This document shows, one piece after another, positions 1 to 64,000 of a stretch of DNA of 64,000 nt; the stretch's first letter is position 1; each line of letters begins with the position of its first letter. The translations under genes and the position numbers were made by a program. The DNA is from Blastococcus sp. PRF04-17 (lineage in GTDB: Bacteria; Actinomycetota; Actinomycetes; Mycobacteriales; Geodermatophilaceae). The DNA is taken from assembly GCF_023016265.1 (NCBI RefSeq), contig NZ_CP095412.1, positions 4,402,001-4,466,000 on the forward strand, written 5' to 3'. Under the pieces are notes generated by a model that saw nothing but the letters and a program-made list of their open reading frames with translations, ran no database searches and was not told the origin of the DNA.

Positions 1-1
1 C

Positions 2-520
2 CGCGCCCAGGGCGACAAGAACCGAGCCGCCACCCCAGGCAAGCCGCGCAACGCGCACTACAACCCCAAGCTCGGCACCGCGTTCGTGCACACCGTGGTC
101 GATGACCACAGCCGCGTGGCCTACGCCGAGATCCACGACGACGAGACCGCCGCCACCGCCATCGGCGTGCTGCGCCGGGCGACCGCCTGGTTCGCCGCCC
201 GCGGCGTCACCGTCGAGCGAGTGCTGTCTGACAACGGCTCGGCCTACCGCTCCCACGCCTGGCGCGACGCCTGCGCCGAACTCGGGATCAAACCCAAGCG
301 GACCCGGCCCTACCGGCCACAGACCAACGGCAAGATCGAGCGCTTCCACCGCACCATGGCAGACGGCTGGGCCTTCGCCCGGATGTTCCTCAGCGAATCA
401 GCGCGCCGAAAGGCCCTGCCGGCCTGGCTGCACGAGTACAACCATCACCGGCCCCACACCGCGATCGGCAACCGTCCGCCCATCACCCGCTTGACCAACG
501 TGTCCGGGCAGTACAGCTAG
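2..520 (+). CDS. IS481-family transposase, C-terminal part (5' end outside window)
   Basis: DDE integrase-type transposase whose reading frame is open from base 2, so the N-terminal helix-turn-helix lies before the window. The catalytic core is visible: an Asp in VVDDHSR, an Asp in LSDNGSAY, and a Glu in GKIERFHRT exactly 35 residues after it (D35E), then the HHRPHTAIG stretch typical of IS481/IS3-like enzymes. The protein ends VSGQYS; in this family the right terminal repeat usually overlaps these last codons, so the element probably ends at about base 520. An internal ATG at 86 is not the real start. The family call is from motif order and ending, not from a database match. Confidence 0.85.
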   Translation, partial: RAQGDKNRAATPGKPRNAHYNPKLGTAFVHTVVDDHSRVAYAEIHDDETAATAIGVLRRATAWFAARGVTVERVLSDNGSAYRSHAWRDACAELGIKPKRTRPYRPQTNGKIERFHRTMADGWAFARMFLSESARRKALPAWLHEYNHHRPHTAIGNRPPITRLTNVSGQYS

Positions 521-721
521 AGCTCGACCCACGGCATCTGCCGACCCGGGGGTGCGCGTCCGGCCAGCACGCCGGATCAACGTCGTCTCCGCCCGCACCA
601 GCACGTCGCGTGCCTCCTGCGAGCGGCCGGCCGTGACATGGGCGCGGGCCTCCGCGCAGGCGCGGGAGGCGAGCTCGTCGGCGTTCACCGTGGCAGGACG
701 TCGGCGGGCCATGCCAAGCAT
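521..721 (-). pseudogene. Fragment of a small gene cut by the IS481-like element
   Basis: Reading leftward from an ATG at 721 (or from a second ATG encoding MARRRP at 712) gives about 67 residues of helical, Ala/Arg/Glu-rich sequence with strong G/C third-position bias, as in genuine genes here. The frame then runs into the end of the IS481-like element near 520, where it becomes antisense to the transposase. I read this as the 5' part of an unknown gene truncated by the insertion. There is no recognisable domain. It could instead be a chance open frame in high-GC DNA. The rest of the 521-854 interval shows no other feature. Confidence 0.35.
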
Positions 722-854
722 GGTCGGGCACGGGTCCTGCGACGTGCCGCCGCCTCGCCGGGGACGTGGACGGCGAGGTCGGGTGCTGATCCGCGCCTCC
801 CGTGGTCACGCGGAGCGTGGCAGATCTGTGGAAGCCGGACCGGCGCCGCGGCGC

Positions 855-1325
855 TCAGATGTCGGGCGACTCGCCGGTCCACGGTGCGGTGAGCCAGTCG
901 GGCGGTGCGCCGAGGCTGGTGAAGGCCGAGATGCCGACGGTGTCGACGAGCAGGCGGGCCCAGGAGCGTGCCTCGGCGACGTCGGCGGCGAGCCGGTCGA
1001 CGTCCCGTCGGGCGGTCGTCAGGGCGGCGTCGGCGGTACGCAGGTCCCGCTCCAGCTGGGGGATGTCGCCGGCGCGGGCGAGTAGCTGCGCGATCGGGTG
1101 GGCGGGCCAGAAGCCGCCGTCGGCACCGAGGTCGACGGTGCCCCAGCCGCCGTCGTGCAGCAGGACGGGGGTTCCGTCGGCGCCGATGAGACCCCACCCC
1201 TGCGGGCCGACGAGGCGGCGGGCGTCATGGTCGTCGTCGCGGTCGCTGGTCGGGCGCCGGCGGCGCTCGAGAGCGCCGGGATCCACCTGTTCCCAGCGCC
1301 ACGGGCCCGGCGGCACCTCGGTCAT
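855..1325 (-). CDS. Small unknown protein with a WAR/WLT C-terminal signature, last gene of the transposition operon
   Basis: 156 residues, start ATG at 1325 chosen because it overlaps the stop of the preceding gene by four bases. The N-terminal half has a WGLIGADG-type beta segment. The middle (about 88-125) is a predicted coiled coil (IPQLERDLRTADAAL). The C-terminus carries EARSWARLL and, 17 residues later, PPDWLT. The same two motifs occur in the genes at 16335-16643 and 16640-17179, so the three form a small family within the island. It is the ninth and most distal gene of the operon starting at 7650. Function unknown. Confidence 0.75.
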   Translation of the reverse strand: MTEVPPGPWRWEQVDPGALERRRRPTSDRDDDHDARRLVGPQGWGLIGADGTPVLLHDGGWGTVDLGADGGFWPAHPIAQLLARAGDIPQLERDLRTADAALTTARRDVDRLAADVAEARSWARLLVDTVGISAFTSLGAPPDWLTAPWTGESPDI

Positions 1326-1687
1326 GGCTGCGTCTTCCGCTGCTCGTACCACTCCCAGATAGCGGCCAGGCCGAGGGTCGGTTGGTCGCACTGGCACACC
1401 ACGTGCATCTCCTCGTTGGCCGAGGTGAAGCTCTCCACGGTCACGGCGAACCACTGGTCGCCGTGAATGGCCTCGACCGTCGCGCCGTGATCGGCGAGGA
1501 GGCTGAGGAGCAGGTCGTCGACGAACGTGCGGTCGGTGACCGGCCGCGCCTTCAGCTCCTCGCTGCCGCGGGACAGGGCGGCCCTGACCCGCTGGTAGAG
1601 GGCTTCGCCGGCGGCAGCCCGCTCGGGCCCGCAGGTGCACACCATCGGCAGGTGGTGCCGCTCGGCGGGGTCGGGAACAGGGCTCAC
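1322..1687 (-). CDS. Unknown small protein with two CxC pairs
   Basis: 121 residues from a GTG at 1687 that overlaps the upstream stop (GTGA); its own stop overlaps the next ATG. It contains a CTC pair near residue 17 and a CQC pair near residue 99, which could form a metal site, separated by a mainly helical region (LLLSLLADHGATVEAI). The GDQWFAVTVESF segment looks like a short beta hairpin. No family recognised. Eighth gene of the transposition operon. Confidence 0.75.
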   Translation of the reverse strand: MSPVPDPAERHHLPMVCTCGPERAAAGEALYQRVRAALSRGSEELKARPVTDRTFVDDLLLSLLADHGATVEAIHGDQWFAVTVESFTSANEEMHVVCQCDQPTLGLAAIWEWYEQRKTQP

Positions 1688-2067
1688 GGGGTGTCCTCGG
1701 TCGGAGGTGGGGCGGGGTAGCGCTGGACCTGGCGGACGGCGCTGGTGAACCGGACGGTGGGCACGCCGTCCTCGCGCACCTGCAGTTGCAGCTCCATGCC
1801 CCGGCCGACGACGGGGTCGGGCCAGCTGAGCAGGGCGAGCGGCTCGCCGTCCCGGCGTAGTTCGGTGCCGTCGCGGGGCAGCCGCAGGGCGGTCATCGTG
1901 TCCGGGTCGAACACGTAGACCGCGCCGTCGGTCACCACGCGCATCGGGGTCGCGTCGGGCGGCGGAGCCGTCCTGGGCGCGGGACCGGCGAGGTGGACCC
2001 GGAGGACCACCGTCGGCTCGGTGGTTCCGCCGTCGTCGGCGGGCGGTGGGTGCGCGGTCGGGGTCAC
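1684..2067 (-). CDS. Unknown beta-rich small protein of the transposition operon
   Basis: 127 residues from a GTG at 2067 overlapping the stop of the 39-residue gene upstream. The N-terminus and C-terminus are Pro-rich and probably disordered; the core has alternating hydrophobic strands (TVVLRVHLAG, AVYVFDPDTMTALRL, MELQLQVREDG) suggesting a small beta domain. No catalytic motif and no family recognised. Seventh gene of the operon. Confidence 0.7.
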   Translation of the reverse strand: MTPTAHPPPADDGGTTEPTVVLRVHLAGPAPRTAPPPDATPMRVVTDGAVYVFDPDTMTALRLPRDGTELRRDGEPLALLSWPDPVVGRGMELQLQVREDGVPTVRFTSAVRQVQRYPAPPPTEDTP

Positions 2068-2183
2068 GGCGCCTCCTGGTTGGGGTCGGGGTCGTGCAGT
2101 GATGTGGAGCGTGCGCCGGCCAGGCGGGCCTGGCAGTCGCGCAGCCGGCGCATGCCCTGGCCGACGTGGTCGGAGCTGGTCAC
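2064..2183 (-). CDS. 39-residue mini-gene within the transposition operon
   Basis: A GTG at 2183 opens a frame of 39 codons ending at the TGA at 2064-2066. Its start overlaps the stop of the 96-residue gene (GTGA, 2180-2183) and its stop overlaps the GTG of the 127-residue gene (2064-2067). The peptide is basic in the middle (QGMRRLRDCQARL) and acidic at the end (HDPDPNQEAP). The exact four-base coupling on both sides is the main reason to treat it as real. Function unknown. Confidence 0.6.
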   Translation of the reverse strand: MTSSDHVGQGMRRLRDCQARLAGARSTSLHDPDPNQEAP

Positions 2184-2470
2184 GACGACCTCCGCTGAGC
2201 GACGATCCCCCGCGCCGCTAGCACCAGCTGCTCTCCGGTGCCCACCCAGCTGTGCTCGGCCAGTCGGGTGGCGACGGCCGCGGCGGGGCGCTCGCCGGCG
2301 AGCTCGGCCACCGCGTACGCCAGCGCGCCGAGGCGATGCAGTTCCCGCTCACAGTGGGACACCTCGCCGAGCAGCTGGTCACGCAGCCGCTGGCAGTTCG
2401 CCTGCCGATCGGCGAGGGCACCGGGCTCCGCCACGACGTCGAACAGCCCGTCCTGGGCGACGGCGGTCAC
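2180..2470 (-). CDS. Unknown 96-residue helical protein of the transposition operon
   Basis: Start GTG at 2470 overlaps the TGA of the HTH protein upstream, and its stop overlaps the GTG of the mini-gene. The sequence is almost entirely helical: QRLRDQLLGEVSHCERELHRLG followed at once by ALAYAVAELAG, then the basic end IVAQRRSS. No family recognised; a small adaptor or DNA-binding accessory factor is possible but unproven. Fifth gene of the operon. Confidence 0.7.
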   Translation of the reverse strand: MTAVAQDGLFDVVAEPGALADRQANCQRLRDQLLGEVSHCERELHRLGALAYAVAELAGERPAAAVATRLAEHSWVGTGEQLVLAARGIVAQRRSS

Positions 2471-4560
2471 GACTGGCCCCGCTCGGTCGGGACGAGCAGC
2501 GAGTACGCCGCGTCCGGGTGCAGCGCCAGGTCTCCGACGCCGTCGGTGGTGAGGATGCCGGCGCCGACCAGGGAGGCGGCGGCGACCTTCTCGGCGTTCG
2601 AGCGGGCGATCATGTGCCGGCCGCCGCGGCCGGCGGCGGGCACGATCGTGCGGGTGAGGGCCTCGTGCACCAGGTGGGCTTGGGTTCGGTCGAGTCCGGC
2701 GCGCACGGCGTCGTAGCGGCGCACGGCCTGCAGTTCCTCGGTCGGCAGCGCGTCGACGTCGCGGACCAGGGAGAGGCGGTTCTGCAGTCGATGGACGCGC
2801 AGGCCGGTGGCCGGTGCGGCCGCGGTGAGCGCGTCGACCGCGGCGCTGAACCGTGCGCTGTCCCAGCCGAGGACCTCGGCGAGCGTCTCCCCGGGCACCA
2901 GGACGCCCAAGGTGTGTAGGGCGGCGCCGAGACGTCGGGCGTCCTGCTGCGCCGGCTCGGCGATCACGGTGGCGCCTGGACCGTTCAGGGAGGTCCGTGC
3001 GGGGCGGGGGAGCAGGTCGGCGAGGTCGACGCCCAGCAGCTCGGCCAGCCGCAGCAGGAGCGCGAGTGGCTGCTCGGCGTGGTTGACGCCGGACTCCAGA
3101 CGGCTGACGACCGCGGTCGTCACGCCGAGGTGCTTGGCCACGTCGCGGCGGGACAGGCGCAGCTCGCTGCGCCGACGGCAGATCAGCTCGACGTCGAGCA
3201 GCGGGAGCGTCTCCGGTGACGGGGCGGTGGGTGCGATCGCCGGTGCCGTCACCGGTGCGGTGTCCGGTTCGGCCGGCACGGGGGCGCCGATCGGGGTGAC
3301 GGTCACGCCCCAGCGGCGGAGTGTGGTGGCCGCATCGGGGGCGGTGCGCTCGACGAGCCGGCTGGTGACCACGACACCGAGTTCGGTGCGGACCTCCGAC
3401 AGCAGCCGGGCCAGGCCCTTGTCCGACTGCGGCGCTCCGGTCGAGGTGGCCAACAACGGAGCGCTGTCCGGGGCGCCGGCGGCGACGCGCAGCAGCCGCT
3501 GAGCGGCGACGTACTCGGCGGCGCCCGGCTCCACCGTGATCGTCCGTCCGGCGACGCGGACCCAGCTGCCGTCCTCGGCGGTGTCGGCGATGGTCGCTGC
3601 GCAGATCTCGGTGCTGCCCAGCCGGGCCGCGGCCAGCGCGGAGGCCGCGCCGCGGACCGGCAGCCGGTAGGCGCGCAGCCGCCGCCACAGCTGCGGCGTG
3701 CGCGCGGCCGCGGACGGCGACGCGGCGGCGGTACCGAGCAGCGTGGGGACGTCGACCTGAACGAGCGCGCCTCGCCACAGAGCCGCGATCTGCAGGCCGC
3801 GGAGGTCGGTGACGAACTGCGTCAGGGTGCCGGCGCTGTCGTACCGGTTCAGCAGCCAGCCGGCGACCACCTCGGCCTCGGCTCCGCTGTCGTCCAGCCG
3901 CCGGCCCGCGTCGGCGACCGCCGCCCGCACGCGGGCCTGCACCCAGGCGGCCTGCTCGGCCGGCAGCAGAGCGCGGCAGCTGGCCAGCAGCGTGGTCGCA
4001 TCGACCAGGGGCAGCCGTCGGGGCTCGGTGGGCTCGGCCGGACCGACCGGGACCGAAGCGGTAGGCCGGCGCGCCGAGGATCGGTCGAGCAGCCCGGGCC
4101 ACGCGGTGGCGGCCGTCGCCGGCGACACCTCGGTCGCGCACCAGTCGGCGAGCGCGTCGGTCACTGTGGTGGTCACCGGCGGGCAGGTGACCAGCCACAG
4201 CCGGGCGTGCGCCGCGGCGGCCAGCAGCGCCAGGTCGGCGATCATCGCCGGGGTCAGCTGCTCGGCGCCGGCGATCAGGATGTCGCCGATCTGCTGGATG
4301 GCCAGCCGCACCGGCAGCAGCTGCTGGTTCTCGTCGGCGTTGCGGCCGGTACCGGACACGGTGAGGTCGACGCCGAGCGCGGTGAGCAGATCGCGGCACA
4401 GCCAGTCGAGGCGACGCATGCCCGGCCGGACCCGGACTGCGATCCTGCCCGCGTCGGGGTCGTTGGCCGCGGCGACCTGGCGGATGGCCGCGTCGTCGTC
4501 GGGGACGTGCAGCACGGTGAACCCTGCGGGCAGGTGCACCGGCGGCGCGGTGGCCGTCAC
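2467..4560 (-). CDS. 697-residue XRE-type HTH protein of the transposition operon; possible target selector or regulator
   Basis: Start GTG at 4560 overlaps the ATPase stop. Three parts can be seen. Residues about 40-130 contain IGDILIAGAEQLT, which resembles a Walker B strand without acidic residues and has no Walker A before it. Residues about 290-420 (LGSTEICAATIADTAEDGSWVRV through TAPDAATTLRRWGV) resemble the layout of a tyrosine-recombinase catalytic domain but lack the H-x-x-R and Tyr residues. Residues 458-520 are a clear XRE/Cro helix-turn-helix (RRDVAKHLGVTTAVVSRLESG). The remainder is helical and winged-helix-like. By position (transposase, ATPase, then this) it replaces TniQ/TnsD of Tn7-like elements, but no TniQ zinc motif is present. 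Function unproven. Confidence 0.75.
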   Translation of the reverse strand: MTATAPPVHLPAGFTVLHVPDDDAAIRQVAAANDPDAGRIAVRVRPGMRRLDWLCRDLLTALGVDLTVSGTGRNADENQQLLPVRLAIQQIGDILIAGAEQLTPAMIADLALLAAAAHARLWLVTCPPVTTTVTDALADWCATEVSPATAATAWPGLLDRSSARRPTASVPVGPAEPTEPRRLPLVDATTLLASCRALLPAEQAAWVQARVRAAVADAGRRLDDSGAEAEVVAGWLLNRYDSAGTLTQFVTDLRGLQIAALWRGALVQVDVPTLLGTAAASPSAAARTPQLWRRLRAYRLPVRGAASALAAARLGSTEICAATIADTAEDGSWVRVAGRTITVEPGAAEYVAAQRLLRVAAGAPDSAPLLATSTGAPQSDKGLARLLSEVRTELGVVVTSRLVERTAPDAATTLRRWGVTVTPIGAPVPAEPDTAPVTAPAIAPTAPSPETLPLLDVELICRRRSELRLSRRDVAKHLGVTTAVVSRLESGVNHAEQPLALLLRLAELLGVDLADLLPRPARTSLNGPGATVIAEPAQQDARRLGAALHTLGVLVPGETLAEVLGWDSARFSAAVDALTAAAPATGLRVHRLQNRLSLVRDVDALPTEELQAVRRYDAVRAGLDRTQAHLVHEALTRTIVPAAGRGGRHMIARSNAEKVAAASLVGAGILTTDGVGDLALHPDAAYSLLVPTERGQS

Positions 4561-5333
4561 GCCGGCACCTCCCAGGCGTCCACCCCGGCCCGCGCCACTG
4601 CGTGCCCCACCAGCTTCGCCGTCAGCGTCCGGTGGACAGGCTGGCCGCGGTGGGCCAGCCGCTCGTTGACCTTCTCGGCGGCCCGCAGCAGGCTGGCCCA
4701 GTCGCGGAAGTTGCCAGAGCAGTACCGGGTGTCGACGCGCTGCAGCAACTGGTCGTCGGCCTCGGCCAGCAGTGGGTGCAGGGCGTGCAGCGTGGCCAGC
4801 AGCTCCGCGCCGGTGAGGAGATCGAACCGGGCCGAGCGCCCACGGATGCGGCTGCGTGCTCCCGGCGCCTTGTTGAGCGCGGTGGGCAGCTCGCTGCCCA
4901 CCAGGACCAGCGTCCACTCCGGGTAGGTCTCCTTGAGGTAGATGAGCTGCTCCAGCCCTCGCCGCTGAGCGCGGTGGGCCTCGTCTACGACGACCACGGG
5001 AGAGTGCTCGCAGAGCAGCTCGCCGAGGTCGTCGGACAGGTAGTAGCTCTCGCCGGAGGGACGCCCGCCCCGGAGCTTCTGCAGCAGCCGCACCGTCATC
5101 TCGGTGTGCGCGGCGGTGGGGCCGGACTGCAGGAAGATGCCCAGCCGGCCGGCCGCGGAGACCGTCTCGAGGAACGACAGCGCGCAGAACGTCTTGCCGG
5201 TGCCGGGGGCGCCGAGCAGGGCGGCGATGTCGTTGTCGGCCGCCGCGCCGCGGAGCACGACGGTGGCCCGGTTGAACGCCAGCGTGGGCACGTCGGCGGC
5301 ACCGGTCAGGCCGCGCAGGTGCTTACCGATCAC
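4557..5333 (-). CDS. AAA ATPase of the TnsC/TniB/MuB type
   Basis: 258 residues, GTG start at 5333 overlapping the transposase stop. Walker A is GAPGTGKT (about 41-48), Walker B VVVVDEAH (about 113-120), and a sensor-like LVLVGSE follows at about 140. In Mu, Tn7 and Tn5053-type elements this ATPase binds target DNA, recruits and activates the DDE transposase, and mediates target immunity. Its place directly after the transposase gene matches that role. Length is close to TniB/MuB proteins. The function assignment is by motif and context; the exact subfamily cannot be fixed here. Confidence 0.85.
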   Translation of the reverse strand: MIGKHLRGLTGAADVPTLAFNRATVVLRGAAADNDIAALLGAPGTGKTFCALSFLETVSAAGRLGIFLQSGPTAAHTEMTVRLLQKLRGGRPSGESYYLSDDLGELLCEHSPVVVVDEAHRAQRRGLEQLIYLKETYPEWTLVLVGSELPTALNKAPGARSRIRGRSARFDLLTGAELLATLHALHPLLAEADDQLLQRVDTRYCSGNFRDWASLLRAAEKVNERLAHRGQPVHRTLTAKLVGHAVARAGVDAWEVPA

Positions 5334-7000
5334 GGCAGGTCCTCCTCGTCGTCGAACAGCGCGCTCGGGTCGGCGGCCAGGTCGTCGATGTCCGGCTCGG
5401 TGACGCCGGCGACGTCGGCGTAGAACGGCTCCTCGTCCCCGGTCGGCAACGTGGCGTCGGGCTGGGGCGCGCTGGCGATCGGGGCCTCGTCGGTCGGGTC
5501 GGTGATGTCGTCGAGCAGCTCGTCGACGTTGGCGGCCAGCTCGTCGACCGCGAACTCCGCAGCGGTCTGGCCGTAGGTGGTCTGCGCGCCGTTGGTGGCC
5601 TTCGTGCGGTCGGCGCGGGCGCGACGCATGCGGGCGCCCTCCTGCTCGGCGGTGCGCACGACCTCGTACTGGCGCCGGCGCTCGGCCAACAGGGCGGCAC
5701 GCTGGTTGGCGGTGAGCGTGTGGGACGGGTAGGCGGTGCACACCCACCTCGGGCCATCGAACACCTCGATGAACAGGCGCTCGAACTCGAGGTTGGGCAG
5801 GTACCGGACCGCAACCTTGCGGCCGACCAGGCGGTTGAGCTCCGCGGCCACGTAGTCCACGCCGTGCAGGCGGATGCCGTTCTTGTTGACGGTGCGGGCG
5901 TGCTTGGTGGTCAGCATCGCCGGCATGAGCTGCTCCTGGGTGGCCAGGCGCAGCTGGGTGTTGTCAGCCGCCCAGGCCCGCAGCGGGGTGGTGCCGAGCT
6001 GACCGTGGATCCGGGTGGCGTTGTACTCCTCGAAGGCCCACCGCTCGCCCTGCGCGATGAGCAGCATCTCGGAGAACAGCTGGTTGCCGCTGGTGTGGTC
6101 GCCCCAGTACTTGGTGCCGGTGAACGACGCGGGGCCCTCGGTGTAGGCGGGCATGCTGCTGTAGCACTCGTCCTGGCTGATGCCCTGCCAGGACTCGATC
6201 TTGCCCTTCTCCCAGCCGGCGTACGGGGTCACCGCCGTGCCGAGGGTCGCGAGGGACACCACGAGTTCGGTCACCAGGTCCGACAGGTTGGACTTCGCGT
6301 TGTCCCACACGATCTCGTCGGGGATGCCGCCCACCCACACCTCCTGGTCGTCCAGGAGGTAGGTCCGGCCGAGCACGCCGCGGGCGATGCAGGCGGCGAC
6401 CTCCTCGGCCCGCGGCGGGCCGGGGGTGAATACGGTGGCCATGACCATCCGGGTCTTGGCGTCCAGGGCGGTCGTCTGGTGCAGCTTCACCGGCTTGGTG
6501 CCCTTGGCCGGGAGGACGAACACCGGCACCTCCTGGCTGTCGAGCTCCCACCGCCGGTTGCGGGCGGCGACCTCGACCTTCAGGTACATGCGGGAGCCGA
6601 TGAGGGTGCGGGCGCCGCCGCCCTTGACCGCGCGCGCGATCCCGTTGTCGTCGTGGTTGCGCAGCGCCGCGGTGAACGCGGGGTACGAGGGCGTGCTCGG
6701 GTCGGTGGCGCACAGCTCCTGCCAGGCGCGCTTGAGCTTCGGGGCGGCGGCGACCACGGCGAGCACCTGCGGGGTCACCTGCCAGGCCTTCCGCGGCGCC
6801 GGATCGGGCACGTCACGGATGCCGCCGACGCCGGCGGCCAGGTGCTTGGCCTCGGCCTTGAGCCACCGCCGCACCTGGCGGGGGGTCACGCCGGCGGCGG
6901 CCGCGGCGCGGGCGACGGCGTCGTCGGGGTAGGTGCCGTCGGGCCGCTGCGCGGCGACGGCCAGCGCGAGCGCGGCGCGCTTGAGGTAGCCGGCGGTCAC
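5330..7000 (-). CDS. Mu/TniA/TnsB-like DDE transposase
   Basis: 556 residues from the GTG at 7000, which overlaps the stop of the first operon gene. An N-terminal helix-turn-helix (AVARAAAAAGVTPRQVRRWLK, about 29-48) should bind the element ends. The RNase H-fold core has D154 (WELDSQEV), D233 (IVWDNAKSN) and E269 (KGKIESWQG), giving the D35E spacing of retroviral-type integrases. A beta-barrel Mu-C-like region follows (about 400-460, VGRKVAVRYLP). The C-terminal 80 residues are acidic and disordered and may contact the ATPase. It should join transposon 3' ends to target DNA. No TnsA-like partner is seen, so replicative transposition is the simpler expectation. A longer frame extends upstream to 7876 but overlaps another real gene. 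Confidence 0.88.
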   Translation of the reverse strand: MTAGYLKRAALALAVAAQRPDGTYPDDAVARAAAAAGVTPRQVRRWLKAEAKHLAAGVGGIRDVPDPAPRKAWQVTPQVLAVVAAAPKLKRAWQELCATDPSTPSYPAFTAALRNHDDNGIARAVKGGGARTLIGSRMYLKVEVAARNRRWELDSQEVPVFVLPAKGTKPVKLHQTTALDAKTRMVMATVFTPGPPRAEEVAACIARGVLGRTYLLDDQEVWVGGIPDEIVWDNAKSNLSDLVTELVVSLATLGTAVTPYAGWEKGKIESWQGISQDECYSSMPAYTEGPASFTGTKYWGDHTSGNQLFSEMLLIAQGERWAFEEYNATRIHGQLGTTPLRAWAADNTQLRLATQEQLMPAMLTTKHARTVNKNGIRLHGVDYVAAELNRLVGRKVAVRYLPNLEFERLFIEVFDGPRWVCTAYPSHTLTANQRAALLAERRRQYEVVRTAEQEGARMRRARADRTKATNGAQTTYGQTAAEFAVDELAANVDELLDDITDPTDEAPIASAPQPDATLPTGDEEPFYADVAGVTEPDIDDLAADPSALFDDEEDLP

Positions 7001-7650
7001 CGCGCCACCGCCGCGTCCTCGCGGGCGCCGCGGGTGGCGAGCACGAACGTCGCCGCCGCGACGTCGACCATGGTGCCGCTCACCGGGTCCGCGGCCAGCC
7101 GCACGCCCAGCGGCGACTCCTGCAGCGGCGCGAAACCGGACGACTGGTGCACCAGCGACATGGCCGGGGCGGCGATCGACAGGATGCGCACGCTGACCCG
7201 GTCGCCGGCGCTGCTCTGCGCCCAGGCGGTGACCTCCGCCAGCCGGTCCCAGGCGGCGCGGTCGGCCAGGGGGTGGCTCGGCGGAGCGGTGCGCACGAAG
7301 TCGATGACGATGTTGCCGTGGCCGTCGGCCCAGGTGAGCGGGCAGGCCGGTGCAGCCCCCGTCAGCGTCCACTCCTCTGGCAAGCGGAAGTACCGGTCGT
7401 AGACGGCCGGGTGGCCGGCGAGCTGCTGGCGGGCGGCGTCGTGCCGCACCGGCATGCCGTGCATGTCGACGATGCGCGCCGCCAGGGTGAGCGCGCGGCG
7501 GCTGCACATCGACGTCGGCGCGTCGGTGGGCAGCGGGTGACGCAGGTGCTCGGCGAGCATGTGCTCGCTGCGGACGTCGAGCGCGGTGTTGAACCCTCCG
7601 TAGCCCTGCCCGCGGCTGGGGCGGGCGGGCCGGTCGATGACGGCGGTCAT
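6997..7650 (-). CDS. First gene of the transposition operon, unknown
   Basis: 217 residues. The ATG at 7650 (MTAVIDRP) is preferred over an ATG at 7722 because an AGGAGGAC ribosome site lies at 7653-7660. The sequence is mixed alpha/beta, with TWADGHGNIVIDFVRT at about 120 and SGTMVDVAAATFVLATRG near the end. I looked for the acidic/Lys triad of a TnsA endonuclease because of its place before the transposase and did not find one. Function unknown; a structure-level comparison would be the way to identify it. Confidence 0.75.
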   Translation of the reverse strand: MTAVIDRPARPSRGQGYGGFNTALDVRSEHMLAEHLRHPLPTDAPTSMCSRRALTLAARIVDMHGMPVRHDAARQQLAGHPAVYDRYFRLPEEWTLTGAAPACPLTWADGHGNIVIDFVRTAPPSHPLADRAAWDRLAEVTAWAQSSAGDRVSVRILSIAAPAMSLVHQSSGFAPLQESPLGVRLAADPVSGTMVDVAAATFVLATRGAREDAAVAR

Positions 7651-8235
7651 GTGTCCTCCTCGGTTGGCGCCGGTCGGCGCGTGTGTCCGAGACCGGTCCG
7701 GCGAGGCCGGAGCACGGGGCACTCACGCCGACCCAACCGGTTGGCCCGCGAGGGGAAGCGCTTGAGGCTCGTCTGGGTGCGACGAACCGCCGGCGTCGTC
7801 GTGCCGCGATCCGGTGGGATTGCGCAGGAGTCTGTCGAACGCCTGTTCGAAGATCAACCCGGCGGGGTGGGGTCACCCGCTCGGGTGAACGCCACCGCGC
7901 GCCGACGACAGCCCAGGGGCCGACGAGCAGGCCCCGGAAGACGACGGCGGCGCGAGATCAACAAGCATGCGGCAGGTGCCGGGCGGCGCCCGCGCAGGGA
8001 AGTTGCGGAACCGGAGGGGCGGCGCCGCGGATCGGGAACGCCGCGCCCGACCGCGGACCAGGGGCCGCTCACTCCATGGCGACCCAGAGCAGGCGGACGC
8101 GCGCCGGCTGTCCGTGGTGAATGCGCCGGCGCCGGCGGCGCGCATGGTGCGGGTGGGACCGCAGAGCCGACATCACCGGCAATCGGTCCCGCACGGTCCG
8201 TGACCGACGTACCGTGCGTCACCGAGGAGGAACCT
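7651..8235. other. Divergent intergenic region between transposition operon and type III R-M operon
   Basis: 585 bp without a convincing gene. It holds the AGGAGGAC site for the leftward operon (7653-7660), a LexA box (7835-7850), and the GAGGAGG site for mod (8224-8230). Open frames across it are extensions or antisense shadows. Element ends could lie here, but I found no pair of terminal inverted repeats by eye. Confidence 0.6.
7835..7850. promoter_or_regulatory. LexA (SOS) box
   Basis: TCGAACGCCTGTTCGA matches the actinobacterial LexA operator TCGAAC-N4-GTTCGA at all twelve specified positions. It lies 185 bp before the ATG of the transposition operon and 386 bp before mod. LexA binding here would tie one or both operons to DNA damage; which promoter it covers cannot be told from sequence alone. 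Confidence 0.75.
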
Positions 8236-9861
8236 GTGGCGAGTAGTCGACGGCTCGAGCTGTCCTGGTCCAACAAGGACATGCGGCTGCTGTCGCACGG
8301 GGCGGAGAAGTACGAGTGGGTGCAGCCCACCGACTGGCGCGTGTCCGAGGTGCGACTGCTGGAGGAGGTGGCCGACTTCGGTGACGAGCCGGAGGGCAAC
8401 CTGGTCATCCACGGCGACGCCCTGCACGCGCTGACCTCCCTGAGCTCCACCCCGGAGCTGGCGGGGGCCTACGTCGGCAAGGTCAAGCTCTGCTACATCG
8501 ACCCGCCGTTCAACACCGGTGAGACGTTCAAGGACTACGACGACGCCGTCGAGCACTCGGTGTGGCTGACCATGCTCCGCGACCGGCTGGTGCAGATCCG
8601 CCGGCTGCTCGCCGACGACGGCAGCGTGTGGGTGCACCTCGATGACGCCGAGCAGCACCGGGCGCGCTGCGTCCTCGACGAGGTGTTCGGGGTGCAGAAC
8701 TTCGTCGCGACGGTCATCTGGAAGAAGAGCCACAGCCGCAACAACTCCGCGCAGCACTTCTCCTCGGACCACGACTTCATCCACGTCTACGCCCGCAACA
8801 AGGACGCCTGGCGGCGCAACCGCGTATCCCGAACGGCGAAGAGCGACGCCGACTTCTGGAATCCGGACAACGATCCACGCGGTGACTGGCGGCGATCGGA
8901 CCTGACCGCGGCGAAGCCCTACAGCGACGGTGCCTACGAGGTGGTCGGACCCCACGGGGACGTGTTCACGCCACGGGCAGGGCGGTACTGGGGCCTGTCC
9001 CGGGAGAGCTTCGAGGAACTGCGCGCCGACAACCGCCTGTGGTGGGGGAAGACCGGCCGCACGTTCCCCTTTCGCAAGCGGTTCAAGACCGAACTCGGCG
9101 GCCTGGTCCCCACGACCATCTGGCCGGATGAGGAGGTCGGCAACAACCGCGAGGCGAAGGGCGAGATCGTCGCGCTGCTCGGACGCAAGGCCATCTTCGC
9201 GACCCCCAAGCCGGAACGGCTGATGGAGCAGATCATCCACATCGCCTCCGAGCCGGGCGACGTCGTGCTCGACTGCTTCGCCGGCTCCGGCACCACCGCG
9301 GCGGTGGCTCACAAGATGGGCCGCCGGTACGTCACCGTGGAGCTGTCCGAGGACAACCTCGACACCTACGTCCGCCCCCGGCTGGAGAAGGTCGTCAAGG
9401 GGGAGGACGCCGGCGGCGTCACCGGCTCGACCGGGTGGCCCGGCGGTGGCGGGTTCCGGCTGCTGCGCGTCGCGTCGAGCATGTTCGAGGCCGACGAGGA
9501 CGGAGACCTGTTCCTCGCCGACTGGGCCGTCGGCGGCGATCTGGCGCGGGCGGTGTGCGCCCAGGTGCGCTACGAGTACGAGCCGACCGGCCCGTTCACC
9601 GGCCGCAAGGGCCGCAGCCGGCTCGCGGTGCTAGACGGAATGCTCACCGCCGGCGTCGCCGAGCTGCTGCTGTCCAAGCTGGCCGAGAAGGAGACGCTGC
9701 TGGTGGTCGCCCAGGCCATCGAGCCCGGCGTCGACGAGCTGCTGACGGCCCGCCGCGGTGGCTCCAAGGTCCGCAAGATGCCGCGGGACCTGGCCCGCCG
9801 CGGGATCCTCCCCAGCCGCCTGGTCACGCTGACCTCCACTCCGGACGGTGCCACCTCATGA
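8236..9861 (+). CDS. mod: Type III restriction-modification methyltransferase subunit (Mod)
   Basis: 541 residues from a GTG at 8236 with GAGGAGG six bases upstream; open frame continues further upstream but without a ribosome site. A beta-class amino-methyltransferase: DPPFNTG (motif IV, about 89-95) comes before the S-adenosylmethionine-binding FAGSGTT (motif I, about 347-353), with a target-recognition region between them. It should methylate adenine in one strand of a 5-6 bp site and specify recognition for the Res partner. Its stop overlaps the res start by four bases. The order mod-res is standard for type III systems. Confidence 0.88.
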   Translation: MASSRRLELSWSNKDMRLLSHGAEKYEWVQPTDWRVSEVRLLEEVADFGDEPEGNLVIHGDALHALTSLSSTPELAGAYVGKVKLCYIDPPFNTGETFKDYDDAVEHSVWLTMLRDRLVQIRRLLADDGSVWVHLDDAEQHRARCVLDEVFGVQNFVATVIWKKSHSRNNSAQHFSSDHDFIHVYARNKDAWRRNRVSRTAKSDADFWNPDNDPRGDWRRSDLTAAKPYSDGAYEVVGPHGDVFTPRAGRYWGLSRESFEELRADNRLWWGKTGRTFPFRKRFKTELGGLVPTTIWPDEEVGNNREAKGEIVALLGRKAIFATPKPERLMEQIIHIASEPGDVVLDCFAGSGTTAAVAHKMGRRYVTVELSEDNLDTYVRPRLEKVVKGEDAGGVTGSTGWPGGGGFRLLRVASSMFEADEDGDLFLADWAVGGDLARAVCAQVRYEYEPTGPFTGRKGRSRLAVLDGMLTAGVAELLLSKLAEKETLLVVAQAIEPGVDELLTARRGGSKVRKMPRDLARRGILPSRLVTLTSTPDGATS

Positions 9862-12454
9862 GCCACCCCACCGTGCCCTTCGACCAGGGCCTGATCGACG
9901 ACATCGCCGCCCGGCTCGAGCTGCGCACCCCGAACGCCGAGGCCCTGTCCGCGGTGGCCAAGCAGCTCGACGGGGCGGCCGGCAGCAGCGTCGAACTGGT
10001 CTGCGACCTGGCCACCGCCGTCGGCAAGACGTACCTCGCCGCGGGCCTGATCGAGTACCTGGCCGAGTCCGGAGTGCGCAACGTCCTGTTCGTGACGCCA
10101 GGGCGCACCATCCTGGACAAGACCGTCGCCAACTTCACCGACGGCCACAAAAAGTCGGTACTCGGTGGAATGGCAACCCGGCCGACCGTGATCACCGTCG
10201 AGAACTTCAACACCGGCGACGTCGCCACGGCGCTGGCCGACGAGGAGACCGTCAAGGTCTTCGTGTTCAACGTGCAGGCCCTGACCAAGCCGGACAAGGC
10301 CACCCGCCGCACTCGCAAGTTCCAGGAATGGCTCGGCGAGGACCTCTACGCCTACCTGCAGGGCCGCGACGACCTCGTCGTCATCGCCGACGAGCACCAC
10401 GTCTACTCCGAGTCGGCCGAAGCCTTCTCGGCCGCGATCCGCGACCTAGACCCGCTCGCCCTGGTCGGGCTGACCGCCACCCCGGCGAAGTCGGACCTGA
10501 GCAAGGTCATCTACCAGTACCCGCTGGCCCGCGCGATCGCCGACAAATACGTCAAGACCCCGGTCCTGGTCGGCCGCACCGACACAGCCGACAGCGTCGA
10601 GGTGCGCCTGCGCGACGGCCTGACCCTGCTGAGGGCCAAGCAGAAGGCCGCCGACGCCTACGCCGACGCCCATGGGCTGCCGCGGGTGAACGCGGTGATG
10701 TTCGTCGTCGCCGACAGCATCGACTCCGCCCAGGCAGTCAGCACGGTGCTGCGCCGGCCCGGCATGTACGAGCACGACTACGAGCAGCGCGTGCTTGTCG
10801 TGCACAGCAAGGCCGCCGACGACGCGCTCGCGCGGCTCGCGGCGGTCGAGGAGCCCGACAGCCCGGTGCGGGTCATCGTCAGCGTGGACATGCTCAAGGA
10901 GGGCTGGGACGTCAAGAACATCTACGTCATCTGCTCCCTGCGCCCGTCCATCTCCGACGTGCTCACCGAACAGACCCTCGGCCGCGGCCTGCGGCTGCCA
11001 TGGGGCGCCTACACCGGCGTCGAACTGCTCGACACGGTCGAAGTCCTCTCCCACGAGCGCTACGAGTCCCTGCTGGCCAAGGCCGGCGTGCTGCTCGAGG
11101 GGCTGGTGGAGAACCGGGTCGTGCCCGTGCCCACCGACGTCCCCGGCACCACCCGTGTCGTCGACATCGACGCGCCCGACGCCGACGGGCACGCCCCGGC
11201 GCCGACCGATGTCCCGGTGCAGCCCACCGACGCGGAGACGACGGTCCTGGTCCCGACCGGCACCGCCACGACCACCTGCGGCGGCGGCTCCGGGGCGACC
11301 CCCGCGGGCGGGGTCCCCGGGAGTGCCACCACGAGCGCCACGACCGCCCCCGCCCCGGCGGCGGAACCGGGCTCGGACACGGTCACGCCGGTGCCGGTCT
11401 CGCCGTCCGAGGAGGCCACCGGTGGGGCGACCATCACCTCGATGACCGAGCGGCTGCGAGAGGCCGAACAGCAGGCGCAGAGCACCATCGAGCCCGTCGC
11501 TGCGCGCCGGCAGATCACCATGCCGATCGTCGAGCGCACCGTCATCGCCCGGGCGTTCTCCCTCTCCGATGTCGACGAGCGGCTGTTCACCGCGCTCGGG
11601 AAGCAGATCGCCGACACCGCCGGCGGCGGCCAGCTGGCGCGCAAGCGCCTGGACGTCATCGAGGACCCGACCAGCCCCACGGGGCTGCGCCTGGTCCCGG
11701 CCGACGCCGCGGACATCATCGACGCGAGCACCCCCGAACTTCCCCTGGGCAACGTGGTGAGCTCGCTGAAAAGCGGCATCCTGGCCATGGAGTTCATCGA
11801 CTCGGCCCGCCGCAGCGACGGCAACGCCGCCCGCCGACTGGCCGATGCCCTCGTCGCCGGCGCCGGCGGCGCCGACCATGTCGCGCCCTACGTCAACCAG
11901 ACCCTCGCCGCGGTGCAGCGCCTGCTGCGCCAGCAGTACCGCGCCGCCGACGAGGTCGTCGACCTGTCCGTCACCTCCACGGAGTTCGGCCCGACCCGCA
12001 CCAACAGCCGGCCGGTGGAGCTCAACCGGTACAGCCCGTTCAGCCGCGGGGTCGCCTACAACTCCTGGTCCGAACGCGGGCTGCACAAGCTCAACTGGTT
12101 CGACAGCGAGACCGAGCGGCGGTTCGCCAACCTGCTCGACAGCGACACCGGCGTCACCGTGTGGGCGCGGATCCAGCGCGGGGAGTTCGTCGTGGAGTGG
12201 GAGGGGGCCGGTACAGCCCCGACTTCTACGCCGAGATCGGCGGCGTTCACTACCTGCTCGAGGTCAAGGGCGACGACCGGCTCAGCGACGAGGTCGTGCT
12301 GCGCAAGCGGGCCGCGGCCGAGCAGTGGGCCCGCCACGTCACCGACGACGGCCAGCACGGCGACTGGCAGTACCTGTTGGTACCCGAGCATGTGGTGAAG
12401 GAGGTCCGGACGCTGTCCGACGCGCTCACCCGCGCCCGGGCCGCGCGTAGCTGA
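9858..12454 (+). pseudogene. res: Type III restriction enzyme Res subunit, frameshifted before the nuclease motif
   Basis: ATG at 9858 overlaps the mod stop. SF2 helicase motifs are intact: Walker A ATAVGKT (about 52-58), DEHH (about 178), LTATP, and QTLGRGLRLP (motif VI). A Thr/Pro/Ala-rich linker (about 430-515) precedes the C-terminal half. At the G5 run 12203-12207 the frame breaks: frame 1 stops at 12398, while the -1 frame continues with SPDFYAEIGGVHYLLEVKG, the PD-(D/E)xK nuclease core of Res enzymes, to 12454. One added G restores an 865-residue protein. A GTG at 12197 could start the nuclease part separately. Read as sequencing error, real inactivation or phase-variable run; undecided. 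Confidence 0.8.
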
Positions 12455-12456
12455 CC

Positions 12457-13125
12457 ATGCCCAGCGAGTCGGCGGCGGCGTTCGAGCAGCTCGCCGCCGT
12501 CCTCGCCGGCGGCGGGCTAACCGGGCTGCTCGCCGGACTGGAACACGAGCTGCTCGATGCCGACGCGGCAGTCGCGACTGCGGCAACCGCGGACGCCGGC
12601 ATCGACGGGTCACTGCTCGCCGCGGCGCTGCTGGTGCGCCGCGACGTCGGCCGGCTCAACGACCTCATCCACGCATGCGCCATCACCCTGGTCCTGCCGC
12701 GGATCCTCGAGCCGGGCGAGAAGATCGTCCGCCGCCCGTCACTGGGCGCCGGCAACGACCCCTCCCGCAAGTACGACCTGGAGACCGACCGCCGGGTCGC
12801 GGAGTTCAAGGTCGCGCAGTGGACCGGGGCCGACGCGATGCGCAAGCGCACCCTGTTCCAGGACCTCGTGCACCTCGCCGCCGCCGACACCGACCGCCGA
12901 GCCGAGCTGTACGCCGTAGGCCCGGCCCCGGTGCGGTTCCTCCGCACCTCCAAGTCCACCGCCAGCTGGGCGCTGGACAAGTCGCAGCCCACCCGCCAGC
13001 TGTTCGAGCAGCGATTCGGTCCGCTCGCCATGTCGATCGCAGACTTCACCACCGGCCCGGCCGCGCACGTCGACATACTGGACCTGACCGAGCTCCTTCC
13101 CGAAGTCGCCGCCGCGACGCCCTGA
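12457..13125 (+). CDS. PD-(D/E)xK-like protein next to type III R-M
   Basis: 222 residues, ATG two bases after the res stop, so co-transcribed. The middle holds NDPSRKYDLETDRRVAEFKVAQW; the D107...E116-x-K118 pattern following a hydrophobic strand looks like a restriction-endonuclease-fold active site. A C-terminal segment (FLRTSKSTASWALDKS) is basic. It may be an accessory nuclease or DNA-binding part of the R-M system. No named family is recognised and the nuclease reading rests on one motif. Confidence 0.65.
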   Translation: MPSESAAAFEQLAAVLAGGGLTGLLAGLEHELLDADAAVATAATADAGIDGSLLAAALLVRRDVGRLNDLIHACAITLVLPRILEPGEKIVRRPSLGAGNDPSRKYDLETDRRVAEFKVAQWTGADAMRKRTLFQDLVHLAAADTDRRAELYAVGPAPVRFLRTSKSTASWALDKSQPTRQLFEQRFGPLAMSIADFTTGPAAHVDILDLTELLPEVAAATP

Positions 13126-13222
13126 CCACCTTCGCTCCCGGAGCTCACCGCGGCTTAGGGCGCTTCCCGCCGTGTTCGTGCGGCAGCTCGCTGCACCACC
13201 CCGACCACCTGGCGGGCAACCC

Positions 13223-14095
13223 ATGAAGTTGGCGGAGGACTGCCGTACACATGAAGCCGTGACCCTCGCGAGCGCATTCTTCCCCGCGTACCTCTACACG
13301 CTCGAGAACCTGGCCGAACGTGACTACTTCGCCCAGCAGGCCCCCTCCCAGTGCTCCGACGGCCACACCTACTACTGGGACGAACAGGCCGTCCGGAAGG
13401 CCCTCGTGCGCCACGTGGGGCCCATCGCCTGGCCGCTCGATCCCGACAACGTGGCCGGCATCCCCGACGACGAGGTTCTCCGCTACGTGACCGGCTTCTT
13501 CCAGCTGGTCTCCCGGCCGACCGACAGCTGGTTCCACGAGTTCTGCCGCAGCTCCCACCCGACGGCCTTCGACACCGCGTCGGGCCGCTACGACTACACC
13601 GTCGACGTCAACGCGCTCTTCGGCCGCTTCCAGACCGGGCTGGTCCTGCAGAACGGGCGGATCAAGGGCACCACCGGCAGCTTCACGCTCAACCGCCGGC
13701 TGGGGGACGCCCTCCCGTTCGGTGGGGACCAGCACCTGGAGAAGCTGATCAGCTCCGGGTTGCACGAGTTCCAGACCAGCGACCCGCGCCGCCGGTGGCA
13801 GGGGCTGCGTCACCTGGCTGACGCCTACGAGCGCGTGAAGACGCTGCAGGTGCCCGAGAACAAGAAGGCGTCCACCGCCGCCCTCATCGGTGCCATGAGC
13901 CCAGAGGCGGCCCTCGGTGAACACCTGGACGGGCTCCTGCGGCAGATGACCACGCTGTCCAACGGGCTGACCATCCGCCACCACGAGGTTGGGAAGGTCG
14001 ACATCACCGAGGACCCCGTGCTCGTCGACTTCCTCTTCTACAGCTACTACAACGTGCTGCGCTTCGCGCTGCAGCGGCTGTTCAGTGAGGACTGA
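13223..14095 (+). CDS. Unknown helical protein in the defence block
   Basis: 290 residues from ATG at 13223 (a GTG at 13172 would add 17 Pro-rich residues). It is rich in aromatic residues and helices, e.g. FFPAYLYTLENLAERDYF near the N-terminus. The C-terminal 60 residues (LSNGLTIRHHEVGKVDI then LVDFLFYSYYNVLRFALQRL) recall the helical ends of HEPN/abortive-infection proteins, but no clear R-x4-6-H motif is present, so that reading is weak. It is 97 bp downstream of the preceding gene on the same strand. Confidence 0.65.
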   Translation: MKLAEDCRTHEAVTLASAFFPAYLYTLENLAERDYFAQQAPSQCSDGHTYYWDEQAVRKALVRHVGPIAWPLDPDNVAGIPDDEVLRYVTGFFQLVSRPTDSWFHEFCRSSHPTAFDTASGRYDYTVDVNALFGRFQTGLVLQNGRIKGTTGSFTLNRRLGDALPFGGDQHLEKLISSGLHEFQTSDPRRRWQGLRHLADAYERVKTLQVPENKKASTAALIGAMSPEAALGEHLDGLLRQMTTLSNGLTIRHHEVGKVDITEDPVLVDFLFYSYYNVLRFALQRLFSED

Positions 14096-14153
14096 CCGAC
14101 GCAACGGGCCGCACGGCCAGACAAGGCGGTCGGCGGACCCGCCCTCCAGGAGG

Positions 14154-14879
14154 TCAGCGACCCAGCCAGGTCCACAGGGCGACATCGAGAACGCGCAGCG
14201 GCACGGCGTCGCAGCGCACCCCGGCGGTGGTCTCCACCGCCGTGGTGAGGTCGTCGAGTCGATGCCGCACGTCGGAGTCGCTGATTAGGGACGCGAACAC
14301 CTGCCAGTCGACCCGGCGGGTTCCGGTTCGCCGGACGGCGGTGCCGTACAGCCCGAGGCCTTCGCAGACCACGCGGTCGCGGATCGGGAACAGCCGGGGC
14401 CGCTTGCGGGAGCACAGCTTCGCCGAGGTCACCCACGGGTTGGGGTTGGCCACCCGGGGGTCGCAGCAGCCGGCGTGCACGGCCTTGGCCAGGGTCTCCA
14501 TCGCCGCGAACGTGGCGGGGCCGGCGGCAGCCAGGTCCACGTCGCCCGGCACCGCGGCCAGGGCTTGCTCGATGTCGCCGCGGATCGCCGCATCGGTCAG
14601 CAGCCGCCGGGTGACCAGCGCTGCGACGGGCGCGTTGAGGACGGTGAGCGCGTGCAGGTCGGCGGCGGTCAGGGTGGCCGGGTCGACCGGCGCCAGCTCG
14701 AGGAACGTCGTCCCGGCGCCCCGACCGGTCGCGTCGTAGTGCCGGGCGAGCCGCTCGGTAGCCGGCCGGTCAGTCTCATCGGAGAGCGCCTCCATGGCCA
14801 CCCGCCGCGCGTACTTGATCTCACTGGGCGCCGGCCGCGGCCAGTCCTCGGGAACGTCGGGCAGGGGAGAGGTGGTCAC
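14154..14879 (-). CDS. DUF6308-like protein
   Basis: 241 residues, GTG start at 14879 (TTSPLPDVPEDWP). The stretch WVTSAKLCSRKRPRLFPIRDRVV (about 147-169) is the conserved signature I associate with DUF6308-family proteins of actinobacteria; function unknown. It faces the preceding defence-block gene and is divergent from the DUF4268-like gene. The family name is from memory of the motif. Confidence 0.65.
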   Translation of the reverse strand: MTTSPLPDVPEDWPRPAPSEIKYARRVAMEALSDETDRPATERLARHYDATGRGAGTTFLELAPVDPATLTAADLHALTVLNAPVAALVTRRLLTDAAIRGDIEQALAAVPGDVDLAAAGPATFAAMETLAKAVHAGCCDPRVANPNPWVTSAKLCSRKRPRLFPIRDRVVCEGLGLYGTAVRRTGTRRVDWQVFASLISDSDVRHRLDDLTTAVETTAGVRCDAVPLRVLDVALWTWLGR

Positions 14880-15013
14880 GGCGCCGGACCGTAGCGGGCC
14901 GACCGCCCGCGGGCGGGGAGGTCCGGTGCACGGGTGACGGGCGTCGACCGTGACGCGCGGTCGTCCCGCCGCCCCTGCGGCTGAGGGTGGCCGCCCTGCG
15001 GTAGAAGAGCGGT

Positions 15014-16061
15014 ATGGAGCTCGACGGCAAGGGACTGGGCAGGCTGCGGCGGGTCGCGAACGCCCGCGACGTGTGGACCTCCGAGGCTGGTGACTTCACG
15101 CCCTGGCTGGCCGAGAATCTCGACGTCCTGGCCGATGAGCTCGGCATGTCGCTAACCCTGATCGCGACTGAGGTGCCAGTCGGAGAGTTCCGGCTTGACA
15201 TCCAGGCGCAGACGCCCGACGGCGGTATCGTCATCGTCGAGAACCAGCTCGAACGCACCGACCACGGGCATCTGGGTCAGCTGCTCGCTTACGCATCCGG
15301 CCTGGAAGCCAGCGCGGTCGTCTGGGTCGCCCCGCGGTTCCGCGACGACCACCGGCGCACCCTGGACTGGCTCAACGAGCGCACCGACTCCGGCGTGGAC
15401 TTCTTCGGCGTCGAGGTCTCCGTCGTCCAGATCGGCGCCACCGGCCCCCGCGCTCCGGTCTTCGAGGTCGTCGCCCGCCCGAACGGCTGGCAGAAGGGCG
15501 TCAAGGAAGCCGGTGGCGGCGGCGGGGGCGCCGGGCAGGGCAGCGGGGTGAACGTCGTCCGGCAGGACTTCTTCGTCGAGGTCCTCACCGACGTGGTCGC
15601 CCAGCGGCCGGGCATCCGTCTCCCCACCCCGGGGAACGCTGAACTGGCTGGCTTTCGCCGCCGGGCCGTGGGGCAACTGGGCACTCGTCGTGGCCAACGA
15701 CGGCCGGCTGCGAGTAGAGGCCTACCTTGACAGCGGCAACGGCGAGGTGAACAAGGCGCTGTTCGACGAGCTGCAGGCAGACGCGGCCGCCTGGGAGGCG
15801 AAGGTCGGTCACCCGCTGAGCTGGGAGCGACTGGACGACAAGCGGGCCAGCCGCATCGCGGCCTACCGCCCCGCCGGTGACCTCGCCGACGACGGCGCAC
15901 GCGCGGCACTCAAGGCATGGGCGGTGCCGACCGTCCTGGCCATGTACGACGCGATGAACGACCTACTCCGCTCACGCGCCCGCGAGCTCCGGGAAGCGGC
16001 GAAGATGCAGGAGCAGGCCGCGGGCGCCGGTCCTGCTGCGCCGCCGACGCAGCAGCCCTGA
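15014..16061 (+). pseudogene. DUF4268 / PD-(D/E)xK-like protein, frameshifted
   Basis: The first frame (ATG 15014, to 15730) carries VGEFRLDIQAQTPDGGIVIVENQLERTDHGHLGQ, a restriction-endonuclease-fold core in which D...E-N-Q replaces D...E-x-K, then the WVAPRFRDDHRRTLDWLNE and PNGW elements that accompany DUF4268. After the G4 run at 15631-15634 homology moves to the next frame (TLNWLAFAAGPWGNWALVVANDGRLRVEAYLD), which ends at 16061. Removing one G (or adding two) gives one protein of about 348 residues. Such proteins occur in defence contexts, where they are annotated only as DUF4268. The frameshift may be a sequencing error. Confidence 0.7.
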
Positions 16062-16334
16062 CCCGCGCCGTCGTCGCCCGCAGCGGGCGGAGGCCGGCAG
16101 ACATCGCCGAGCCGCGGCACCGGCTACGCCGCCAGCACCATCGGCACCAGGTTGCCGCGCACCCGTGCGCGGAGCCACCGGCGACGGTAGCGCCGGGTAC
16201 GCCGCCTTCACCCGTGCCGTCGCGCGGCCAGTACGGGTTCACCGAGCCGCCCGCCGACTGAGCGGCTCAGGCCCGTGGGCCACCGCCCTCGGAACTCCGG
16301 TGCGACCGTCGTACCTGCTCGGCATGATGCGCCC

Positions 16335-16643
16335 ATGTCCCGCTTCCCGGAGCCGTCGCCGCCGGACTGCTGCGGCGGCTGCGACCGTGACCGGCCGCTG
16401 TTCCTGCTGGAGGGTGCTGACGGTGACCACGTGCACCGCTGCCGTGACGGCCTGCGCGACGCGCTCATCGACGGCGATCACGTGTCCGCCGCCGGCCAGC
16501 AGGACGAGCCGCTGAAGGAACGGGACGAGGCCCGCGCGTGGGCGCGTGCGCTATGGCCGGCGACCCAGCCGCCGTACACCGCGCGGGTCGACGCGCCCGG
16601 TCCCGTTCCGCACTGGCTGACCAGCGCCGTGGAGCAGCGGTGA
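16335..16643 (+). CDS. Small Cys-rich protein of the WAR/WLT family
   Basis: 102 residues, ATG at 16335, no clear ribosome site (perhaps leaderless). The N-terminus has CCGGC and a later HRC, so a small metal site is possible. The C-terminus carries EARAWARALW and, 20 residues on, VPHWLT, the same pair as in the genes at 855 and 16640. Its stop overlaps the GTG of the next gene (GTGA), so the two are coupled. The 16062-16334 gap upstream shows no gene. Confidence 0.7.
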   Translation: MSRFPEPSPPDCCGGCDRDRPLFLLEGADGDHVHRCRDGLRDALIDGDHVSAAGQQDEPLKERDEARAWARALWPATQPPYTARVDAPGPVPHWLTSAVEQR

Positions 16644-17179
16644 CAGAGGCCCGCCCCCCGGCCGGCCACGATCCGCGCATCGAGCCGGTCAACTGCCTCA
16701 TGACCAGCCTGCACGAGCTCGCCGGTGCAGCCGGCGGTCGGGAACAGATGCTCGGCCACGGTCTGGCCGCCCTGGCCGAGCTGGAACGGCGCCTGGGCGA
16801 GACCCAGAAGTCGCTGCGCACCATGGAGGAGGTGGTGATCCGGCAGAGGGCGCTGCTGGAGACCGCCACGGAGATGATCGAGGAAGCCCGCCGCTGGGCC
16901 CGGTCGCTGTGGGACGACGGCCCGGTGGCGGAGGAGCCGACGGTGCTCAACGAACCGGAGTTCGCGCCGGCGTGGCTGACCGCCGACGGCCCCCGGCACA
17001 CCGCGCGCCCGCCGCGCACTCCAGGGGGCGTCGCGCCGGACGTAGCCGCACACGAGCTGCGGCTGGCCGCGCTCGACCGGTGGCTCGCCGACGTCGAGGC
17101 GGAGTGGGGCCCGATCACCGCGGACGAGATGGCCACCGCGACCCAGCGGCTGCGAGCGCGGGCCCGGACGAAGCGCTGA
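16640..17179 (+). CDS. Coiled-coil protein of the WAR/WLT family
   Basis: 179 residues from the GTG at 16640 (four-base overlap with the upstream stop); an earlier ATG in the frame is not needed. Residues about 20-85 form a long coiled coil (ELERRLGETQKSLRTMEEVV). Then EARRWARSLW and, 21 residues on, APAWLT. The tail LDRWLADVEAEWGPITADEM resembles the ends of some small antitoxin-like proteins but this is weak. Unknown function; likely partner of the upstream gene. Confidence 0.7.
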   Translation: MTEARPPAGHDPRIEPVNCLMTSLHELAGAAGGREQMLGHGLAALAELERRLGETQKSLRTMEEVVIRQRALLETATEMIEEARRWARSLWDDGPVAEEPTVLNEPEFAPAWLTADGPRHTARPPRTPGGVAPDVAAHELRLAALDRWLADVEAEWGPITADEMATATQRLRARARTKR

Positions 17180-17326
17180 TCGGTCGGGTGAGCCACGCCG
17201 TGTTCCCGCAGCTCAGGGTGGTCAACGCTACCGTTTGCCGGGCGCGGACCCTACCGTCTGCCGCGCTCGGGGCAGGCCATCCGACCGGGTCCCGGCGCCC
17301 ACATCGGGGCGCGCCGTTGGCGCGGA

Positions 17327-17932
17327 TCAGCGGGTGTCGTTCCAGCGGGACAGCAGCCTCCTCGCGGCGCCGAGCTCCTCTTCGAGCCGGGCCCGGGCAT
17401 GGGGGCGCAGCGCCCCGGCGCTGTTCAGCTGCCGCTCGATGCTGGTGATCCGCGCGCGTAGCCGCCGTACCCCGGCCTGCTTGTCCTGCGCGCTCAACCG
17501 GCGGGCCGGTCGAGGTGCCTGATCAGCGACGCGGGCCGACGAGTTCCTGCGCGCTTCCGCCGGCGGTGTGACGTCCTTGTGCTGCCGGCGGCGTTCATCG
17601 AGTCGCGCCTTCGCCTGCAACCCGCGCGTCCGGAGCTTGCGCAGCGGGGCACCGGCCGGAACGGCAGCGCTCAGCGGCGGCTGCCCGGCGGCCTTCAGCG
17701 CCGCGGTGACCTCGGCGACGATCCGCCCGTCCGGGGTGCAGACCTGGCACAGCCTGCTGCGTCCGCTCTCGGGAACGGCGGCCCGCCGCCCACATACCCT
17801 GCACTTCTCCCCAGGGCGCGTCGTGTAGTTGATGTCGTCGCCGGGTCGCCGCAGCCGCTCACTCGCCCCGGAGGGCTTGAGGCGCACCTGCCCCGGACTG
17901 ACGCCGCCTGCGGTGAGCCTGACGCGCCCCAT
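17327..17932 (-). CDS. Basic protein with a C4 zinc-ribbon-like motif
   Basis: 201 residues, ATG at 17932. CRVC (about 44-47) and CQVC (about 62-65) form a probable C4 zinc site. The rest is very basic and helical (RRLSAQDKQAGVRRLRARI, RLEEELGAARRLLSRW), consistent with DNA or RNA binding. No family recognised. No partner gene is coupled to it. Confidence 0.6.
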   Translation of the reverse strand: MGRVRLTAGGVSPGQVRLKPSGASERLRRPGDDINYTTRPGEKCRVCGRRAAVPESGRSRLCQVCTPDGRIVAEVTAALKAAGQPPLSAAVPAGAPLRKLRTRGLQAKARLDERRRQHKDVTPPAEARRNSSARVADQAPRPARRLSAQDKQAGVRRLRARITSIERQLNSAGALRPHARARLEEELGAARRLLSRWNDTR

Positions 17933-18104
17933 GCCCGGTGATCTTGCCTTCTCCTGCCGCGCCTTGGCGTCACCTGGAGGGGCGAGATGTGTCGGTCCGT
18001 TGGCCCGCGTCCGGAAGAACTCAGCAGTCGCGTCGACCGTGACCCCCGTGGGACCGCCGGGCCCGGCGGCCAGCGGCTGCCACCCCTCCCGCTGAGCCGG
18101 AAGA

Positions 18105-18530
18105 TCAGCCCGACACCTCGCGTCGGCGCCAGCGCAGCGGCCGCTCCCCGGGGACGCGGCTCAGGTAGGACAGCTCCTCGAGCCGCTTGAGGATGTTGGT
18201 GGCGTTCGGCGCCGTGTACCCGAGAGCTTGCGCCACATCGCCGGCGGCCAAGCCGGTCTCGGTCGCCAGCCCACCTAACGCCAGCACGGCCTGCTGACGC
18301 TCACCGAGCGGCTGCCTCCGCCGCTGCCGAGCGGGCGTCTCCGGAGCGGGCGCAGCGGGCGGCGGCGCGGCGACGCGGTCAGCCGCACGAGGTCCGTCGT
18401 GCACGGCGCGGAGCCGGGCTGCCAGCCGCACCAGGACCCGCGCAGCCTCGTCGAGCGCGTCCGCCACCGCGGCGTCGCGCTCACGGGCCACCTCCTCGGC
18501 CCCACATTTGCCACTTGCCACGCTTGCCAA
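18105..18530 (-). CDS. Winged-helix (MarR-like) small DNA-binding protein
   Basis: The frame is open from a TTG at 18530; GTG at 18521 or 18491 are alternative starts, giving 128-141 residues. A helical N-terminal part (DALDEAARVLVRLAARLRAV) and a Pro-rich linker lead to a winged helix (about 75-135: GDVAQALGYTAPNATNILKRLEELSYLSRVPG). It overlaps or abuts the TTGCCA repeats at 18508-18570, so autoregulation through these repeats is likely. It may be an island-encoded repressor. Confidence 0.65.
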   Translation of the reverse strand: MASVASGKCGAEEVARERDAAVADALDEAARVLVRLAARLRAVHDGPRAADRVAAPPPAAPAPETPARQRRRQPLGERQQAVLALGGLATETGLAAGDVAQALGYTAPNATNILKRLEELSYLSRVPGERPLRWRRREVSG

Positions 18531-18570
18531 GATACGCGGCTAACGTGGCAAGCAATGTCGATCTTGGCAA
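18508..18570. repeat. Cluster of TTGCCA/TGGCAA repeats, candidate operator
   Basis: Five copies of the hexamer: TTGCCA at 18508, 18515 and 18524, and the complement TGGCAA at 18546 and 18565. The last two sit in longer direct repeats (TGGCAAGCAATGTCG and TGGCAAGGAATGTCG). The inverted arrangement around the start of the winged-helix gene suggests a repressor-binding array. Iterons are a less likely alternative. Confidence 0.55.
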
Positions 18571-18639
18571 GGAATGTCGCCAGCAAGCCTCGGAGTGACA
18601 CTTGGACGAGCCTCGCCAGCTGACCACCGGCACGTCCCA

Positions 18640-18686
18640 CGACCGGCGCCCCGGTCCCGCCAGGTGCGGGGCCGGGGCGCCGGTCG
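18640..18686. terminator. Strong hairpin, candidate bidirectional terminator at island edge
   Basis: A perfect 15-bp G/C stem (18640-18654 with 18672-18686) around a 17-base loop. No U tract follows, as is common in high-GC actinobacteria. It separates the winged-helix/repeat region from the NUDIX gene at 18732. Confidence 0.55.
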
Positions 18687-18731
18687 TCCGGCGCACGCCG
18701 CATCAGGACCTGGATCTGGTGGACTGACCCG

Positions 18732-19205
18732 ATGGCACGCACGAGTGCGGGGGTGTTGCTCCACCGGCGAGCAGCCGACGGCGGCGTCGAGGTGCTGATC
18801 GGCCACATGGGCGGACCGTTCTGGGCGAAGAAGGACGACGGCGCCTGGTCGATCCCGAAGGGCGAGTACGACGACGGGCAGGATCCGCGCGCGGTCGCGT
18901 GCCGGGAGTTCGAGGAGGAGCTCGGCGCACCCGTGCCGACCTCCGACCTCGTCGCCCTGGGAGACGTCAGGGCCGGCGGCAAGGTGCTCACCATGTGGGC
19001 GGCCGAGGGCGACCTCGACGCCGAGGCCTGCCGCAGCAACACCTTCCTGCTCGAGTGGCCACCGCGGTCCGGTCGGATGCAGGAGTTCCCCGAGATGGAC
19101 CGGGCCGCCTGGGTGCCGATCGACGTGGCCAGGCAGAAGCTGGTCAAGGGACAGCTGCCGTTCCTGGACCGCCTCCTCACCCGGATCGACGGATCGGTCA
19201 CCTAG
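18732..19205 (+). CDS. NUDIX hydrolase
   Basis: 157 residues, ATG at 18732. The NUDIX box is complete: G-x5-E-x7-R-E-x2-E-E-x-G from about residue 44 (GEYDDGQDP...REFEEELG). It hydrolyses a nucleoside diphosphate linked to some group; the VLLHRRAADGGVEVLIGHMGG start and the LPFLDRLL end match the short NUDIX proteins often annotated as NTP pyrophosphohydrolases. Substrate unknown. DUF817 follows 10 bp later on the same strand. Confidence 0.88.
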   Translation: MARTSAGVLLHRRAADGGVEVLIGHMGGPFWAKKDDGAWSIPKGEYDDGQDPRAVACREFEEELGAPVPTSDLVALGDVRAGGKVLTMWAAEGDLDAEACRSNTFLLEWPPRSGRMQEFPEMDRAAWVPIDVARQKLVKGQLPFLDRLLTRIDGSVT

Positions 19206-19215
19206 CCTTCGCCGG

Positions 19216-20052
19216 GTGCGACAGCTGCTGCGTTTCGGCTGGGTCGAGGCGCAGTGCTGCCTCTTCGCCGTCCTGTTCTTCCTCGGGCTGGGGCTGGTCC
19301 GGGTCGTGCCCCTGCCGATCGATCCGGCGGACGCGCTCCTGATCTGGTGCCTGGCGGTGACCCTCGTGCTCTGGCTGGTGCGATGGAAGACCGGCCGCGA
19401 GGTCGCCGTGATCTTCGGCTTCCACCTCGTGGGCCTGGCCCTGGAGCTGTACAAGGTTCGGCAGGGCTCGTGGTCGTACCCCGACACGGGCTGGGCGACG
19501 GTCGGCGGCGTGCCGCTGTACAGCGGCTTCATGTACGCCGCCGTCGGCAGCTACGTCTGCCAGGCGTGGCGCCGGTTCGACCTGCGCATCACCGGCTACC
19601 GGGCGCGCAGGACGGCGCTCGTCGCGGCGATGATCTACCTCAACTTCTTCACCTCGCACGTGACCTGGGACGTGCGGGTGCCGCTCGCCGTGGCACTGCT
19701 GGTCGTCACGTGGCGCACGTGGGTGCATTTCACCGTCGGGGGACGCCGCTACGCGATGCCGCTCGCGCTGTCCTTCGGCCTCATCGGCTGCTTCCTGTGG
19801 GTTGCCGAGAACGCCGCCACGCTCCTGCGCGCCTGGCAGTACCCCTCCCAGGAGTCGGTGTGGACGCTGGTCCACGCCGCGAAGCTCGGCTCGTGGTCGC
19901 TGCTCGTCGTGGTCAGCATCGTGCTGGTCACGGCGGTCAAGTCCTACGAGGGGCGGCTCTACGGCAGCACCCGCGAGCGGACCGTGCTGCGGGCCTACGA
20001 CGTCCCGGTCGATCTCCTGCCGCCGCTGCGGGAGCCGGTCGCCTCCACCTGA
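19216..20052 (+). CDS. DUF817 integral membrane protein
   Basis: 278 residues, GTG start at 19216. Seven to eight hydrophobic helices can be seen (e.g. CCLFAVLFFLGLGLVRVV, LVVVSIVLVTAV), with conserved motifs of the DUF817 family such as ELYKVRQGSWSYPD, YAAVGSYVCQ and the MIYLNFFTSH segment. Function is not established. Cotranscription with the NUDIX gene is likely from the 10-bp gap. Confidence 0.85.
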   Translation: MRQLLRFGWVEAQCCLFAVLFFLGLGLVRVVPLPIDPADALLIWCLAVTLVLWLVRWKTGREVAVIFGFHLVGLALELYKVRQGSWSYPDTGWATVGGVPLYSGFMYAAVGSYVCQAWRRFDLRITGYRARRTALVAAMIYLNFFTSHVTWDVRVPLAVALLVVTWRTWVHFTVGGRRYAMPLALSFGLIGCFLWVAENAATLLRAWQYPSQESVWTLVHAAKLGSWSLLVVVSIVLVTAVKSYEGRLYGSTRERTVLRAYDVPVDLLPPLREPVAST

Positions 20053-20061
20053 GCCGGGCGG

Positions 20062-20703
20062 TCAGCGCGTCGCGGCGGTCACCTGCCAGGCCGGGCCGCG
20101 GTGGACGGGGACGGGGCTCATCCCGCGATCGGCGAGCACGCCCATCATCGCCTCGGGTGGGTGCGCGAAGGCGCGGAACTCACCGCCGCCGATGCGGAGC
20201 AGCGCGTTCTGGGTGGCGACCACCGAGCGCGACAGGGCGTTGCGCGGCGGATGGCTGAACACCACGTGCCGCCGGGCGTGGTCCGCGGCCGCGCCGAGGA
20301 GCCCGGCCACGTCGGGGTAGCAGCAGACCACCCGGTGCAGCACCACGATGTCGGCGGCCGCCACGGAGTCGGGCTCGGCCGCGATGTCGAGCAGGCGACG
20401 GGTCACCCGCCCGCGCAGCCCCGCCTCCTCGACCAGCTGATCCGCCGCAGCGTCGTAGGCGGGGGAGAGCTCGAGCGCGGTCGCCGACGTCGCCCCGCGC
20501 CGCAGCAGCTCGAGATGGATCTCGCCGACCCCGCCGCCGATCTCCAGCACGGTGGCGCCGCGCACGTCGTCGTCCGGGAGCACGTCGACCATCCGGCGGG
20601 CCGTGCGGTCCAGGCCCTTGGACCGGTACCGGGCCGCCCGCCGACGGGCGAACCGCTCGTCGAACACGCGGTCGCACCCGCGGGGATCGCAGCAGCCGGA
20701 CAC
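20062..20703 (-). CDS. Class I SAM-dependent methyltransferase
   Basis: 213 residues, ATG at 20703. The SAM-binding loop VLEIGGGVGEIHLELLRRG (about 53-71) and the acidic ALELSP end of strand 2 are clear. The N-terminus has CCDPRGCD, a Cys-rich start that often precedes this methyltransferase type. The C-terminal half resembles Mg-protoporphyrin methyltransferase-like proteins, but the substrate is unknown. It converges with DUF817 across 9 bp. Confidence 0.8.
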   Translation of the reverse strand: MSGCCDPRGCDRVFDERFARRRAARYRSKGLDRTARRMVDVLPDDDVRGATVLEIGGGVGEIHLELLRRGATSATALELSPAYDAAADQLVEEAGLRGRVTRRLLDIAAEPDSVAAADIVVLHRVVCCYPDVAGLLGAAADHARRHVVFSHPPRNALSRSVVATQNALLRIGGGEFRAFAHPPEAMMGVLADRGMSPVPVHRGPAWQVTAATR

Positions 20704-20759
20704 CGGGGGAGTGTCCCACCGGGCGTTTGCCGGGACCGCTGCCGGCTCATCGTTCGTAG

Positions 20760-22055
20760 ATGCCGTCCACCGACGAGTCCGACCGGCTGCCGGCCGGCTT
20801 CCGCAGTGGCGCCGAGGGCCTGCCGACGGTCGAGAGCATGGGGGAGGCGCTGCTCGGCCGTCTGCTCGACCGCGCCCACCTCATCCCGGCCGACCTCGTC
20901 GGGCCGCTGGTCGCGCAGGAGGCCCGCGCGGCAGGTGCCATGGAGATCGGGATCTTCCTGCAGGACTACGACCAGGTGCACCTGCAGCCCCTCTCCGGGC
21001 GCGGCCTGAGCGGACGGCGCGTGCCGATCGACGAGAGCGTGGTCGGGCGCGCGTTCACCACCGACTCGCTGGTCGAGGAGCCGCAGCCCGACGCCTCGGT
21101 CCGGCTGTACCTGCCCATGCTCGACGGCTCCGATCGCGTCGGCGTCCTGATGCTGCGCCTGCCCCGGGTGAACGACGGCGACCGGCGGCTGGCACAGCGC
21201 CTCGCGGGGCTCGTCGCCGACCTCATCGTGACCAAGGACGCGTACACCGACGTCTTCGCCCGCCTGCGCACGGCGCGGCCGATGAGCCTGGCGGCCCAGC
21301 TGCAGTGGTCGGCGCTGCCGCCGCTGGCGATGACGACTCCGTTCGTCGATCTGGCCGGCGTCCTCGAGCCCGCCTACGAGGTCGGCGGCGACGCGTTCGA
21401 CTACGCGCTCGACGGGCACGTCCTGCACCTTGGCGTGTTCGACGCGATGGGGCACGGCCTGGACGCGGCAACCATGAGCACCGTCGCCCTGGCCGCCTAC
21501 CGGCACGGGCGCCGCCGGAACGCCGGGCTGGAGGAGCTGTACACCGCCATGGACGACGTCGTCGCGCAGGCCTTCCCCGGCCAGTTCGCCACGGCCCAGA
21601 TCGGCATGCTCGACGTCGAGTCGGGGGAACTGGCCTGGGTGAACGCCGGCCACCCCGCGCCGCTGTGGGTGCGCGACGGCCGGGTGATCGGGGAGCTGGA
21701 GTGCTCGGCGTCGCGCCCGATCGGCCTCGGCGGCTCCGCGCCGACGATCCAGTCGGCCAAGCTGGAGCAGGGCGACCGGGTGCTGCTGTTCACCGACGGA
21801 GTGGTGGAGGAACGGCTGGAAGGCGGCGAGCAGTTCGGCGAGGCCCGGCTGGAGGGGCTGCTCGAGGACACCGCCACCGAGGGGCTCGCCGCCGCCGAGA
21901 CCGTCCGCCGCCTCTCGCACGCGCTCATGGCCGCCCGCTCCGGGCGCACCAGCGACGACGCCTCCCTCCTGCTGGTCGAGTGGAAGCGGCCGCCGCGCGA
22001 GGACGAGCTCAACCCGGAGATCCCCGAGGCCGCGCCCACGTCGGAGGGGCGCTAG
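20760..22055 (+). CDS. GAF/PP2C (SpoIIE-type) serine phosphatase
   Basis: 431 residues, ATG at 20760. A GAF-like sensor occupies about 40-160 (LYLPMLDGSDRVGVLMLRL). The PP2C domain at about 190-415 has the metal-binding motifs AYEVGGDAFDY, FDAMGHGLDA, WVNAGHPAPLWV and LLFTDGVVE, with TSDDASLLLVE at the end. Proteins of this type usually dephosphorylate anti-sigma antagonists (RsbV-like) in a partner-switching stress pathway. No sigma or anti-sigma gene is adjacent. Confidence 0.88.
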   Translation: MPSTDESDRLPAGFRSGAEGLPTVESMGEALLGRLLDRAHLIPADLVGPLVAQEARAAGAMEIGIFLQDYDQVHLQPLSGRGLSGRRVPIDESVVGRAFTTDSLVEEPQPDASVRLYLPMLDGSDRVGVLMLRLPRVNDGDRRLAQRLAGLVADLIVTKDAYTDVFARLRTARPMSLAAQLQWSALPPLAMTTPFVDLAGVLEPAYEVGGDAFDYALDGHVLHLGVFDAMGHGLDAATMSTVALAAYRHGRRRNAGLEELYTAMDDVVAQAFPGQFATAQIGMLDVESGELAWVNAGHPAPLWVRDGRVIGELECSASRPIGLGGSAPTIQSAKLEQGDRVLLFTDGVVEERLEGGEQFGEARLEGLLEDTATEGLAAAETVRRLSHALMAARSGRTSDDASLLLVEWKRPPREDELNPEIPEAAPTSEGR

Positions 22056-22059
22056 CGGC

Positions 22060-24980
22060 TCAGCGGCCCAGCGCCACCACCTCGTCGAGGCCGGCCTGCA
22101 GATCCGCCACCAGCGCACCGGGGTCGGTGACGGCGGCGGCGTCGACGTTGACGCCGATGCAGCACTGGTCCTCGTGCGAGATCAGCGTGATCATCGCCGC
22201 GCAGCCGGGGAGCGGGCCGAACGGGTACATGCGCACGATGCGCGACCCCGCGATGTAGACGGGGTGCGACACCCCCGGCATGTTCGACACCTGCACGTCG
22301 TTGGCGCTGGTCAGCGAACCGGAGACCGCGCCGATCACGGGCGCCGGCAGCCAGCCCAGCAGCGGCCCGAGCAGGTCGTCGACCACGCCCGACCCGCTGC
22401 TGTTGCGGGCGGACAGCACGAACTCACGGATCGCCTTGATGCGGGTGGCCGGGTCCGGCTCGTCCAGAGACGCCGGGAACCGGGCGCCGGTGAACCGGTT
22501 GCCGCCCTGCGGGTCGTCCTGCGCCCGCAGGCTGATCGGGATGCCGAGGGTCAGCGTCTCCGCCGTCGCACCGAGCCGTTCGTGGTACCGCCGGAACCCG
22601 CCGACGACGGCGGCGAGGAACCCGTCGTTCAGGGAGCCGCCGGCCGCCTTGGCCCCGGCCTTGAGGTCGGCGAGCGGCACCTCGAGCACCTCGAAGTGCC
22701 AGCCGCCGCCGCGCGGTGTCAGCAGCGACGAACCCCCTTCGGCGGCGCGAGGGTCGAGGTGGCCGACCGCGCCGCCTCGACGGCCGAGGCGGCCGCCTCC
22801 CACGGCCGCCGGAGGCCGCCGAGCGCCTCGACGCCGCGGCGCAGCGCGGCCAGCGGCACCGACTTCGCCGTCCCGACCAGCTGGTCCTTGAGCACCTCGA
22901 CCGGTGAGGCGTCGTCCGGCAGCGGGACCGGCGGCTCGGGACGGGACGGGTCGTGCTCGGCTGTTCGGCTGTGCAGCCGGCTCATGAGCTGCACCGCGCC
23001 GAGCCCGTCGGTGGTGCTGTGGTGGGTCTTCACCACGTAGCCGGCGCGGCCGTCCGGCAGCCCCTCGACCAGCAGCACCTCCCACAGGGGGCGGTCGCGG
23101 TCCAGCGGCGCCGCGGCGAACTCCTGGACGGCGTCGAGCAGCTGGCGCATCGAGCCGGGGGAGTCCAGCTGCACCCGGCGCACGTGCCGGTCGAGGTCGA
23201 GCTCGGCGACGGTCACCCAGCGCGGGGCGCCGACGCCCAGGGCGGGCTCGACGACCCGCTGCCGCATGCGCGGCACCATGCGCGACGCCCACTCGTGCGC
23301 CGCCTTCAGCCGCTCCCAGTCCGGCGCCGGGTCGAGGATCTCCAGCAGCGTCACGTTGCTGCGCAGCCGGGGATCGGCGACCTCGGCCCGCCACATCGCC
23401 GTCTCCAGCGGGTTCATCTCCGGTGAGATGCCCCAGTCCAGCGGCACCGCCGGCGGGGGTGCGGCTCCGTCGTCCGCGCTCGCCTCGGTGACGTCGACCG
23501 GGCCGGCGGTGCGGCCCGACCAGTTGGCCAGCGCGTCGAGGTACTGCCCGCGGACCTCCTCGACCTTCCCGTTCAGGTCCTTCAGCGTCCAGCCCTCGGT
23601 GGGAACCGGCGGCAGCACCCGCACCTGCACGGTGCCCGACTGGATCGTCGACGCCCCGCGCCACATCAGCTCGCCGGCGTTGCGGATGACGATCGGCACG
23701 ATCGGCACCCCGGCCTGCATGGCGACGTGGAAGGCGCCCTTCTTGAACGGCCCGAGGTTCGGGGTGGCCGACCGCGTCCCCTCCGGTGCGATGACCAGCG
23801 AGATGCCCTCCCGCAGCTTCTGCACCGCCGGCTCGAGCGCCTTGCGCGCCTTCGACGGGTCGCCGCGGTCGATGAAGGCGACGTCGGCCAGCCGGAAGGC
23901 GAGGCCGAAGCCGGGTGCGTTTGCCAGCTCCTTCTTCGCCACGGCGGTGAAGCCGCCGCGCAGCAGCTTGGCGAGGACGAGGACGTCGAGCTGGCTCTGG
24001 TGGTTGAACAGGTAGACGGCCGGCCGGGTGGCCAGGTGCTCGGCGCCCTGGACGTCGAGGCGCACGCCGGCCAGCGCGCTGCCCAGCTCGCCACCCAGGG
24101 TGATGCCGAGGTCGACCGCCTCGCGCCGGTTGCCGCTCAGCGCGCCGATGGCGACGCCGGTCGCGAAGCCGCCCAGCAGGCCGCCGATGCCGGCGGCGGT
24201 CCGGACGATCTCCGCCGGGCCGCTGCGGTTGCGCGGCCGGAACCGGGCGATCGGCCAGGAGTAGTGCCGGGCGGCCGACGCCAGACCGCGCCCGGGGTTG
24301 AGCGCGCGGGCCCGCCCGACGGTGCGCAGGAACGGCACGTCCTCGTCACCGTTGGAGTACGCGAAGCTCCGGGCCAGGTCGATGCCGTGCTCCTGCGCGA
24401 ACGTCTGCACCGCCGCCGCTTTGCCGGCCCGCCAGAGCAGCGGGCCGCCCGGGCGACCCGTGCAGATGCCGTCCTCGATCTGCACCGGCGAGACGAGGAT
24501 GTGCTCGACGCCCATCGCGCGCGCCGCCGGCTCGACCTGGAACCGCGTGGCCGACGACGCCAGGACGACGGTGTGCCCGGCCTGCAGGTGCGCGGTGACC
24601 AGGCGCCACGCCTCGGGGTAGAGCGAGCCCGCGATGCCCTGCACGAACAGCCGCTCGCCGAGCTCGACCAGCTCGTCCTCGCTGCGCCCGGCCCAGGCCT
24701 TCATGCCGGCGACGGTGAACTTCTCGAAGTCCTCCTCGGTGGTCACGCCGCGCAGGCCGGTGAGCAGCAGCTGCCCCAGGTCGGCGGGCGTGACGTGCAG
24801 CGAGCGGAGGTGGTGGCGGGCGAAGGCGGCCAGCGAGTAGCCGTCGATGACCGTGCCGTCGAAGTCGAAGAAGGCGCCGATGCGCGGGCCGCGGGGCGCG
24901 GCCGCCACGTCGGCGAGCAGCTGTTCCTCGCTCCACTCGCCGGCCCGGGCCGTGGTGGCCGGTTCCTGCTCCGCGCTCAC
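22060..24980 (-). pseudogene. HAD-IB hydrolase / acyltransferase (PlsC) / WS-DGAT tri-domain fusion, frameshifted
   Basis: GTG at 24980 overlaps the plsB stop. Domain 1 (about 30-260) is a SerB-like HAD with FDFDGT at 38-43. Domain 2 (about 290-490) is an LPLAT with NHQSQLD (HX4D) and APEGTRS. Domain 3 (about 540-973) is a wax ester synthase/diacylglycerol acyltransferase with HHSTTDG at about 652. At the C5 run 22733-22737 the frame breaks (stop at 22719) and the rest of WS/DGAT (SLLTPRGGGWHFEVL to the end at 22060) is in the next frame; one added base gives 973 residues. In mycobacteria Rv2482c-Rv2484c are separate PlsB2, HAD-PlsC and WS/DGAT genes. The fused protein would make phosphatidate and triacylglycerol. 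Confidence 0.85.
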
Positions 24981-27250
24981 GGCTCCACCCCCACGGTCTC
25001 CCGCCGCGCCGCGGCGTCCAGCTCGTCGATGACGGCGACGCGGGTCACGACGTCGCGCACCTGGGCCGCCCACTCCTGCCGTCGGCGGGCCAGCTCCTCG
25101 CGGCCGGGGTCGACCAGATCGAGGTTGCCGGCCAGCTGCAGGGCCGTGGCGAACAGCTCCCGCGACAGCGACTCGGGCCCGTGCAGCCGCCCCTGCAGCA
25201 GCATCTGCTGCCCGACGCCGCCGCACTCGGCGAGGAACTCGGCCTCGACCACGGGGGTGCGGGGGTCGCGGGCGGCCAGCCGCTCGGCGACCACGAGCTG
25301 CGCGTCGACGAAGGACCGCAGCACGCGGTGCGCCACGAGCAGGGGCACCCGGCAGAGCACGTCGCGACCGTCCGCGGTCTCCCACGCCGGGTCGAGGCGC
25401 TCCAGCTCGGCACCGAGCCGCTCGCGGTAGGCGTCCCGCTCCGGGAAGAAGAACTCGAACTTGAGCTGGTCGCGCAGCCGCATCGCCTCGTCCCAGCGGT
25501 CCACCGGGTCGCGGAGCATCACCAGCTCGGCGATCGCCCGGTCGACGAAGTGGTGGATCGCGCTGTTGCGGTAGAACGCCGCCACGAGGTGCTGGCCGCG
25601 CTCGATGGCGTGCACCGGCTCCTCGCCGCCGTCGTAGACGGTGACCACCCCCTGTCCGGCGAGGGTCGCGAGCACCGATCGCACGCCGCGGAACGTGCGC
25701 AGTCCGTCGCCGGAGTGGGGCAGGCCGCGCTCGTCGAGGTAGTCCAGCAGCGGCTCGACCACCCGGCGGACCTGCGCCAGCGTCAGGGCGCGGTCCCGCA
25801 CGCCGAGCAGCGCGAGGGTCACCAGCGCGGTCGCCGTGGCCGGGGTGACCGAGTTGATGCCGACGGCCACCTGGAAGGCGACCTTCTGCAGCGTCAGCCG
25901 CCGCGCATCGGGATCGGCCGGATCGGCGCCGGCCTCGAGAGCCGCGGTCAGCGACAGCGGCTCGGCGAAGGCGACGTGCACGGTGCCCAGCGGGGTGCTC
26001 AGCTGCTCGCGCGCGTACGTGGCCAGCCAGGACAGGCCCTCGCCCCGCTTGGCCGCGCCGCCCTGCTCGGCGGCCATCAAGGAGACCTCGCGCAACTGGT
26101 CGTAGGTGATCGAGACGGGCACGAGCAGGACGTCGTCCACCCGCCGGCGCTCGACGGCGTCGGCGACGTAGCGCAGCAGCCCGTGCCGTGGCGGGCGCAG
26201 CTTGCCGGTCCGGGACCGGCCCCCCTCCATGTACCACTCGAGGTTGAAGCGCTTGGCCAGCAGGAAGGCGAAGTACTCGCGGACGGCGAGCTTGTAGATC
26301 TGGTCGTCGCCGAAACTGCGCCGGATGAACACGATGCCGGCGCGCTTGGCCAGGGGTCCGACCGGCCAGAAGCTCAGGTTGTCGCCGCCGAGCACGTGGT
26401 TGCGCGGGAAGTCGTGCTGGGCGAGCACGTCGGCAAGCACCAGCGGGTCGACGTAGGAACGGTGGCTCGGCAGGAAGACCAGCGGATGCCTGCGGTTGAG
26501 CTCACGCAGCCGCGCGAGCCCCGCGGTGTCGGCCTGCACGTCCCACGCGCGTGAGTGCAGCGGGCGGAACATACCGGTGAACACCTCGACCGCGGCCGGG
26601 TCGACGGCGGCGACCAGCCCCTCGAGCGCCGCCCTCGCCTGCGCGTGCACCTCCTCCTCGGGGCACTCCATCCGCTCGGCCAGGGCCGTCAGCTCGCGAC
26701 GGAACTCCGGGCTGGCCTCGATCGCCTCGACGACGTGCCGGGGCACCTTGACCCGCTCGCCGACGACGCCCCGCTCGGCCCGGTCCAGCGCGATCCCCGC
26801 CTGGTGGCACACGAAGTCGGCCAGCGATCCGGTTCCGCCCCACCGGCCGGCGAGTTCGGCGACCGTGGCCGGCTCGGCCAGCACCACCTGGGCGCGGTCG
26901 GGGTCGCGGTGGAGCGCCGTCCTCTGCAGCGGCGCGAGGGGACGGCGGCGCAGTGCGGGCACGGCTGCCGCCAGCCGACCCCTCCGCCGTCCGGATTCCA
27001 CGTGGCCCACCGGACGGCGGGGAGCCCAGGCCACCCGGACCGCGGTCACCACGGTGTCGGGGTCCGCGCCGGCCAGCGGCCCGGCCAGTGCCTCCCCGCG
27101 CAGCGGGAGGACCGCCAGCGGCGGTCGGTCCATGTCGGACATCGCGGCGTCGACCAGCCGACGTTCGGTCTCGCTCGAGACGTCGACCAGCACGATCAGG
27201 GAGGCGTCACTGCCCACCTGCAGTCCGGTCACTCCTGTGTCACCTCTCAT
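24977..27250 (-). CDS. plsB: Glycerol-3-phosphate acyltransferase PlsB
   Basis: 757 residues from ATG at 27250; a GTG about 18 bp further in, behind GAGAGGTG, is an alternative. The first 150 residues vary; the acyltransferase core has the glycerolipid acyltransferase blocks HRSYVD (HX4D, about 262), GGDNLSFWPVGPLAKRAGIVFIRR, the GGRSRTGK block and VLLVPVSITYDQL. It transfers acyl chains to position 1 of glycerol-3-phosphate at the membrane. Its stop overlaps the fused HAD-PlsC-WS/DGAT start, so the first two steps of glycerolipid synthesis and the last step of triacylglycerol synthesis share one transcript. Confidence 0.9.
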   Translation of the reverse strand: MRGDTGVTGLQVGSDASLIVLVDVSSETERRLVDAAMSDMDRPPLAVLPLRGEALAGPLAGADPDTVVTAVRVAWAPRRPVGHVESGRRRGRLAAAVPALRRRPLAPLQRTALHRDPDRAQVVLAEPATVAELAGRWGGTGSLADFVCHQAGIALDRAERGVVGERVKVPRHVVEAIEASPEFRRELTALAERMECPEEEVHAQARAALEGLVAAVDPAAVEVFTGMFRPLHSRAWDVQADTAGLARLRELNRRHPLVFLPSHRSYVDPLVLADVLAQHDFPRNHVLGGDNLSFWPVGPLAKRAGIVFIRRSFGDDQIYKLAVREYFAFLLAKRFNLEWYMEGGRSRTGKLRPPRHGLLRYVADAVERRRVDDVLLVPVSITYDQLREVSLMAAEQGGAAKRGEGLSWLATYAREQLSTPLGTVHVAFAEPLSLTAALEAGADPADPDARRLTLQKVAFQVAVGINSVTPATATALVTLALLGVRDRALTLAQVRRVVEPLLDYLDERGLPHSGDGLRTFRGVRSVLATLAGQGVVTVYDGGEEPVHAIERGQHLVAAFYRNSAIHHFVDRAIAELVMLRDPVDRWDEAMRLRDQLKFEFFFPERDAYRERLGAELERLDPAWETADGRDVLCRVPLLVAHRVLRSFVDAQLVVAERLAARDPRTPVVEAEFLAECGGVGQQMLLQGRLHGPESLSRELFATALQLAGNLDLVDPGREELARRRQEWAAQVRDVVTRVAVIDELDAAARRETVGVEP

Positions 27251-27338
27251 CGGCCTGCAGACACTCGCACACGGAGAACATGGCCCACCGGGACCGTGAC
27301 CGCGACCCCACCCCGGTGGACGTGCGGCACAACGCAAG

Positions 27339-27369
27339 CGGGACGCCGGACGTACCGTCCGGCGTCCCG
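27339..27369. terminator. Hairpin terminator after the M14 peptidase gene
   Basis: A perfect 14-bp stem with a 3-base loop lies 21 bases beyond the stop of the leftward peptidase gene and before plsB. It can end transcription of the peptidase gene. Confidence 0.75.
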
Positions 27370-27389
27370 CCCCTGGTCGCGCCGGAGGC

Positions 27390-29480
27390 TCAGCGCCGCC
27401 CGCAGGCCTTCAGGTCGACCTTCAGCTGCTGCCCGCGGTCGATGACGACCGGCACCCGTTCGAGGACCCGGCCGTCGCGCTCGCAGGTGAGCGTCCAGGA
27501 CTCGACCAGCCCGGGGACGGTCGACGTCTCGGCGACGAACCCTGCGGCGGTCAGCGTCCAGGTCGGCGTCACGGAGGCGAAGTTGATCACCCGCAGGACG
27601 TACGTGCCCTGGTCCGGGTCCTGCAGCAGCGCCCGCTCCTTCTCGCCGACGAAGTTGCCGGAGCTGCCCACCTCGGTGAGCGAGCCGTCGGCGTTCTTCC
27701 GGTACACCTCGAGGTCCATGTCGTCGGGGGTCGGCCAGTCGAGGGTGACCTCGAGCAGGTCGACGTCCCGATCCAGGACGAACTCCTGATCGGTGGACTG
27801 GGTCGGTGCCGTCGTGCCCGTCCAGGACCGCGAGACCGCCGGCTCACCGGAGATCGTCTCGACCTGCCGGTCCATCACGACCGGGCGGGTGGAGGGGTTG
27901 ACGTGCCAGGTGTACCGGCCGTTCGGCCCCACGGTCATCGTCGTGTCGAGGGTGTCCTGGATGGAGCCCTCCCAGGTCGGGCTGGCGAAGGTCTTCTTCA
28001 GCCGCAGCGTGGCGCCGGCCGGCGCCTTGCCGGTGAGCACCGAGTGCGTCTCCGGGTTCACGGCGTTCTCCAGGGCCAGCAGGTACGCCTCCCGGTTCCC
28101 CTTGCCGGCGTGCGGCCCGGCGCCGAGGTACTCGTCGACGACCTCGGGGAACGGCGGGTGGAACTCGTGCGCCCCGATCTCGAACGTGTAGCCGAACCCG
28201 CCGGTCGCGTTGTACGACCAGTCCTCGGTGGAGCCCGTGGTGTCGTAGAGCTCCCAGGCGTGCTGGCTGGTGTACCCGTTCTGCGCGGCCATCGCGTCGC
28301 CGAGCTCCTTGAGCGCCGCCTCGTCGAACGGGTCGCCGAGCGGGATGCCCTCGCTCGGCGGCACCAGGTCGGGGGCGGCGCCGTTCGGGCGGAGGACGAG
28401 GTTGGAGAACGTGTGGTTGGTGATCAGTGTCGTCACGTGCCGGCCGCTCACCAGCTCGCGGATGTTCTGCGTCTCCGGCTCGGAGAACGCCGTGGCGCCG
28501 CGGTAGGTGGGGTCGGCGACCAGGTCGGAGGCGCCCGGCCCGCCCCAGTAGCCGCCGTAGTTGCGGTTCAGGTCGACGCCGGTCCCGAAGCCTCCGGGAC
28601 TGGTGATGCTGCCTGCCCGGCAGGTCCCGTCCGGGGTGTCCTGCCCGTCGACGAGACGGCAGTTCTTGCGCTTGTAGGCGTTGCCGGGCGTGCCGAGCAG
28701 GCTGCCCGTCCCGCCCCGGTCCAGCTCGCGCAGGTCGATCAGCCCGCCGTCGGTGCGGGAGAGCTCGAACCCGTCGACGTTGACGACCGGGACGACGATG
28801 ACGCGGGAACGGTCGACCAGGTCGGTGATCCGGCGGTCGGTGCCGTAGTTCTTCACGAGGTCGACGGCGAACTCCATGGCGTGCTCGCCCGAGGGCCACT
28901 CGCGGGCGTGGTGGAGTCCCAGCATCACGAAGACGGGCAGTCCGCGGTCGGGGCCGGTCACGTCCTTGCCGATCTCGACGCCGTGGATCGGCCGGCCGTC
29001 CAGCGACGGGTGCGGCAGGGCGAACTTCCGCACCAGGTCGGGGTGCTCGGCAGCGAGGGCGGCCATGTCGGCGTCGTAGTCGGCCAGCGTCCGGTAGGCG
29101 TCGCGGCCCGACGGCAGCGGCGAGCTGAGCGTCGCCGCGGCGTAGGCGGCGTTGACCGCGTTGTTCTCCGCCTCGCGGCGGAGCAGGTCGGGGATGCGCA
29201 CGTCGAACCCGAGGCCGGCCGCGGCGAGCGCGGCGACGTCCGCGGGGCTGTGCAGGACCACCTCGACGTAGTCGTGGCCGGCGTGCTCGGTGAGGTCGAG
29301 CCCGAGCGTCTGCAGCAGCCGCTTGTCCTCACGGGTCGGGGTGTCGACGGTGACCAGTTGCGGTCGGAACGCCTCGTCCTCTGCCGCGGCGGGCACCGAG
29401 AGCCCGGCCGTGGTGAGGCCGATCAGGACGGCGGTGCTGAGGCCGCACAGGGTGGCGCGGCGGCGGATGGAAGAAAGCAT
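27390..29480 (-). CDS. Secreted M14 zinc carboxypeptidase
   Basis: 696 residues from ATG at 29480, which has GGAGAGG upstream; an in-frame start at 29555 lacks one. A Sec signal peptide covers about 1-33 (ending VPAAAE). The M14 domain has the zinc motif HHAREW (H-x-x-E), the third ligand in TNHTFSN and the catalytic Glu in GYTFEIGAHEF. A RKNCRLVDGQDTPDGTC insertion with two Cys is typical of actinobacterial zinc carboxypeptidases. The C-terminal 180 residues form a beta domain (DVDLLEVTLDWPTPDDMDLEVY) like pre-peptidase C-terminal domains. It should act outside the cell on peptide C-termini. Confidence 0.88.
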   Translation of the reverse strand: MLSSIRRRATLCGLSTAVLIGLTTAGLSVPAAAEDEAFRPQLVTVDTPTREDKRLLQTLGLDLTEHAGHDYVEVVLHSPADVAALAAAGLGFDVRIPDLLRREAENNAVNAAYAAATLSSPLPSGRDAYRTLADYDADMAALAAEHPDLVRKFALPHPSLDGRPIHGVEIGKDVTGPDRGLPVFVMLGLHHAREWPSGEHAMEFAVDLVKNYGTDRRITDLVDRSRVIVVPVVNVDGFELSRTDGGLIDLRELDRGGTGSLLGTPGNAYKRKNCRLVDGQDTPDGTCRAGSITSPGGFGTGVDLNRNYGGYWGGPGASDLVADPTYRGATAFSEPETQNIRELVSGRHVTTLITNHTFSNLVLRPNGAAPDLVPPSEGIPLGDPFDEAALKELGDAMAAQNGYTSQHAWELYDTTGSTEDWSYNATGGFGYTFEIGAHEFHPPFPEVVDEYLGAGPHAGKGNREAYLLALENAVNPETHSVLTGKAPAGATLRLKKTFASPTWEGSIQDTLDTTMTVGPNGRYTWHVNPSTRPVVMDRQVETISGEPAVSRSWTGTTAPTQSTDQEFVLDRDVDLLEVTLDWPTPDDMDLEVYRKNADGSLTEVGSSGNFVGEKERALLQDPDQGTYVLRVINFASVTPTWTLTAAGFVAETSTVPGLVESWTLTCERDGRVLERVPVVIDRGQQLKVDLKACGRR

Positions 29481-29621
29481 CGGGTGCCTCTCCGGTCTCG
29501 GCGGCGGGTTCGCTCGTTGCCGGGAGAACGAGCGCACCGCCGCGAGGTCACGCAATTCCTACTGATCGGTAGGACGCCGGTCGCGGTGGACAACGGGGGA
29601 GGACGGCGCGACCCTCTGGCC

Positions 29622-29789
29622 ATGAGCGAGAGCCCGTACGCCATCCCGGAGGAGCAGCTGGTCAGGACGGCGCGGGTGCCGGTCGCCGAGCAGGTCGAGA
29701 TCCAGGCCGAGCCCCGCCCGGACGCCTCGGTGTGGGAGGGGCCGAACCCGTACGGGGACGGCGCCGGCGGGGACGTCGACGGTGACTGA
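29622..29789 (+). CDS. Small unknown 55-residue protein
   Basis: ATG at 29622 with GGGGAGGA about 20 bases upstream. The peptide (SESPYAIPEEQLVRTARV then EQVEIQAEPRPD) is Pro/Glu-rich and probably disordered. It overlaps the start of the DUF1801-like gene by eight bases, which argues for translation coupling. No family recognised. Confidence 0.55.
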   Translation: MSESPYAIPEEQLVRTARVPVAEQVEIQAEPRPDASVWEGPNPYGDGAGGDVDGD

Positions 29790-30168
29790 GGACGACCACC
29801 GGTTCGCCGAGCTGCTGGCCGCCGTCTCCCCGGAGGTGGCCGCGCTCGTCCGCGCCGCCGACGACCTCGTCCGCCGCACCGATCCCGCGGTCGTGCGGGT
29901 CGTCTGGGCGCACCAGCGGACCGTCGGCTACGGGGTCGGCCCGAAGAAGATGTCGGAGCACTACGCCTACCTCGCGGCGCACCCGAAGCACCTCAACCTG
30001 GGGTGCAACTACGGCGCGCACCTCGACGACGGTGGTCTGCTCGGAGGAACGGGCACGAACATGCGGAAGATGACCGTCCGCACCGTCGAGGACCTCGAGG
30101 ACCCCCGGCTCGTACCCCTGTTGCGCGCCGCTCGGGAGGAACGGCTCACCGCGCTCGGGCGGAGCTGA
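29782..30168 (+). CDS. DUF1801-like (YdhG fold) protein
   Basis: 128 residues, GTG at 29782. The sequence VVWAHQRTVGYGVGPKKMSEHYAYL and the LNLGCNYGAHLDDGGLLGGTGTNMRK segment match the small DUF1801-type proteins of actinobacteria, an iron-chaperone-like fold of unknown function. It overlaps the 55-residue gene by eight bases. Confidence 0.75.
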   Translation: MTEDDHRFAELLAAVSPEVAALVRAADDLVRRTDPAVVRVVWAHQRTVGYGVGPKKMSEHYAYLAAHPKHLNLGCNYGAHLDDGGLLGGTGTNMRKMTVRTVEDLEDPRLVPLLRAAREERLTALGRS

Positions 30169-30177
30169 GGCCGGTCG

Positions 30178-30345
30178 TCAGCGCGGCGGCAGCGCCTTGG
30201 TCTCGCGCTTGTTCCAGCCGATCGCGGCTGTCGCGACGAAGAAGAGCAGGCCCACGACCGTCAGCCAGAACAGACCCTTGACGACCGCGCCGACCACGGA
30301 GATCACCAGCCAGACGACGAGCAGCAGTCCGAGGAAGCGCAGCAC
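30178..30345 (-). CDS. Small two-helix membrane protein
   Basis: 55 residues from GTG at 30345 with a strong AAGGAGG site (an upstream start at 30399 would include the site itself). Two transmembrane helices (LLVVWLVISVVGAVV and LFWLTVVGLLFFVATAAIGW) end in a basic tail (NKRETKALPPR). Probably an inner-membrane protein of unknown role. Confidence 0.75.
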   Translation of the reverse strand: MLRFLGLLLVVWLVISVVGAVVKGLFWLTVVGLLFFVATAAIGWNKRETKALPPR

Positions 30346-30462
30346 GGGTACCTCCTTGTCGGCGGGCGGTCGACCCCAGCGTAGGCCGCCCGCCGCCACG
30401 GAGATCAGCAGCCGACGCCGGGGATCAGCGGCCCGAGGGCGTCGAACCCCTCCCCGTCCCGG

Positions 30463-30954
30463 TCACCGGCGCATCCGGATCCCGGTGTCGAAGCGGGCAG
30501 GTGCGTCCAGGCCCGCGTCGGGGGAGACGCCCACGCCGAGCCGGGAGACCAGTTCGCCGCCGAGCCAGCCCGTGGCCACCGCCAGGAGCGCGCCGGCCAG
30601 GGACAGAAGGAAGGCGAGCGTGGTCGGCGCGTACCCGGGCTCGGCGCCGCGCAGCAGCCAGCTGACCGCGAACAGGACGACGACCACGACGATGCCGATG
30701 CCGTGGAGCGCGCCGATCCGGCGGGCACGGCTGCCGGTCGGGATGGCCAGGTAGTCGATCGCGCCGAAGACCGCTGCGAGCAGCCCGCTGAGCACCCCGG
30801 CGGCGATCATGTAGTAACCGGCGACCGAGAAGTCGTCGTTGTCGGTCAGCAGGCGCAGCACGTCGAACACGACCGCCGTGGCCAGCAGGCCCAGCGGGAA
30901 GACGATCAGCTGCTGGTGGATCGGGTGACCGGCGGCCTTCGCGGAGCTCTCCAT
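30463..30954 (-). CDS. DUF2231 membrane protein
   Basis: 163 residues from ATG at 30954 preceded by GAGGAGGAG. The start GHPIHQQLIVFPLGLLATAVVFD is the DUF2231 signature (H-P motifs before the first helix); four transmembrane helices follow. Function unknown. It is divergent from the aldo-keto reductase gene. Confidence 0.85.
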   Translation of the reverse strand: MESSAKAAGHPIHQQLIVFPLGLLATAVVFDVLRLLTDNDDFSVAGYYMIAAGVLSGLLAAVFGAIDYLAIPTGSRARRIGALHGIGIVVVVVLFAVSWLLRGAEPGYAPTTLAFLLSLAGALLAVATGWLGGELVSRLGVGVSPDAGLDAPARFDTGIRMRR

Positions 30955-30994
30955 GTCTCCTCCTCGTCGAGGAACGGGTGGCATCTGTACCACC

Positions 30995-31004
30995 AACATA
31001 TGTT
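30995..31004. promoter_or_regulatory. AT-rich palindrome between divergent genes
   Basis: AACATATGTT is a perfect 10-bp palindrome in an otherwise G/C-rich stretch, extendable to ACCAACATATGTTTGT. It lies 41 bp before the DUF2231 start and 88 bp before the aldo-keto reductase start and may be an operator or a shared -10 region. Confidence 0.4.
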
Positions 31005-31091
31005 TGTCATACACCTGGTTGCGGCTCGGCGAAACCCGAGGCATCCCGCCCTGCGAGGGCAGTGGGTGGCCGGGTCCTGCAGGATCGCCCC

Positions 31092-32123
31092 ATGGGTTAC
31101 CGCGCGGCCGACGACCGCTACGACTCGATGACCTACCGGCGGTGCGGGCGCAGCGGCCTGGACCTGCCCGCCATCAGCCTCGGCCTCTGGCACAACTTCG
31201 GGGACGACGTCCCGTTCGACCGGCAGCGCGACATCCTGCGGCGGGCCTTCGTCCTCGGCGTCACGCACTTCGACCTGGCGAACAACTACGGCCCGCCGTA
31301 CGGCTCGGCCGAGACCAACTTCGGGCGCCACCTGGCCGACGACTTCGGCCCGTACCGCGACGAGCTCGTGATCTCGACCAAGGCCGGCTACGACATGTGG
31401 CCCGGCCCCTACGGGCAGGGCGGCGGGGGCCGCAAGTACGTGCTGTCGAGCCTCGACCAGTCGCTGGCGCGGATGGGCCTGGACTACGTCGACATCTTCT
31501 ACTCGCACCGCCCCGACCCGACGACGCCGCTCGAGGAGACGATGGGGGCGCTGCACTCCGCCGTCCAGGCGGGCAAGGCGCTCTACGTCGGCATCTCGTC
31601 CTACTCGCCGCAGGACACCGCGAAGGCGGCCGCGATCCTCACCGACCTCGGGACGCCGCTGCTCATCCACCAGCCGTCGTACTCGATGCTCAACCGCTGG
31701 ATCGAGACCGAGGGGCTGCTGGACACCCTCGAGGAGGTGGGCGCCGGCTGCATCGCGTTCTCGCCGCTCGCCCAGGGGATGCTCACGGCCAAGTACCTCG
31801 ACGGGGTCCCCGAGGGTTCGCGGGCCAGCCAGGGCAAGTCGCTGTCGACCGAGCTCCTCACCGAGGAGGCGCTCCGTCGCATCCGCACGCTCGACGACAT
31901 CGCGCAGAACCGCGGCCAGAGCCTGGCGCAGATGGCGCTGGCCTGGGCGCTGCGCGATCCGCGGATGACCACGGTGCTGATCGGTGCCAGCAGCGTCTCC
32001 CAGCTCGAGCAGAACGTCGGCGCGCTGGGCAATCTGTCGTTCGACGACGACGAGCTGCGGGCCATCGACGAGCACGCCGTCGACAGCGGCATCGACCTGT
32101 GGGAAGCACCCCGGACCGCCTGA
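31092..32123 (+). CDS. yghZ: Aldo-keto reductase, YghZ/Gpr type
   Basis: 343 residues, ATG at 31092. Very close in pattern to E. coli YghZ (L-glyceraldehyde-3-phosphate reductase): YRRCGRSGLDLPAISLGLWHNFG at the N-terminus, DLANNYGPP with the catalytic Tyr, ISTKAGYDMWPGPYG with the Lys, FYSHRPD, and IGASSVSQLEQNV for NADPH binding. It should reduce small aldehydes such as L-glyceraldehyde-3-phosphate or methylglyoxal. The lipase-like gene follows 14 bp on. Confidence 0.9.
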   Translation: MGYRAADDRYDSMTYRRCGRSGLDLPAISLGLWHNFGDDVPFDRQRDILRRAFVLGVTHFDLANNYGPPYGSAETNFGRHLADDFGPYRDELVISTKAGYDMWPGPYGQGGGGRKYVLSSLDQSLARMGLDYVDIFYSHRPDPTTPLEETMGALHSAVQAGKALYVGISSYSPQDTAKAAAILTDLGTPLLIHQPSYSMLNRWIETEGLLDTLEEVGAGCIAFSPLAQGMLTAKYLDGVPEGSRASQGKSLSTELLTEEALRRIRTLDDIAQNRGQSLAQMALAWALRDPRMTTVLIGASSVSQLEQNVGALGNLSFDDDELRAIDEHAVDSGIDLWEAPRTA

Positions 32124-32137
32124 CACGAGGGGATCGC

Positions 32138-33397
32138 ATGCGAACGGACGAGGTCGCCGGCGTCGCTCGCCTGGCCGGGACGGCACTGCGCGGCGGAACC
32201 CGGCGCATCGCCGAGCTGCACCAGGGCATCGCCGACCGGGCTTTCGCCGCGGTCGGGCCGGTGGCGCAGCCGGTGAAGGTGGTCCACGACGCGGTCGCCG
32301 CGCTGAGCTACGCGGGCGTCCGGACCGGCCTGGGCGCGGGGGCGTGGGCGGCCGGCACGGCGGCGGCGCTGCGGGCCGATGGCACCGACCTCGACGCGGT
32401 CCGCGCCGGGCGGGTCGCCCAGGCGATCCTCAACGGGGCGCACGGCGACCTGCTGCGCAGCGAGGCGCCGTCCCTCGCGCTGGACATGACCGTCCGGGTC
32501 GCCGGCCGGGCCGTCCCGGTCGAGCGCGACGCGCTGCGTGCGGCCTTCCCCGACGGCACGGACCGGATCGCGGTCTTCGTCCACGGTCTCACCGAGACCG
32601 AGGCGTCCTGGTGCTACGGGGCCGGGCGCCGCGGCGAGCCGGGCAGCACGTTCGGCGCCCGGCTGCGGGCGGACCTGGGCCTGACGCCGGTGTACCTCCG
32701 CTACAACACGGGGCTGCACATCTCCGACAACGGCCGGGCCCTCGACGACCTGCTGGCCGCACTGGTCGACGCCTGGCCGGTCGACGTCGCCGACGTCGTC
32801 CTGATCGGACACTCCATGGGCGGGCTGGTGGCCCGCAGCGCCCTGCACCGGGCGGGTGGCGGCACCGAGGAGGCCCACGGCTGGACGCGCCTGGTCCGGG
32901 ACACCGTCACCCTCGGGACACCGCACCTCGGCGCACCGCTCGAGCGGGCCGTCCACCGCCTCGCCGGCCGGCTCGCACGGCTGCCGGAGACCCGTCCGCT
33001 CGCCCGCCTGCTGAGCCTGCGCAGCGTCGGCATCAAGGACCTCCGTCGCGGAACGCTCGTGGAGGGCGACTGGACCGACCGGGACCTCGACGCGCTGACC
33101 CCCGGGCCGCACACCTCCGTGCCGCTGCACGACGGCGCTCGGCACTTCGTCGTCCTGGCGACGCTGAGCCGCAACCCGTCCGGCCGGCTGGCCGACCTCC
33201 TCGGCGACCTGCTCGTGCCGCCGCGCAGCGCCTGCGGCGACACGGGGGACGACGACCGGCTGGCCTTCCCGCCCGACCACGTGCACCGCCTCGGCGGCCT
33301 CAACCACTTCGACCTGCTCAACCACCCGCGCGTCTACGAGCGGATCCGCGCCTGGCTGGTCGACCGGCCGGAGGGCCCGCGCCCCGCGCAGCCGTGA
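32138..33397 (+). CDS. Alpha/beta hydrolase, lipase/PGAP1-like
   Basis: 419 residues, ATG at 32138 with GAGGGG upstream. The first 130 residues are helical. The hydrolase fold begins with IAVFVHGLTETEASW (oxyanion hole) and has the nucleophile elbow GHSMGGLV, then TLGTPHLGAP as in lipases and a late His in GGLNHFDLL. It should cleave an ester, perhaps of lipids; lipid-related genes follow and precede it. Substrate unknown. Confidence 0.82.
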   Translation: MRTDEVAGVARLAGTALRGGTRRIAELHQGIADRAFAAVGPVAQPVKVVHDAVAALSYAGVRTGLGAGAWAAGTAAALRADGTDLDAVRAGRVAQAILNGAHGDLLRSEAPSLALDMTVRVAGRAVPVERDALRAAFPDGTDRIAVFVHGLTETEASWCYGAGRRGEPGSTFGARLRADLGLTPVYLRYNTGLHISDNGRALDDLLAALVDAWPVDVADVVLIGHSMGGLVARSALHRAGGGTEEAHGWTRLVRDTVTLGTPHLGAPLERAVHRLAGRLARLPETRPLARLLSLRSVGIKDLRRGTLVEGDWTDRDLDALTPGPHTSVPLHDGARHFVVLATLSRNPSGRLADLLGDLLVPPRSACGDTGDDDRLAFPPDHVHRLGGLNHFDLLNHPRVYERIRAWLVDRPEGPRPAQP

Positions 33398-33490
33398 TCG
33401 GGAACGGATCCGTCCGTGCGCCGGGCGGAACCTCGGGTGATCCTCGGCGTTGATCTTCTCGACGACGATGGAACGAGGTGGCAGGGCACC

Positions 33491-34369
33491 GTGGCCGACA
33501 CTGCCGAGCAGGAGCAGAACATCCTCCGGCGGCTCATCGAGTGGCGGGTGGGGGCCGCGATGGAGCCGCACCCGCCGAACGAGACGCTGCTCAAGCTCCA
33601 GCAGCCCGTCACCGACCTGCTCGACAAGTACTGGTTCCGGCTCGACATCAGCGGCTTCGAGCGCGTGCCCGACCGGACGTGCCTGGTGGTCGGCGTCCAC
33701 TCCGGCGGCGCGCTCACGATGGACGCCTGGACGCTGGTCAACGCCTGGCAGCGGCACTTCGAGGGCAAGCGGCCGCTGCACGGCACAGCGCACGACGTCC
33801 TCATGGCCAGCCCGGGGCTCGGTGACTGGTTCCGGGCGATGGGCGTGCTCGCGGCCAATCCGAAGAGCGTCGGCGCGGCGCTGGCCCGCGGCGAGGACGT
33901 CGCCGTGTGGCCCGGCGGGGAGGTCGACGCCATGCGCAGCTGGCGCAAGCGCGACGTGGCGGTGCTCGGCGGTCGCACCGGATTCGTGAAGCAGGCGATC
34001 CGGTCCGGCGTGCCGATCCTGCCGGTGGCCACGGTCGGCGGCCACGACACGGTCTTCGTGATCTCGGAGGGCAAGTGGCTGGCCAACGCGCTGGACAAGG
34101 TCCTCGGGCTGAAGAAGACGCTGCGCGGGGCCAACCTGCCGATCATCGCCGGCTTCCCGTTCCCGATCGCGATCGAGGTGCTGCCCGCACACGTGCCCCT
34201 GCCGGCGAAGATCCGCACCGAGCTGCTCGACCCCATCGAGGTCGACGACGACCCAGAGCGCGCCGAGGACACGGCGTACGTCCAGAAGATCTACGAGCAG
34301 GTGCGGTCGGAGATCCAGGCCGGGATGGACCGCCTGGCCGCGCAGCGGAAGCTGCCGGTGCTGGGGTGA
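33491..34369 (+). CDS. Lysophospholipid acyltransferase-like protein
   Basis: 292 residues from GTG at 33491 (VADTAEQEQN); a start at 33416 would add 25 residues. The LPLAT fold is suggested by VVGVHSGGALTMDAW in the position of HX4D (H-S-G-G-A-L, imperfect), VAVWPGGEVDAMRSW in place of the PEGTRS block, and VPILPVATVGGHDTVF. It belongs to the diacylglycerol-acyltransferase-like group often annotated as 1-acyl-sn-glycerol-3-phosphate acyltransferase in actinobacteria. The acceptor is unknown. Confidence 0.75.
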   Translation: MADTAEQEQNILRRLIEWRVGAAMEPHPPNETLLKLQQPVTDLLDKYWFRLDISGFERVPDRTCLVVGVHSGGALTMDAWTLVNAWQRHFEGKRPLHGTAHDVLMASPGLGDWFRAMGVLAANPKSVGAALARGEDVAVWPGGEVDAMRSWRKRDVAVLGGRTGFVKQAIRSGVPILPVATVGGHDTVFVISEGKWLANALDKVLGLKKTLRGANLPIIAGFPFPIAIEVLPAHVPLPAKIRTELLDPIEVDDDPERAEDTAYVQKIYEQVRSEIQAGMDRLAAQRKLPVLG

Positions 34370-34448
34370 TCGCCGGGTCGACGGCGCCGGTGATCGTTTG
34401 GCAGGCTGGTCGTCTGACCTGCGAGGGAGCCGGACAGGGAGTGCGCGG

Positions 34449-35015
34449 ATGACGACGACCGAGGGACTGCGGGCCGAGCGCTGGCTGGCCGAGCACCGGG
34501 ACGGCGCCGCCGCCGCCGACGCGCTGGAGTTCTTCGACTCGCTGCCCGCGGTGGCGCTGGGCGAGCTGACCGGCCGGTGGCGGGGCAGCGGCCTGCACAC
34601 CGGGTCGCGGCTGGACGGGCTGCTGGAGGCCTACGGCTGGTACGGCAAGGAGTTCTCGGGCGTGGAGTCGGTGCACCCGCTGCTGTTCCGCACCCGGAGC
34701 GGGCAGCCGCGCCCCGTGGACCCGGCCATGATCCCGCTGCGGCTGCTGCGCGACTACGCGGCACTGGCCAAGCTCCGGTTCGTCGCGACGGCGTTCGGGG
34801 GCGTCCGGCCGCTGCTCCACACGAACCGGCCGACCGCCCGGCTGCGCACGATCGAGCACCGGGGGGTGCGGACCGCGGCGATGATCTACGACGCGCTGCC
34901 GATCATCGACGTCTTCCGGCGGGCGGGCGACGACGTCCTGCTGGGGGCGATGGACATGCGCGGGCTGCCGGAGCCGTTCTTCTTCGTGCTGCACCGGGAC
35001 GGCCCGGTCGGCTGA
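34449..35015 (+). CDS. DUF4334 (GXWXG domain) protein
   Basis: 188 residues, ATG at 34449. The GXWXG block is present as LGELTGRWRGSGLHTGSRLDGLLEAYGWYGKEF (about 38-70), followed by the DUF4334 part ending DIFRR/DVLLGAMDMRGLPEPFFFVLHR. Function unknown. It is followed by a terminator hairpin. Confidence 0.85.
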   Translation: MTTTEGLRAERWLAEHRDGAAAADALEFFDSLPAVALGELTGRWRGSGLHTGSRLDGLLEAYGWYGKEFSGVESVHPLLFRTRSGQPRPVDPAMIPLRLLRDYAALAKLRFVATAFGGVRPLLHTNRPTARLRTIEHRGVRTAAMIYDALPIIDVFRRAGDDVLLGAMDMRGLPEPFFFVLHRDGPVG

Positions 35016-35043
35016 CCGACGGAGGGCCGCGCCGCCGAGGGGG

Positions 35044-35078
35044 CTCCTGGCCGCCGGGAACCATCCAGCGGCCAGGAG
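35044..35078. terminator. Hairpin between converging genes
   Basis: A perfect 11-bp G/C stem (35044-35054 with 35068-35078) around a 13-base loop. It lies between the rightward DUF4334 gene and the leftward 91-residue gene and can serve both. Confidence 0.65.
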
Positions 35079-35096
35079 ACGTGCCGGGAGCCCGCC

Positions 35097-35372
35097 TCAG
35101 ACGCCCGCCACGGAACGCTCGGCGACGGGGTGCTCGGCCACGGGGTGCTCGGCCATGACGGTGTCGCTGAACTGATCCGCGTGCCAGCGGGCGGCGTCGT
35201 GCGCCATGCCCTGGGCGTTGAGGAAGTGACCCCGCGCGATGTGCGCGTGGTGGGCGGCCTGGACGTGCTCACCCCGCGCGGAGTGCGTCGCGGCCTCCCG
35301 GTAGTGGCGGACCGCCCGCTCGAGCTCGTCGGCGGCCCTCGTGTACTGGTCCTGGGACAGGTCCTGGGTCAT
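35097..35372 (-). CDS. Small His/Ala-rich helical protein
   Basis: 91 residues, ATG at 35372. Two to three helices with many His (HVQAAHHAHIARGHFLNAQ), and a repetitive tail (AEHPVAEHPVAERSVAG). It may bind metal through the His cluster, but no family is recognised. Confidence 0.6.
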   Translation of the reverse strand: MTQDLSQDQYTRAADELERAVRHYREAATHSARGEHVQAAHHAHIARGHFLNAQGMAHDAARWHADQFSDTVMAEHPVAEHPVAERSVAGV

Positions 35373-35520
35373 TCGTCCACACCTTCCAGTCGCTCGCCCC
35401 GGCGGGGCGGGAGGCCCGACGCTATGAGCGGCCGACGAGCGAGGGCAGGGGCAGACTGCACAGACCGGACGACCGCTTCTGTGCGCACTGTCGATGAGAC
35501 CGGTGCGCGGCAGGGAGCGG

Positions 35521-36270
35521 TCACCGCCGGCGGAAGGCCGTGGCGCCGAGGAGCACCACGGCGCCCAGCGCGACCAGCTGCAGCACCGGTGCCGCCATGG
35601 GCAGGAGGACCAGGAGCCCAGCGCCGGCCGCCGCCCCGGCGACGAGCCCGACGAGGATCTCGATGCTGTGCCGGACCTCGCGGACGCCGCGACCTGTCGC
35701 CAGTCGCATCACGACCGTGGTGAGGGTGCCGGTCAGGTAGGTCGTGGACATGCCGCTGACGCCGAAGCGCTGGACCGTGCTGCTCTGGATCCCGAGCGCG
35801 GCGGCCAGCGCGAACAGCAGGAGCAACGCGACCACCGTCCCCGGTCGTGCGCCCGTGAGCCACCAGCCCACGGCGTAGCCGATCAGCAGGACCAGTTCGA
35901 CGGAGAGGGCCAGCGTCACCGGCCGGGGCCAGACCCGGTCACCGGGCGTCGGCAGTCCGGCCAGTCGGGCGCCCAGGGCCGCGCCGGCGCAGAACGCGAC
36001 GATGGCACCTCCCGACGCGATCGCGAGCTCCCCGTCCGCGGTGCTGGCGGAGACGCCCAGGATGACCAGGTTCCCGGTCATGACGCTGGTGAAGGCGCCG
36101 CCGAGAGCCATGAGGCCGATGGCGTCGGTGGCGCCGCTGACGACGGCGAGGGTGACCACGAGCGACTGGCGCAGGCGCAGCGCTCGCCGGTGGTGGCGGT
36201 CCTCCGTCGCGCCCGGTCCGGCGGTCGGTGCGGTCGTGGCGGCGGGAGGAGGGGCAGGGGGGCCAGGCAC
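35521..36270 (-). CDS. DUF1275 (YoaK-family) membrane protein
   Basis: 249 residues, GTG at 36270. Six transmembrane helices with the family markers SGATDAIGLMALGGAFTSVMTGNLV, AGAALGARLAG and GVSGMSTTYLTGTLTTVV. Role unknown. It is divergent from the oxygenase operon, with the TGCACA-N17-TGTGCA site 46 bp before its start, so it may also be controlled from there. Confidence 0.85.
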   Translation of the reverse strand: MPGPPAPPPAATTAPTAGPGATEDRHHRRALRLRQSLVVTLAVVSGATDAIGLMALGGAFTSVMTGNLVILGVSASTADGELAIASGGAIVAFCAGAALGARLAGLPTPGDRVWPRPVTLALSVELVLLIGYAVGWWLTGARPGTVVALLLLFALAAALGIQSSTVQRFGVSGMSTTYLTGTLTTVVMRLATGRGVREVRHSIEILVGLVAGAAAGAGLLVLLPMAAPVLQLVALGAVVLLGATAFRRR

Positions 36271-36315
36271 GCTTGCAGGATCCCTGCCGGCCTGTCCGGA
36301 CAGCGCTGGTCCATG

Positions 36316-36344
36316 TGCACACGCAATTGCAGCGAACGTGTGCA
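36316..36344. promoter_or_regulatory. Putative operator TGCACA-N17-TGTGCA (oxygenase operon)
   Basis: TGCACA at 36316-36321 and TGTGCA at 36339-36344, separated by 17 bases; the inverted repeat extends to 8 bp (TGCACACG/CGTGTGCA). The same hexamers with the same spacing occur at 46809-46837 before the permease gene. It is 85 bp before the ATG of the oxygenase-like gene. The likely binder is the PucR-type regulator of this cluster. Confidence 0.6.
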
Positions 36345-36428
36345 GGATGACCGTCGGGCAGGCCGGAGTGACGCACCTAACTTGGACGCCACAAGCCCCA
36401 GCCCACGCGTCACCAGGGAAGGCCCTCC

Positions 36429-37169
36429 ATGACCGCCACGCTCAACCCCACCACCGAACTGCTCAGCCACGACGAGTTCCGCACCGCTCTGCAGGACGCG
36501 ATCAAGGGCCGCGAGGCCAAGAACGCCTCCTTCAGCAAGGCCTGGGCCGACGGCAAGCTCGAGCGGCACCACTTCGCCCGCTGGGCCGAAAACCACTACC
36601 AGTACGTCGGCCCCTTCGCCGACTACCTGGGCATCGTCTACGCGAACACCCCGGACACCATCACCGAGGCCAAGGACTTCCTGCTCCAGAACATGTACGA
36701 GGAGGAGCTGGCCGACATCCGCCACACCGACCTGCTGATCCGCTTCGGCGAGGCGTGCGGGACGACCCGGGAGCGGATCGAGGACCCGAACAACGCCAAC
36801 GCCGTCACCCGGGGCCTGCAGGCCTGGTGCTACGCGACGGCGCTGCGCGAGCACTTCGTCGTCGCCACGGCCGCGCTCGTGGTCGGTCTGGAGTCCCAGG
36901 TCCCCGAGATCTACAAGAAGCAGATCGTGCCGCTGCGCGAGACGTACGGCTTCACCGAGGACGAGATCGAGTTCTTCGACCTGCACATCACCTCCGACGT
37001 CGTCCACGGCGAGCGCGGCTACCAGATCGTGCTGGAGAACGCGAACACCCCCGAGCTGCAGCAGCGCTGCCTGCAGTTCGTCCGGTGGGGCGCCGAGATG
37101 CGCTACAGCTACACCCGCTCGCTCTACGACACCTACGTCGCCCCCGACCTCGAGGGCACGCAGGCCTGA
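36429..37169 (+). CDS. TenA/PqqC-fold (HDO-like) putative diiron oxygenase
   Basis: 246 residues, ATG at 36429. An all-helical heme-oxygenase-like protein: RHHFARWAENHYQYVGPFADYLG, NMYEEELADIRHTDLLIRF, and a C-terminal FFDLHITSDVVHGERG. Acidic and His residues at these places (E and H in EEELADIRH, E in GLESQ, then H-x3-D-x2-H) match the metal ligands of heme-oxygenase-like diiron oxidases such as UndA and CADD. It heads an operon with a Rieske ferredoxin and a ferredoxin reductase that could feed it electrons. TenA thiaminase or PqqC activity is unlikely in this setting. Substrate unknown. Confidence 0.78.
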   Translation: MTATLNPTTELLSHDEFRTALQDAIKGREAKNASFSKAWADGKLERHHFARWAENHYQYVGPFADYLGIVYANTPDTITEAKDFLLQNMYEEELADIRHTDLLIRFGEACGTTRERIEDPNNANAVTRGLQAWCYATALREHFVVATAALVVGLESQVPEIYKKQIVPLRETYGFTEDEIEFFDLHITSDVVHGERGYQIVLENANTPELQQRCLQFVRWGAEMRYSYTRSLYDTYVAPDLEGTQA

Positions 37170-37185
37170 GCGCCGGCTCCGACTC

Positions 37186-37216
37186 GGGGTGCCGGGCGCA
37201 GGGCGCCCGGCACCCC
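37186..37216. terminator. Perfect hairpin between oxygenase and Rieske genes (attenuator?)
   Basis: A 14-bp perfect stem with a 3-base loop starts 17 bases after the oxygenase stop and ends 62 bases before the Rieske GTG. Partial termination would make the oxygenase transcript more abundant than the rest of the operon; it could also stabilise a processed 3' end. Confidence 0.7.
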
Positions 37217-37278
37217 GTGCCGTCTCTGCGGCCTCAGCGCTGCCTCGCTGCCCGCACCACCACGAGCGGAGATCTCCC

Positions 37279-37698
37279 GTGAGCGAGCCAACCACCACCT
37301 CCCCGGCAGCCGGCGTCGACCAGCCGGCCGCGGGCCAGTCCTGGGTGCACGTCGCCGAGATGAAGGACCTGGCCCGCCGCAGGCGCAAGCAGGTCGACGT
37401 CGCCGGCTGCCCCGTGGCCCTCTTCCTGGTCGACGGCGAGGTGTTCGCCGTGGACGACACCTGCATCCACCAGGAGCGGTCGCTGGCGAAGGGCACCCTG
37501 CTCGGCGGCCAGGTCATCTGCCCCGGCCACCAGTGGAAGTTCGATCCGCGCACCGGGGAATCGGAGGACCAGGACGGCCGGCTGGCCACGTACACGGTGC
37601 AGGTCACCGAGGAGGGTGCGGTGCTCGTCGACCCCCGTCCGGCGACGCCCCGAGAGGCCACCACGTCCGAATCCGCGACGCACCCGGCCGGGCGGTGA
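37279..37698 (+). CDS. Rieske-type 2Fe-2S ferredoxin
   Basis: 139 residues from GTG at 37279 (SEPTTTSPAAG); an earlier start at 37189 would span the hairpin. Cluster ligands: C-I-H at about 62-64 and C-P-G-H at about 81-84 (VICPGHQWKFDPRTG). Like ferredoxins of dioxygenase systems (NirD-like small Rieske), it should carry electrons from the reductase encoded next to an oxygenase. The reductase follows 5 bp on. Confidence 0.88.
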   Translation: MSEPTTTSPAAGVDQPAAGQSWVHVAEMKDLARRRRKQVDVAGCPVALFLVDGEVFAVDDTCIHQERSLAKGTLLGGQVICPGHQWKFDPRTGESEDQDGRLATYTVQVTEEGAVLVDPRPATPREATTSESATHPAGR

Positions 37699-37703
37699 CA
37701 CCG

Positions 37704-38933
37704 ATGACAGAGCAGACGGTCGTCGTCGTCGGAGCCGGTCACGTCGCAGCCTCCGCCGCCCGTGCTCTGCGCCGTCGCGGCTTCGCCGGTCCCGTCGTGC
37801 TCGTCGGCGACGAACCGGTCGGGCCCTACCAGCGGCCGCACCTGTCCAAGGAGCGCCTGGCAACCGGCGGGGACGACGGCCTCTGGCTGCTCACCCCCGC
37901 GTGGTGCGAGGCCAACGACGTCATCCTCCGCACCAACAGCCCGGTCGATCGGATCGCCGCCGACACCGGCTCGGTCCTGCTCGCCGACGGCTCCGCGATC
38001 CCCGCCGACGTCGTGGTCCTGGCCACCGGTGGGCGCCCCCGCCGCCTCCCCGGCGTCGAGGGGGAGCGGGTCCACCACGTCCGCACGCTTGCCGACAGTG
38101 ACCGGCTGCGCGAGCGGCTGACCGCGGGACGCCGGATCGGCGTCCTCGGCGGCGGCTTCCTCGGCAGCGAGGTCGCGGCCGCCGCCCTGGGTCACGGCGC
38201 GGAGGTCGTCGTCTTCGACCGCGACCCGGTGTTGCTCGCCCGCGCCATGGGCGTCGACATCGGCGCCGCCCTCACCGGTCTGCACCAGCGGCGCGGCGTC
38301 GACCTGCGCCTCGGCCGGGCCATCAGCGAGATCCGCTGCGGCACCGACGGCGTCGTCGTCGTCACCGAGGGCGGCAGCCAGACCGTCGACGAGCTCGTGG
38401 TCTGCATCGGGATCGAGCCCAACACCGACGTCGCCGTCCGGTCCGGGCTGGCGGTCGGCAACGGCGTCCAGGTGGACGCCCAGGGCCGGACCTCGCTGCC
38501 GAACGTGTACGCCGCCGGCGACGTCGCGGCCCACGACCACCCGCTCTACGGCCGGGTCCGCGTCGAGCATGTCGACGTCGCGCAGCGGCAGGCGGCCGCC
38601 ATCGCGGCCACGGTGGCCGGGCGCCCCTCCACCTGCCGGGACGCGCACTGGTTCTGGACCGACCAGTACGACATCAACGTGCAGGGGCTCGGTCTGACCG
38701 GCATCCGGCCGACCGACACGCTGGTCACGCGCGGCAGCCTCGCCGAACTCGACGGCACCGCGTTCTGGCTCCGGGACGGCCACCTTGTCGGCGGCGCGTC
38801 GATCGAGCGCGGCGAGGACCTGTCGGTCGCCCGGGAGCTGATCGACCTAGGGATCCCGGTCAGCGCCGAGCAATTGGCCGACGAGTCGGTCGAGCTGGAG
38901 GACCTCCTGGACCAGGAAGAGGTGCCGGTCTGA
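37704..38933 (+). CDS. FAD-dependent ferredoxin reductase
   Basis: 409 residues, ATG at 37704. FAD motif VVVGAGHVAASAARALRRRG, GPYQRPHLSKE, the NAD(P)H motif GVLGGGFLGSEVAAAALGHG and the second FAD motif LPNVYAAGDVA are all present, followed by a BphA4-type C-terminal domain (HWFWTDQYDINVQGLG). This is the rhodocoxin/putidaredoxin-reductase family, which passes electrons from NADH to a Rieske or 2Fe-2S ferredoxin. Paired with the Rieske gene before it. Confidence 0.9.
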   Translation: MTEQTVVVVGAGHVAASAARALRRRGFAGPVVLVGDEPVGPYQRPHLSKERLATGGDDGLWLLTPAWCEANDVILRTNSPVDRIAADTGSVLLADGSAIPADVVVLATGGRPRRLPGVEGERVHHVRTLADSDRLRERLTAGRRIGVLGGGFLGSEVAAAALGHGAEVVVFDRDPVLLARAMGVDIGAALTGLHQRRGVDLRLGRAISEIRCGTDGVVVVTEGGSQTVDELVVCIGIEPNTDVAVRSGLAVGNGVQVDAQGRTSLPNVYAAGDVAAHDHPLYGRVRVEHVDVAQRQAAAIAATVAGRPSTCRDAHWFWTDQYDINVQGLGLTGIRPTDTLVTRGSLAELDGTAFWLRDGHLVGGASIERGEDLSVARELIDLGIPVSAEQLADESVELEDLLDQEEVPV

Positions 38934-40399
38934 TGACCCCTCGCACGGTACGCAACCTCATCGACGGCGCCTGGGTCGAGTCGGTCACCGGCCGCACCCT
39001 GGAACGGCGGAACCCCGCCGACGTGCGGGAGGTGGTCAGCACCTTCCCCGAGTCCGACGCGAAGGACGCCGAGGCCGCGGTCTCCGCCGTCAGCGCGGGC
39101 TGGCAGGAGTGGGCCGACACCAGCCCCGAGCAGAGGGCGAAGGTGCTGGAGAGCGCCGCCGCCGTCCTGGAGCGGCAGCGCGATCAGTTGATCGTCGAGC
39201 TGGTCCGCGAGGAGGGCAAGACCAAGGCGGAGGCCACGATGGAGGTCTCCCGCACGCCGATGAACCTCAGGTACTACGCGGGCGAGGCGCTGCGGACGGC
39301 CGGGGTCACCCTGCCGACCGGCGACGGCTCCCTGCTGTTCACCCTCCGCGCGCCGGTCGGCGTCGTCGCCGCCATCACCCCGTGGAACTTCCCGCTCAAC
39401 ATCCCGTCCCGCAAGCTCGGTCCGGCGCTGGCGGCGGGAAACGGCGTGGTCTTCAAGCCGAGCGAGGTCACGCCGCTGCTCGGTCAGTGCCTCGTCGACG
39501 CCCTGCTCGAAGGTGGGGTACCGCCCGGCGCGATCGCCGTCCTGCACGGAGGGGCGGAAGCGGCCTCGGCCCTCGTGACCGACGAACGGGTCGACGCCGT
39601 CACGTTCACCGGTTCCACCAACGTCGGTGAGGCGATCCACCGGGCGTCGCGGGCCAGCCGACGCACCCAGCTCGAGATGGGTGGGAAGAATCCGGTCCTC
39701 GTGCTCGAGGACGCCGACCTCGACCGCGCGGCGACCCTGATCACCAAGGGTGCGTTCGGGCTCTCGGGCCAGGCCTGCACCGGAACCAGCCGCGTCATCG
39801 TCCACGACGCGGTGCACGACGCCCTCGTCGACCGCATCGCCGCCAAGGCGCGGGCCCTGCGCGTCGGCCCGGGTCTCTCCGACGGCGTCGACCTCGGGCC
39901 GCAGGCCAGCGAGCGCCAGCAGCAGTCGGTCCTCGGACACGTGGCACGGGCACTCGACGACGGCGCCCGGCTCGTCGTCGGCGGTCCGGACGACGACAGC
40001 CAGGACCTCACCGCCGGAGACCTCGCGCACGGCCTCTACGTGCGGCCGACCGTCTTCACCGACGTCGACCCTGCCTCGGAGCTGGCGACCCAGGAGGTGT
40101 TCGGCCCGGTGCTGGCGGTCCTGCGGGTCCAGTCGTTCGACGAGGCCCTGCACCTCGCCGACGCCACCCGCTTCGGGTTGTCGGCGAGCATCGTCACCCG
40201 CGACATCGGCCGGGCGATGACCTTCGCGCGACGGGTCGACGCCGGCCTCGTGAAGGTCAACCAGCCGACCACCGGCCAGGCCATGAACGCCCCGTTCGGC
40301 GGCCTCAAGGACAGCAGCACCCAGACGTCGAAGGAACAGGCCGGAGAATCGATGATGAGCTTCTACACGGCCGACAAGACCGTCTACCTGAGCGCATGA
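38933..40399 (+). CDS. Aldehyde dehydrogenase (ketoglutarate-semialdehyde dehydrogenase-like)
   Basis: 488 residues, ATG sharing one base with the reductase stop. NAD-binding and catalytic motifs: ITPWNFPLNIPSRKLGPALAAGN, FTGSTNVGEAI, LEMGGKNP (catalytic Glu) and GLSGQACTGTSRV (catalytic Cys about 281). The pattern (EEGKTKAEA, YAGEALRTAG) is like the alpha-ketoglutaric semialdehyde dehydrogenase/GabD group. It would oxidise an aldehyde released by the pathway to an acid. Confidence 0.88.
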   Translation: MTPRTVRNLIDGAWVESVTGRTLERRNPADVREVVSTFPESDAKDAEAAVSAVSAGWQEWADTSPEQRAKVLESAAAVLERQRDQLIVELVREEGKTKAEATMEVSRTPMNLRYYAGEALRTAGVTLPTGDGSLLFTLRAPVGVVAAITPWNFPLNIPSRKLGPALAAGNGVVFKPSEVTPLLGQCLVDALLEGGVPPGAIAVLHGGAEAASALVTDERVDAVTFTGSTNVGEAIHRASRASRRTQLEMGGKNPVLVLEDADLDRAATLITKGAFGLSGQACTGTSRVIVHDAVHDALVDRIAAKARALRVGPGLSDGVDLGPQASERQQQSVLGHVARALDDGARLVVGGPDDDSQDLTAGDLAHGLYVRPTVFTDVDPASELATQEVFGPVLAVLRVQSFDEALHLADATRFGLSASIVTRDIGRAMTFARRVDAGLVKVNQPTTGQAMNAPFGGLKDSSTQTSKEQAGESMMSFYTADKTVYLSA

Positions 40400-40869
40400 C
40401 CGCCCCGGAGGAGACCTCGCCCGTGAACCCCACGCCCGTGAATCCCGCAGCCGTGAACCCCGCGTCCGACGAGGAACTCGCTGCGGCGAGCACCGAGTGC
40501 GCGTTCGTCCGAATCTGCCGTGCCGGGCAGGTACCCGACGGTTACGTCCGGCGCTTCTACGCCGACACCGAGCACGGTCAGATGGAGCTCGCCGTGGCGC
40601 GTCTGGACGGCAAGGCCTACGCGACGTCGAACTACTGCACGCATCTGGACTGCCTGCTGAGTTCGGGCAAGCTGCAGGACGACGGGATCCGCTGCTCCTG
40701 CCACAACAGCGTGTTCGACCTCGAGACCGGCGAGCCGATCCAGCCGCCGGCCACCGAGGCGATCCGCACGTACCCGGTACGCGAGGAGGACGGCCAGGTG
40801 CTGGTCGCCCTCTCCCAGCGCGACGTGATGGAGGGCGGTCCCCGCCGGCGCAAGCCGCCGTCGGTGTGA
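40396..40869 (+). CDS. Second Rieske 2Fe-2S protein
   Basis: 157 residues, ATG overlapping the aldehyde dehydrogenase stop by four bases. Ligands C-T-H (about 81-83) and C-S-C-H (about 100-103). An N-terminal extension with VNP repeats (see 40420-40464) and the YADTEHGQMELAVARL strand distinguish it from the first Rieske gene. It may be an alternative ferredoxin of the operon. Confidence 0.85.
   Translation: MTAPEETSPVNPTPVNPAAVNPASDEELAAASTECAFVRICRAGQVPDGYVRRFYADTEHGQMELAVARLDGKAYATSNYCTHLDCLLSSGKLQDDGIRCSCHNSVFDLETGEPIQPPATEAIRTYPVREEDGQVLVALSQRDVMEGGPRRRKPPSV
40420..40464 (+). repeat. Three tandem 15-bp repeats in the second Rieske gene
   Basis: Units at 40420, 40435 and 40450, consensus CCCGTGAACCCCRCG, encode PVNPT-PVNPA-AVNPA. 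The in-frame GTGs offer alternative starts. The unit number may vary between strains. Confidence 0.7.
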
Positions 40870-42491
40870 TCGCGCCGGGGGAGTGGCCCGCTTCCTGGGG
40901 GCCTGTCCGGACCTCGACGCTCGCCACGGGCGGCATGGTCAGCAGCAGTTCCCCCGCGGTCAGCCAGGCCGGCGCACGCGCCCTCGTCGAAGGCGGAACG
41001 GCGATCGACGCGGCGCTGGCTATGACGGCCATGTCGTGGCTGGCGCTGCCCGGTCAGTGCGGGATCGGCGGTGACTTCTTCGCCGTCGTCCGGGAGCCGG
41101 ACGGACGGGTGTGGACGGTCAACGGCAGCGGCTTCGGCCCGGACGGAGCGTCGGCCGAGGAGTACCTGGAGCGCGGCCGGACGGCGCTGCCCCTCAGCGG
41201 ACCGCAGGCCGTGGCCGCGCCCGGGGCGATCGGGGCCTTGGCCGCCCTGCACGAACGAGGCGGAACGCGGGACCTGGCAGACCTCTGGGCCCCGGCCGCA
41301 GCCGCTGCCCGCACCGGCATGCCCTGCACCGCCAAGAACCGCCGGGACATCGTCGAGCACGCCGACTCGCTGGCCCGAGACCACGACCTCGCCCGCTGGC
41401 TGCTGCCGGCCGGACGGATCCCGGACGTCGGCGACCGGCTCGTGTCGCCGGAGCTGGCCGACAGCATCGAGCGGCTGGCCCGCCGCCCCGGAGCGCTCTA
41501 CGAGGGCCCCGTCGCACAGCGTGCGGTGGACCTGTTGCGCGCCGGAGGCGCGCCCTTCTCCGGCGAGGAATGGCGGTTGGCCGGCAGTGTGGCCGTTGAG
41601 CCGGCGATCAGCGGGCCCTACGGCGGCTTCACCGTCCACCAGACGCCGTTGCCGTCGCCGGGCTGGATGATGCTGCAGCAGGCCGGGCTGCTCGACGGAC
41701 TGCTGACGGGCCTCCCGACCTCGGGCGCGGAGTCGGTGCACCTGCTCTCCCTGGCCGCGCGACGTGCCTTCCGGGACCGGTACGAGCGGTGCGCCTCCGA
41801 CAACGACGCCTGGCGAACGGTTCTCGGGGCCGACGAGCTCTCCCGGGGGCGACAGGAGCTCCTCGGCGAACCGGTGACGGCCGGGTTCCCGACCGGGATC
41901 GCGGGCGACACGACCAGTTGCGTTGCCGTGGACGCCGACGGGCGGGCGGTGAGCGCGATCTCGTCGCTCGCCTTCACCTTCGGCGCCCGGATCTCGATCC
42001 CCGGCACCGCTATCGCGCTGAACAACCGGCTCGCCCGGGGTTCCTATCTGGTCCCGGGACACCCCAATGCGCTGGCACCTCGGCGCAAGCCGCTGCACAC
42101 CCTCAACGCCTGGCTCGCCACCGACGGATCAGGCCGGCTCCGGCACGTCGGCAACACCCCGGGCGGCGACGGTCAGGTGCAGTGGAACATGCAGGTGCTC
42201 TCGCACCTCGTCGACGGTGGCCTCGATCCCCAGGAGGCGGTCTCGGCCCCCCGGACCACGGTGCACCCGGGCAGTGATGCCGACGCTCTGGGGACGCCCG
42301 AGACGCTGCAGTGCGAGAGCCGGCTCGGTGCTGACGTGCTCGCAGAGCTCGTGGCGCGGGGGCACGACGTGCGCGACGTGGGGGAGTGGAACGGCGGAGG
42401 CAGCGCTCTCCTCGTCTCGGTGGATCACGACCGCGGGGTCCTGGCCGGCGCCGCCGACCCCCGGATGGACGGGGTGGCGTTGGGTGTCTGA
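40866..42491 (+). CDS. Gamma-glutamyltransferase-family Ntn-hydrolase
   Basis: 541 residues, GTG at 40866 overlapping the Rieske stop (GTGA). The large-subunit start MVSSSSPAVSQAGARALVEGGTAIDAAL and the autocleavage site GDTTSCVAVDADGRAVS (nucleophile Thr at about 350) identify the family; the GISIPGTAIALNNR-type block follows. There is no signal peptide, so it should act in the cytoplasm. Besides glutathione or gamma-glutamyl amide cleavage, this family includes oxamate amidohydrolase (HpxW) and other amidases, which would fit a catabolic operon better. Substrate unknown. Confidence 0.82.
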   Translation: MIAPGEWPASWGPVRTSTLATGGMVSSSSPAVSQAGARALVEGGTAIDAALAMTAMSWLALPGQCGIGGDFFAVVREPDGRVWTVNGSGFGPDGASAEEYLERGRTALPLSGPQAVAAPGAIGALAALHERGGTRDLADLWAPAAAAARTGMPCTAKNRRDIVEHADSLARDHDLARWLLPAGRIPDVGDRLVSPELADSIERLARRPGALYEGPVAQRAVDLLRAGGAPFSGEEWRLAGSVAVEPAISGPYGGFTVHQTPLPSPGWMMLQQAGLLDGLLTGLPTSGAESVHLLSLAARRAFRDRYERCASDNDAWRTVLGADELSRGRQELLGEPVTAGFPTGIAGDTTSCVAVDADGRAVSAISSLAFTFGARISIPGTAIALNNRLARGSYLVPGHPNALAPRRKPLHTLNAWLATDGSGRLRHVGNTPGGDGQVQWNMQVLSHLVDGGLDPQEAVSAPRTTVHPGSDADALGTPETLQCESRLGADVLAELVARGHDVRDVGEWNGGGSALLVSVDHDRGVLAGAADPRMDGVALGV

Positions 42492-42936
42492 ACGCGAGGA
42501 CGACGGGCGGCCGATGACCGCGGTGCCGCCCCAGGGCGCCTACGTACCGGCGGTGGTCCACGGCGGCCTGGCCTGGACGGCGGGCATGACGCCGCGCCGG
42601 CACGGTGAGCTGGTCGTCCACGGAGTGGTCGGACGAGACCTCGACGTCGCGATGGCGCGGGAAGCCGCGGGCCTCGCGGCCGACAACGCCGTCACGGCGC
42701 TCGTCGAGACGGTCGGGTTGGCGGGCATCGACCGCGCGCTCAAGATGACCGTCTTCATCGCCGCGGTCGACGGCTTCACCGCTCATGCGGCGGTGGCCGA
42801 CGGTGCCTCGACCGTCCTGCGAGAGCGGCTCGGGGAGCGGGGGTCGGTGGCACGAAGCGCGGTCGGTGTGCGGACGCTGCCGTCGGGCGCCCCGGTCGAG
42901 GTGGAGCTCGTCGCCGCGGTCACGCCGCCGCCCTGA
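42484..42936 (+). CDS. RidA-family (YjgF/UK114) protein
   Basis: 150 residues from GTG at 42484, which overlaps the Ntn-hydrolase stop by eight bases; ATG at 42514 is an alternative. Family markers GAYVPAVVHGGLAWTAGMTP, DNAVTALVETVGLAGI and VFIAAVDGF, ending ARSAVGVRTLPSGAPVEVELVA with the conserved Arg. RidA proteins deaminate reactive enamines/imines or act in aminated-ring catabolism, so nitrogen chemistry in the pathway is likely. Last rightward gene of the operon. Confidence 0.88.
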   Translation: MSEREDDGRPMTAVPPQGAYVPAVVHGGLAWTAGMTPRRHGELVVHGVVGRDLDVAMAREAAGLAADNAVTALVETVGLAGIDRALKMTVFIAAVDGFTAHAAVADGASTVLRERLGERGSVARSAVGVRTLPSGAPVEVELVAAVTPPP

Positions 42937-42998
42937 TGCGCCTGCACCGGCCCGATGGCGCCGCCGCACGGCTGCACCACCGGGGCCCTGTCGGCGGA

Positions 42999-43451
42999 TC
43001 AGGCAGGCGGGTTGGCGGCCACGTGGTCGGCGAACGCCTGCAGGGCGGCGGCGCCGACCGCCTTGTCCTGCTCACCGTTCCCGCCGCTGACGCCGACAGC
43101 ACCGACGATCTGGCCCTCGTGCACGATCGGGAAGCCGCCGACGAAGATCGCGAACTTTCCGGGCAGCATGTGGGAGATGCCGAAGGCCTCGTTACCCGGC
43201 AGGGCGGGACCGTTCGGCGGCTCGTTGAACAGATGGGTGGCCCGCTCGTGCCCGGCGGCGGTGAACGCCTTGGCGATCGAGATCTCCACACCCGTCAGCC
43301 GGGCTCCGGGCAAGCGGTGCAGGGCGACGACGTTGCCCCCGTCGTCGCAGACGCAGATGGTCTGCTTCACGCCGAGCTCCTCGGCCTTCGCCCGCGCGGC
43401 CTGGAGGATCGGCAGGGCGTCGTCGAGGGTGATCCGGAAGACCTGGTGCAC
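42999..43451 (-). CDS. HbpS/GlcG-family (DUF336) protein
   Basis: 150 residues from GTG at 43451 with GGAGGAG upstream. The whole length is a DUF336 domain: ILQAARAKAEELGVKQTICVCDDGGNVVALHRL, AFTAAG and the VGAVGVSGGNGEQDKAVGAAA end. HbpS binds heme in Streptomyces; GlcG-like members accompany catabolic operons with unknown roles. It is divergent from the PucR gene. Confidence 0.88.
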   Translation of the reverse strand: MHQVFRITLDDALPILQAARAKAEELGVKQTICVCDDGGNVVALHRLPGARLTGVEISIAKAFTAAGHERATHLFNEPPNGPALPGNEAFGISHMLPGKFAIFVGGFPIVHEGQIVGAVGVSGGNGEQDKAVGAAALQAFADHVAANPPA

Positions 43452-43615
43452 GAGAACTCCTCCTCCGGCGCGAGGCCGGGCCAGACGACAACCGGACTCC
43501 GCGGAACGGGAGCCGGCGACTTCCCACCCTGGGGCCTGGACGACGGCCCGAGCAATGGTGAGACTGCAGCGTCGGGCTCGCCGACCGTTGTGCACTGTGA
43601 CCCGAGGAGCGCCGC

Positions 43616-45315
43616 TTGCCGCACGCCTACTCCGACGACGCGCTGACGCTGGCGCGCCTGCTCCAGGAGCCGGCGCTGCGCCGTGCCCGGATCCACGCCG
43701 GGCGCACCGGTGCGGTGACGAGGGTGGAATGGGTGGTGCCCTGGTCGGTCGCCGCCGACCAGGAGGACCCCCTCGGGGGGTGCTGGTGCACGCCCACGCC
43801 GCGGAGCTCGAGCGGGACCAGGTCAGCGTCACCCGGGCGGCCGAGCGGCTCGCCGCGCGCGGCGCGGCGGCGCTGTTGGTCGACGGTCACGAGACGGTCG
43901 CCGGGGACGCCGTCGCCGCCGTCCAGCTGCCCCTGGTCACCATGCCCGACCCGGTGTCCTTCGCCACCGTCAACCGGCTGGTCGCCGATCTGACGCTGGC
44001 CCGCGAGACGCACGTCCTGCGATACGGCCTGACCGTGCACCGCGCGCTGGCCGAACTGCTCTACCGGGGCGCGGAGCTGGCGGCCCTGTGCAGCCAGATG
44101 TCCCGCATGTCGCAACGGCCGGTCGCCGTCTTCGACAGCCAGGGGCAGCTCGCCGCGCTCGAGCAGCACAGGCGCACCGTCGAGCCCGCCGAGCTGGCGC
44201 GGGCCTTCGCCGAGCAGGCCGAGGCACTGGGCACCCGGGAGGCGCCCGCGGAGGTGCACCCCCGCTTCGCCGAGATCCGGGTGGGCGACCGCGAACTGGC
44301 GTGCGTCGTCACCCCGATCGTGCTCGGTGGTCGACACGACGGCTGGATCCTGCTGCTCGAGGAGAGCGACGACCCGCACCCGCACGACATCGCCGAGCAC
44401 CGGGTCCTGGTCGAGCAGGCAGCGCCGATCGTCGGCACCGAGATGCTGAGGCTGCGCAGTGTGCAACGCGCCAAGGAACAGGCGCGGGGCGACTTCGTGC
44501 ACGGTCTGCTGCACGGGCGGTTCGCGACACTGGAGGACATCAGTGCGCGGGCGGCGCACTACGAGTTCCCGGTGCGGTCGTGGTTCGGAGTGCTGATCGC
44601 CTCCGGCATCACCCTGCCCGGCGACGCGGATTCCCCGACCCGCCTCCAGCAGATCGCGGTGCAGGTCACCCGTCTGCTGCCCGAGAAGGAGCGGCACACC
44701 TTGGCCGCGATGGTCGGGGACGTGCTGGTCGTGGTCCGCGAGGTCGCGCGCCGGGGCACGATGGGCACACCGGAGACCGCCGTCACGACCATCTGCGACT
44801 ACGCGGGAGCGCTGCAGGCCTACCTGTCCAACCGCAAGGACCAGGCCGGCCGGCCGGTGCGCGTCACGTACGGGCGGCCGGTCGTCGGGGCCCTGTCGAT
44901 CCCCGACAGCTATCGCGAGGCCCGCATGGCACACGGACTGCAGCAGCGCCTCGGCCTCCCGCCGGTGTGCGGCTACCAGGAGCTCCGCGTGCACGCCGTG
45001 CTCGAGGACGTGGCCGCGAGCCGCACCGGGCGGTCGTTCGCCGCCGACATCCTCGCGCCGCTACGGGATCCCAACGTCGGTGACCTGGAGTCGGCCGTGC
45101 TCGCCTACGTGGCCAGCGGGGGCAACGTCAACGCGGCCTCCCGGGACCTGCACATCCACCGCAACACGATGCTCTACAAGCTGGACCGCGCCTCGCGGCT
45201 GCTGGGCATGGACCTGCGCCAGGCGGACAACCAGTTCGCCGTGTGGCTTGCGCACACCCTCGACCTCCTGGCCAACACGACCGCCGAGGTGGATCGGGTG
45301 GTCCGCCCGGTCTGA
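43616..45315 (+). pseudogene. PucR/CdaR-family transcriptional regulator, frameshifted
   Basis: TTG at 43616 with GAGGAG upstream starts an N-terminal PucR domain (DDALTLARLLQEPALRRARI). At the G6 run 43775-43780 the frame changes by one base; the other frame continues VLVHAHAAELERDQVSVTRA to a C-terminal helix-turn-helix (ASRDLHIHRNTMLYKLDRASRLLG) and stop at 45315. Adding one G gives about 566 residues. Such regulators sense small molecules and activate adjacent catabolic genes. If the frameshift is real the regulator is dead and the cluster may be constitutive or silent. Confidence 0.82.
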
Positions 45316-45321
45316 CGCCGC

Positions 45322-46779
45322 TCAGGAGGCCGGCCGGTCGGGGAGCTGCCTGCCGAGGAAGCTGACGACCAGGCCCCCGAGGGCCGCCGCGCCGCAGCCG
45401 GCGAACAGCCAGAACAGGCCGTCCGGCCAGGCCGCCGCCACCGCGGCGGTGCCGCTGGCCGCCCCGACGAACCGCATCATGTTGAACAGTCCCAGGCCGG
45501 TGCCGCGCTGTCCCGCCGGCGACCGCGTCGCGCCGGTCAAGGCGGGGGTCTGCACCAGGGCGATGGCCGTGCCGGCCGCGAGCAGCAGACCGATCAGCGG
45601 CGCCAGGTGCGTGACACCGGCGGCCAGCACGGTGGCCAGCCCGATGTCGACGACCGCGATCAGTCCGAGCCCCGCGCGCAAGACCGGGCGCGGCCCGATC
45701 CGGTCGGCCAGCAGCCCGACGAGCGGGGCGGCGACCGCCCACACCAGCGGCAGGCAGAACACGAGGAGGCCGGTGACCGCCACCGACAGGCCGACCACAC
45801 CGGTCAGGTACAGCGGCACGGCGACGAGCACCGCGGCAAGGCTGGACTGCTGGACGAAGACGGCGGTGGCGCTGCGCAGCCAGCGCACCTCGACGAGCAG
45901 GCGGGGATCGATGAACGGCGCCGCGCGCCGCAAGCCGGCGACGACGAAGCCGATCAGGCTCACCAGGCCGAGGCAGGCGCCGGCGACGGGCAGCCAGAGG
46001 GGAACGCCGGGCTGCGGTGCGGCCGTGGCGGCGGTCATGAGCAGGGCGACGCCCAGAGTCAGCGCGCTCACCCCGACCCAGTCGATCCGGGTGCGGTGAC
46101 CGTCGTCGCGGGGCACGACCCGCAGGGTCAGGATCAGCACGCCGACAGTGACGGGGACCAGCGCACCGAAGATCCACCGCCAACCGAAGGCGTCGGCCAC
46201 CAGTCCACCCACAGGTGGACCGATCGCCTGGCCGATCCCGTTGGCCGCGCCCCAGGCGCCCATCACGCGGTTGCGGTGGGAAGGCGCGAAGCTCCGGGCC
46301 AGCGTGCCCATGACGGCCGTCGGCACCGCCGCGCAGCCGAGCCCCTGCAGGCCGCGGCTGATCACCAGCAAGGACAGCGTGGGCGCCACCGCGGCGCCGA
46401 GCGTTCCGGCGAGCAGCACGGACAGGGCGAGCACGAGTGTCCGGCGGCGGCCGAGTCGGTCGCTGATCCAGCCGGTGAAGGGCATGGCGACGGCCAGCAC
46501 GAGGACCGAGGCCGAGGCGACCAGCACCCCGTGGGCCACCGGTGCGTCCAGGTCGGAGATGATCCGGCGCAGCGGGACGTTGACGATGTTGTTGCTGATG
46601 GTGCCGAGCACCGTGGCGCCGAGCAGGGCGGCCAACAGCCAGCCGCGCTTCGCGCGGGGAGCCGTGTCCGGCGCGGCGGGGGACGGTGGCGCGGACTCCG
46701 CCCGGGCGGCGGGAGCCGGCCCCGTCGACAGCTCCGGCACGGCGGTCCTCTCATTACTCCGACTGGGTGAGAGCGTCAC
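45322..46779 (-). CDS. MFS drug/metabolite transporter (DHA2-like)
   Basis: 485 residues, GTG at 46779. About 14 transmembrane helices; motif A GWISDRLGRRRTLVLAL and motif C GAANGIGQAIGPPVGG of proton-driven exporters are clear. An N-terminal Pro/Ala tail precedes helix 1. It may export a pathway intermediate or unrelated toxic compounds. It converges with the PucR gene with a 6-bp gap and is divergent from the permease gene. Confidence 0.88.
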   Translation of the reverse strand: MTLSPSRSNERTAVPELSTGPAPAARAESAPPSPAAPDTAPRAKRGWLLAALLGATVLGTISNNIVNVPLRRIISDLDAPVAHGVLVASASVLVLAVAMPFTGWISDRLGRRRTLVLALSVLLAGTLGAAVAPTLSLLVISRGLQGLGCAAVPTAVMGTLARSFAPSHRNRVMGAWGAANGIGQAIGPPVGGLVADAFGWRWIFGALVPVTVGVLILTLRVVPRDDGHRTRIDWVGVSALTLGVALLMTAATAAPQPGVPLWLPVAGACLGLVSLIGFVVAGLRRAAPFIDPRLLVEVRWLRSATAVFVQQSSLAAVLVAVPLYLTGVVGLSVAVTGLLVFCLPLVWAVAAPLVGLLADRIGPRPVLRAGLGLIAVVDIGLATVLAAGVTHLAPLIGLLLAAGTAIALVQTPALTGATRSPAGQRGTGLGLFNMMRFVGAASGTAAVAAAWPDGLFWLFAGCGAAALGGLVVSFLGRQLPDRPAS

Positions 46780-46808
46780 ACGGAGGTCACTGGACGCCTA
46801 CGGCAGGC

Positions 46809-46837
46809 TGCACATTCGTGACGCACGCCACTGTGCA
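46809..46837. promoter_or_regulatory. Putative operator TGCACA-N17-TGTGCA (permease/MFS)
   Basis: TGCACA at 46809-46814 and TGTGCA at 46832-46837, spacing 17, as at 36316-36344. It lies between the divergent MFS gene (30 bp from its start) and the permease gene (79 bp before its ATG), so it may control both. An imperfect version (TGCAGC-N18-TGTGCA, 43565-43594) lies before the PucR gene. Confidence 0.6.
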
Positions 46838-46915
46838 CATCGCTCATGGACGGGTGCCGCCCGATCGAGCACCTTCATCCCACTCATATAGGGCTCTCCC
46901 GTCTTAGGGGCAACC

Positions 46916-48613
46916 ATGCAACTGACAGCAGCGCACTGGATCTTCCTGGCCGGGGTGATCGTCATCCTGGCCACGATGATCATGCGCAAGAACATCGTGG
47001 TGCCGGCGGTTCTGGCCACGTTCCTGACGGCGCTCGTGTGGTCGGGCAGCCTCGCGACCGGTCTGTCCTCCGTCTTCAACGCGAGCCTCGTGGCGGCGAC
47101 CAACCTGTTCAACATCTTCCTGATCATCGCCATGGTCACGGCGATGCTCAGGTCGCTCGAAGGTCTGGGATCGGACCGGCGCATGGTCGCGCCGTTCCGC
47201 AGGGTGATGCGCAACGCCCACCTCTCCTGGTGGACCCTGGTGATCGTCACCTACTTCATCTCGCTGTTCTTCTGGCCCACCCCCGCCGTGCCCCTGGTCG
47301 GCGCCGTCCTGGTGCCGGTGGCCATCCGCGCCGGCCTGCGCCCCCTCGCGGTCGGCTTCACGATCGCGATCGCCGGGCAGGGCATGGCCCTGTCGTCGGA
47401 CTACATCATCGGAGTCGCCCCGCAGCTGTCGGCGACCACCGCCAACGCCGACGTCACGGTGGTGGCCGACCGTGCTCTGGTGCTCTCGCTGATCGTCGGT
47501 GGTGTCGCCCTCGCCATCGGCTACGCCATGGAGATCCGCAAGATGCGTCGGCCTTCGGACGCCCTGCTCGAGGAGTGGGAGAGCAGCGCCGATCGTCGCA
47601 GCGGCAGCGCCGACGCCGAGGCGCGGCAGGAGGTCGTTCTCGGTGGCAGCGCTCCCTCGTCGACCGGCTCCGCCGGCGGAACGGGCGGCAGTACCCCCGT
47701 CCCGGTCGACGGCACCGGAGGCGGCGGCCCGTCGGTCGAGGGGGAACGGGAGCTGGTCGGTGTCGGAAGCGGTACGTCGAGCGCTCCGCGCGACGAGGCG
47801 GAAGCCATCGCGGCGCGCCTCAGCCGGGCCCACGCCCTCGTCGGAACGCCGGCGGGAGGGCCCGTACCGCCCGAGCAGCACACCATCCAGCCGGTCGAGA
47901 AGCCGGTCGCGTCCAAGGCGTTCGCTCTGCTCGTCCCGCTGGCCTACCTCGCGCTGATCGTTTACCTGATCGTGGCCGCGGCGTCGGACGCAGTGCCCGA
48001 CCTGCAGGGCGGAGACGCGGCGGCGCTGGTCGGCGGGATCGCACTGCTGGTCATGTTCGGCGCCGCGTACGCCCGGAGTGGCCCGAAGTTCCTGGAGACC
48101 TCGGCCGACCACATCGTCGACGGCCTGGTGTTCGCCTTCAAGGCGATGGGCGTGGTGCTCCCGATCGCCGGCTTCTTCTTCATCGGCAACGGTGAGTTCG
48201 CCACGTCGATCCTCTCCATCCCGGAGGGTGAGACAGCACCGAACCTGCTCTTCGACCTGGTCGTCGCCGGCCAGGAGCAGCTCCCGGCCAACGCCTTGCT
48301 GACGGCCTTCGGGATCATGATCGTCGGGGTCGTCGCGGGGCTCGACGGGTCGGGCTTCTCCGGGCTTCCCCTCACCGGTTCCCTGGCGGGGTCCCTGGCG
48401 GACGGGGCCGGAGTCAGCAGCCCGACGCTGGCAGCGATCGGTCAGATGGGCAACATCTGGTCCGGTGGCGGCACACTCGTCGCCTGGTCGTCGCTGCTGG
48501 CCGTGGCCGGGTTCTGCCGGGTCTCCGCCGTCGAGCTCGCCCGCCGCTGCTTCGTGCCGGTGATCGCGGGACTGGCGGTGGCCACGGTGCTCGGCGTCGT
48601 CATCTTCGGCTAG
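46916..48613 (+). CDS. Large permease with a long cytoplasmic loop
   Basis: 565 residues, ATG at 46916. About 12 hydrophobic helices in two halves (HWIFLAGVIVILATMIMRKN; LSWWTLVIVTYFISLFFW; then AFALLVPLAYLALIVYLIVAA; GFSGLPLTGSLAGSLADG). Layout and length suggest a secondary transporter of the ion-transporter (CitM/ArsB-like) kind. A loop of about 110 residues (about 210-325), rich in Gly/Ser/Glu, separates the halves. It carries the shared operator upstream, so it may import the cluster's substrate. Family not certain. Confidence 0.7.
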   Translation: MQLTAAHWIFLAGVIVILATMIMRKNIVVPAVLATFLTALVWSGSLATGLSSVFNASLVAATNLFNIFLIIAMVTAMLRSLEGLGSDRRMVAPFRRVMRNAHLSWWTLVIVTYFISLFFWPTPAVPLVGAVLVPVAIRAGLRPLAVGFTIAIAGQGMALSSDYIIGVAPQLSATTANADVTVVADRALVLSLIVGGVALAIGYAMEIRKMRRPSDALLEEWESSADRRSGSADAEARQEVVLGGSAPSSTGSAGGTGGSTPVPVDGTGGGGPSVEGERELVGVGSGTSSAPRDEAEAIAARLSRAHALVGTPAGGPVPPEQHTIQPVEKPVASKAFALLVPLAYLALIVYLIVAAASDAVPDLQGGDAAALVGGIALLVMFGAAYARSGPKFLETSADHIVDGLVFAFKAMGVVLPIAGFFFIGNGEFATSILSIPEGETAPNLLFDLVVAGQEQLPANALLTAFGIMIVGVVAGLDGSGFSGLPLTGSLAGSLADGAGVSSPTLAAIGQMGNIWSGGGTLVAWSSLLAVAGFCRVSAVELARRCFVPVIAGLAVATVLGVVIFG

Positions 48614-48637
48614 CCGTCGACCCTGCCCCGACGCACC

Positions 48638-48666
48638 GCAGCCCCGGACCGCTGGTCCGGGGCTGC
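48638..48666. terminator. Terminator after the permease gene
   Basis: A perfect 13-bp stem (48638-48650 with 48654-48666) with a 3-base loop, 25 bases after the permease stop. It ends the catabolic cluster and faces the leftward small gene ending at 48681. Confidence 0.8.
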
Positions 48667-48680
48667 GACGCGTTATGGCC

Positions 48681-48917
48681 TCAGGAGGTGAGGTGCCGGG
48701 GGTCGGTGCTGAAGGCCGCCCGCCAGATCACCTGCAGGGCACGGGCGACGAACGTGGCCGCGACCAGGGTGCCGAGGACCTGCCAGGCCGCGGCTGCGTC
48801 GAGAGCGAAGGGCAGGACTCCCAGGACGACGACGATCACGGCCGTGCGCGCGAGGTGCTGCCGCGGTGACGCCGGCTCCTCTGCGGCTCCGGATCGGGGC
48901 GAGGTGACGTCGTGCAC
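48681..48917 (-). CDS. Small membrane protein
   Basis: 78 residues, GTG at 48917. Two transmembrane helices (TAVIVVVLGVLPFALDAAAAW, VLGTLVAATFVARALQVIW) after a polar N-terminus. Unknown function; it lies between the catabolic and arsenic blocks, 52 bp downstream of arsC. Confidence 0.65.
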   Translation of the reverse strand: MHDVTSPRSGAAEEPASPRQHLARTAVIVVVLGVLPFALDAAAAWQVLGTLVAATFVARALQVIWRAAFSTDPRHLTS

Positions 48918-48969
48918 GGTGTCCAGTCTCGGTGCGACGCCATCGGTCCCGCCACCGCGACGACTGTCC

Positions 48970-49374
48970 TCAGCCCGCCGGCAGCTGCGAGATCAGGTCG
49001 CGCACGCGCCGCTCGATCTCGTCGCGGATCGGTCGCACGGCCGCCACGCCCTTGCCCGCCGGGTCGTCGAGCTGCCAGTCGAGGTAGCGCTTGCCCGGGA
49101 AGATCGGGCAGGCGTCGCCGCAGCCCATCGTGATCACCACGTCGGAGGCCTCGACCGCGTCGGTCGTCAGCACCTTCGGGCGCTGGTCGGAGATGTCGAT
49201 GCCGACCTCCCTCATCGCCTGGACCGCGGCCGGGTTGACCTGGTCGCCGGGCAGCGAGCCGGCGGAACGAACCTCGACGTCGTCCCCGGCCAGGTGCCGG
49301 AGCCAGCCGGCCGCCATCTGCGAGCGGCCGGCGTTGTGCACGCACACGAACAGCACGCTGGGCTTGTCGGTCAT
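48970..49374 (-). CDS. arsC: Arsenate reductase ArsC (LMW-phosphatase type)
   Basis: 134 residues, ATG at 49374 overlapping the channel-gene stop, with AGGAGGA upstream. The P-loop C11-V-H-N-A-G-R17-S and the later MGCGDACPIFPGKRYLDW segment identify the thioredoxin- or mycothiol-linked arsenate reductase type. It reduces arsenate to arsenite in the cytoplasm. The product would leave through the adjacent channel. Confidence 0.92.
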   Translation of the reverse strand: MTDKPSVLFVCVHNAGRSQMAAGWLRHLAGDDVEVRSAGSLPGDQVNPAAVQAMREVGIDISDQRPKVLTTDAVEASDVVITMGCGDACPIFPGKRYLDWQLDDPAGKGVAAVRPIRDEIERRVRDLISQLPAG

Positions 49375-50114
49375 CGCGGGTCCTCCTGGACGGAACGGCG
49401 TTCTTCGGTGCCGTCGTGCGGAACCACGACGGCGTCTGCGACGGCGGTGACCTCGGGGTGGAGCAGCGCCACGACGGCGACCGCGGCGGCGCCCCCCACC
49501 AGCTGCACGAGCAGGAACATCGGCACCGACGTCGGAGCGATGCCCGCGAAGGTGTCGGAGAGGGTGCGCGCCACGTCGATCATGGGGTTGGCGAAGCTCG
49601 TCGAGGACGACCACCAGTACGCCGCCGCTATGTAGGCGCCCACGGCGAAGGGCGCCATCGCGGCCCGGCCGGCGCGCACGAGGGCGAAGATCAGCACGAC
49701 CAGGCCGAAGGTGGCGAGTGCCTCGGACAACCACAGCCCTCCGGCCGAGCGTTCCTTGCCGGAGATCGACACGGCGGGCAGCTCGTACATCAGGTTGGCC
49801 ACCACCGCGCCGACGGCCCCTCCGAGGAACTGCGCCGGGAGGTAGACCGCCACCTGGCGGTTCGTGACACCGCCGAAGAAGCGGTCTGCCAGGGTGACGA
49901 CCGGATTGAAGTGGCCGCCGGACACGGGGCCGAAGGCGAGGATCAGCGCGACCAGTCCGGCACCGGTGGCGAAGGCGTTCTGCAGCAACTGGAGGCCGAC
50001 GTCGTCCGGCGAGAGCCGCTGGGCGGCAATGCCTGAGCCGATGACGACCGCGACCAGGCCGGCCGAGCCGAGGAACTCGGCCAGCGCCTGCCGCATGAGG
50101 ACGGTCAGCCGCAC
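49371..50114 (-). CDS. aqpS: AqpS-like aquaglyceroporin (MIP family), arsenite channel
   Basis: 247 residues from GTG at 50114 (ATG at 50096 is an alternative). Six transmembrane helices and the two half-helix motifs, here GGHFNPV and SFANPM. Encoded directly before arsC, as in Sinorhizobium meliloti, where AqpS lets arsenite made by ArsC leave down its gradient. No ArsB or Acr3 pump is present nearby. Its GTG start overlaps the upstream arsR by ten bases. Confidence 0.85.
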   Translation of the reverse strand: MRLTVLMRQALAEFLGSAGLVAVVIGSGIAAQRLSPDDVGLQLLQNAFATGAGLVALILAFGPVSGGHFNPVVTLADRFFGGVTNRQVAVYLPAQFLGGAVGAVVANLMYELPAVSISGKERSAGGLWLSEALATFGLVVLIFALVRAGRAAMAPFAVGAYIAAAYWWSSSTSFANPMIDVARTLSDTFAGIAPTSVPMFLLVQLVGGAAAVAVVALLHPEVTAVADAVVVPHDGTEERRSVQEDPR

Positions 50115-50440
50115 GGCCGCTTCACCGCATGCGCGAGCCGCGACCGCGAGGCGAGCTCGCCCAGGCCGGCCGACAGCTGGGCGAGCCGCTCGGGTACCAG
50201 CCGGTGGTAGGTGTAGCGCCCCGCCTGCTCGCTGGCGACCAGGCCCGCGTCACGGAGGACACGCAGGTGGTTGGAGACGTTGGTCTGGGTGGCGGCAAGT
50301 TCCTCCACCAGGTGACAGGTGCACAGCTGCTCGCGGGCCAGCAGGCCGACGATCCGCTGGCGCAGGGGGTCGGCGAGCGCGCGAAGCACCGCCCCATCCA
50401 TCAGTGGCGCCTGATCAGTCAGCACGGGCTGATGAGACAC
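50105..50440 (-). CDS. arsR: ArsR-family repressor (first of two)
   Basis: 111 residues from GTG at 50440; ATG at 50401 (98 residues) is also possible. Winged helix with the metal-site sequence LCTCHLVEELA in helix 3 and NVSNHLRVLRDAGLVASEQAGRYTYHRL. Cys pairs of this type bind arsenite or antimonite and release DNA. Overlaps the channel gene start. Confidence 0.85.
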   Translation of the reverse strand: MSHQPVLTDQAPLMDGAVLRALADPLRQRIVGLLAREQLCTCHLVEELAATQTNVSNHLRVLRDAGLVASEQAGRYTYHRLVPERLAQLSAGLGELASRSRLAHAVKRPCG

Positions 50441-50483
50441 GGCCCGCTGCGGCGGGAGCAAGCGAACATCCGGTGAACGCCGC

Positions 50484-50840
50484 TCAGCGGGGCGCGAGGG
50501 CGCCACGGAGCGCCTCCAGCGCGGCGGGGACGACGCCGTACCAGACGTTGCGGCCGCGGCGTTCGCTCGTGGCCAGTCCGGCCTCGACCAGGACCTTGAG
50601 GTGATGGGACACCGTGGGCTGACTCTTGCCGACGGGCTCGACGAGGTCGCAGGCGCACACCGCGCCGCCCTCGGCCGTGGCGAGCAGGGACACCAGGCGC
50701 AACCGGACCGGGTCCGCGAGCGCCGCGAACTGCCGGGCGAGGACGAGAGCGTCGTCGCCGCCGAGCACCTCCGTGGCCAGGGGGGCGCAGCAGGCGACGG
50801 GCTCCGGCTGCTCCAGGACGGGCAGTTCGCGCAGCGCCAC
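50484..50840 (-). CDS. arsR: ArsR-family repressor (second)
   Basis: 118 residues from GTG at 50840 with GGAGGAAG upstream; a longer frame to 50894 would run into the operator region. Metal-site candidates are an N-terminal CC and CACDL in helix 3, followed by the recognition helix QPTVSHHLKVLVEAGLATS. It is the first gene of the leftward arsenic operon and the likely owner of the operator at 50901-50920. Confidence 0.88.
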   Translation of the reverse strand: MALRELPVLEQPEPVACCAPLATEVLGGDDALVLARQFAALADPVRLRLVSLLATAEGGAVCACDLVEPVGKSQPTVSHHLKVLVEAGLATSERRGRNVWYGVVPAALEALRGALAPR

Positions 50841-50868
50841 GGCACTTCCTCCAGGTGAGAGAAACGCA

Positions 50869-50897
50869 TTGACAGGCATCGATACTACGGCCATAGT
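50869..50897 (+). promoter_or_regulatory. Sigma-70-type promoter for arsI
   Basis: TTGACA at 50869-50874 and CATAGT at 50892-50897 with the ideal 17-base spacing, directed to arsI. The -10 is four bases from the ArsR operator, so bound repressor would block it. Confidence 0.6.
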
Positions 50898-50900
50898 CCT

Positions 50901-50920
50901 ATATCGACAAACGTCGATAT
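50901..50920. promoter_or_regulatory. ArsR operator
   Basis: ATATCGACAAACGTCGATAT: perfect 8-bp inverted repeat with a 4-base spacer in the divergent arsR-arsI region, just downstream of the -10. Size and symmetry fit an ArsR dimer. Confidence 0.7.
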
Positions 50921-50942
50921 GTCCTTGACCAGGAGGTTTCCC

Positions 50943-51419
50943 ATGTCCCGCGTGCAGCTCGCGCTCCGTGTCGCCGACCTCGAAGCGGCCGTCGACTTCT
51001 ACTCGCGTCTGTTCGACGCATCCCCGGCCAAGCGCCGTCCCGGCTACGCGAACTTCGCGCTGGCCAGCCCGCCGCTGAAGCTCGTGCTGCTCGAGGGCGA
51101 GGCCGGCGAGCCGACGCGCCTAGACCACCTCGGTGTCGAGGTCCCGTCCAGAAGGGAGGTCGGCGCGGCCACGACCCGGCTGGCGGCCGAGGGCTTGGCG
51201 ACGCGGGTCGAGGAGAACACGACCTGCTGCTACGCCGTGCAGGACAAGGTGTGGGTGACCGGTCCCGGTGGCGAGCCCTGGGAGGTCTACACGGTCACCG
51301 GCGATGCGCGGCCCGACCTGGAGGGTGAGACCGACCTCGAGCTGTCCGCGGTCGCCGGCGACGGTTCGTGCTGCCGGGACCGGTCGCAGGCCGACGTCCG
51401 CGTCGGCGCCTGCTGCTGA
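50943..51419 (+). CDS. arsI: ArsI/CadI-family VOC protein (C-As lyase)
   Basis: 158 residues, ATG at 50943 with AGGAGG upstream. It starts MSRVQLALRV and has H62 (RLDHLGVEV), the vicinal pair in TTCCYAVQDKVWVTGPGG and a Glu in EPWEVY, the pattern of ArsI, which demethylates methylarsenite using Fe(II) and oxygen. The C-terminal Cys pairs (GSCCRD, GACC) may hold As(III). CadI is the same family name in mycobacteria. Confidence 0.88.
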   Translation: MSRVQLALRVADLEAAVDFYSRLFDASPAKRRPGYANFALASPPLKLVLLEGEAGEPTRLDHLGVEVPSRREVGAATTRLAAEGLATRVEENTTCCYAVQDKVWVTGPGGEPWEVYTVTGDARPDLEGETDLELSAVAGDGSCCRDRSQADVRVGACC

Positions 51420-51427
51420 CGGCCGTG

Positions 51428-51622
51428 ATGGACGTGCACCCCGTCCTCATCGCACAGCTCGCCGAGCAGCGCCGTGCGGACCTGCTGCGCCAGGCCGGGC
51501 TCGCACGCCGCGGTCGCGCCCCCGGCCGGACGTCCCTGACCGCCAGCTGGGGCGCCGCGCTCACCCGCGCCGTCGCCCGCCTGTACCGAGCCGGACCCAC
51601 CCCGGTCTGCTGCCCCGCCTGA
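51428..51622 (+). CDS. Small unknown protein after arsI
   Basis: 64 residues, ATG at 51428, nine bases after the arsI stop. A helical N-terminus (HPVLIAQLAEQRRADLLRQAG) resembles short proteins seen beside other actinobacterial genes; it ends VCCPA. Possibly co-expressed with arsI; function unknown. Confidence 0.55.
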   Translation: MDVHPVLIAQLAEQRRADLLRQAGLARRGRAPGRTSLTASWGAALTRAVARLYRAGPTPVCCPA

Positions 51623-51633
51623 GCGCGAGTGCT

Positions 51634-51674
51634 ACGAACTCGTGGTGATCACCCGTCGATCACCACGAGTTCGT
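51634..51674. terminator. Bidirectional terminator
   Basis: A perfect 17-bp stem (51634-51650 with 51658-51674) with a 7-base loop between the converging arsenic block and the DUF4132 gene. Confidence 0.8.
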
Positions 51675-51689
51675 CGCCGTCGGCCACGC

Positions 51690-54212
51690 TCAGCGGCGGG
51701 CGATCTGGCTGGTGATGCTCGGGTCCGTGATCGACGTGTCGTCGACCAGCAGGAACGCCTTGGACAGGATCACCGAGAGCATCCCGCCGCCGTCCTCGAA
51801 CGGGAGGTACACCTTCGGGTCCTTCCACTGCGCGCGGCCCGGGACGATGCACAGGTACTCGTCCGGGGTCATCAGGATGTTCCCCGAGCCGAGGTGGATC
51901 TTGTACGTCCGTAGGTCGCCGCGGACCTCCAGGAACCGCTCGGTCAGGGCGCAACGATCGGCGATCCTGAGTCGTGGCACGAGGCGTTCCAGTGCCTGCC
52001 GTCGGGTGGCCGCCGCCTCGGTGAGGGCACCGAAGCTGACGTGCTCCCAGTAGGTCTCGTGCGTCCGCGCACCCCTCGTGATCCAGGCTGGGTCGGCGGC
52101 GATCGAGGTGACGCCGACGAAGAGGTCGACGTCCCGCATCGCCTCGGTGAAGACCAGGGGAGGCACCTCGGTCAGCGGCCGGGCCACCCATCCGCCGTCC
52201 TGGTGGCGGCTGAACCGGACCTGATCGGAGCCGGCCAGGGACGGCGTCTCGTATCCATCGGCCTCGTCGGGTATCAGGTCGAAGAAGAACTCCGCGCGCC
52301 ATCCGCTGGCGAACGGCTTGGTGACGTGTCCTTCGTAGCCCCCCTCCCAGTATCCGAGTCCGTCGCCGGTCCAGCCGCGGGTGCGCATGAGCGCCTGTGC
52401 CTGCGGGGCTCGGAGCACGTGGGCGGCGAACCGGTTCGAGTGGTCTCCGGTCTCGACCTCGGCATCGGTCAGTCGGTAGATCTCGCGGAACGCCTGCTTG
52501 AACGGCTGTCGCACCTCGTCGGCGAGCAGGTGCTCGCGCCAGGCACCGACTTCGTCCGTGTCGGCGCGGAGCGGATGCCAGAGCCGGACGCAGCCCGAGA
52601 CAGCCAGCTCAGCGCCCTGCAGATCGACGAGTCTCCGGTCGTCCGTCAGGAGCCCGGTGCGCCATTCGCCGTCGTGCTCGCTCTGCCAGAGGAGGCCACG
52701 TGCGAGGGCGCCGACGACGGGATGGTCCCGGTAGTAGGTGGCCCACTCGTCCGCGGGCCAGGCCCTGTCCTCGGCGAGCAGCTCTTCGATACGCGAGCGC
52801 TCGGCCGTGACCGCTCGCTTCAGCTCCTTGACCTGCGCGCGCAGTCCCGCCACCTCGTCGCCGAAGTCGTTGCGGACCGCTGCCGGAACGCTGGCCAGGT
52901 CTCGGCCGGCGGTCGTGCGGAAGGTCAGCGACACCGTGCCCGGCCGCTCCAGGGCGAGGACGGCGGTGTGCGCACCGAGCTGCACGATGCTGCGGCCGTC
53001 GGGGCCGAGCCCGTGCGCTGGCACGCTGCGCTCGGCGAGCTGGCCCACGGTGAGGCCGGCCCGCTCGGCGGCCGCCTGCAGTGCCGCGCTCACACCCTTC
53101 CGCAGGGCGCGGTGCTTGAGTCGTGTGCATGCCTGTGACAGGTAGGGGACGGCGTCGTCCCTCTCTGCGATGACCGCTATGGCCGCGTTCGAGACGACGA
53201 GGTCCCGGGGTGTGCCGGCGCTGCCGCCCAGGCCGCTCCCCGCGACCGCGAGCAGTTCACCGAGCAGCGGCGTGACCCAGTGCTCGTCGGTCTCGCCGAC
53301 GAGCACGACCAGGCCACGGATCAAGCGTGCGGTCGACTCGTGCAGCCACACCCAGTCCTGATGACCGTCGATCCCGCAGCGGCATTCCTCCGGCTGCTCT
53401 CGGTGGTGGACCGTGCGCTGGAGAACTTCCCGGACGACGTCGAGGCCGTCCTGGGCCTCGTCGAGCAGGCCACGGCCAGTCGTGCGCCACTTGCCCGAGG
53501 GGCGGGGTCCGGACGCCTTGGCTGCGTGCAGGAACAGGGCGGGAATCCCCGGGGCGTCCAGCCGGTCGCCGAGCTCGGCCCGCAGCGCGGGGCCCAGCGC
53601 GTCACCACTGTGCAGCAACGACGGCGGCAGCGTCAGGAGGGACTCCGGGGGACCCTCGAGTAGAGCGTCCAGACGGCGGGTGTACCGCAGGCGCTCCTCG
53701 CCGGTGTAGAAGCCGACCGCGTCGGCGACCTGCGACCGCAGGAGCGCCAGCAGATCCGAGAGGGGAGGGATCGACGTGCGGGGCAGGCGTTCGGCCGCGC
53801 CGATCGGCAGGGTGACCCTCATCGGGAGGTCGTGATCGCCGCTCCCGCGCAGGACTGCCAAGCGCACGGCCACGGCGACTTCATCCGCCGTCCACGCCAG
53901 CTTCCGGCGCGCAAGTGCATGCGCCAGCCGCATCGCCGGCCAGGCGTCATACGCGTGCGGGGCCGAGCAGAGGTGTCGTTGCGCCCACAGGGCGGCGGTC
54001 CGCAGCCTCTCGTCGTCCGCATCCACCAGCGCGCGGCCGTACGGGGTGTCCGGGTATCGAGCCGGCTCGAAGATCTCCTCATCACGAACTTTCCGGCGCG
54101 GGTTCTCCACCGGCCGAAGCAGGTCATCCACCTCGGCGAGCCGACGGGCCAGGTCCGGCGGGACGTCGAGCCCTTTGTGCGCCCGTCCCCGGATCGCGTC
54201 GAGCAAGCGCAC
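51690..54212 (-). CDS. DUF4132-family protein
   Basis: 840 residues, GTG at 54212. The N-terminal two thirds are helical repeats; the C-terminal third has the DUF4132 core (YRLTDAEVETGDHSNRFAAHVLR, RTRGWTGDGLGYWEGG) and the RFLEVRGDLRTYKIHLGSGNILM terminal block. A coiled coil sits at about 455-485. Family function unknown, sometimes linked to stress or molybdate/WGR-type genes. Coupled to the gene upstream with a 1-bp gap. Confidence 0.82.
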   Translation of the reverse strand: MRLLDAIRGRAHKGLDVPPDLARRLAEVDDLLRPVENPRRKVRDEEIFEPARYPDTPYGRALVDADDERLRTAALWAQRHLCSAPHAYDAWPAMRLAHALARRKLAWTADEVAVAVRLAVLRGSGDHDLPMRVTLPIGAAERLPRTSIPPLSDLLALLRSQVADAVGFYTGEERLRYTRRLDALLEGPPESLLTLPPSLLHSGDALGPALRAELGDRLDAPGIPALFLHAAKASGPRPSGKWRTTGRGLLDEAQDGLDVVREVLQRTVHHREQPEECRCGIDGHQDWVWLHESTARLIRGLVVLVGETDEHWVTPLLGELLAVAGSGLGGSAGTPRDLVVSNAAIAVIAERDDAVPYLSQACTRLKHRALRKGVSAALQAAAERAGLTVGQLAERSVPAHGLGPDGRSIVQLGAHTAVLALERPGTVSLTFRTTAGRDLASVPAAVRNDFGDEVAGLRAQVKELKRAVTAERSRIEELLAEDRAWPADEWATYYRDHPVVGALARGLLWQSEHDGEWRTGLLTDDRRLVDLQGAELAVSGCVRLWHPLRADTDEVGAWREHLLADEVRQPFKQAFREIYRLTDAEVETGDHSNRFAAHVLRAPQAQALMRTRGWTGDGLGYWEGGYEGHVTKPFASGWRAEFFFDLIPDEADGYETPSLAGSDQVRFSRHQDGGWVARPLTEVPPLVFTEAMRDVDLFVGVTSIAADPAWITRGARTHETYWEHVSFGALTEAAATRRQALERLVPRLRIADRCALTERFLEVRGDLRTYKIHLGSGNILMTPDEYLCIVPGRAQWKDPKVYLPFEDGGGMLSVILSKAFLLVDDTSITDPSITSQIARR

Positions 54213-54213
54213 G

Positions 54214-54597
54214 TCAGCCGCCGACCAGGGGGACGAGCTTCACGAAGGCGACGTCGGAGGCCACGGTCAGGTCCACGACCTCTTCCAGGCTTTCCACCTG
54301 CCGGTCGGCGACCAGCACGAAGAAGCCGTTGCGCTCGAACGCCCAGCAGGCGACGTCGGCCTGCACCTCCCAGTCCAGGCGCCGCGGCGCATGCCGGCGG
54401 GCGCCGTCAGCGGCGTCCGCCGGACGCACCAGGCCGCGGTACTCGGACCCGGGAGCCGCGTTGTGCCGCGCCACCTCCTCACGGACGCGCAGCCGGACCA
54501 GTTCCCGGACGGTGATGCTGTCGGGCACATCAGGTACGTCGAAGCTGTGCAGGGACTTGCCCGTCGCGGTCTCGTCACGGAAGGTCACTGTCGCCAC
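54214..54597 (-). CDS. Small partner protein of the DUF4132 gene
   Basis: 127 residues from GTG at 54597 (ATVTFRDETATG); GTG at 54621 would add eight. Alpha/beta with SFDVPDVPDSITVRELVRLRV, a ubiquitin- or ThiS-like start, and FFVLVADRQVESLEEVV. The 1-bp gap to DUF4132 suggests they act together. No family recognised. Confidence 0.65.
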   Translation of the reverse strand: MATVTFRDETATGKSLHSFDVPDVPDSITVRELVRLRVREEVARHNAAPGSEYRGLVRPADAADGARRHAPRRLDWEVQADVACWAFERNGFFVLVADRQVESLEEVVDLTVASDVAFVKLVPLVGG

Positions 54598-54686
54598 GCG
54601 CGGGAGTCTGGCAGGGGACACCGACGCTCGGGAGGAAGCACCTCCCTCCGAGGGGCACCTGTCCCCGGCCGGGAAAGGAGGGGCTC

Positions 54687-55637
54687 ATGGACATCGACGA
54701 GGTGGCCGACGAGCTCTACGAGGTGGCTCCCGAGGAGTTCATCGCCCTGCGGAGCGCCCGGCAGGACGAGGCGAAGAGCGAGGGCGACAAGGCGCTGGCC
54801 ACGCTGATCGGCACGCTGCCCAAGCCGTCGACCGCCGCGTGGGTGTGCAACCTGCTCGTCCGTGCGCACCGCGAGGAGATCGAGGGCCTCGTCGAACTCG
54901 GCACGCTCCTCCGCGACGCCCAGGAGAACCTGGCCGGCGACGAGCTCAAGGCGCTCAACCGGCAGCGCGGCCAGCTCCTGTCCGCCCTGACCCGCCAGGC
55001 GTCGGCGCTGGCCCGGGAACGCGGGCACGCGGTCAGCACCGCGATGGCGGGCCAGGTCGAGGAGACGCTGCGTGCCGCGATGGCCGACCCGGAAGCGGGG
55101 GAGGCCCTGCTCACCGGGCGGCTCACCTCGCCGATGTCCTACAGCGGCATGGGCACCGTCTCCGGTCGGCCCGATCTCCGCCTGGTCAAGCCGCCCGCTC
55201 CCGAGCGGCCGGCGGTCCCCACGCGCGCTTCCGTGGCCAAGGCGCCGGCGAAGACGTCGGCCGACGAACGCCGGCTGGCCCGGGAGCGCGAGCAGGCCGA
55301 GGCCCGCCGGCAGGCCGAGGAGAAGCGCAGGCGTGAGCTGGCCGAGGCGCGCAAGGCGGCGGAGGAGGCCACCGCCCTGGCCGAGGAGGCGCGCGCCGCG
55401 GCCGAGGACGAGCGGCAGCGGTACGAGGAGCTCGAGGGGCGCCGGGCGTCGCTCGAGGCGCGGGTCGCCGAGCTGGCCGATCAGCTGGCCCAGGCCGAGG
55501 GGCAGGCCGCCGAGGTCGCCGCCCAGCTCAAGCGGACGGAGCGGCGTCGGCGCAGCGCGGAGCACGAGGCCGCCGAGGCGGTCGTCGCGCGCGAGCGCGC
55601 CCTGGCCCGGGTCGAGCAGCTCGCCGGCGAGGAGTGA
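54687..55637 (+). CDS. Coiled-coil protein, unknown
   Basis: 316 residues, ATG at 54687 with GGAGGGG upstream. The N-terminal 140 residues are helical (VADELYEVAPEEFIALRSAR, PKPSTAAWVCNLLVR); from about 190 to the end runs a long Ala/Glu/Arg coiled coil (ARRQAEEKRRRELAEARKAA). The opening resembles a family common in actinobacteria but with no known role. Confidence 0.75.
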   Translation: MDIDEVADELYEVAPEEFIALRSARQDEAKSEGDKALATLIGTLPKPSTAAWVCNLLVRAHREEIEGLVELGTLLRDAQENLAGDELKALNRQRGQLLSALTRQASALARERGHAVSTAMAGQVEETLRAAMADPEAGEALLTGRLTSPMSYSGMGTVSGRPDLRLVKPPAPERPAVPTRASVAKAPAKTSADERRLAREREQAEARRQAEEKRRRELAEARKAAEEATALAEEARAAAEDERQRYEELEGRRASLEARVAELADQLAQAEGQAAEVAAQLKRTERRRRSAEHEAAEAVVARERALARVEQLAGEE

Positions 55638-55646
55638 CGGCGCCCG

Positions 55647-56534
55647 TCAGGCGCCGCCGCGCTCCAGCCGGTCGTGGGACGGACGGTGCGCCGCGCGGCG
55701 CAGCATGACCCGGTACCCGACCACCAGTGACGCGTTGCCGAGCAGCAGCCACAGCCCCAGCAGGACGGCGGTGGCCACCCACGTGGTGCCGTACCGCTCG
55801 GTGAAGTCGCTGAACTGCAGGTAGCCGAGGTACCCCGCCGTGCTGAGCCCGATCAGGGCGGTCGCGACGCCGGCTCCGGTGGCGACCTCCCGCCAGCCGG
55901 TGTCGCGCAGCCGGAACAGCGAGTAGAGCAGGCCGATCACGCCCGACAGGAGGGCGAGCGCGCCGGCCCCGAGCACCGCGGTCAGCCCGATCCCCTGTCC
56001 GACCAGCCGGGGCACCACGTACGTGGCGGCCAGCCCGCTGAACACGAGCAGCGGGAACGTCGCGATCACGACGAGCGACAGGAGCCGGCCGCGCCAGCCC
56101 CGGATGCGACGGTCGGCCTCCGGTGCGATCGTGCTGAAGGCCCGGGCCAGCGCCGCGCCGTACGTGGTGGCCGGCCACACCGCGGCGACGGCGGCCAGGG
56201 CGCCGGTGCGACCGGCCACCTCGATCAGCCCCTCCAGCACGTCTGCGAGCGGCAGCTCCGCGGGCGCCTGCTCATCCACCTCTCCGCCCAGCTCCTGCAG
56301 CGCGGACTCGTCGACGAACCAGCCGGCGATCCAGAAGCCGATCAGGACCATGGGGGGCAGGGAGATCATCGCGTAGAACGCCAGGCTCGCACTGGTGGTC
56401 ACGAACTCCGGGCTGCGCAGCCAGTCGACGAACCTCCGCACCGGCTCCGGGATCGACCGCCAGCGACGGCTCAGCCGCTGCCGTATGCCGGACGTCCGGC
56501 GCCCGATGCGTCGGGTGCCTGGGGGACGCCGCAT
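55647..56534 (-). CDS. YihY/BrkB-family membrane protein
   Basis: 295 residues from ATG at 56534 (MRRPPGTRR); the open frame to 56810 is antisense to the next gene. Six transmembrane helices with the family marks LAFYAMISLPPMVLIGFW, WPATTYGAALARAF and GTTWVATAVLLGLWLLLGNASLVVGY. Basic N-terminus. Function unsettled; not RNase BN. Confidence 0.85.
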   Translation of the reverse strand: MRRPPGTRRIGRRTSGIRQRLSRRWRSIPEPVRRFVDWLRSPEFVTTSASLAFYAMISLPPMVLIGFWIAGWFVDESALQELGGEVDEQAPAELPLADVLEGLIEVAGRTGALAAVAAVWPATTYGAALARAFSTIAPEADRRIRGWRGRLLSLVVIATFPLLVFSGLAATYVVPRLVGQGIGLTAVLGAGALALLSGVIGLLYSLFRLRDTGWREVATGAGVATALIGLSTAGYLGYLQFSDFTERYGTTWVATAVLLGLWLLLGNASLVVGYRVMLRRAAHRPSHDRLERGGA

Positions 56535-56583
56535 CCTCGGCCGCCTACCCGGGGTGCCCACCGCGGTAACCCGGGCCGCACTC

Positions 56584-57201
56584 TCACACGCAGGTGGGCC
56601 CGTCCTCCTCGGGCCGGGCGATCGGTTCCAGCGGCGGCAGTTCGTCGCTGACCGGCGGGCGGTCGGCGTCGACGGTGCGGCCGAACTGCTGGGTGGCCCA
56701 GACCGACCCGTCCGCCGCACAGAACACGCCGATGCCCAGGCGGTTCCACCCGGGGTTGAGCAGGTTGATCCGGTGGTCGTCCGAACGCATCCAGCCGACA
56801 TGCGCCGCACCGGCGGGCACGGGGCCGGAGGCGGTGAAGATGTTCTCGCCGATGCCGGCGAAGCCCGAGAACTCCTCGCGGTCCATCAGGGCGCGGACGT
56901 CCTGGTGCTCGGACCGGCCGGTCGCCGCCATCTCCTGGCTCCAGTCGCCGGCCGCCTCGGCGAGGGCACCGTTCCACTCCACCGGCTCCAGCCCGCGCTC
57001 GGCCCGCTCGTCGTTGACCCGGTCGAAGATGTCCCGGGCCATGGCCGTCGCCGCGTCCCCGTCACCGACCTCCGGAGGCTGCTCGGGAGTGGGACCGGAG
57101 CCGGTCAGCACAGACCTGCCGCCGTCGACGACGCAGCCCGTCACACCTGGGACGATCAGCAGCGCCGCCACCACGGCGAGGACCCAGCGCGGCATCACCA
57201 T
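56584..57201 (-). CDS. CAP/SCP-domain lipoprotein
   Basis: 205 residues, ATG at 57201. A lipoprotein signal peptide with the lipobox VTGC (Cys about 23). The CAP domain (about 55-175) has FDRVNDERAERGLEPVEWN, the HQD and ENIF elements and GHxN-like MRSDDHRINLLNPGWNRLGIG. Exported to the outer face of the membrane; role unknown. Confidence 0.85.
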   Translation of the reverse strand: MVMPRWVLAVVAALLIVPGVTGCVVDGGRSVLTGSGPTPEQPPEVGDGDAATAMARDIFDRVNDERAERGLEPVEWNGALAEAAGDWSQEMAATGRSEHQDVRALMDREEFSGFAGIGENIFTASGPVPAGAAHVGWMRSDDHRINLLNPGWNRLGIGVFCAADGSVWATQQFGRTVDADRPPVSDELPPLEPIARPEEDGPTCV

Positions 57202-57262
57202 GCCTGAGCGGCTACCCGACGGCAGGCCCGGCCAGGCTCCGGAACCGGCCCGGCGCGTCGGG

Positions 57263-57775
57263 TCAGCCCATCGTCTTCTGGCCGTCGATCGACTCCCGCA
57301 GGATGTCTGCGTGGCCGGCGTGCTGGGCGGTCTCGGCGATGATGTGCAGGAACACCCGTCGGGCCGACCAGCGCGCGCCCTGCTCGAACCAGGGCGCCTC
57401 CGGCAGTGCGTGATCGGCGTCGAGGTCGATCGTGGCGACGACCTCGTCGGTGTGCCGGGCGACCTCCTCGTAGCCGGCGAGCACGCCGGCCAGCGTCTCG
57501 CCCTGCTGGAGGTGCCAGTGCCGGGTGTAGGCGTCCGGCCCCCAGTTGCGGTTCATCGCCTCGGCGCCGCCCTCGGCGAAGCGCACCCACGAGGCCTCGG
57601 TCGCGGCCACGTGCTTGATCAGCCCGCCGAGGTACAGCGCACTCACGGTGGGCCGCAGCCGCGCCTGCTCCTCGGTCAGCCCCCGGACGGTGAACAGCAG
57701 GAAGCCACGGTGCCGGCGCAGTGACTCGATGAGGTCGGCCCGCTCGCGCGTGAGGGTGGTGGTCGAGTCGGTCAT
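57263..57775 (-). CDS. DinB-family protein (DUF664-like)
   Basis: 170 residues, ATG at 57775. Four-helix DinB fold with His ligands in GGLIKHVAATEASW and LHIIAETAQHAGHADILRE. This type includes thiol-dependent enzymes of actinobacteria (mycothiol S-transferases). Partner unknown. Confidence 0.88.
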   Translation of the reverse strand: MTDSTTTLTRERADLIESLRRHRGFLLFTVRGLTEEQARLRPTVSALYLGGLIKHVAATEASWVRFAEGGAEAMNRNWGPDAYTRHWHLQQGETLAGVLAGYEEVARHTDEVVATIDLDADHALPEAPWFEQGARWSARRVFLHIIAETAQHAGHADILRESIDGQKTMG

Positions 57776-57936
57776 CGGCGTCCCTTCCGTCGTCCCGGTT
57801 GGTTGCTGCGCACGCTAGAGGCCCGGGGTGACAGTTGGGACGGATCGGCATCCGCCGATGACCTCGCCGGCGAAGAACCGTCATACCTGCGACGTAGCGT
57901 CCAGTTCGCAGCAGCCGATCGCACCAGGAGGTCGTC

Positions 57937-58119
57937 ATGAGCCCGACCGTCGCCAGCCTCGACCAGCTCGACCACGACATCTCCGCCGCCTACATCGCGC
58001 TCAGGATCGCGCGCAGCGCCTACGACCGGTGCCCCAGCGCCGAGAACTCGCGCGCCGTCGACCAGGCCGAGACGTGCGTCGACCGATTGCTCGACGAGCG
58101 GTTCGCGGTGCAGGGCTGA
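57937..58119 (+). CDS. Small unknown helical protein
   Basis: 60 residues, ATG at 57937 behind CCAGGAGGTC. Helical throughout (LDQLDHDISAAYIALRIARSAYD). It precedes the SDR by 38 bp and may share its transcript. No family recognised. Confidence 0.65.
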   Translation: MSPTVASLDQLDHDISAAYIALRIARSAYDRCPSAENSRAVDQAETCVDRLLDERFAVQG

Positions 58120-58157
58120 CCCTGCACGACCAGCGCGCCGTCCCTACGGTGCAACAC

Positions 58158-58961
58158 ATGGCCGACCCGCAGCGCGTCGCGATCGTCACCGGCTCCGACT
58201 CCGGCATCGGCAGGGCGACCGCGGTCGCGCTCGCCGAGCAGGGCATCGACGTCGGTGTCACGTGGCACCGCGACCGCGAGGGCGCGGAGTCGACCGCCGA
58301 CGAGGTGCGCTCCCTCGGCCGCCGCGCCGAGGTGCGGCAGCTGGACCTGACCCGCCTGCCCGGTGCCGCCGACGTGATCGACGAACTGGCCGATGCCCTC
58401 GGCGGCGTCGACGTCCTCGTCAACAACGCCGGCACCGGCCACGGGACGCCGGTCCTCGAGCTCGGCTACGACACCTGGCGCGAGGTGCTGGCCACCGACC
58501 TCGACGGCGCCTTCCTCTGCCTGCAGCGGGCGGCGCGGCGCATGGTGACCGCCGGCCGGGGCGGCCGGATCGTCAACGTCACCAGCGTCCACGAGCACCA
58601 GCCGCGGGTGGGTGCGGCCGCCTACTGCGCGGCCAAGGGCGGTCTCGGTCTGCTCTCCCGGGTGGCCGCCATCGAGCTCGCCGAGCACGGCATCACCGTC
58701 AACGCCGTCGCACCCGGCGAGATCGCCACGCCCATGACCGGCCAGGAGGACGAGGACCCGACGGCGCCCGGGCACGAGCGCCCCGGTGTGCCGCTGCGCC
58801 GTCCCGGCGACGCCCGAGAGGTCGCGGCGGTCATCGCGTTCCTCGCGTCACCGGCGGCCGGCTACGTGACCGGCGCGTCGTGGCCGGTGGACGGCGGAAT
58901 GCTGCAGATGGGGCCGATGGCGGGCTCGCACCTGGACAGCGACGACTGGCGCCGACCCTGA
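58158..58961 (+). CDS. Short-chain dehydrogenase/reductase
   Basis: 267 residues, ATG at 58158. Classical SDR: TGSDSGIGRA (cofactor), NNAGTG, Ser in NVTSVHEH, Y-x3-K as YCAAKGG, and the WPVDGGMLQMGPM end. It reduces or oxidises an alcohol/ketone with NAD(P)H; substrate unknown. Confidence 0.9.
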   Translation: MADPQRVAIVTGSDSGIGRATAVALAEQGIDVGVTWHRDREGAESTADEVRSLGRRAEVRQLDLTRLPGAADVIDELADALGGVDVLVNNAGTGHGTPVLELGYDTWREVLATDLDGAFLCLQRAARRMVTAGRGGRIVNVTSVHEHQPRVGAAAYCAAKGGLGLLSRVAAIELAEHGITVNAVAPGEIATPMTGQEDEDPTAPGHERPGVPLRRPGDAREVAAVIAFLASPAAGYVTGASWPVDGGMLQMGPMAGSHLDSDDWRRP

Positions 58962-58962
58962 G

Positions 58963-59891
58963 TCAGGCCGTGCGGCCGCTGCGCTTCTTCAGGTAGAGGT
59001 CGGCGTCGGCGCGGGCGAGGACGCCGCTCAGCGAGTCACCGGGGCGCACCGAGGTGACACCGGCCGACCACGCGAACGAGTGCGTGCCGGCGAGCTGCTC
59101 GAGGATCTCCCACGCACCGCGCTCGTCGGTCGCCGGCAGGCAGAGCACGAACTCGTCCCCGCCGTACCGGCCCAGGAGGTCCGCCCGCCGCAGGCGGCCG
59201 CCCAGCCGGCGGTGAGGTCGCGCAGGAGGGCGTCGCCGGCACCGTGGCCCTCCCGGTCGTTGACCTCCTTGAAGTCGTCGAGATCGAGGATGGCGAAGGT
59301 GAGCGGCTCGCCGGTCCGTGCCGCCCGTGCCAGGTTCCGCGCCGCCTCGGCCTCCCACGCACGCCGGTTCGCCACGCCGGTCAGCGGGTCCGTGGCCGCC
59401 TCCGTGCGCAGGTTTCGGGCCAGCCGCCCCTGCACCTCGGCGAGCGCCGCCATGGAGACGATGCCGGTGAGCCACTGCAGCGCCGGCACGTCCGGCTCCG
59501 CGGCCAGGGCACCCGCCGTGGAGAGCACGGCCAGCAGCGCGACGTGGGCGCGGGCGGCGGTCAGGGTGAAGAAGTGCGCCGCGAAGAGCCCCAGCGCGAT
59601 GAGCACCGGGCCGAGGCTGACCACGCCGACTGCGGTCACCGAGTGCCAGGCCAGCACGGCCAGCAGGCTGCCGGCGAGCGCCACCCCGGCGTGCAGCACC
59701 CAGCGGTGCAGGTGCCCGGCCAGCACCCGCAGGGCGATCCCGCCCAGGACGCCGACGGTGCCGAGCGTCCACAGCACACCGACCGGGCTGTCCGGGCGCA
59801 TCGGCCACGCCGCGGCGAACAGGCACAGCACCCCGCTGACGGTGTAGAGCACCGCCAGGAGCACAGCCGGCGTGCGCCGTTCGGCATGCAT
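58963..59891 (-). pseudogene. GGDEF-domain diguanylate cyclase, frameshifted
   Basis: Start ATG at 59891 (MHAERRTP); 59912 is an alternative. Six transmembrane helices (about 10-190) precede a GGDEF domain (TDPLTGVANRRAWEAEAARN, ILDLDDFKEVND). Near 59190-59204 the frame breaks; the catalytic RYGGDEFVLCLP and the rest (DADLYLKKRSG) continue in the next frame to 58963. One missing base restores about 310 residues. If intact it makes cyclic di-GMP at the membrane. The site lies next to a C/G run, so sequencing error is possible. Confidence 0.8.
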
Positions 59892-60013
59892 GGTGTCCAT
59901 CCTGCACGGCAAACGACGACGAACCGGAATGGTTGCCCTCGATGGGGTGGCGCGCCGCCCGAGCCGCCACGAACCGGACGCGGCGTATCCGAATATCGAT
60001 CGGATATCGGCTC

Positions 60014-60037
60014 AGGCGTGTGGGACTGGACACGCCT
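60014..60037. promoter_or_regulatory. Candidate operator before the BMP importer operon
   Basis: AGGCGTGT-N8-ACACGCCT, a perfect 8-bp inverted repeat, 56 bp before the BMP gene and 122 bp from the GGDEF gene start. An AT-rich stretch with imperfect repeats (CGAATATCGATCGGATATCG) lies just upstream at about 59988-60009. Confidence 0.45.
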
Positions 60038-60092
60038 TAGTGCTGAGGTAATTCTTGCCCCAGCTCCCACCCCGACGACGAATGGTGCCTCC

Positions 60093-61112
60093 ATGCGATC
60101 CGCCCGAGTCTCCGCGAGTGCCCTGGCCACCGCCCTGGTCCTGTCCGTCGCCGCGTGCGGGAGCGACGACGGAGGCGGCGGCGGCACCACCGGTGGCGGT
60201 GGTGGCGACGAGGCGCCGCGCATCGCGGCCGTCTTCTCCGGCACCACGACCGACGCCGACTACACCTACCTGGGGCTGCAGGCGCTCGAGGCCGCCGAGG
60301 ACGAGCACGGCGCGGAGATCACCTACTCCGAGAGCGTCCAGGTGCCCGACGCCGAACGCGTCCTGCGCGAGTACGTCGCCGACGGCTACACGGTCATCTG
60401 GACCCACGGCAGCCAGTTCTACGACGCCACGATCGCGGTCGCACAGGAGGCGCCGGACGTGGTGTTCATCGCCGAGCAGGACACCGAGCCCGACGACGTG
60501 CCCGAGAACGTCTGGGTCCTCGACCGCAACTTCCACCTGGCGTTCTACCCGCTCGGCGTGCTCGCCGCCGCGGCCTCGGAGAGCGGCCGGATCGCCTACC
60601 TGGGTGGCGTGACGCTGCCGTTCTCCTACTCCGAGGTGCACGCGCTCGAGCAGGCGCTCGAGGACGTCGGGTCCGACGCCACCCTCACCCCCGTCTGGAC
60701 CGGTGACTTCAACGACCCGACGCGCGCCCAGCAGTTCACCAGCCAGCTGGTCGGCGCCGGCAACGACGTGATCCTCACGTCGCTCAACCTCGGCGTCGTC
60801 GGTGCGTTCGAGGGCGCGAGCGGGAACCCCGGTGTGCTGATGACGGCGAAGTACACGGACAAGTCCAACCTGTCGCCGGACCAGTACCTGACCTCGGTGC
60901 TCTACGACTTCGAGATCATGCTCGACGAGATCCTCACCTCGATCGAGGACGGCGAGACCGGCGGCTACCTCGGCATGACCTACGAGCGGGGCATCTCGCT
61001 GCAGGAGCCGCAGAACGTGGACCAGGCCGTGATCGACGAGGTCAACGACGTGGTCGAGCAGCTGGCCGCCGGCGAGATCGAGGTCGAGCGCGACGTCACC
61101 CCCGTCGAATGA
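60093..61112 (+). CDS. BMP-family substrate-binding lipoprotein (PnrA-like)
   Basis: 339 residues, ATG at 60093. Lipoprotein signal with SVAAC (Cys22) and a Gly-rich linker. The BMP fold follows (IAAVFSGTTTDADYTYLGLQAL, VIWTHGSQFYDATIAVAQE, GVLAAAASESGRIAYLGG). These bind purine nucleosides or related compounds for an ABC importer. The ATPase start overlaps its stop. Confidence 0.88.
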   Translation: MRSARVSASALATALVLSVAACGSDDGGGGGTTGGGGGDEAPRIAAVFSGTTTDADYTYLGLQALEAAEDEHGAEITYSESVQVPDAERVLREYVADGYTVIWTHGSQFYDATIAVAQEAPDVVFIAEQDTEPDDVPENVWVLDRNFHLAFYPLGVLAAAASESGRIAYLGGVTLPFSYSEVHALEQALEDVGSDATLTPVWTGDFNDPTRAQQFTSQLVGAGNDVILTSLNLGVVGAFEGASGNPGVLMTAKYTDKSNLSPDQYLTSVLYDFEIMLDEILTSIEDGETGGYLGMTYERGISLQEPQNVDQAVIDEVNDVVEQLAAGEIEVERDVTPVE

Positions 61113-62737
61113 GCAGTGCGGCGTCGGCCGGGCCGGCCGGGGAGGTCGCCCCCGGGCCGGACCGGCCGCTCACGATGAGCGGCATCAGCAAGTCCTTCGG
61201 TCCGGTCCGGGCCCTCACCGATGCCGACTTCGAGCTGGCGCGCGGCGAGGTGCACGGTCTGGTGGGCGGCAACGGGGCCGGCAAGACGACGCTGATGAAC
61301 GTCCTCTACGGCCTCTACCGCCCCGACGCCGGAGAGATCCGCGTCGACGGGCGCGAGGTGCACATCCGGTCCCCGCGGGACGCCATCGACCTCGGGATCG
61401 GCATGGTGCACCAGCACCTGTTGCAGGTGTCGACGTACTCGGTCGTCGAGAACGTCGTGCTCGGCACCAGCGGCAGCTCCGGCGGGCTGCGCAACGCCGC
61501 CCGCCGGATCAGCGAGCTCTCCGACCGCTTCGGCCTGTCCGTGGACCCCCGGGCGCGGACCGACCGGCTCTCGGTGGGCGCCCGCCAGCGGGTGGAGATC
61601 CTCAAGGTGCTCTACCGCGGCGCGCGGATCCTCATCCTGGACGAGCCCACCAGCAGCCTCACGCCGCAGGAGGTCGACGGCCTGTTCGCCTCGCTGCGGG
61701 GGATCGTCGCCGAGGGGACCAGCGTCGTGTTCATCTCGCACAAGGTGCGCGAGGTGCTGGCGATCTGCGACCGCATCTCCGTGATGCGCGACGGACGCCG
61801 GCTGACCACGGTGCGGCGCGCGGACACCGACGCCGGAGGGCTGGCCTCGCTGATGGTCGGCGAGCTCGCCGAGCCGTCCTCCGACGTCGCCGCGGCCCTC
61901 GGCCTCGGCGCGGTGGGCACGGCGGGCGAGGCGGCTCCGACGGGGACGCCGGAGCCCCCGGCGGCTCGCACGGAGCCGGCCCGGGCCCGCCTCGCGGTCA
62001 GCGACCTCGTCGTCCACAACGACCAGGGCGTCCCCGCGCTGCACGGCGTCGATCTGGCCGTGGCCGCCGGAGAGGTGCTCGGGGTCGCGGGGGTGGCCGG
62101 CAACGGTCAGGTCGAGCTGGCCGAGGCGCTCGCCGGCGTCCGCCCGGTGCACCGCGGCAGCGTCCGGGTCGACGGGGAGGATCTCGCCGGCCGGACCACC
62201 CGCCGCTGGCTCGACGCCGGCGTGGCCTACGTGCCCGAGGACCGCCACCGCGACGGAATCCTCGGTGCTGCCACGGTCACCGACAACCTGCTGCTCGGCT
62301 CCCAGCGGGAAGCCGCCTTCCGCCGGGGCGGGCTGATCGACTGGCGCAAGGTGCGCCAGCACGCGCAGACGACCATCGACAACTACGCGATCAAGACACC
62401 GGGTGCCGACGCCCCGGCCGGCAACCTCTCCGGCGGCAACATCCAGCGGCTGGTGCTGGCCCGGGCCTTCGGCCGTGAGCCCGCGGTGCTGGTCCTGCAG
62501 AACCCGACCCGCGGCCTGGACCTGCGCTCGGCCCGGTTCGTCTACGACCGGGTCCAGGAGGCCCGCGAGCGCGGCTGCGCCGTCGTCCTCATCTCCGAGG
62601 ACCTCGACGAGCTCAGCCTGCTCGCCGACCGGATGGTCGTCCTCTACTCCGGCCGGATCGTCGGCGAACGCCGGCGCGGCCACTACGACGCCTACGCGCT
62701 CGGCCGTCTCATGGCCGGCGTCCAGGAGACCGCATGA
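61109..62737 (+). CDS. Nucleoside/sugar-type ABC importer ATPase (double domain)
   Basis: 542 residues, ATG at 61109 overlapping the BMP stop. Two ABC domains: the first with GGNGAGKTT, Q-loop MVHQHLLQV and Walker B ILILDEPTSSL; the second with GVAGNGQVELAE in place of Walker A, signature LSGGNIQRL and LVLQNPTRGLD, degenerate as usual in this RbsA/NupO type. It powers uptake of the BMP-bound substrate. Confidence 0.92.
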   Translation: MSSAASAGPAGEVAPGPDRPLTMSGISKSFGPVRALTDADFELARGEVHGLVGGNGAGKTTLMNVLYGLYRPDAGEIRVDGREVHIRSPRDAIDLGIGMVHQHLLQVSTYSVVENVVLGTSGSSGGLRNAARRISELSDRFGLSVDPRARTDRLSVGARQRVEILKVLYRGARILILDEPTSSLTPQEVDGLFASLRGIVAEGTSVVFISHKVREVLAICDRISVMRDGRRLTTVRRADTDAGGLASLMVGELAEPSSDVAAALGLGAVGTAGEAAPTGTPEPPAARTEPARARLAVSDLVVHNDQGVPALHGVDLAVAAGEVLGVAGVAGNGQVELAEALAGVRPVHRGSVRVDGEDLAGRTTRRWLDAGVAYVPEDRHRDGILGAATVTDNLLLGSQREAAFRRGGLIDWRKVRQHAQTTIDNYAIKTPGADAPAGNLSGGNIQRLVLARAFGREPAVLVLQNPTRGLDLRSARFVYDRVQEARERGCAVVLISEDLDELSLLADRMVVLYSGRIVGERRRGHYDAYALGRLMAGVQETA

Positions 62738-63819
62738 CCGCCCCCGTCCTGACCGAACCGGATGCCGAGGCGCCGGTGCCCCGCGGCCGGCTCTTCCGTC
62801 TGCTCCGCGGGCTGCTGCCCTACGTCCTGGCGATCGTGGCCGCGTTCGTCGTCTCGGGCATCGTCATCGCCGCGCTCGGCTACGACGCGATGGGCGCGTT
62901 CCGGACCATCCTCACGACGTCCTTCCGGACCGACTTCGGCTTCACCGAGACGCTGACGAAGTGGGTGCCGCTCACGCTCCTGGCGCTGGGCTTCACCATC
63001 CCCTTGGCCGTCGGCCGGTTCAACATCGGTGGCGAGGGCCAGCTGCTGGTCGGCGCGACCGCGTCGGCCGGCGTGGGCATCGTCTACGCCGACCTGCCCA
63101 TGGCGGTCCTGCTGCCGATGGTCGTCGTCGCCGGCGTCCTGGCCGGTGTCGTCTGGGCCGGGATCGCCGCGTTCCTCATGGGCCGGTTCGGGGTCAACGA
63201 GATCCTCAGCACGGTGCTGTTGAACTTCGTGTCCTTCCAGGTCGTCGATTACGCCGCCACGGAGGTCTGGTCGGACCCGGCCGCGGGCGTGGCCGCCACC
63301 CAGCGCGTCGGGCTCGGCGCGGTGCTGCCCGACATCGGCGGCCCACCCGGGGTGCACGCCGGCATCCTGCTCGCCGGACTGGTCGCGCTGGCCACGATCG
63401 TGGTCACCCGCGGCACGGCCGCGGGCTTCGAGTTGCGCGCGGCGGGCACGAACCCGCGGGCCGCCGGTATCAACGGCATCCGGGTCGAGAAGGTTGCGGT
63501 GATCGCGCTCATCGTCGGCGGCGCGCTCGGCGGACTCGCCGGGGCCCTCGAGGTCAGCGGCGTGCACAGCAGGGCGATCGAGGGCATGCAGTCCAACTTC
63601 CTGCTGCTCGGCATCATCATCGGGCTGATCGCCCGCGGCAGCGCGCTCTGGGTGCCCGTCGTGGCGTTCGGCATCGCGATCCTCGAGGTCGGTGCCAGCT
63701 CGATGCAGCGCACCGTCGGAGTCCCGGCCGAGATGGTGCTGATCATCGAGGCGCTGATCCTGATCTTCCTGCTGCTCTCCGACGTGATCGCAGCGCGCCT
63801 GGCGAGGAGAGCGGCATGA
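62734..63819 (+). CDS. Nucleoside-type ABC importer permease 1
   Basis: 361 residues, ATG overlapping the ATPase stop. About nine helices; the family loop FNIGGEGQLLVGATASAGVGI and FGVNEILSTVLLNFVSFQVVDY are clear, with the ATPase-contact RAAGTNPRAAGINGIRV. NupP/YufP type. Overlaps the next permease by four bases. Confidence 0.92.
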   Translation: MTAPVLTEPDAEAPVPRGRLFRLLRGLLPYVLAIVAAFVVSGIVIAALGYDAMGAFRTILTTSFRTDFGFTETLTKWVPLTLLALGFTIPLAVGRFNIGGEGQLLVGATASAGVGIVYADLPMAVLLPMVVVAGVLAGVVWAGIAAFLMGRFGVNEILSTVLLNFVSFQVVDYAATEVWSDPAAGVAATQRVGLGAVLPDIGGPPGVHAGILLAGLVALATIVVTRGTAAGFELRAAGTNPRAAGINGIRVEKVAVIALIVGGALGGLAGALEVSGVHSRAIEGMQSNFLLLGIIIGLIARGSALWVPVVAFGIAILEVGASSMQRTVGVPAEMVLIIEALILIFLLLSDVIAARLARRAA

Positions 63820-64000
63820 GCGAGTTCACGTCCCTGGCCCAGCTCACGGTGATCGCGATGGTCCCGTACCTGCTGGCCTCCCTCGGCACGATGCTGGGCG
63901 GGCTGGCCGGCGTCTTCAGCGTCTCCCAGGAGGGAGTCATGCTGTTGGGCGCCTCGGTCGGCTTCCTCATCAGCTTCGCCACCGACAGCAGCACGCTCGG
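63816..64000 (+). CDS. Nucleoside-type ABC importer permease 2 (3' end outside window)
   Basis: ATG at 63816 overlaps the stop of permease 1. The visible 61 residues (VIAMVPYLLASLGTMLGGLAG then FSVSQEGVMLLGASVGFL) match the second permease of these importers (NupQ/YufQ). The gene continues past the window. Confidence 0.88.
   Translation, partial: MSEFTSLAQLTVIAMVPYLLASLGTMLGGLAGVFSVSQEGVMLLGASVGFLISFATDSSTL

What the first reader, a model, noticed from the sequence alone, without database searches (positions are those of the whole stretch)
36429..42936. Putative diiron oxygenase with its own Rieske/reductase chain in a nitrogen catabolic operon
A heme-oxygenase-fold (HDO-like) protein is followed by a Rieske ferredoxin, a ferredoxin reductase, an aldehyde dehydrogenase, a second Rieske protein, a gamma-glutamyltransferase-family hydrolase and RidA. 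I know of no characterised HDO pathway with a dedicated Rieske electron chain. The set suggests oxidation of a nitrogen compound (amine, amide or N-heterocycle) to an aldehyde, then an acid, with amide hydrolysis and imine clean-up. This is the best candidate for an undescribed pathway in the window.
Basis: partly seen in the sequence, partly recalled or inferred. Interest (0 to 1): 0.78.

Follow-up and report, generated by a model that had tools for sequence, protein, structure and literature searches.

The report
Diiron oxygenase with its ferredoxin chain
A gene block scattered through many genera of soil bacteria pairs an unusual iron-dependent oxygen-using enzyme with its own chain of electron-carrying proteins, and it probably breaks down a small nitrogen-containing acid that has not yet been identified.

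Summary

The block is larger than reported: it includes an HbpS-like gene (42999-43451), a PucR-type regulator, an MFS gene and an anion-carrier-like transporter. In 112 family genomes, orthologs of HDO, HbpS, Rieske 2, ALDH and transporter sit in the same 10. HDO and HbpS are far more conserved (medians 83%, 85%) than the rest (40-67%).

In Burkholderiales the same HDO, HbpS and ALDH occur with two plant-type ferredoxins and another reductase type; one deep relative has one plant-type and one Rieske ferredoxin. This swap is the best evidence that the carriers serve the HDO.

Closest known: MboA/MboB (HDO with redox partner) and AibH1H2GF (catabolic diiron oxygenase with Rieske ferredoxin). 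My searches found no description of this block. Substrate unknown; a nitrogen-containing acid or amide is inferred.

The parts
36429..37169 (+). HDO-type diiron oxygenase/oxidase (246 aa); ligand positions E92, H99, E155, H186, D190, H193
37279..37698 (+). Rieske [2Fe-2S] ferredoxin 1 (139 aa; start codon uncertain)
   Evidence: PF00355; C62, H64, C81, H84 kept in 79 of 79 loci with a hit, of 80
37704..38933 (+). FAD-dependent ferredoxin reductase (BphA4/HcaD/putidaredoxin-reductase type)
   Evidence: PF07992 and PF14759; PDB kin 1q1r, 4h4t, 1d7y
38933..40399 (+). aldehyde dehydrogenase; best NCBIfam model is 2,5-dioxovalerate dehydrogenase, below its cut-off (521.5 of 750 bits)
   Evidence: C282, E248, N152 in 73 of 73 loci with a hit
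40396..40869 (+). Rieske [2Fe-2S] ferredoxin 2 (157 aa)
   Evidence: PF00355; C81, H83, C100, H103 in 74 of 74 loci with a hit; BphA3-like
40866..42491 (+). GGT-fold N-terminal-nucleophile amidohydrolase/acylase (not a true gamma-glutamyltransferase)
   Evidence: PF01019; Thr349 kept in 64 of 67 loci with a hit (3 not covered); gamma-glutamyl-binding positions replaced against E. coli GGT
42514..42936 (+). RidA/YjgF-family protein (enamine/imine deaminase-like)
   Evidence: PF01042 44.7 bits; match in 61 of 62 long loci
42999..43451 (-). HbpS/GlcG/EfgA-like (DUF336) protein, convergent with the operon; co-conserved with the HDO (start codon inferred by comparison)
   Evidence: PF03928 119 bits; median identity 85%; ortholog only in the 10 HDO-bearing genomes of 112; PDB kin EfgA, OrfY, PduO-C, NahX
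43616..45315 (+). PucR-type (CdaR-like) regulator; in this window the gene shows an apparent frameshift after about 55 codons
   Evidence: HTH_30 and GGDEF_2; two frames needed to cover the relatives' protein
45322..46779 (-). MFS transporter linked to the block
   Evidence: PF07690; match in 58 of 62 long loci
46916..48613 (+). Transporter without a Pfam or NCBIfam match; fold like MleN and, more weakly, TRAP and INDY/NaDC carriers
   Evidence: no family; Foldseek best 9a59 E 1.5e-4, the only match at E 0.001 or better; ortholog at 76% or more in the 10 HDO-bearing genomes

Best explanation
The block encodes a multicomponent oxygenase and the pathway around it. NADH electrons pass through the FAD reductase (37704-38933) to the Rieske ferredoxins and on to a CADD-like HDO, whose diiron site activates O2 and oxidises a small nitrogen-containing organic acid (or its amide) brought in by the anion-type transporter. 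The oxidation leads to an aldehyde, which the ALDH turns into an acid. An imine or enamine by-product is hydrolysed by RidA (or handled by an ornithine-cyclodeaminase-like enzyme in other lineages). An amide or lactam is opened by the GGT-fold amidohydrolase. The HbpS-like protein is an accessory of the HDO, either loading or guarding its labile iron site or buffering the aldehyde. Shown by sequence: the genes, intact iron-site, Rieske and catalytic residues, co-inheritance, and replacement of one carrier type by another. Inferred: electron flow to the HDO, the aldehyde product, the substrate class and the role of HbpS.
For: (1) HDO ligand positions kept in 479 of 480 cases; fold closest to CtCADD, then PqqC, UndA and HrmI. 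(2) Operon spacing and block conservation. (3) In 112 family genomes, HDO (89% or more), HbpS, Rieske 2, ALDH and transporter orthologs are in the same 10 genomes; one extra genome has a transporter match at 44-51%. (4) The carriers are swapped while HDO, HbpS and ALDH stay: two plant-type ferredoxins plus a Fer2/FAD/NAD reductase in Cupriavidus and Caballeronia; one plant-type plus one Rieske in L128. (5) I found no other conserved oxygenase in the block. (6) Precedents: MboA needs MboB, an NADH-dependent flavin/Fe2S2 partner, for its full reaction (PMC13185094, passages); AibH1H2GF couples a diiron hydroxylase to a Rieske ferredoxin, with an ALDH in the same catabolic cluster (PMC7782822, passages). 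(7) The transporter fold points to anionic substrates. An amidase-signature gene with a second transporter copy sits beside the block in 9 of the 80 loci (69-100% identical amidases), and a more distant amidase match with a second transporter copy in four genomes of the window's family, three of which are also among the 80. This suggests an amide form of the substrate.
Against: No biochemical test, and no known substrate. HDOs other than MboA are reported to work with chemical reductants or mediators (PMC13185094, passages), so the chain could serve another enzyme. L128 shows no match to either reductase type in its stretch. GGT and RidA have no match in the four Burkholderiales loci compared, so amide and imine steps are not universal. 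DUF336 proteins occur in many unrelated clusters, and the aldehyde-binding residues are common to the family. The ALDH matches 2,5-dioxovalerate dehydrogenase only below the cut-off, and in some loci is only 39-44% identical. The transporter model is of medium confidence (pLDDT 74). In the co-inheritance searches not every first-look candidate was scored for ALDH and transporter. The block is sparse: in an even sample of 396 genomes of the phylum only the own genome and one other have an HDO of this type.
Confidence: 0.62

Rival explanations
1. The HDO is a single-turnover or self-sacrificing enzyme, as CADD is (making a cofactor or 4-aminobenzoate-like product from its own side chain). The ferredoxins, reductase, ALDH and amidohydrolase then form a neighbouring pathway that uses its product.
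For: CtCADD is the closest solved structure, and NCBIfam's best hit is the CADD family (91.6 bits, cut-off 200). The very strong conservation of the HDO (median 83%) could reflect sacrificed residues.
Against: The identity to CADD is only 24% and the score is far below the family cut-off. The HDO keeps company with an ALDH, transporters and a catabolic-type regulator, and its ortholog is missing from 102 of 112 relatives, so it is not a housekeeping cofactor enzyme. Two electron carriers accompany it in the three lineages examined.
Confidence: 0.12
2. The Rieske proteins and reductase do not serve the HDO. They feed an oxygenase encoded elsewhere, or act as redox sensors, and the HDO acts without external electrons.
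For: Rieske and reductase proteins are less conserved than the HDO (medians 48-67% against 83%), and related Rieske ferredoxins are common: 102 of 112 family genomes have a match to Rieske 2 at E 1e-10 or better.
Against: Orthologs of Rieske 2 at 80% or more occur only in the 10 HDO-bearing genomes, the next best being 44%. Non-homologous ferredoxins take their place beside the same HDO in other lineages. No other conserved oxygenase was found in the block.
Confidence: 0.15
3. An ordinary member of a characterised pathway whose enzymes I failed to recognise, described in papers outside the held library.
For: The block is present in well-studied degrader genera (Rhodococcus, Mycolicibacterium, Cupriavidus), and only open-licence full texts were searched. 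No search by gene or protein accession was run.
Against: Ten literature searches listed no paper that describes the block, as judged from titles and abstract starts. The March 2026 HDO review counts about a dozen characterised HDOs and, in the parts read, names a redox partner only for MboA.
Confidence: 0.11

Closest known systems
MboA/MboB, mangotoxin biosynthesis (HDO with dedicated redox partner; PMC13185094, passages)
   Same: HDO with 3-His/3-carboxylate diiron site and a dedicated NADH-dependent partner. The Burkholderiales relatives of our block carry a reductase with Fer2, FAD and NAD domains, i.e. flavin plus Fe2S2 as reported for MboB.
   Different: Biosynthetic peptide substrate and alkyne product. 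In the window there is a separate FAD reductase plus two Rieske ferredoxins, in a block with ALDH, amidohydrolase, transporters and HbpS.
AibH1H2GF, alpha-aminoisobutyrate monooxygenase of Rhodococcus wratislaviensis (PMC7782822, passages)
   Same: Catabolic diiron monooxygenase fed by a Rieske ferredoxin and a reductase, in a cluster with an ALDH and a transporter, in an actinobacterium.
   Different: The AibH subunits are amidohydrolase-fold (TIM barrel) proteins, not HDO; the reductase is a [2Fe-2S]/FMN type; no HbpS, GGT-fold protein or RidA in the passages seen.
CtCADD (CT610), PDB 8va9 and 1rcw
   Different: 24% identity; CADD is self-sacrificing (review).
EfgA / HbpS / GlcG / NahX (DUF336 proteins)
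   Same: Our HbpS-like protein is in the family and keeps the three positions named for formaldehyde binding in EfgA.
   Different: Part of an HDO block and conserved as tightly as the HDO; its function is unknown. Whole-length identities to the known members were not computed.
Biphenyl/toluene/phenylpropionate dioxygenase electron chains (BphA3/A4, HcaC/D, AndAb/Aa)
   Same: The Rieske ferredoxins and FAD reductase are of this type.
   Different: No Rieske oxygenase alpha subunit was found with them; the terminal oxygenase is the HDO (inferred).

Membership tests
HDO (heme-oxygenase-like dimetal oxidase) | Seven-helix heme-oxygenase-like fold | tested here: met
HDO (heme-oxygenase-like dimetal oxidase) | 3-His/3-carboxylate ligand set | tested here: met
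   E92, H99, E155, H186, D190, H193 line up with CADD (which CADD residues are ligands is recalled) and are kept in 479 of 480 cases over 80 loci
HDO (heme-oxygenase-like dimetal oxidase) | Dimetal site and O2-dependent activity in the protein itself | not testable with these tools
   needs purified protein
HDO with dedicated redox partner (MboAB-like) | Redox partner encoded with the HDO | tested here: met
   62 of 62 long loci have Rieske 1, Rieske 2 and reductase matches; alternative carriers in Burkholderiales
HDO with dedicated redox partner (MboAB-like) | Partner required for turnover | not testable with these tools
   needs reconstitution
CADD family (TIGR04305) | Score over the curated cut-off (200 bits) | tested here: not met
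   91.6 bits
Gamma-glutamyltransferase | N-terminal nucleophile Thr at the processing site | tested here: met
   T349 in 64 of 67 loci with a hit, the other 3 not covered; aligned with Thr in 2i3o and 2nlz. In the E. coli chain 2e0w the aligned residue reads Ala, which I take from memory for a nucleophile mutant
Gamma-glutamyltransferase | Gamma-glutamyl-binding Arg114, Asp433, Ser462/Ser463 (E. coli numbering, recalled) | tested here: not met
   against 2e0w these positions read Ser, Arg391 and His411-Thr412; Arg391 and Thr412 are kept in 64 of 64 covered loci, His411 in 61 of 64; score below the TIGR00066 cut-off, 200 of 358 bits
Rieske-type ferredoxin (BphA3-like) | CxH...CxxH cluster motif in a short protein without catalytic domain | tested here: met
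   139 and 157 aa; motifs kept in 79 of 79 and 74 of 74 loci with a hit
2,5-dioxovalerate dehydrogenase | Score over the curated cut-off (750 bits) | tested here: not met
   521.5 bits, best of the models listed but below cut-off
DUF336 / HbpS-like | PF03928 over cut-off | tested here: met
   119 bits, cut-off 25

The most novel reading that the evidence does not exclude
This is a new class of multicomponent oxygenase. A CADD-like HDO is the terminal oxygenase, accompanied in each lineage examined by two [2Fe-2S] ferredoxins whose type can be exchanged (Rieske or plant-type) and, nearly always, by an HbpS-like protein conserved as tightly as the oxygenase. It starts a still undescribed catabolic pathway, found in at least two bacterial phyla, for a compound met in soil. 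HbpS would be a true component, for example an iron loader for the labile diiron site or an aldehyde trap, which would give a biochemical role to one of the unexplained DUF336 proteins of catabolic operons.
Probability: 0.45. Interest if true: 0.82.

Novelty: new variant of a known kind. Interest (0 to 1): 0.72.

Why it matters
The review read in part here counts about a dozen characterised HDOs, presents the family mainly as serving natural-product biosynthesis, and names one with a native redox partner. An HDO with a full ferredoxin chain, found across many genera, would give a system for multiple-turnover HDO chemistry, move the family into carbon and nitrogen catabolism, and offer a handle on the long-unexplained DUF336 proteins. 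The block is easy to test: it is compact, present in workable soil bacteria (R. jostii NBRC 16295, C. metallidurans CH34), and its patchy presence among close relatives makes growth comparisons simple.

Tried and rejected
Methylamine link: one locus (L089, Pseudonocardia acaciae) has a gamma-glutamylmethylamide-synthetase-like gene and a glutamate-synthase-like gene upstream (named by eye). The synthetase gene does not follow the HDO over 112 genomes: 20 match at E 1e-60 or better, and homologs at 57% or more are in only 2 of the 10 HDO-bearing genomes. Dropped.

Homarine and pyrrole-2-carboxylate pathways: searched; no listed paper tied them to an HDO. Not followed.

Formaldehyde sensing by HbpS (EfgA-like): the three named positions are kept in 69 of 69 loci with a hit, but the paper says they are largely conserved across the family, so this is not specific evidence.

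True gamma-glutamyltransferase: rejected on binding residues. Anti-phage system: no PADLOC match for HDO or HbpS. ALDH substrate from solved structures: betaine-aldehyde, succinic-semialdehyde and other ALDHs score alike, not informative; a first search with a cut-off of 1e-100 found nothing.

Promoters and terminators: no consensus sites in 36200-43700, which says little in a high-GC actinobacterium.

Wider distribution: a search around a non-actinobacterial genome was not possible, so presence outside Actinomycetota rests on six plasmid records, of which five were fetched (L111, L112, L129, L130, L131; L131 was not compared further). In an even sample of 396 genomes of the phylum, 12 matched at E 1e-15 or better, but only the own genome and G142 (73%) at high identity; the other ten are at 24-33%. 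The scan of 84,980 species genomes confirmed 252 related places by exact peptide patterns and kept 80. So the block is spread over many genera but rare.
Full report
WHAT IS THERE. The window is 64 kb of a 4.59-Mb single-contig genome. Its HDO is 91-98% identical to those of five records titled Blastococcus. At 36429-42936, on the + strand, lie seven genes with gaps of 109, 5, -1, -4, -4 and 22 bp: HDO, Rieske 1, ferredoxin reductase, ALDH, Rieske 2, a GGT-fold protein and RidA. Directly after them are a convergent HbpS-like gene (42999-43451), a PucR-type regulator (43616-45315), an MFS gene (45322-46779, -) and a transporter gene (46916-48613) with no Pfam or NCBIfam match.

CONSERVATION OF THE BLOCK. 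Of 252 related places in the genome collection, the best 80 were kept, with HDO identities of 79-98%, in Blastococcus, Geodermatophilus, Micromonospora, Nocardioides, Rhodococcus, Pseudonocardia, Gordonia, Mycolicibacterium, Streptomyces, Amycolatopsis, Actinomadura and others. In the 62 of these loci with at least 20 kb of sequence the gene families were matched as follows: HDO 62, Rieske 1 62, reductase 62, Rieske 2 62, ALDH 61, RidA 61, PucR 61, HbpS 60, GGT 58, MFS 58, transporter 58. A match is a tblastn hit at E 1e-8 or better anywhere in the stretch, so some may be paralogs, and some absences are due to the end of the stretch. Median identities to the window are 83% for HDO and 85% for HbpS, against 67 (Rieske 2), 61 (ALDH), 58 (GGT, transporter), 56 (RidA), 52 (Rieske 1), 48 (reductase), 46 (MFS) and 40% (PucR; query partly out of frame). 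Cluster motifs of Rieske 1 (79 loci) and Rieske 2 (74) and catalytic residues of the ALDH (73) are kept wherever a hit was found.

CO-INHERITANCE AND SPARSENESS. Among 112 genomes of the family, 18 match the HDO at E 0.001, 10 of them as orthologs (89% or more), the other 8 at 21-24%. HbpS orthologs (91% or more; next best 47%) are in the same 10, Rieske 2 orthologs (80% or more; next 44%) in the same 10, ALDH matches at E 1e-180 or better (77% or more) in the same 10, and the transporter (76% or more) in the same 10, with one further genome at 44-51%. For ALDH and transporter not every first-look candidate was scored. These genes travel as a unit. The unit is rare: in 396 genomes drawn evenly from the phylum only the own genome and one other (73%) carry this HDO type.

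SWAPPED ELECTRON CARRIERS. Six plasmid records of Cupriavidus and Caballeronia carry the same HDO (66-70% identity). In the four compared (L111, L129, L130 Cupriavidus; L112 Caballeronia) it sits with the ALDH (46-49%), HbpS (53-62%) and transporter (40-48%). The window's Rieske, reductase, GGT and RidA queries have no match there. Instead there are two plant-type ferredoxins, a reductase with Fer2, FAD and NAD domains, an ornithine-cyclodeaminase-like gene and a small protein without a family. In an actinobacterial relative of unnamed identity (L128, HDO 73%), the HDO is followed by one plant-type ferredoxin, one Rieske protein and a RidA-like gene (by eye), with a GGT-like gene, an ornithine-cyclodeaminase-like gene, HbpS and ALDH on the other strand and no recognised reductase. 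So HDO, HbpS, ALDH and two [2Fe-2S] ferredoxins are constant, while the ferredoxin type changes. I read this as evidence that the ferredoxins serve the HDO; it is not a biochemical proof.

OTHER OXYGENASES. A scan for long proteins with a Rieske motif over the 1375 called ORFs of the 80 loci gave 2 hits: one at the edge of L065, about 9 kb from the HDO, and one in L096 that is a mis-called Rieske 1/reductase stretch. In the clustering of these ORFs the families in more than 16 loci are those of the block plus a DUF1275 membrane protein; the next are sulfatase-like and ribosomal proteins, named by eye. The caller is crude and recovered the HDO in 75 of 80. The window itself has just two Rieske motifs, at 37462 and 40636.

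THE GGT-FOLD PROTEIN. It keeps the nucleophile Thr, but in the alignment with E. coli GGT (2e0w) the positions of Arg114, Asp433 and Ser462/Ser463 read Ser, Arg and His-Thr (numbering recalled). Nearest solved relatives are a 'GGT-related protein' and a 'cephalosporin acylase'. It is better called an N-terminal-nucleophile amidohydrolase. HpxW, an oxamate amidohydrolase of this fold, comes to mind from memory; no call identified it.

SUBSTRATE CLUES. The transporter model (pLDDT 74) resembles MleN (an integrative model, E 1.5e-4) and, with E-values above 0.001, TRAP, INDY and NaDC carriers, which move organic anions. The ALDH is closest to 2,5-dioxovalerate dehydrogenase models without reaching the cut-off. 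An amidase-signature gene beside a second transporter copy is linked to the block in 9 of the 80 loci, and a more distant amidase match with a second transporter copy in four Geodermatophilaceae genomes (L132-L135, three of them also among the 80). Together with RidA and the amidohydrolase this suggests a nitrogen-containing organic acid, also taken as its amide. This is inference.

HOW IT PROBABLY WORKS. NADH, reductase, ferredoxin(s), HDO, O2; then aldehyde, ALDH, acid; imine or enamine by RidA; amide or lactam by the GGT-fold hydrolase. HbpS probably assists the HDO. Two roles fit: iron supply, since a published HbpS binds iron (title and abstract start of PMC3754957 in the listing) and HDO sites are labile (review section); or aldehyde binding as in EfgA (passages of PMC8153426).

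WHAT IS KNOWN. Of the 2026 HDO review I saw the abstract, sections 4 and 11 and term passages. It counts about a dozen characterised HDOs; the word ferredoxin does not occur in its text, and section 4 names MboB as the redox partner of MboA. The MboAB paper (passages) calls itself possibly the first characterised dedicated HDO-redox partner pair. AibH1H2GF (passages) is a catabolic diiron oxygenase with a Rieske ferredoxin but an amidohydrolase fold. Searches for this block or an HDO with a Rieske chain listed no description. The library holds only open-licence papers, so absence is not proof.

VERDICT. Its chemistry is open. It is a new variant of a known kind (HDO with dedicated electron supply), in a catabolic setting not described in the sources searched.

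Noticed in passing
43616-45315: The PucR-type regulator gene shows an apparent frameshift: about the first 55 codons are in another frame than the rest, compared with intact relatives (L133, L134). It could be a real lesion or a sequencing error.
   Followed up: partly
46916-48613: Transporter without any Pfam or NCBIfam match, found beside the HDO in 58 of 62 long loci and duplicated in a number of them; fold like MleN and, weakly, other anion carriers.
   Followed up: partly
L111 10397-10735 and L112 15075-15422 (minus strand): A small protein without a Pfam family lies between the two plant-type ferredoxins in Cupriavidus and Caballeronia (36-43% identical); it may be a further component of the oxygenase.
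   Followed up: no
L102 16315-19277 and similar loci: A second transporter copy and an amidase-signature gene (69-100% identical in 9 loci) are attached to the block; Geodermatophilaceae loci L132-L135 have a more distant amidase match in the same setting.
   Followed up: partly
Mycolicibacterium loci such as L099, L102, L106: In several Mycolicibacterium genomes the block lies next to ribosomal protein genes (L14, L24, L5 by eye), as a module between housekeeping genes.
   Followed up: no
35521-36270 (-): A DUF1275 membrane protein gene upstream of the HDO is kept in Geodermatophilaceae and some other loci (match in 20 of 62 long loci).
   Followed up: no
G000:C1:1342699-1343229 (L001): The genome has a second PF14518 protein with a higher score (203 bits) than the HDO of this block; not examined.
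   Followed up: no
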